Source: Bacteroidota bacterium (GTDB lineage Bacteria > Bacteroidota > Bacteroidia > Flavobacteriales > Flavobacteriaceae). From it: a DNA stretch of 16,958 bases. Position numbers and translations under genes: made by a program. The stretch covers positions 1 through 16,958 of the forward strand of contig JABHYI010000127.1 of assembly GCA_018656255.1 (NCBI GenBank), read 5' to 3'. Below, in pieces: positions 1-16,958 of the stretch; positions within the stretch are counted from its first letter, which is position 1; each line of letters starts with the position of its first letter. A model generated the notes under the pieces. It was not told the DNA's origin. It was given only the letters and a program-made list of their open reading frames with translations, and did no database searches.

Positions 1-786
1 AAAATCTGCAACTGTAAATATAGCCCAACCTTTTCCTGCTTTTGTTTCCCGGTGCTGCACATCTGTAACAACGCCTCCAAAGGTGAGTTCTTTACCAATA
101 TGTTTTTCTAGGGAATAAAAATCTGCCACACGGCAGTTTGTGAAAGTGTCCATCTCTACTTGGAAATCATCAAGTGGGTGCCCGCTAATGTAAACCCCAA
201 CCACTTCTTTCTCAAAATTTAATTTTTTCATGGTCCCCCAATCCTCACAGGGTGGCACTTGTGGCTCCGGAATTTGCACTTCACTTGCCTCTCCAAATAA
301 GCTCACTTGGCTGCTATTTTCTGTTTCTTGGTAACGAGCTGCATACTTTAGAACTTTTTCATAAAAAGTAATGCCGTCGCCATCTTCATGCATGTATTGA
401 GCTCGATGATTATTGAAGCTATCAAAACCTCCTCCCAACACTAAGTTTTCAAAGGCTTTTTTATTGGCGGCTCTCAAATCAATGCGTTTAGCCAAGTCAA
501 AAATAGATTTATAATTTCCGTCTTTTCTGTTTTCCACAATGGTGGCAACAGCATTAGCTCCTACTCCTTTTATAGCACCCATACCAAAGCGAACAGCGCC
601 CTTATCATTTACAGAGAATTTATAAAAACTCTCATTTACATCTGGCCCTAAAATGGCAAGCCCCATGCGCTTACACTCTTCCATAAAAAAGGTAACCTGT
701 TTGATATCTCTCATGTTGTTGCTCAAAACTGCTGCCATATATTCTGCAGGGTAATGGGCTTTTAAATAGGCGGTTTGATAGGCAAT
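1..786 (-). CDS. dnaE: DNA polymerase III alpha subunit, continuation of dnaE after the in-frame TGA (partial at window edge)
   Basis: Translating the minus strand in the same frame past the TGA gives 262 uninterrupted codons that are plainly the next part of DnaE. They begin IAYQTAYLKAHYPAEYMAA, then continue through the end of the fingers and the helix-hairpin-helix region (FGMGAIKGVGANAVATI, DLRAANKKAFENLVLGGGFD). A beta-clamp-binding motif, QVSLF, lies at 295-309, followed by HPLDDF and the start of the OB-fold region (LTFGGVVTDVQHRETKAGKG). The C-terminus lies outside the window. There is no frameshift and no other stop. The first possible internal restart is an ATG at 736-738, 17 codons after the TGA, with no obvious promoter. 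I treat this as the second part of one gene rather than an independent gene. Confidence 0.85.
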   Translation of the reverse strand, partial: MAYQTAYLKAHYPAEYMAAVLSNNMRDIKQVTFFMEECKRMGLAILGPDVNESFYKFSVNDKGAVRFGMGAIKGVGANAVATIVENRKDGNYKSIFDLAKRIDLRAANKKAFENLVLGGGFDSFNNHRAQYMHEDGDGITFYEKVLKYAARYQETENSSQVSLFGEASEVQIPEPQVPPCEDWGTMKKLNFEKEVVGVYISGHPLDDFQVEMDTFTNCRVADFYSLEKHIGKELTFGGVVTDVQHRETKAGKGWAIFTVADF

Positions 787-789
787 TCA
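787..789 (-). other. In-frame TGA inside dnaE where a Trp codon (TGG) is expected
   Basis: The plus strand reads tca here, so the minus-strand codon is TGA in the context GCC TGA ATT. The surrounding protein reads SHSTCYA-stop-IAYQTAYLKAHYP. As I recall, flavobacterial DnaE has Trp between these segments, and other bacteria have a hydrophobic residue. One G-to-A transition (TGG to TGA) explains it. TGG is used for Trp elsewhere in the same gene (for example W16, W26, W34), so it is not a wholesale codon reassignment. Confidence 0.9.
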
Positions 790-3700
790 GGCATAGCAGG
801 TAGAGTGACTTTTATTAAAGGCATAACTAGCAAAGGCTTCCCAATCCTTCCATATTTTTTCTAGTTTTACCGCATCATGACCATTGGCAACAGCATTTTT
901 TATAAAACGAGGCTTCATTTTATCAAGAACTGCTTTTTGCTTTTTACCCATGGCCTTACGCAAGACATCTGCATCACCTTTACTGAAATCTGCGAGCTTT
1001 TGAGAGAGCAACATTACTTGCTCCTGATAAACGGTAATTCCGTAGGTTTCATCAAGATACTCCTCCATAGCAGGAAGATCATATTGTATGGCTTCCTCTC
1101 CATTTTTACGCCTAATAAAGCTAGGGATATACTCCAAAGGCCCTGGTCTGTAGAGGGCATTCATTGCAATAAGATCCCCAAAAACAGTTGGTTTCAACTC
1201 TTTCATGTATTTCTGCATTCCTGCAGATTCGTATTGAAAAATACCCACTGTTTCTCCTCTTTGAAATAGCTCGTAGGTTTTCTGGTCATCGAGGGGGAAG
1301 TTATCTGGATCTAAGTCAACACCATGTTTGTGCTTTACTATTTTTACTGTGTCTTTGATAAGAGTCAAGGTTTTAAGACCCAAGAAGTCCATCTTTAAAA
1401 GTCCTGCGCTCTCTACCACAGAGTTATCAAACTGGGTAACATATAAATCACTATCCTTTGCTAGGGCTACAGGTACAAAATTGGTAATATCACTTGGAGT
1501 AATAATTACCCCACAGGCATGAATACCAGTATTACGGATCGAACCTTCTAATATTTTCGCCTGTCCAATGGTTTGAGAGGTTAAGTCTTTGCCGTCTGCC
1601 AGGGTAATTAGTTCTTGCACCTTGGGTAGCTCATCACTCCTAAACTTACCCCGAAGCGCTTTTTCATCCATGCCAAAGATTTTATTTAGCTTGGTCATGT
1701 TTGGTATTAACTTGGCAACGCGATCTGCATCACTCAGCGGCAAATCAAGTACACGGGCGGTATCTCTAATAGCAGATTTTGCTGCCATGGTTCCGTAGGT
1801 GATAATTTGCGCTACTTGATTGCTACCATATTTTTCTATGACATAATCCATAACCTTACCTCTTCCTTCATCATCAAAATCTATATCAATATCGGGCATC
1901 GATACACGATCTGGATTCAGAAAACGCTCAAAAAGTAGATTGTACTTAATAGGGTCTATGTTTGTAATCCATAAGCAGTATGCAACAACAGAACCTGCTG
2001 CAGAACCACGACCAGGGCCCACAGAAACATTCATATTCCTTGCCTCTCTAATAAAATCTTCTGTAATTAAAAAGTACCCTGGATAGCCTGTGTTTTGAAT
2101 TACATCCAACTCAAAATTAATGCGCTCTGTAATGTCAGCAGCTTCTTTTTTATGTGCATCACTCTGCCCTTTAAGAGCTGGGTAGCGTTTTTGAGCGCCT
2201 AAAAAAGTAAGGTGTTTTAAAAACTTGTTTTCTCCTCTTTTCCCGCCATCCTCTTGGTCTTTCTCAACAAGAAACTCTTGTGGTATATCAAATTTTGGCA
2301 GCAAGACATCTCGCTGCAACGAAAAGGGGCTTACTTTTTCTATAACCTCACTAATGTTTGCAATAGCTTGCGGAAGGTCTTTAAAAAGAGCCTTCATGGC
2401 AGCTTGACTCTTAAAATAATATTCTTGATTTGGAAGCCCGTATCTGTATCCTCTACCTCTACCTATTGGGGTAGCCTGTTTCTCACCATCTTTTACACAT
2501 AATAAAATATCATGTGCATTGGCGCTTTTTTGATCAATATAGTAGGTGTTATTTGCAGCAATTAGTGGCACCTGGTGCTTTTTAGAGAATGAAACTAAGG
2601 TTTGGTTAACCCTGTTTTCATCCTCTTGATCGTGACGCATAATTTGCAAGTAAAAATCAGGACCAAAGGTTTCTTTCCACCACAAAAGAGCCTCCTCTGC
2701 TTGTTTCTCTCCAACATTTAAAATTTTACTAGAAACCTCACCATACATACCGCCAGAAAACACCATGAGATCTTCTTTGTATTTTAAAATTACCTCACGA
2801 TCTATTCTTGGCACATAATAAAACCCGTCTATGTATGATATGCTTGACATTTTGGCTAGGTTATGATAGCCTTTTTTGTTCTTAGCTACCAGTATGATTT
2901 GGTAGCCATTATCTTTTTGTGTTTTGTCTTTATGGTTTGTGCACACAAAAAACTCACAACCTACTATTGCTTTTAAATACGTAGGCTCTTGGGGTTTTTC
3001 TGACACTACGCCATCAAAATCTGTGGCAGTGTCATCTATGGCGTTGTAGGCCTGCAAATCTGCCTTGTAGGCCGCTTTTAAGGATCTATTGTGGTTATTT
3101 ACCGAACGTGTAAAATGAAACGCTCCCATCATATTACCCGTATCGGTAATAGCAACTGCAGGCTGGTTGTCTGCCACTGCTGCATCTACCAAATCTTGAG
3201 TGCTGGAGGTAGACTGCAAAATAGAATATTGAGAGTGATTATGCAGATGGGCAAAAGGAGCCTGTTTTAACACAGCAATATTCTCTTTGATTTTTTGAGA
3301 AGATACTTTCTCTGAAACCATTGTTGCCTCCAACTGTTTTTTTATTTTCTCTGAGGCCCTCTTGAGATTAATATGCTTTAGGCCAATAAGAGCTATGGTT
3401 TGGGGATTTTCTTTAGAAAATTGCTCAAAATAATCTGGTGGGCAGTCAAGCTCCTCAAGAGTAAAGATTTGACGACGAACAAGCTCTAAAAAACATCGTG
3501 TTGTAGCCTCTACATCTGCAGTGGCATTATGAGCCTGCGCAAAGGGTTGTTGAAATAAAAATTGGTGCAACTCTGTTAGGGTTGGTAATTTAAATTTTCC
3601 ACCTCTACCCCCTGGTATTTGACACATTTGCGCCGTAGTTTCTGAACAAGTATCCAAAAGAGGCATGCTAGGCAAAGGGTTTTCCATTCCTAAACGCAGA

Positions 3701-4038
3701 AACTCTGCTCCCATAATATTGAGGTCAAACTTCACGTTTTGCCCAACAATAAAAGAAGTTTTAGAAAGCGCCTGTTGAAACTTCTCTATCATCAAAGAAA
3801 GCTCAATCCCTTCTTGCTGTGCTAACTCTGTAGAAATTCCATGAATTTTCTCTGCATCATAAGGGATGTTGTATCCAGTTGGCTGCACTAAATAATCCTG
3901 ATGCTCTATAACCCTTCCCATGGTATCGTGCAACTGCCATGCAATCTGTATACAGCGCGGCCAGTTATCACTATCTGTCAATGGGGCTTTCCAATTTCTA
4001 GGAAGTCCAGTGGTTTCGGTATCAAAAATTAAATACAA
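787..4038 (-). CDS. dnaE: DNA polymerase III alpha subunit with fused proofreading exonuclease, N-terminal 1083 residues up to an in-frame TGA
   Basis: This is the replicative polymerase subunit that extends DNA chains. A DEDDh 3'-5' exonuclease is fused at the N-terminus (about 1-190), with D6/E8, D105, H170 and D175 visible. A PHP domain follows from about 260 (HLHNHS at 264-269). The polymerase palm carries the catalytic aspartates D718/D720 (PDIDIDFDDE) and D884 (KMDFLGL). The family in Flavobacteria is about 1450 residues with this architecture, by recollection. The start is TTG (4036-4038): the preceding in-frame codons hold no ATG or GTG before a TAA at 4051-4053, and MYLIFDTETTGLP is the family's usual N-terminus. 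The frame stops at TGA 787-789 directly after SHSTCYA, where relatives have a Trp codon, then continues without further stops to the window edge. Function of the whole gene is certain. Whether a full-length protein is made is not. Confidence 0.95.
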   Translation of the reverse strand: MYLIFDTETTGLPRNWKAPLTDSDNWPRCIQIAWQLHDTMGRVIEHQDYLVQPTGYNIPYDAEKIHGISTELAQQEGIELSLMIEKFQQALSKTSFIVGQNVKFDLNIMGAEFLRLGMENPLPSMPLLDTCSETTAQMCQIPGGRGGKFKLPTLTELHQFLFQQPFAQAHNATADVEATTRCFLELVRRQIFTLEELDCPPDYFEQFSKENPQTIALIGLKHINLKRASEKIKKQLEATMVSEKVSSQKIKENIAVLKQAPFAHLHNHSQYSILQSTSSTQDLVDAAVADNQPAVAITDTGNMMGAFHFTRSVNNHNRSLKAAYKADLQAYNAIDDTATDFDGVVSEKPQEPTYLKAIVGCEFFVCTNHKDKTQKDNGYQIILVAKNKKGYHNLAKMSSISYIDGFYYVPRIDREVILKYKEDLMVFSGGMYGEVSSKILNVGEKQAEEALLWWKETFGPDFYLQIMRHDQEDENRVNQTLVSFSKKHQVPLIAANNTYYIDQKSANAHDILLCVKDGEKQATPIGRGRGYRYGLPNQEYYFKSQAAMKALFKDLPQAIANISEVIEKVSPFSLQRDVLLPKFDIPQEFLVEKDQEDGGKRGENKFLKHLTFLGAQKRYPALKGQSDAHKKEAADITERINFELDVIQNTGYPGYFLITEDFIREARNMNVSVGPGRGSAAGSVVAYCLWITNIDPIKYNLLFERFLNPDRVSMPDIDIDFDDEGRGKVMDYVIEKYGSNQVAQIITYGTMAAKSAIRDTARVLDLPLSDADRVAKLIPNMTKLNKIFGMDEKALRGKFRSDELPKVQELITLADGKDLTSQTIGQAKILEGSIRNTGIHACGVIITPSDITNFVPVALAKDSDLYVTQFDNSVVESAGLLKMDFLGLKTLTLIKDTVKIVKHKHGVDLDPDNFPLDDQKTYELFQRGETVGIFQYESAGMQKYMKELKPTVFGDLIAMNALYRPGPLEYIPSFIRRKNGEEAIQYDLPAMEEYLDETYGITVYQEQVMLLSQKLADFSKGDADVLRKAMGKKQKAVLDKMKPRFIKNAVANGHDAVKLEKIWKDWEAFASYAFNKSHSTCYA

Positions 4039-4097
4039 GTCAAAGCAATTTTAGAATTAAAAAAGTATAAGAGCCCAACAAAATATGGAAAAACAAG

Positions 4098-4141
4098 CAT
4101 TTACAAGTAAAAAACAACCTGCAAAACCCCTCTTGTAAATG
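4098..4141. repeat. 10-bp perfect inverted repeat in the dnaE upstream region
   Basis: CATTTACAAG (4098-4107) and CTTGTAAATG (4132-4141) are exact reverse complements separated by 24 nt. A third copy of CATTTACAA lies at 4190-4198. In the dnaE transcript this would form a stem-loop about 60-100 nt before the start codon. No T-run follows it, so it is not an intrinsic terminator. It could be a regulator site or a leader structure. Confidence 0.6.
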
Positions 4142-4314
4142 TAAAAAATAATGTGTTTTTCAAGACCAAAAGTTATCTCTAGTTGTTCACATTTACAAAG
4201 AAAAAACCAACACTTAATTGCCACTTACAAACAAACGCTGTAGCCAGTGGTTCGTTCTTTTTGCGGAAGTCTTATCCAAAGATTAGTAAAGCTTATAAAA
4301 AATAGTGTAATTGC

Positions 4315-4346
4315 TTGAATTACAAATATAATTTAGGGTATCTTTG
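4315..4346 (+). promoter_or_regulatory. Bacteroidota-type promoter for rpsP-rimM-trmN6
   Basis: A TTG at 4315-4317 is followed after 21 bp by TATCTTTG at 4339-4346, matching the Bacteroidota consensus TAnnTTTG at -7. The leader to the rpsP ATG would be about 100 nt. Confidence 0.6.
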
Positions 4347-4355
4347 CACACTCAA
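4323..4355 (-). promoter_or_regulatory. Candidate dnaE promoter overlapping the rpsP promoter
   Basis: On the minus strand, TTG (4353-4355) is followed after 22 bp by TATATTTG (4323-4330), a perfect TAnnTTTG. It interleaves with the plus-strand promoter, so the two would compete for polymerase. A/T-rich DNA gives chance matches, so confidence is moderate. Confidence 0.4.
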
Positions 4356-4427
4356 AAATCTGGAAGGGGTATTGTTTTTAAAACACGACCTGTGTAAAGA
4401 TCCCTTTGAAAATTTAAAATTAAAACC

Positions 4428-4442
4428 GAAGTCGTGAACTTC
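4428..4442 (+). promoter_or_regulatory. Small hairpin immediately before the rpsP start
   Basis: GAAGT (4428-4432) pairs with ACTTC (4438-4442) around a 5-nt loop, ending 13 nt before the ATG. Part of it (GTCGTG, 4431-4436) could instead pair with CACGAC at 4384-4389. Two mutually exclusive folds in a ribosomal-protein leader are suggestive, but both stems are short. Confidence 0.3.
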
Positions 4443-4455
4443 AAAAATTAATGTT

Positions 4456-5103
4456 ATGCCTGTAAAAATCAGACTACAAAGACACGGTAAAAAAGGAAAA
4501 CCTTTTTACTGGATCGTGGCGGCAGATGCCCGCGCAAAAAGAGATGGTAAATACCTTGAAAAATTAGGTACTTACAACCCAAACACTAATCCTGCACAAA
4601 TCAACCTAGATGTTGATGGTTCTGTACAGTGGCTTCAAAACGGAGCGCAACCTACAGATACTGCTAGAGCTATCCTTTCTTACAAAGGAGTAATGATGAA
4701 AAATCATTTGGCCGGCGGTGTTCGTAAAGGTGCGTTAACCCAAGAACAAGCAGATGCAAAATATAACGTGTGGCTAGAAGGAAAAGGGAATGCTGTTGAA
4801 GCTAAAAAAGCAACACTAGCAGACGCAAAAGATAAATTAAAAGCAGAAGCATTGGCTGCAGAGAAAGCAGTTAACGCTGCACGTGTGGCTGCAAATGCAC
4901 CTGTTGTTGAAGAGGAAGTAGCGCCTGTAGAGGAAGCTACTCCTGAAGCAGAGGCTCCAGAAGCAGAGGCAACTACTGAGGTAGAAGCGCCTGCAGAGGA
5001 AGCTGCTCCTAAGGCAGAGGCAACTGCAGAGGAAGCTCCTGCAGAGGCAGATGCTGCAGAGGCAGATGCTCCTGAGGCAGATGCAACTAAAAAAGAAGAA
5101 TAA
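4456..5103 (+). CDS. rpsP: 30S ribosomal protein S16 (bS16) with long acidic C-terminal extension
   Basis: bS16 is a primary-binding protein of the small subunit that stabilises 16S rRNA folding. Residues 1-80 or so are the conserved core (MPVKIRLQRHGKKGKPFYWIV, then LGTYNPNT). A Bacteroidota-type extension follows, with a helical Ala/Lys/Glu-rich segment at about 100-148. Residues 150-215 form a low-complexity acidic tail of Ala, Glu, Asp and Pro, with about two dozen acidic residues against three Lys. Typical bS16 is 80-90 residues; this one is 215. The end of the tail is encoded by a 15-bp tandem repeat. The gene heads an operon: rimM starts 12 nt after its TAA, the common rpsP-rimM pairing. 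The ATG at 4456 gives the canonical N-terminus; the ATG at 4451 is out of frame. Confidence 0.97.
   Translation: MPVKIRLQRHGKKGKPFYWIVAADARAKRDGKYLEKLGTYNPNTNPAQINLDVDGSVQWLQNGAQPTDTARAILSYKGVMMKNHLAGGVRKGALTQEQADAKYNVWLEGKGNAVEAKKATLADAKDKLKAEALAAEKAVNAARVAANAPVVEEEVAPVEEATPEAEAPEAEATTEVEAPAEEAAPKAEATAEEAPAEADAAEADAPEADATKKEE
5026..5085 (+). repeat. 15-bp tandem repeat in the rpsP tail
   Basis: GCAGAGGCAGATGCT occurs twice exactly at 5041-5055 and 5056-5070. A diverged third unit follows at 5071-5085 and a related unit precedes at 5026-5040. Each encodes a five-residue Ala/Glu/Asp/Pro unit, so copy number can change without a frameshift. Confidence 0.8.
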
Positions 5104-5115
5104 GACTCTTTAGCG

Positions 5116-5640
5116 ATGCAAAAGGAAGATTGTTTCTTCGTTGGAAAAGTCGTTAAAAAATATAGTTTTAAGGGAGAACTGTTGATCAAACTTGATACAG
5201 ATGACCCCGAATTATTCTTAGAGATGGAATCAGTTTTTGTGGAACAACACAAAACACTGATTCCATTTTTTATTGAACACAGCCAGCTCCACAAATCTAG
5301 CCTGCTACGTGTTCAATTTGAGGATGTTTATGATGAAGCCACAGCAAATGCGATGATAGGTACAGAATTGTTTCTGCCACTATCATTTCTACCACCTCTA
5401 GAAGGCAACAAGTTTTATTACCACGAAATAATAGGTTTTAAGGTTACAGACATCAGCTTTGGAGATGTTGGTGTTTTAGTAGGGGTAAATGATAAAACAG
5501 CGCAGCATTTATTTGTTATTGAAAATCAAGGCAAAGAAATTTTGATTCCTATTAATGATCTTTTCATTAAACAAGTGGACCGCGAGAATAAGATTCTAGG
5601 ACTGGATGTTCCTCAGGGGCTTATCGAACTTTACCTGTAA
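5116..5640 (+). CDS. rimM: 16S rRNA processing/maturation factor RimM
   Basis: RimM helps mature the 30S head, near the S19 site. The 174-residue length is normal. The N-terminal beta-barrel is visible at about 1-90 (FFVGKVVKKYSFKGELLIKL carries the family's G-K-V-x-x-x-x-x-x-K-G-E pattern). A PRC-barrel follows at about 98-172 (FYYHEIIGFKV, then ILIPINDLFIKQVD). It sits directly after rpsP, as in many bacteria. Its TAA shares a base with the ATG of trmN6 (TAATG), so the two are probably translationally coupled. Confidence 0.95.
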   Translation: MQKEDCFFVGKVVKKYSFKGELLIKLDTDDPELFLEMESVFVEQHKTLIPFFIEHSQLHKSSLLRVQFEDVYDEATANAMIGTELFLPLSFLPPLEGNKFYYHEIIGFKVTDISFGDVGVLVGVNDKTAQHLFVIENQGKEILIPINDLFIKQVDRENKILGLDVPQGLIELYL

Positions 5641-6374
5641 TGTCTCAACAGCCGTTCCAATTCAAAAAATTTAAGGTACATCAAGATCGATGCGCCATGA
5701 AAATTGGAACAGATGGTGTCTTGCTTGGCGCCTGGAGCTCTATTGAGCACGAGCCAAAATCCATACTAGATATTGGCGCTGGAACTGGAGTTGTAGCACT
5801 ACAATTAGCCCAAAGGTCTTCGGCAAGTACTATTGACGCTATAGAAATTGATGATCAAGCCCATGAACAATGCACCCACAACTTTGAACACTCTGACTGG
5901 GCAGATCGTTTGTTTTGTTACCATGCCTCTGTGCAAGAATTTGCAAGTGAAATGGAGCACAAGTATGATTTAATTGTAAGTAACCCTCCTTTCTTTAAGG
6001 CACCTAAAAGCATTGATGCTCAAACACAAAACACAAGTCAAGAAAGGGCTGTAGCTAGATTTACAGACACCTTACCCTTTAAACATCTTGTAGTGTGCGC
6101 CGCTCACTTGCTTAGCCAAAATGGTGTTTTTTGTACCATATTACCCCACAAAGAAGCTGACTCTTTTATTGAAATTGCGGCACAAAACAAGCTGTTTATT
6201 TCAAAAATATGTACCATTCGGGGCATAAAAACATCAAAGATAAAACGGTGTATGTTAGCATTTTCAACCCGCGAGAGCAAACCAAAAACCCAGGAGCTTA
6301 TCATAGAAATTTCAAGACACAATTACACTCAGGAGTATAAAAATTTAGTTCGTGATTTTTATGTTAAAATGTAG
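5640..6374 (+). CDS. trmN6: tRNA1(Val) (adenine(37)-N6)-methyltransferase family (YfiC/TrmN6)
   Basis: This is a Rossmann-fold, SAM-dependent methyltransferase of the YfiC type, which adds N6-methyl to A37 of tRNA-Val in E. coli. Motif I is DIGAGTG at 44-50, an acidic motif II lies in IDAIEIDD (65-72), and the N6-adenine catalytic motif is NPPF at 115-118. The N-terminus FKFKKF-like region plus HQDRCAMKIGTDGVLLGAW is characteristic of this family. The 244-residue length fits. The start overlaps the rimM stop by one base. The exact tRNA substrate is inferred from the family. It ends in TAG, the only TAG among the complete genes here. Confidence 0.9.
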   Translation: MSQQPFQFKKFKVHQDRCAMKIGTDGVLLGAWSSIEHEPKSILDIGAGTGVVALQLAQRSSASTIDAIEIDDQAHEQCTHNFEHSDWADRLFCYHASVQEFASEMEHKYDLIVSNPPFFKAPKSIDAQTQNTSQERAVARFTDTLPFKHLVVCAAHLLSQNGVFCTILPHKEADSFIEIAAQNKLFISKICTIRGIKTSKIKRCMLAFSTRESKPKTQELIIEISRHNYTQEYKNLVRDFYVKM

Positions 6375-6424
6375 GAAACTAAAAAAGCGGTATTTATATT
6401 TACAAAACAATTAAAAACAAGATT

Positions 6425-7603
6425 ATGAGACCTGATTTATTTGAAGCTCCAGATTATTATAACATTGATGATTTACTTACAGAAGAGCACAAACTAATAC
6501 GTGATGCTGCACGAGCTTGGGTAAAGCGAGATGTTTCTCCTATTATTGAGAAAGCGGCACAAGATGCTGTTTTTCCTAAATCTATTATTCCTGGACTTGC
6601 AGAAATTGGTGCTTTTGGACCTTATATTCCAGAGGCTTACGGTGGCGCAGGCTTGGATCAAATATCATACGGTTTAATCATGCAAGAAATTGAGCGTGGT
6701 GATAGCGGTGTACGTTCTACAGCATCTGTTCAGTCATCACTGGTGATGTACCCTATATGGAAATATGGAAATGAAGAGCAGCGTAATAAATACCTGCCAA
6801 AATTAGCCTCTGGAGAATGGATGGGATCTTTTGGTTTAACCGAGCCAGATCATGGATCTAACCCAAGTGGCATGACAACCAACTATAAAGATATGGGTGA
6901 CCATTATCTTTTAAATGGAGCAAAGCTTTGGATTTCAAACTCTCCGTTTTGTGATGTTGCCGTTGTATGGGCAAAAAATGAAGAAGGACGCATACATGGT
7001 CTTATTGTAGAGAGAGATATGGAAGGGTTCTCAACACCAGAGACGCACAACAAATGGTCATTAAGAGCCAGTGCAACTGGAGAATTAATATTTCAGGATG
7101 TAAAAGTTCCTAAAGAAAACTTGTTACCAAACAAATCTGGATTAGGAGCCCCTCTTGGGTGTCTTGATTCTGCCCGTTATGGAATTGCATGGGGTGTAAT
7201 TGGCGCCGCTATGGATTGCTATGATACCGCCTTGCGTTACTCTAAAGAACGCGTACAGTTTGGAAAACCAATTGGAGGATTCCAATTACAACAAAAAAAG
7301 CTAGCAGAAATGATTACTGAAATCACCAAAGCACAATTGCTTTGCCTGCGTCTTGGACAACTAAAAAACGAAAACAAAGCTACGTCTGCGCAAATTTCTA
7401 TGGCAAAGCGTAACAATGTAGACATGGCACTTAAAATTGCACGAGATGCAAGACAAATGCTAGGAGGTATGGGTATTACTGGTGAGTATCCAATTATGAG
7501 ACATATGATGAACCTCGAAAGTGTAGTAACCTATGAAGGGACTCATGATATTCATCTTTTAATTACAGGACTTGATATTACTGGAATTAATGCCTTTAAA
7601 TAA
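6425..7603 (+). CDS. gcdH: Acyl-CoA dehydrogenase, glutaryl-CoA dehydrogenase type
   Basis: This FAD enzyme oxidatively decarboxylates glutaryl-CoA to crotonyl-CoA in lysine/tryptophan degradation and passes electrons to ETF. The 392 residues form a complete acyl-CoA dehydrogenase. Features closer to GcdH than to other subfamilies are STASVQSSLVMYPI near 100, FGLTEPDHGSNPSGM, SLRASATGELIF, ARYGIAWGVIGA and MLGGMGITGEYPIMRH. The catalytic base is E371 in TYEGTHDIH near the C-terminus. No mitochondrial-type or export signal is seen. The gene lies 50 nt after trmN6 and may have its own promoter, though no clear one was found. It ends before a bidirectional terminator. No other lysine-degradation gene is in view, so pathway use is inferred from the family. 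Confidence 0.9.
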   Translation: MRPDLFEAPDYYNIDDLLTEEHKLIRDAARAWVKRDVSPIIEKAAQDAVFPKSIIPGLAEIGAFGPYIPEAYGGAGLDQISYGLIMQEIERGDSGVRSTASVQSSLVMYPIWKYGNEEQRNKYLPKLASGEWMGSFGLTEPDHGSNPSGMTTNYKDMGDHYLLNGAKLWISNSPFCDVAVVWAKNEEGRIHGLIVERDMEGFSTPETHNKWSLRASATGELIFQDVKVPKENLLPNKSGLGAPLGCLDSARYGIAWGVIGAAMDCYDTALRYSKERVQFGKPIGGFQLQQKKLAEMITEITKAQLLCLRLGQLKNENKATSAQISMAKRNNVDMALKIARDARQMLGGMGITGEYPIMRHMMNLESVVTYEGTHDIHLLITGLDITGINAFK

Positions 7604-7629
7604 AGACTAACACGTTTACTGTGTATACT

Positions 7630-7662
7630 AAAAAGCCACTATCTAGATAGTGGCTTTTTTTA
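7630..7662. terminator. Bidirectional intrinsic terminator between gcdH and the ferredoxin gene
   Basis: A perfect 30-bp palindrome spans 7630-7659, centred on CTAG (7643-7646), with stem AAAAAGCCACTATCTAGA read from the left. It is flanked by A-runs on the left and a T-run on the right, so it can stop transcription from both convergent operons. Confidence 0.9.
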
Positions 7663-7688
7663 TTGAAAAATTAGTGTAAGGAGCTTTT

Positions 7689-8024
7689 TTATTCCTGTGG
7701 GGCCATGGTTAGTTTAAGACCACTCAAGGAGCCGTCTATAGGGATTTGACAACTAAGCCTGCTTGAATCTAAAACATGGAAAGCCTCGCCAAGCATAGCG
7801 CTTTCGTCATCACTGATTTGTGCTAGCTGATGGTCTGAATCTATGTAGCATTGGCATGAGGCGCACATGGCCATTCCTCCACAAACACCAAGAGTACCCT
7901 CTGGGGCAAGCTCATAAAGTCTTATAACTTCCATAAGATTCATGTTCATATCTGTAGGGGCATTCACTTGATGAGAAACCCCATCTCTATCTGTGATATG
8001 AATTAAAACATCCTTGTCTTCCAT
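7689..8024 (-). CDS. [2Fe-2S] ferredoxin, adrenodoxin/ISC-like type
   Basis: This is a small soluble electron carrier of 111 residues. The cluster ligands follow the C-x5-C-x2-C-xn-C pattern of adrenodoxin-type ferredoxins: C48, C54, C57 (GVCGGMAMCASC) and C92 (SRLSCQIP). One additional Cys, C59, lies beside the cluster loop. The gene starts 8 nt after the stop of the reductase gene, so the two are almost certainly co-transcribed and probably a redox pair. The final electron acceptor cannot be told from the sequence. Confidence 0.92.
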   Translation of the reverse strand: MEDKDVLIHITDRDGVSHQVNAPTDMNMNLMEVIRLYELAPEGTLGVCGGMAMCASCQCYIDSDHQLAQISDDESAMLGEAFHVLDSSRLSCQIPIDGSLSGLKLTMAPQE

Positions 8025-8032
8025 CTTTACGC

Positions 8033-9085
8033 TTAATTAATTGCTTTTACAACAGCTTTTGGAGCTTGTTTCTTACTGCCGTCAAAGCCTTCTACACCAC
8101 CAACAGTGGTGTATTTCATTACATGTCTTTTGTCAGGGAAAATACGTTTGTAGGCGCTTTGACACATTAAAGTAGCCTCATGAAAACCACATAAAATTAG
8201 TTTTAACTTCCCTGGATAGGTATTTACATCACCAATGGCATAAATACCCGGGATGTTTGTTTGGTAATCTAGTGTGTTATCAACTTTAATTGCATTTTTC
8301 TCGATCTCTAAACCCCAATCTGCAATAGGGCCCAATTTAGGTGCAAGTCCAAACAGCGGAATGAAATGATCACAAGGTTTTTCAAAGACATCATCTGCCT
8401 GTTTAATGGTAACACCAGTGAGCTGCTTTTCTCCAACAATACCAACTACCTCACCGGGGGTGATAAGTTGTATTTTGGATTGGTTTTTTAATTCTTGGAC
8501 TTTCTCCACAGAATCTAATGCACCACGAAACTCATTGCGTCTATGTACTAAAGTAACGCTAGAGGCAACATCTGTTAAAAAGATACTCCAATCTAGCGCA
8601 GAGTCTCCACCACCAGCAATGACAACATCTTTATCTCTATATAATTCTGGATCTCTAATGATGTACTCCACCCCTTTATCTTCAAAGTCTGCTATATTTG
8701 GAATGGGCGGTTTTCTTGGCTCAAAACTCCCTAACCCTCCTGCTATAGCAACAATAGGGGCATGGTGCTTTGTGCCTTTATTGGTAGTAACTATAAAACT
8801 ACCATCATCTTGGGTTTGTATGCTTTGAGCTCTTTCTCCAAGGGTAAACCCTGGCTGAAAAGGCTGAATCTGCTTCATTAAATTATCAACCAAATCTCCC
8901 GCTAATATTTCAGGAAAAGCCGGAATATCATAAATGGGTTTTTTTGGATAAATTTCACTGCATTGACCCCCTGGCTGGGGTAGCGCATCTATAAGATGGC
9001 ATTTTAATTTCAACAACCCTGCCTCAAAAACAGTGAAGAGCCCAGTAGGGCCTGCACCTATTATTAATATGTCTGTCTTTATCAT
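8033..9085 (-). CDS. Ferredoxin-NADP(+) reductase, thioredoxin-reductase-like
   Basis: This flavoprotein moves electrons between NADPH and ferredoxin. The FAD-binding GxGxxG is at 10-15 (GAGPTG) and the NADP-binding loop at 158-163 (GGGDSA), with HRR at 181-183 suited to the 2'-phosphate of NADPH. The second FAD motif is GIYAIGDV at 280-287. The CxxC disulfide that defines true thioredoxin reductases between the two halves is absent, and the C-terminus extends beyond TrxR length. This matches the YumC-type reductases (about 330-350 residues). It lies directly upstream of a ferredoxin gene, which supports the call. Confidence 0.9.
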   Translation of the reverse strand: MIKTDILIIGAGPTGLFTVFEAGLLKLKCHLIDALPQPGGQCSEIYPKKPIYDIPAFPEILAGDLVDNLMKQIQPFQPGFTLGERAQSIQTQDDGSFIVTTNKGTKHHAPIVAIAGGLGSFEPRKPPIPNIADFEDKGVEYIIRDPELYRDKDVVIAGGGDSALDWSIFLTDVASSVTLVHRRNEFRGALDSVEKVQELKNQSKIQLITPGEVVGIVGEKQLTGVTIKQADDVFEKPCDHFIPLFGLAPKLGPIADWGLEIEKNAIKVDNTLDYQTNIPGIYAIGDVNTYPGKLKLILCGFHEATLMCQSAYKRIFPDKRHVMKYTTVGGVEGFDGSKKQAPKAVVKAIN

Positions 9086-9156
9086 GTAAATTAATCGCTA
9101 TTTTGCTAGTAAAACTAACGCTTATTGTTATCTAAAGAGATGAAACATATCATCCT

Positions 9157-9399
9157 TTAAGGTTCTACATTAATCACCTCTAGAATTTGTGGAGCATGTT
9201 TTTTAATGGTCATTTCAACGCCACTTTTTAAAGTCATTTGGTTGACACTGCACCCCACACAAGCGCCTTGTAATTGCACTTTAACTGTGGTGCCGTCTTC
9301 AATGCCTAAAAGTTTAATGTCACCGCCATCGCTTTGTAGAAATGGTCGAATTTCATCCAATGCAATCTCTACTTTCTCTACTAATTGTTGTTGTTCCAT
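9157..9399 (-). CDS. NifU-like C-terminal-domain Fe-S scaffold/carrier protein
   Basis: An 80-residue stand-alone NifU C-terminal (Nfu) domain, which holds a [4Fe-4S] cluster between monomers and delivers it to target proteins. The CxxC is C47-C50 (GACVGCSVNQMTLKSG). FLQSDGGDIKLLGI at 20-33 is the family signature. There is no N-terminal A-type domain. It starts 4 nt after the mrp stop, so Mrp and Nfu are probably made together as a cluster-transfer module. A 71-nt gap separates it from the downstream reductase; no promoter was recognised there. Confidence 0.93.
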   Translation of the reverse strand: MEQQQLVEKVEIALDEIRPFLQSDGGDIKLLGIEDGTTVKVQLQGACVGCSVNQMTLKSGVEMTIKKHAPQILEVINVEP

Positions 9400-9403
9400 A
9401 CTC

Positions 9404-10543
9404 TTATTTTACGGCGCTACACCCTGCCATTGTGGTTATTTGAATTGCCTGAGTTGCTGGTAATGCTTTGTTTCTCTTCACAGTTTCACGTACCACATTT
9501 TTTGTAATATCAATGAAAATCTCTTCAATGGCAGTTCCATCTTGAAGCGCCACTGGGTGACCTGCATCTCCGGCCTCTCTTATGCTTTGTATCAAAGGCA
9601 ACTCTCCTAGAAATGGAATTTTTGAATCTTCTGCCAAATGCTTTGCACCTTGTTTGCCAAATATATAGTACTTGTTATCAGGTAATTCTGCAGGTGTAAA
9701 ATAAGCCATATTTTCTATAATACCCAAAACAGGCACATCAATGCTCTCTTGTTGGAACATGGCAACACCTTTTTTGGCATCTGCTAAGGCTACTGTTTGC
9801 GGTGTGCTCACCACTACAGCACCTGTAATAGGCAGAGATTGCATGATGCTTAAGTGAATATCTCCCGTCCCTGGAGGTAAATCCAGTAGCATAAAATCAA
9901 GCTCTCCCCAGGCTGCATCAAATATTAATTGGTTTAAGGCCTTAGAAGCCATAGGGCCTCTCCATATAACGGCCTGGTCTGGTTTGGTAAAAAACCCTAT
10001 AGACAAAACCTTTACTCCATAATTCTCTACAGGTTTCATTTTGCTTTTTCCGTCAACATTTACAGAAAGTGGTCTTTCATTGGCCAGATCAAACATTATT
10101 GGAATAGAAGGACCATAGATATCTGCATCCAATACCCCTACTTTAAATCCCATTTTTGAGAGTGTAATTGCAAGGTTTGCCGTTACTGTAGATTTCCCCA
10201 CACCTCCTTTACCAGAGGCAATAGCTATTATGTTTTTTATACCAGCAATAGGTTTCCCTTTAATAAGGTTTGGGTTAGAAGGCTTTGCAGGAGCTTGCAT
10301 GGTAATATTAACTTGTACTTTTGCCTGTAAAGAAACCTTTTCTTGTATGGTTTTTATAATATCTGCTTCTGCACGTTTTTTTATGTGCAGTGCTGGGGTA
10401 GCCATAGTGATGTCTACAACAACCTCATCTGCAAATGTCATTACGTTAGTAACAGCGCCGCTGGCTACCATGTTCTCACCCTCCCCGGCTATAGTAATAG
10501 TTTCAAGGGCTAGAAGGATGTCACTTTTATTAAATTTCATCAT
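9404..10543 (-). CDS. mrp: Mrp/ApbC/NBP35-family Fe-S cluster carrier ATPase
   Basis: This P-loop ATPase binds and transfers Fe-S clusters. An N-terminal MIP18/DUF59-type domain (about 1-85) precedes the ATPase. The deviant Walker A is GKGGVGKS at 111-118, D139 follows in VLDADIYGPS, and the switch/Walker B region is DLPPGTGD at 221-228. The 379-residue length fits the family. Unlike E. coli Mrp, the segment after ENMAYF (278-283 and on) has no CxxC. I recall this as common in Bacteroidota homologues, but the usual bridging cluster ligands are not obvious. A Cys does occur near the C-terminus (C376). Two adjacent ATGs (10541-10543 and 10538-10540) are both possible starts. Confidence 0.93.
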   Translation of the reverse strand: MMKFNKSDILLALETITIAGEGENMVASGAVTNVMTFADEVVVDITMATPALHIKKRAEADIIKTIQEKVSLQAKVQVNITMQAPAKPSNPNLIKGKPIAGIKNIIAIASGKGGVGKSTVTANLAITLSKMGFKVGVLDADIYGPSIPIMFDLANERPLSVNVDGKSKMKPVENYGVKVLSIGFFTKPDQAVIWRGPMASKALNQLIFDAAWGELDFMLLDLPPGTGDIHLSIMQSLPITGAVVVSTPQTVALADAKKGVAMFQQESIDVPVLGIIENMAYFTPAELPDNKYYIFGKQGAKHLAEDSKIPFLGELPLIQSIREAGDAGHPVALQDGTAIEEIFIDITKNVVRETVKRNKALPATQAIQITTMAGCSAVK

Positions 10544-10578
10544 TACTCTTTTTCGGTATTTAGATAGATTCTAAAGTA

Positions 10579-10586
10579 CAAAGATA
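10579..10586 (-). promoter_or_regulatory. Candidate -7 box for the mrp operon
   Basis: The minus strand reads TATCTTTG, a full TAnnTTTG match and identical to the rpsP -7 box. It lies 36 bp before the mrp ATG. No TTG is present at the expected -33 spacing, so the call is tentative. Confidence 0.4.
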
Positions 10587-10616
10587 ATTGTAAAACTTAA
10601 GAAAATACAGCTCCAC

Positions 10617-10633
10617 ATTGAAATGATTTCAAT
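10617..10633. promoter_or_regulatory. 17-bp palindrome upstream of the mrp promoter
   Basis: ATTGAAAT-G-ATTTCAAT is a perfect inverted repeat with 8-bp arms and one central base, about 30 bp upstream of the proposed -7 box. Its size and place fit a dimeric regulator site; no regulator can be named. Confidence 0.4.
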
Positions 10634-10651
10634 GATTACCGCTGGCCTTTT

Positions 10652-10672
10652 TAGTTAAAGTTGCTTTAACTA
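10652..10672 (-). other. Hairpin just downstream of the ATL gene
   Basis: A 9-bp perfect stem (TAGTTAAAG at 10652-10660, CTTTAACTA at 10664-10672) with a 3-nt loop begins 3 nt after the ATL stop codon. It is A/T-rich and is followed on the minus strand by A's rather than T's. It may stabilise the transcript end but is not a classic terminator. Confidence 0.4.
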
Positions 10673-10674
10673 GT

Positions 10675-11010
10675 TTAGTTCTCTGGAGGTAATTCTTGTT
10701 GAGGGTCCCAAAAATGAGTCTCTAGGTTTTGAATCTGAAAATCTACTACTTGAATCCCTTCTGATTCTAACAATTGCTGCATAAGACTAGTTCCTTGAAA
10801 ATGATGTTTTCCAGTGAGCAGGCCTTTTTTGTTAACCACACGATGGGCTGGAATTTCATGCTTTTTACTAGCATTCATGGCCCATCCTACCATTCTAGCA
10901 CTGCCCTTACTACCCAGGTAATTTGCAATAGCCCCATAGCTGGTGACCTTTGCATAGGGTATTTGAAGTACAACTTTATAAACCCTTTGAAAAAAAGAAA
11001 GCTGCTCCAT
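10675..11010 (-). CDS. Alkyltransferase-like (ATL) DNA-damage recognition protein, PAHR type
   Basis: The 111 residues match the C-terminal DNA-binding domain of O6-methylguanine-DNA methyltransferase. Visible family features are a helix-turn-helix with the nucleotide-flipping Tyr (TSYGAIANYLG, Y25), the Arg finger (SARMVGWAMN, R39) and the active-site loop. That loop reads PAHR (54-57) instead of PCHR, so the alkyl-accepting Cys is gone. Proteins of this kind (E. coli YbaZ/Atl, S. pombe Atl1, Thermus TTHA1564) bind O6-alkylguanine and hand it to nucleotide excision repair instead of reversing the damage. The gene begins 2 nt after the stop of the LysE-family gene, so they are co-transcribed, though no functional link is known. 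Confidence 0.9.
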   Translation of the reverse strand: MEQLSFFQRVYKVVLQIPYAKVTSYGAIANYLGSKGSARMVGWAMNASKKHEIPAHRVVNKKGLLTGKHHFQGTSLMQQLLESEGIQVVDFQIQNLETHFWDPQQELPPEN

Positions 11011-11012
11011 GG

Positions 11013-11648
11013 TTATAAATCTTTGAAGATTTTAAAAGCTGTAATTAAAGAGATTAAAGCTGTGACAGCACCAATAATAAAATTCATGTTTACCTTAAGG
11101 GGCGTATTTATGGAGGTGTCTTTTCGTTTAAAAAAATGGATGTATAACCTCAGCATAATAAAAGTACCTAAACCAGAGGCCAAAACAGCAGTTAGTAATT
11201 CTGGGGTGTCAAAAGAAAACCATCCAAAAGCAGAAAAAGTAACACTAACGTATACCCAATATGGAAGCGGCAAAACATTAAGTGAGGCAATAAATATGCC
11301 ACCGAAAAAACGTTTCTTTTTAGATTTTCTAACCAAGTTATCAGGAATCGCCCTACGAGTATCTTTGGCAATAAAAAGAAAGTAAATGGTTATACAAATG
11401 AAAATTCCAAGTGCAACTTGTTCTAGAGAAGCAATAACATCTGGATTTTTTTCTAGATATCTAGCAAACAGAAGCGCAATATAGGTTTGTAGCATTACAG
11501 TAACACATACACCCAAAGAGAAAAGTGTTGCATTTCTTCTGCCTTCTTTCATACTTATTTTAGCGGCAGACATATTGATGAGTCCCGGAGGGATTACTCC
11601 AATAAAAGCTGCGGAAAAACCAATAATAAAGTTGAAAAGTAGGGCCAT
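11013..11648 (-). CDS. LysE-family membrane transporter
   Basis: An inner-membrane exporter of the LysE/RhtB type, usually for amino acids or related small molecules. About six hydrophobic segments can be seen in the 211 residues (roughly 3-25, 40-63, 74-93, 113-135, 147-168, 188-207). The N-terminal motif IPPGLINMSAAKISMKEGRRNA corresponds to the family's conserved GP...G region after the first helix. The substrate is not predictable. The gene lies 27 nt downstream of trmB and 2 nt upstream of the ATL gene. Confidence 0.82.
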   Translation of the reverse strand: MALLFNFIIGFSAAFIGVIPPGLINMSAAKISMKEGRRNATLFSLGVCVTVMLQTYIALLFARYLEKNPDVIASLEQVALGIFICITIYFLFIAKDTRRAIPDNLVRKSKKKRFFGGIFIASLNVLPLPYWVYVSVTFSAFGWFSFDTPELLTAVLASGLGTFIMLRLYIHFFKRKDTSINTPLKVNMNFIIGAVTALISLITAFKIFKDL

Positions 11649-11675
11649 TTGTACTATGTGAAGATACGGTATTTT

Positions 11676-12356
11676 TTAAGAAGAAAAACCAAAACGTATG
11701 TAGGTGATTTTTTTACCCACTTCAAGATATTGACGCTCATAAAATGTCTGAATACCAACAACCTGCTGTGGAGCATGGTCTCCAATACCATACACATCAT
11801 GGTGGGCAAAATCTATAGGGAGTTTTAAACCTTCTAATAGCCCTAGGGTATAGCCGTGCATATATTCACTATCTGTTTTAAGATGCATGATTCCTTTTGG
11901 TTTTAGAATTTTTTTATACTTATTTAAAAAATCTTCATTGGTTAATCTATGCTTGGTGCGTTTGTATTTTATTTGCGGATCTGGAAAAGTTATCCAAATT
12001 TCGTCTACTTCGTTTTGATCAAAAAGGCCGTCTATAAGCTCTATTTGAGTCCTTAAAAAACCTACATTATCCAACCCATCTTCAAGGGCAGTTTTGGCGC
12101 CTCTCCAAAAACGAGCACCCTTAATATCTACACCCAAAAAGTTTTTGTTAGGATACATCTTGGCAAGATTGACAGTATACTCTCCTTTACCACATCCCAA
12201 TTCTAAGACAATGGGATTGTCATTTTTGAAAAAATTTTTGTTCCAATTTCCCTTTAAAAGCAGCCCGTCAGATTCGGCCTCTGCCCGAGAGGGTTGTACA
12301 ACATTAGAAAAAGTATCATTCTCTCTAAATCGTTTTAGTTTGTTTTTACTACCCAA
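11676..12356 (-). CDS. trmB: tRNA (guanine(46)-N7)-methyltransferase TrmB
   Basis: A SAM-dependent enzyme that methylates G46 in the variable loop of tRNA. SAM motif I is ELGCGKG at 52-58, the catalytic/tRNA-binding region is TFPDPQIKYKRTKHRL at about 123-138, and the C-terminus VVGIQTFYERQYLEVGK is typical. I choose the TTG at 12354-12356 as start, giving the family N-terminus (L/M)GSKNKLKRF and 226 residues. A longer reading from TTG 12399-12401 adds 15 unconserved residues. That upstream TTG is better explained as the -33 element of the promoter (19 bp before TAATTTTG), so the longer start would lie outside the transcript. Confidence 0.92.
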   Translation of the reverse strand: MGSKNKLKRFRENDTFSNVVQPSRAEAESDGLLLKGNWNKNFFKNDNPIVLELGCGKGEYTVNLAKMYPNKNFLGVDIKGARFWRGAKTALEDGLDNVGFLRTQIELIDGLFDQNEVDEIWITFPDPQIKYKRTKHRLTNEDFLNKYKKILKPKGIMHLKTDSEYMHGYTLGLLEGLKLPIDFAHHDVYGIGDHAPQQVVGIQTFYERQYLEVGKKITYIRFGFSS

Positions 12357-12371
12357 AATTTTTGTTTTTGG

Positions 12372-12401
12372 CAAAATTAAGGAAATATCCCCCAGTGGCA
12401 A
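12372..12401 (-). promoter_or_regulatory. Promoter for trmB-lysE-atl
   Basis: On the minus strand, TTG (12399-12401) is followed after 19 bp by TAATTTTG (12372-12379), a full match to the Bacteroidota consensus. Transcription would begin only about ten bases before the TTG start codon, so the mRNA would have a very short leader. Confidence 0.6.
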
Positions 12402-12448
12402 TTATTAATACTTTTGTTTTACCTAATTGGGCAAAACAATTTTTGGGT

Positions 12449-13492
12449 TTAGTTGCTTAGCTGCATTGTAAAGGAAAACTCAGAACCAATACCGTGTTGG
12501 CTCTCTACATATATATTTTCATGATGAGCATCTATAATGTGCTTGACTATCGAAAGCCCCAGGCCACTACCACCCTCTTTTCTTGAACCACTTTTATCTA
12601 CCCTGTAAAAACGCTCAAAAAGTCTAGGTAAGTGCTCCTTATGAATGCCTTCGCCATTATCTGTAACCCTAATAATTACTTTATCTTTAACAAGATGCTC
12701 TACACTAATTTCTGTAGTACCATCGTCTTTACCGTACTTTATAGAGTTTACAATTAAATTGGAGAGCACTTGTTGTATACGCTCTTGGTCGCCATAGACT
12801 TTAATACTCTCTTTATAGTGTTTGTCAAACACCAGAGAAATATTTTTCTTAGTGGCCTTCATCTCTAGTAAATCAAAAACGTTTTTGACAAGTTTTATAA
12901 TATTAAAGTTTTCTTTTTCCAGGGTAAGGCCTCCAACTTCTAACTGAGTAATCATATCAAGGTCTTTGATAATATACAGTAATCGCTCTACTCCTTTATT
13001 GGCTCTCTTTAAATATTTTTTACGCACCGCCTTGTCCTTGTAGGCGCCATCGAGCAGAGTTAATATATATCCCTGTACAGTAAATAAAGGGGTTTTAAGT
13101 TCATGAGAGACATTACCTATAAACTCTTTGCGGTAATTCTCTCTTACCTTCAAGGTTTCAATTTCAATTTTTTTGTTTTCAGCAAAACGACCCACTTCTG
13201 CCGTTAGGGTTTCCATGTCTGTAGAAATGCTCTTTTGGCTAAAAGATGTAGCGTCTAAAAGGGAGATATCATCATACATGTTTTTAATTCTTTTGTATAT
13301 AAAACGCTCTAATCTGTATTGGATAAGGGCAAAACAAATAACAAAAAAACTGATTCCAAAAACAAAAATATGCCACAGATTAAACCCAGATATAACCTGC
13401 AAAAAAATCCCTAAGATGAGCATCGAAATAATGCTCGCATAGGCCGCGGTAAGAAGTGCAAATCGATATGTTTTATTAAATTTTTTTAGCAT
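12449..13492 (-). CDS. PhoR-like sensor histidine kinase
   Basis: A membrane-bound sensor kinase of 347 residues. Two N-terminal transmembrane segments (about 11-33 and 39-59) are joined by only a few residues, so there is no periplasmic sensor domain. No HAMP or PAS domain is evident in the linker at about 60-120. The phosphoacceptor is H130 (SHELKTP). ATP-binding boxes follow: N at about 245-249 (LSNLIVNSIKYG), G1 DNGEGI at 278-283, F-box LFERFYRVD at 291-299 and G2 GGSGLGLSI near 307-315. It overlaps the upstream regulator gene by one base (TAATG). The Pho assignment rests on similarity of the pair to PhoB/PhoR. E. coli PhoR has a PAS domain, which is not visible here, so the signal is uncertain. 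Confidence 0.9.
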   Translation of the reverse strand: MLKKFNKTYRFALLTAAYASIISMLILGIFLQVISGFNLWHIFVFGISFFVICFALIQYRLERFIYKRIKNMYDDISLLDATSFSQKSISTDMETLTAEVGRFAENKKIEIETLKVRENYRKEFIGNVSHELKTPLFTVQGYILTLLDGAYKDKAVRKKYLKRANKGVERLLYIIKDLDMITQLEVGGLTLEKENFNIIKLVKNVFDLLEMKATKKNISLVFDKHYKESIKVYGDQERIQQVLSNLIVNSIKYGKDDGTTEISVEHLVKDKVIIRVTDNGEGIHKEHLPRLFERFYRVDKSGSRKEGGSGLGLSIVKHIIDAHHENIYVESQHGIGSEFSFTMQLSN

Positions 13493-14175
13493 TATTCTAC
13501 AAACTTATACCCTACTCCTTTTATAGTTTTAAACTTTTGTTCGCCTATTTTTTCTCTTAATTTACGAATGTGTACATCAATAGTTCTGCCACCAACGACA
13601 ACATCATTACCCCAAACACGATCTAAAATATCTTCTCTTTTAAACACCTTACCTGGTTTTGATGCTAACAAAGATAGCAGCTCAAATTCTTTTCTAGGCA
13701 AAACCATTTCTTGAGTATCTACAAAGATTTTATACTCCTCTCTGTTAATGGTTATATTACCCAGTTTAAGTATTTGTTGTGAATCATCTTGGGTTTTAAA
13801 CCTGCGCAGTAAAGATTTCACCTTACTGGTAAGCACCTTAGGCTTGATTGGTTTTGTAATATAATCATCTGCCCCTGCTTCAAAACCAGCAACTTGAGAA
13901 TAGTCTTCGCCACGTGCTGTAAGAAATGTAATTACTGTCTCAGACAACTCTGGAATCAGTCGTAACTTTTCACAAGCCTCAATACCGTCCATTTGTGGCA
14001 TCATTACATCTAGTATTATAAGTTCAGGCTTGTGTTTTTTAGCTTTTTTAATAGCTTCCACACCATTTTGGGCCGTAACCACATTATAACCCTCTGCAGA
14101 TAAGTTATACCCAATGATTTCTAGAATATCTAGTTCATCATCTACTAGTAGTATTGTAGTGTCTTTTTTTTTCAT
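13492..14175 (-). CDS. PhoB-like response regulator (OmpR/PhoB family)
   Basis: A transcription regulator of 227 residues. The receiver domain (about 5-120) has the acidic pair D12/D13, phosphoacceptor D56 (LIILDVMMPQMDG), T86 and K108 (DYITKP). The winged-helix DNA-binding domain (about 130-227) shows PRKEFELLSLLASKPGKVF, then VVVGGRTIDVHIRKLREKIG and the C-terminal hairpin TIKGVGYKF. It is expressed with the downstream kinase (one-base overlap). It is divergent from the secreted-protein gene at 14338, with 162 bp between. Phosphate starvation is the likely but unproven signal. Confidence 0.92.
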   Translation of the reverse strand: MKKKDTTILLVDDELDILEIIGYNLSAEGYNVVTAQNGVEAIKKAKKHKPELIILDVMMPQMDGIEACEKLRLIPELSETVITFLTARGEDYSQVAGFEAGADDYITKPIKPKVLTSKVKSLLRRFKTQDDSQQILKLGNITINREEYKIFVDTQEMVLPRKEFELLSLLASKPGKVFKREDILDRVWGNDVVVGGRTIDVHIRKLREKIGEQKFKTIKGVGYKFVE

Positions 14176-14205
14176 CCTGTAAAATAGTACCCGTATTTAA
14201 TTACT

Positions 14206-14284
14206 GTAAAATTATCAATTTTTAAAGATATAGACTTATCAAGTCACTAATATTAAGCTACGGTTAAATTATTGTAATTATTTT
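14206..14284. promoter_or_regulatory. Possible OmpR-family direct repeats between the response regulator and the secreted-protein gene
   Basis: GTTAAATTATT (14263-14273) and GTAATTATTTT (14274-14284) are adjacent, similar 11-mers. A further similar unit, GTAAAATTATC, lies at 14206-14216. PhoB/PhoP-type regulators usually bind direct repeats with 11-bp period. The background is A/T-rich, so chance is a real alternative. Confidence 0.25.
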
Positions 14285-14301
14285 TATGAAAGGGCTCTAA
14301 A

Positions 14302-14317
14302 TGAGTATATTTACTCA
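14302..14317. promoter_or_regulatory. Palindrome close to the start of the secreted-protein gene
   Basis: TGAGTA (14302-14307) and TACTCA (14312-14317) form a perfect inverted repeat around TATT. It contains TATATTTA, one base from the -7 consensus, and ends 20 bp before the ATG. It could be an operator over the promoter or a leader hairpin. Confidence 0.3.
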
Positions 14318-14337
14318 AAATTTAAAAACAAACAACA

Positions 14338-16035
14338 ATGAAAAAAATTACACTATTGGTTGCAATGCTTTTTGCAACGCTATCTATTGCACAAAATATT
14401 AAAATCGTAGAGATTGATGCAGATCAAACTAGCACCGATGATATGGAATTTCTTGAGATTCTTACTGAATCTTCAAACCAATCTTTAAATGGGTACATCG
14501 TTGTGTTTTATAATGGTAACAGTGATCAAAGTTACAGAACCCTGGACCTTACAGGATTTTCTTCTGACTCTAATGGATATTTTATTATTGGAAGTGATCT
14601 TTTCCCTGGAGCAGATATCATTATGGGACCAGACAACACTATTCAAAACGGAGCAGATGCAATTGCTATTTACTCAGCAGATGCAGCAAACTTTCCTGAC
14701 GGAACGTCAGTTACAAGCAGTGGTCTTGTAGACGCTGTTGTTTACGGAACTAGTGACGATGATGATGTAGAGCTTTTGACTGGATTAAATCAAACCACGC
14801 AGTGGGATGAGAATCAAAACGGTTTGAAGGATGTTGAGTCTCTTCAATTTGATGCTTCAACAAATGGTTTTTGCACAGGAACTCCTACGCCAAGAGCATC
14901 AAATATAGATTGTTCTTCTGCATGCCCAATAAGTCTTTTTGTAGTAAGTGTTACTTGTGACATGGTAACATCTGGTGTAGACACTTACACCACTACCCTT
15001 GGATTTACAGGTGGTGGAACAGCGGCATATACTTTTACAGCATCACAAGGAACTGTTAGTGGAGATAATCCATCATCAAGCGCATCTGGAGAAATTACAA
15101 TCTCTGGCGTAAATGAAGGAGTAGATTTCACCTACGGTTTAACGAGCGAAAATTGCGACATCTCAAACACTATTAACTCACCATCATGTGAGCCAGGATC
15201 TACAGTAAATACAATTGCTGAATTAAGAGCTGGTACCATTGGGAATGATTATACATTAAACGGTGAGGCAGTTGTTACTTTTGTTCAAGGTTTTAGAAAT
15301 CAAAAATTTATTGAAGATGGTACTGCTGCAATTTTAATTGATGACAACAATGCAATTATAAGTTCTGCACTTGTTGCTGGTGATGGTATCACTGGTCTTA
15401 CAGGAACACTAGATGAATTTGGAGGAATGATGCAGTTTAGACCAACAATGAATATTTCTGCTTCTTCTACTGGCAATGCAATTGTAGCGCAATCTGTACT
15501 GGCTTCAGATTTAAATGCAAATCCAAACAATTATGAATCTGAGTATGTGCGCATCTTTGAGTATGCAGTTATTGATGCTGCTACAAACCCAACTTGGATT
15601 GTAGGAACAGAGTATCAAATGCTTACTCAAAGTGGAAATTATACATTTAGAACATCTTTCTATGACGCAGACTACATCGATGCAGATGTGCCAACAAGTG
15701 ACACCACTGTAGTCGCTGGTATTATTACAGAGCGTAACGATGGTAGCTACTATATTACTGCAAGAAGCCTTTCTGATTTTGCAAATGACTTAGGGGCTAA
15801 TGAAAATACCATCCAAGGTTTTGTGATGACACCTAACCCTGCAAACACTTTCATCCAAGTCAAAGGAGCTAGCAATAGCCCTATGTCTTTACAAATTTTT
15901 GATATTCTTGGAAAACAAGTGCTTACCACAGAAAATGCTAACCTTGTAAATATTCAAAGCTTAACAGCTGGAATGTACATTGTAAAAGCGGTGCAAAACG
16001 GCGCAGTTACAACTACAAAATTGATTGTAGAATAA
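14338..16035 (+). CDS. Secreted protein with lamin-tail-like and OB-like domains and a T9SS type A sorting domain
   Basis: A 565-residue exported protein. Residues 1-18 form a signal peptide (cleavage likely after SIA, before QN). Residues about 20-190 resemble a lamin-tail (LTD) domain: IVEIDADQTSTDDMEFLEIL at the start and the closing TPTPRASN pattern. About 193-287 is a Cys-containing, Ig-like stretch. From about 289 (TVNTIAELRAG) to about 485 is a DUF5689/OB-fold-like region (FRNQKFIEDGTAAILIDD). The last 70 or so residues are a T9SS type A sorting domain, from TPNPANTF through SLTAGMYIVKAV to TTKLIVE, so it should cross the outer membrane and be surface-attached or released. No catalytic domain was recognised. 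It is divergent from the PhoB-like gene, which may control it, and is followed by its own terminator. Confidence 0.88.
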   Translation: MKKITLLVAMLFATLSIAQNIKIVEIDADQTSTDDMEFLEILTESSNQSLNGYIVVFYNGNSDQSYRTLDLTGFSSDSNGYFIIGSDLFPGADIIMGPDNTIQNGADAIAIYSADAANFPDGTSVTSSGLVDAVVYGTSDDDDVELLTGLNQTTQWDENQNGLKDVESLQFDASTNGFCTGTPTPRASNIDCSSACPISLFVVSVTCDMVTSGVDTYTTTLGFTGGGTAAYTFTASQGTVSGDNPSSSASGEITISGVNEGVDFTYGLTSENCDISNTINSPSCEPGSTVNTIAELRAGTIGNDYTLNGEAVVTFVQGFRNQKFIEDGTAAILIDDNNAIISSALVAGDGITGLTGTLDEFGGMMQFRPTMNISASSTGNAIVAQSVLASDLNANPNNYESEYVRIFEYAVIDAATNPTWIVGTEYQMLTQSGNYTFRTSFYDADYIDADVPTSDTTVVAGIITERNDGSYYITARSLSDFANDLGANENTIQGFVMTPNPANTFIQVKGASNSPMSLQIFDILGKQVLTTENANLVNIQSLTAGMYIVKAVQNGAVTTTKLIVE

Positions 16036-16055
16036 GCACACATTTCATTGTAATT

Positions 16056-16091
16056 AAAGAGGCTGTCTTTCACATAAGACAGCCTCTTTTT
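16056..16091 (+). terminator. Intrinsic terminator after the secreted-protein gene
   Basis: A 14-bp perfect stem (AAAGAGGCTGTCTT at 16056-16069, AAGACAGCCTCTTT at 16076-16089) with a TCACAT loop runs straight into T's, 20 nt after the stop codon. Confidence 0.92.
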
Positions 16092-16139
16092 ATTTTTAGT
16101 AGGTTTATAGAAAAAGACCCTTTACCTAATATTATTGTG

Positions 16140-16147
16140 TACTTTTG
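16140..16147 (+). promoter_or_regulatory. Candidate -7 box for the LuxE-like gene
   Basis: TACTTTTG matches TAnnTTTG, 24 bp before the ATG and just downstream of a strong terminator, so a promoter is needed here. The -33 TTG is not clear. Confidence 0.4.
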
Positions 16148-16171
16148 GGGTGTCACTTCGGAAATTTTAAA

Positions 16172-16958
16172 ATGCCAACTATACCCGTTTTCAACATACA
16201 AACACAACTAGAATTTGAAAAAAAAGCACTTCAGGTTTTCAAATTTCAGTATGAGAACCTTTCTGTATACAAGACCTATTGTGATCTTATAAAGGTAAAC
16301 CCACACAAGGTTTTAAAAATTAGTGATATCCCATTTCTACCCATTACTTTTTTTAAGCAACAGCCTATTTTAGCAAACAATTATGTTGCAGAAAAAATAT
16401 TTACCAGCAGTGGTACCACATCAAATACAACTAGCAAACATTATGTGGCAGATTTAAAACTATACAAAACTAGTTTTACAACAGCCTTTAAACAACAATA
16501 TGGTCCAATAGAAGACTATACCATACTAGCGCTTTTACCAAGCTATCTTGAAAGTGAAGGCTCTTCACTGGTCTATATGGTAGATATGCTTATTGCCATG
16601 AGCAAACAGCCTAAAAGCGGGTTTTATCTAGACAATCTAGATGCATTGGCCAGCACCATAAAAGCGCTGGAGCTACAAAATAAAAAAACACTGTTATTAG
16701 GGGTTTCTTACGCTCTTTTAGACCTTATAGAAGCGCACACTTTTAATCTAGAGCATACTATCATTATGGAAACTGGCGGCATGAAAGGCCGCAGAAAAGA
16801 ACTTATTAAAGAAGCCTTACACGAAAAACTCTCAAAAGGATTTGGGGTAGAAACGATACACAGCGAGTATGGGATGACAGAGTTACTCTCTCAAGCCTAC
16901 TCAAAAGGAAACGGAATTTTTAAGTGCCCACCTTGGATGAGGGTAGTTACCAGAGACA
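16172..16958 (+). CDS. LuxE/acyl-protein synthetase family protein (partial, runs off the window)
   Basis: The first 262 codons of a gene cut by the right edge, starting MPTIPVFNIQTQLEFEKKAL. It resembles the LuxE-type acyl-protein synthetase branch of the adenylate-forming superfamily. FTSSGTT at 77-83 is the phosphate-binding loop, YTILALLPSYLESEGSSLVYM follows at about 116-136, then TIIMETGGMKGRRKEL and SEYGMTELLSQAYS, the latter like the adenylate-contacting motif of acyl-CoA ligases. In Flavobacteria such genes occur away from any lux operon and their acyl acceptor is unknown; no luciferase genes are seen here. The ATG at 16172 gives a natural N-terminus after the candidate promoter. Confidence 0.85.
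   Translation, partial: MPTIPVFNIQTQLEFEKKALQVFKFQYENLSVYKTYCDLIKVNPHKVLKISDIPFLPITFFKQQPILANNYVAEKIFTSSGTTSNTTSKHYVADLKLYKTSFTTAFKQQYGPIEDYTILALLPSYLESEGSSLVYMVDMLIAMSKQPKSGFYLDNLDALASTIKALELQNKKTLLLGVSYALLDLIEAHTFNLEHTIIMETGGMKGRRKELIKEALHEKLSKGFGVETIHSEYGMTELLSQAYSKGNGIFKCPPWMRVVTRD

What the first reader, a model, noticed from the sequence alone, without database searches (positions are those of the whole stretch)
787..789. Single in-frame TGA at an expected Trp codon inside the replicative polymerase gene dnaE
Seen: DnaE reads without interruption for 1083 codons, hits TGA, and continues in the same frame for 262 more codons of clearly homologous protein to the window edge. One transition from TGG explains it. 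Known: dnaE is essential, and TGA is the stop most easily misread by tRNA-Trp, which would restore the expected residue. All 14 complete genes here end in TAA (13) or TAG (1), none in TGA, though that sample is small. Inference: a sequencing or assembly error or recent mutation is the simplest explanation. Read-through, a suppressor tRNA, a second functional dnaE or a two-piece polymerase are the interesting ones. The flanking context (TGA followed by A) is not the leakiest known.
Basis: partly seen in the sequence, partly recalled or inferred. Interest (0 to 1): 0.75.

Follow-up and report, generated by a model that had tools for sequence, protein, structure and literature searches.

The report
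Stray stop codon in dnaE assembly
A gene for the main DNA-copying enzyme of an uncultured bacterium contains one stop codon in the middle, and the checks that could be made point to a one-letter error or a passing mutation in a draft genome, not to a new way of reading genes.

Summary
In detail: dnaE (minus strand, 4038 to the contig edge) has one in-frame TGA at 789-787 (codon 1084), and the frame continues 262 codons. The window is one whole contig of a fragmented draft genome (315 contigs, 77.7% complete). Intact copies exist: the closest differs at 7 residues plus the stop over 1346 codons. None of 109 other loci (107 distinct) has a stop there. A code change is practically excluded: of 379 aligned reference Trp codons only this one is a stop, TGA ends 6 of 123 aligned gene ends, and release factor 2 keeps its TGA-dependent frameshift. 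The part after the TGA is under purifying selection much as in intact relatives. No second dnaE or intein was found in the held sequence. Best reading: a sequencing or assembly error near a contig end, or a rare or recent nonsense variant. Reads would decide; I could not see them. The TTG start is not a second defect; the four closest relatives share it. Low interest.

The parts
787..789 (-). In-frame TGA, codon 1084 of dnaE; TGG in the closest relatives
787..4038 (-). dnaE up to and including the TGA: DEDD-type exonuclease (RNase_T), PHP, polymerase (DNA_pol3_alpha) and finger domains; TTG start shared by the four closest relatives
1..786 (-). dnaE continued in the same frame after the TGA (262 codons): HHH_6 domain and a QVSLF motif that resembles a clamp-binding motif (label recalled, not tested); cut by the contig end, about 140 C-terminal residues missing compared with P0001

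Best explanation
This is the ordinary replicative polymerase gene dnaE of a Flavobacteriaceae draft genome (genus Patiriisocius, probably marine). One codon reads TGA most likely because of a consensus error in a fragmented metagenome-type assembly, 787 bases from a contig end; failing that, it is a rare or recent nonsense variant that the assembly picked up. In living cells of this lineage the codon is presumably Trp and the enzyme is made in one piece. Shown: the TGA, its uniqueness in the sample, intact copies elsewhere, purifying selection downstream, and TGA in use as a stop. Inferred: that the TGA is absent from, or rare in, the reproducing population, and that the gene is essential here.
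For: The genome is in 315 contigs, 77.7% complete, and this contig ends inside dnaE. A full-length protein (P0001, 1486 aa; its cluster has 746 members, which I could not see) differs from the window over 1346 codons at 7 residues, at the reading of the start codon and at the stop; downstream of the stop it is identical. None of 109 other loci (107 distinct at the site) has a stop there. All 120 listed of 8000 protein homologs have a residue there, 117 Trp and 3 Tyr, which counts for less because predicted proteins cannot show a stop. Among 45,145 aligned residues on 22 of the 61 sampled contigs, 375 of 379 reference Trp are Trp and only this one is a stop. dN/dS after the stop is 0.019-0.023 against four relatives, and 0.036-0.053 before it; pairs of intact relatives give 0.006-0.021 and 0.042-0.054, so there is no marked decay after the TGA. 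Only one dnaE was found. Truncation would remove the HHH domain (1126-1214 in P0001) and the QVSLF motif at 1244, which should be lethal (inference).
Against: Reads and coverage were not available, so an error is not shown directly. No general excess of broken genes was seen. In one search no other stop fell in the middle of a match; six others lie at alignment positions 5-25, none opposite a Trp, most simply over-extended or spurious reference ORFs (not tested), and one 83-aa ORF matched in two pieces, a possible frameshift. So this genome does not look grossly error-ridden. dN/dS after the stop is at or slightly above the range of the intact pairs.
Confidence: 0.92

Rival explanations
1. The second branch of the best explanation, stated apart (its 0.22 is part of the 0.92): a real nonsense mutation carried by a minor, dying or suppressor-bearing subpopulation and captured as the assembly consensus.
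For: Metagenome assemblies mix strains (general knowledge); one transition is enough, since the relatives' codon is TGG.
Against: An inactivating change in a gene that is presumably essential, with no second copy found, should be rare and would seldom become the consensus (inference).
Confidence: 0.22
2. A real nonsense mutation fixed in this strain, tolerated because near-cognate tRNA-Trp misreads UGA often enough to make sufficient full-length polymerase.
For: The codon is Trp in the closest relatives, and UGA is the stop that tRNA-Trp can misread (recalled; UGA readthrough by tRNA-Trp(CCA) variants in E. coli is described in PMC13092985, abstract and passages seen). The downstream region is conserved.
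Against: RF2 is intact with its own UGA-dependent frameshift. The 10 relatives with a secE locus (of 12 genomes searched) all have tRNA-Trp with CCA beside it; the six same-genus ones have an ordinary 5-bp anticodon stem. No strong structure follows the stop: the next 80 nt fold at -8.3, the gene's 80-nt windows at -14.2 on average. None of the 109 loci has it. Open point: this genome's own tRNA-Trp was not found.
Confidence: 0.04
3. UGA means Trp in this organism (genetic code change).
For: The TGA sits at a usually-Trp position; none of the 14 complete genes of the window ends in TGA.
Against: 1 of 379 aligned Trp codons; TGA ends 6 of 123 aligned gene ends and 16 of 282 ORFs besides dnaE; RF2 is present with its programmed frameshift.
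Confidence: 0.001
4. A two-piece polymerase: the second half is started separately at the ATG 17 codons after the stop, or joined as in the split DnaE of cyanobacteria.
For: An ATG is at codon 1101. The stop comes 11 residues after the place that resembles the cyanobacterial split-intein junction (C-extein CFNK in Ssp DnaE, PMC2664965 passages; AFNK from residue 1073 here; judged by the shared FNK, no alignment made). C-terminal DnaE fragments starting at the matching Met occur in the protein database: 32 of 120 listed, 7 of them in clusters whose longest contig exceeds 5 kb.
Against: No intein domain on either piece; the frame runs straight on. In 35 of 37 other genomes with a match, the main dnaE match lies in one open frame of 1437-1595 aa (the exceptions are G009, 477, and G038, 975). 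25 of the 32 fragments are from contigs under 5 kb, as contig-edge gene calls would give; the other 7 were not resolved. The best fragments listed are at most 81% identical, so they are not from this species.
Confidence: 0.01

Closest known systems
Bacterial replicative polymerase III alpha subunit DnaE (TIGR00594/NF004226)
   Same: Domains, and 81-96% identity over the whole query in 8 of 10 same-genus genomes (one more matches in part at 76%, one has no match)
   Different: One in-frame TGA at codon 1084
UGA-to-Trp recoded bacteria (genetic code 4)
   Same: One TGA at a Trp position
   Different: Only one such codon of 379, RF2 retained, TGA used as stop
Naturally split DnaE with trans-splicing intein (cyanobacteria)
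   Same: Interruption 11 residues after the place that resembles the junction
   Different: No intein domain found, no separate second gene found

Membership tests
DnaE, DNA polymerase III alpha | Match to the DnaE superfamily model with polymerase, finger and PHP domains | tested here: met
   TIGR00594 885.6 bits, cut-off 434.35; PF07733, PF17657, PF02811
UGA=Trp genetic code | Many in-frame TGA at conserved Trp positions | tested here: not met
   1 of 379 aligned reference Trp codons, 156 matches on 22 of 61 sampled contigs
UGA=Trp genetic code | TGA no longer used as stop | tested here: not met
   Of 129 matches that reach the end of a reference ORF, 123 have a stop there and 6 of these are TGA; 17 of 283 ORFs end in TGA, dnaE's included
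UGA=Trp genetic code | Loss or decay of release factor 2 | tested here: not met
   prfB at C225 above cut-off, with SPF and GGQ motifs (labels recalled) and a CTT TGA C frameshift site
UGA=Trp genetic code | tRNA-Trp with UCA anticodon or 4-bp anticodon stem | tested here: inconclusive
   No tRNA-Trp among 25 tRNAs found in this incomplete genome, none with UCA; secE not found here; tRNA-Trp with CCA at 10 of 10 relatives' secE loci, 5-bp stems in the 6 of these that were checked
Cyanobacterial-type split DnaE | Intein halves flanking the split | tested here: not met
   No intein domain by Pfam in either piece or in the intact homolog
Selenocysteine or other recoding at TGA | Recoding structure after the TGA and dedicated machinery | tested here: inconclusive
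   No strong structure in the next 80 nt; SelA, SelB and tRNA-Sec were not searched

The most novel reading that the evidence does not exclude
The TGA is real and fixed in this strain, and its replicative polymerase depends on inefficient misreading of UGA by tRNA-Trp in competition with RF2, so that replication capacity is tied to RF2 and tRNA levels.
Probability: 0.03. Interest if true: 0.6.

Novelty: not a real feature. Interest (0 to 1): 0.08.

Why it matters
As found, it matters mainly as a caution: a lone stop in a presumably essential gene near the end of a contig in a draft genome is not evidence of recoding. If the TGA were real and fixed, a replicative polymerase relying on stop-codon readthrough would be surprising.

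Tried and rejected
Code change: rejected. Second dnaE: none found in the held genome. Split polymerase or intein: no support. Pseudogene decay: no support; the region after the stop is about as constrained as in intact relatives (synonymous divergence from L005 is saturated, so that pair says little). TTG start as a second defect: rejected; the same TTG in L002-L005. Structured readthrough signal: none seen in the next 80 nt. Phage records: no near match to window 600-1000. Solved structures: DnaE structures match up to the residue before the stop; nothing more was made of it.

Paper searches: one search gave one paper (listing and start of abstract seen; by its title on Thermosynechococcus, not followed); two searches gave none; one search gave 8 of 9 papers naming Patiriisocius (listing only); one search listed 8 of 43, of which I saw passages of PMC2664965; one search listed 8 of 47, of which I saw the start of the abstract and passages of PMC13092985. 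No claim of absence from print is made.

Sampling limits: 61 of 315 contigs (window included) were scanned, chosen partly because they carry tRNAs or prfB and partly by number; 22 of them matched the 800 kb of G007 that I fetched. Rows dropped: matches below 75% identity or 40 residues (70% and 60). In one search two loci are the same DNA as two others (L169 = L005, L192 = L014 at the site); I keep 109 loci and give 107 distinct, of which 92 Trp, 11 Tyr, 2 Phe, 2 Leu.

Full report
Observation. The minus strand from 4038 to 1 reads as dnaE with a single in-frame TGA at 789-787, codon 1084. The first piece has exonuclease, PHP, polymerase and finger domains; the second has the HHH domain that follows in the intact protein. 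The window is the whole of contig C50 of a draft genome of 1.73 Mb in 315 contigs, 77.7% complete and 4.96% contaminated. The genus is Patiriisocius (Flavobacteriaceae) by this reasoning: the same-genus genome G008 has its dnaE on a contig of 1,478,771 bases, the length given for the contig of the protein named Patiriisocius marinistellae (P0016). The contig ends inside dnaE, and the last 140 residues of P0001 were not found elsewhere in the genome.

Intact copies. The closest protein, P0001 (1486 aa, cluster of 746 members that I could not see), differs over the shared 1346 codons at seven residues, in how the start codon is written, and at the stop. Among 120 listed homologs of 8000, 117 have Trp and 3 Tyr at the site (two of the three Tyr had missed my first pattern). 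In DNA, 109 of 109 loci have a sense codon there: 94 TGG, 11 Tyr, 2 Phe, 2 Leu; two loci are repeats of others, leaving 107. In one search, 38 of 39 genomes searched (own included) have a dnaE match; the one without is a 77% complete same-genus genome.

Is TGA a sense codon here? No. I compared 61 contigs of this genome with 800 kb of its relative G007. In 156 matches covering 45,145 residues on 22 contigs, 379 reference Trp positions read 375 Trp, 1 Cys, 1 Thr, 1 Leu and 1 stop, the stop being this one. Six other stops in these matches fall at alignment positions 5-25, none opposite a Trp; over-extended or spurious reference ORFs are the simplest reason, which I did not test. One 83-aa ORF matched in two pieces, a possible frameshift. 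Of 129 matches that reach the end of a reference ORF, 123 have a stop in this genome and 6 of those are TGA; the other 6 have no stop there. Of 283 complete ORFs of 100 aa or more, 17 end in TGA, dnaE's included. The RF2 gene is present above its cut-off and keeps SPF and GGQ. Its start lies in another frame that ends TAT CTT TGA C, the form of the programmed frameshift by which RF2 senses UGA termination (the classic form and its meaning are recalled).

Suppressors. The 25 tRNA genes found include none for Trp and none with anticodon UCA. This is probably a gap in the assembly: tRNA-Trp sits beside secE, with CCA, in the 10 relatives where secE was found, and secE was not found here (nor in G002, 90% complete). 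Six same-genus tRNA-Trp genes have a full five-pair anticodon stem, not the four-pair form reported to promote UGA readthrough (PMC13092985, start of abstract and passages).

Selection. Against four relatives dN/dS is 0.036-0.053 before and 0.019-0.023 after the stop; three pairs of intact relatives give 0.042-0.054 and 0.006-0.021. The downstream part is not visibly decaying.

Other mechanisms. No intein domain, although the stop lies 11 residues after the place that resembles the split-DnaE junction of cyanobacteria. No strong fold after the stop. No second dnaE in the held sequence; about 22% of the genome is missing, so this is not absolute. Of 120 listed C-terminal fragments in the protein database, 32 begin at the Met that matches codon 1101; 25 of the 32 come from contigs under 5 kb and 7 from longer ones (6,030 to 250,906 bases). 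I read them as contig-edge gene calls but could not see the 7 contigs. Loss of everything after the stop would remove the HHH domain and a motif at 1244 that resembles a clamp-binding site, so a truncated enzyme is unlikely to support replication (inference).

Verdict. An error in a fragmentary assembly is most likely (about 0.7), a rare real variant next (about 0.22); both are ordinary, and together they make my 0.92. Dependence on readthrough is not excluded, because this genome's own tRNA-Trp and the reads are unavailable, but is given about 0.03-0.04.

Noticed in passing
window 4036-4038 (-): dnaE starts at TTG in this genome and in its four closest relatives (L002-L005), while four other same-genus genomes (L006-L009) use ATG; in this genome an in-frame stop five codons upstream leaves TTG as the only ATG/GTG/TTG start for the full N-terminus.
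   Followed up: partly
L056 (G000:C225): prfB has a CTT TGA C programmed-frameshift site between its short first frame and the main frame.
   Followed up: yes
window 787-4038 (-): DnaE carries an N-terminal DEDD-type (DnaQ-like) exonuclease domain fused to the polymerase; the 120 listed homologs are listed with PF00929 too.
   Followed up: no
proteins P0145, P0154, P0155, P0160, P0171, P0187, P0220: C-terminal DnaE fragments of 349-429 aa that begin at the Met just after this site, in clusters whose longest contig is 6,030 to 250,906 bases; contig-edge gene calls or other interruptions of dnaE, not resolved.
   Followed up: partly
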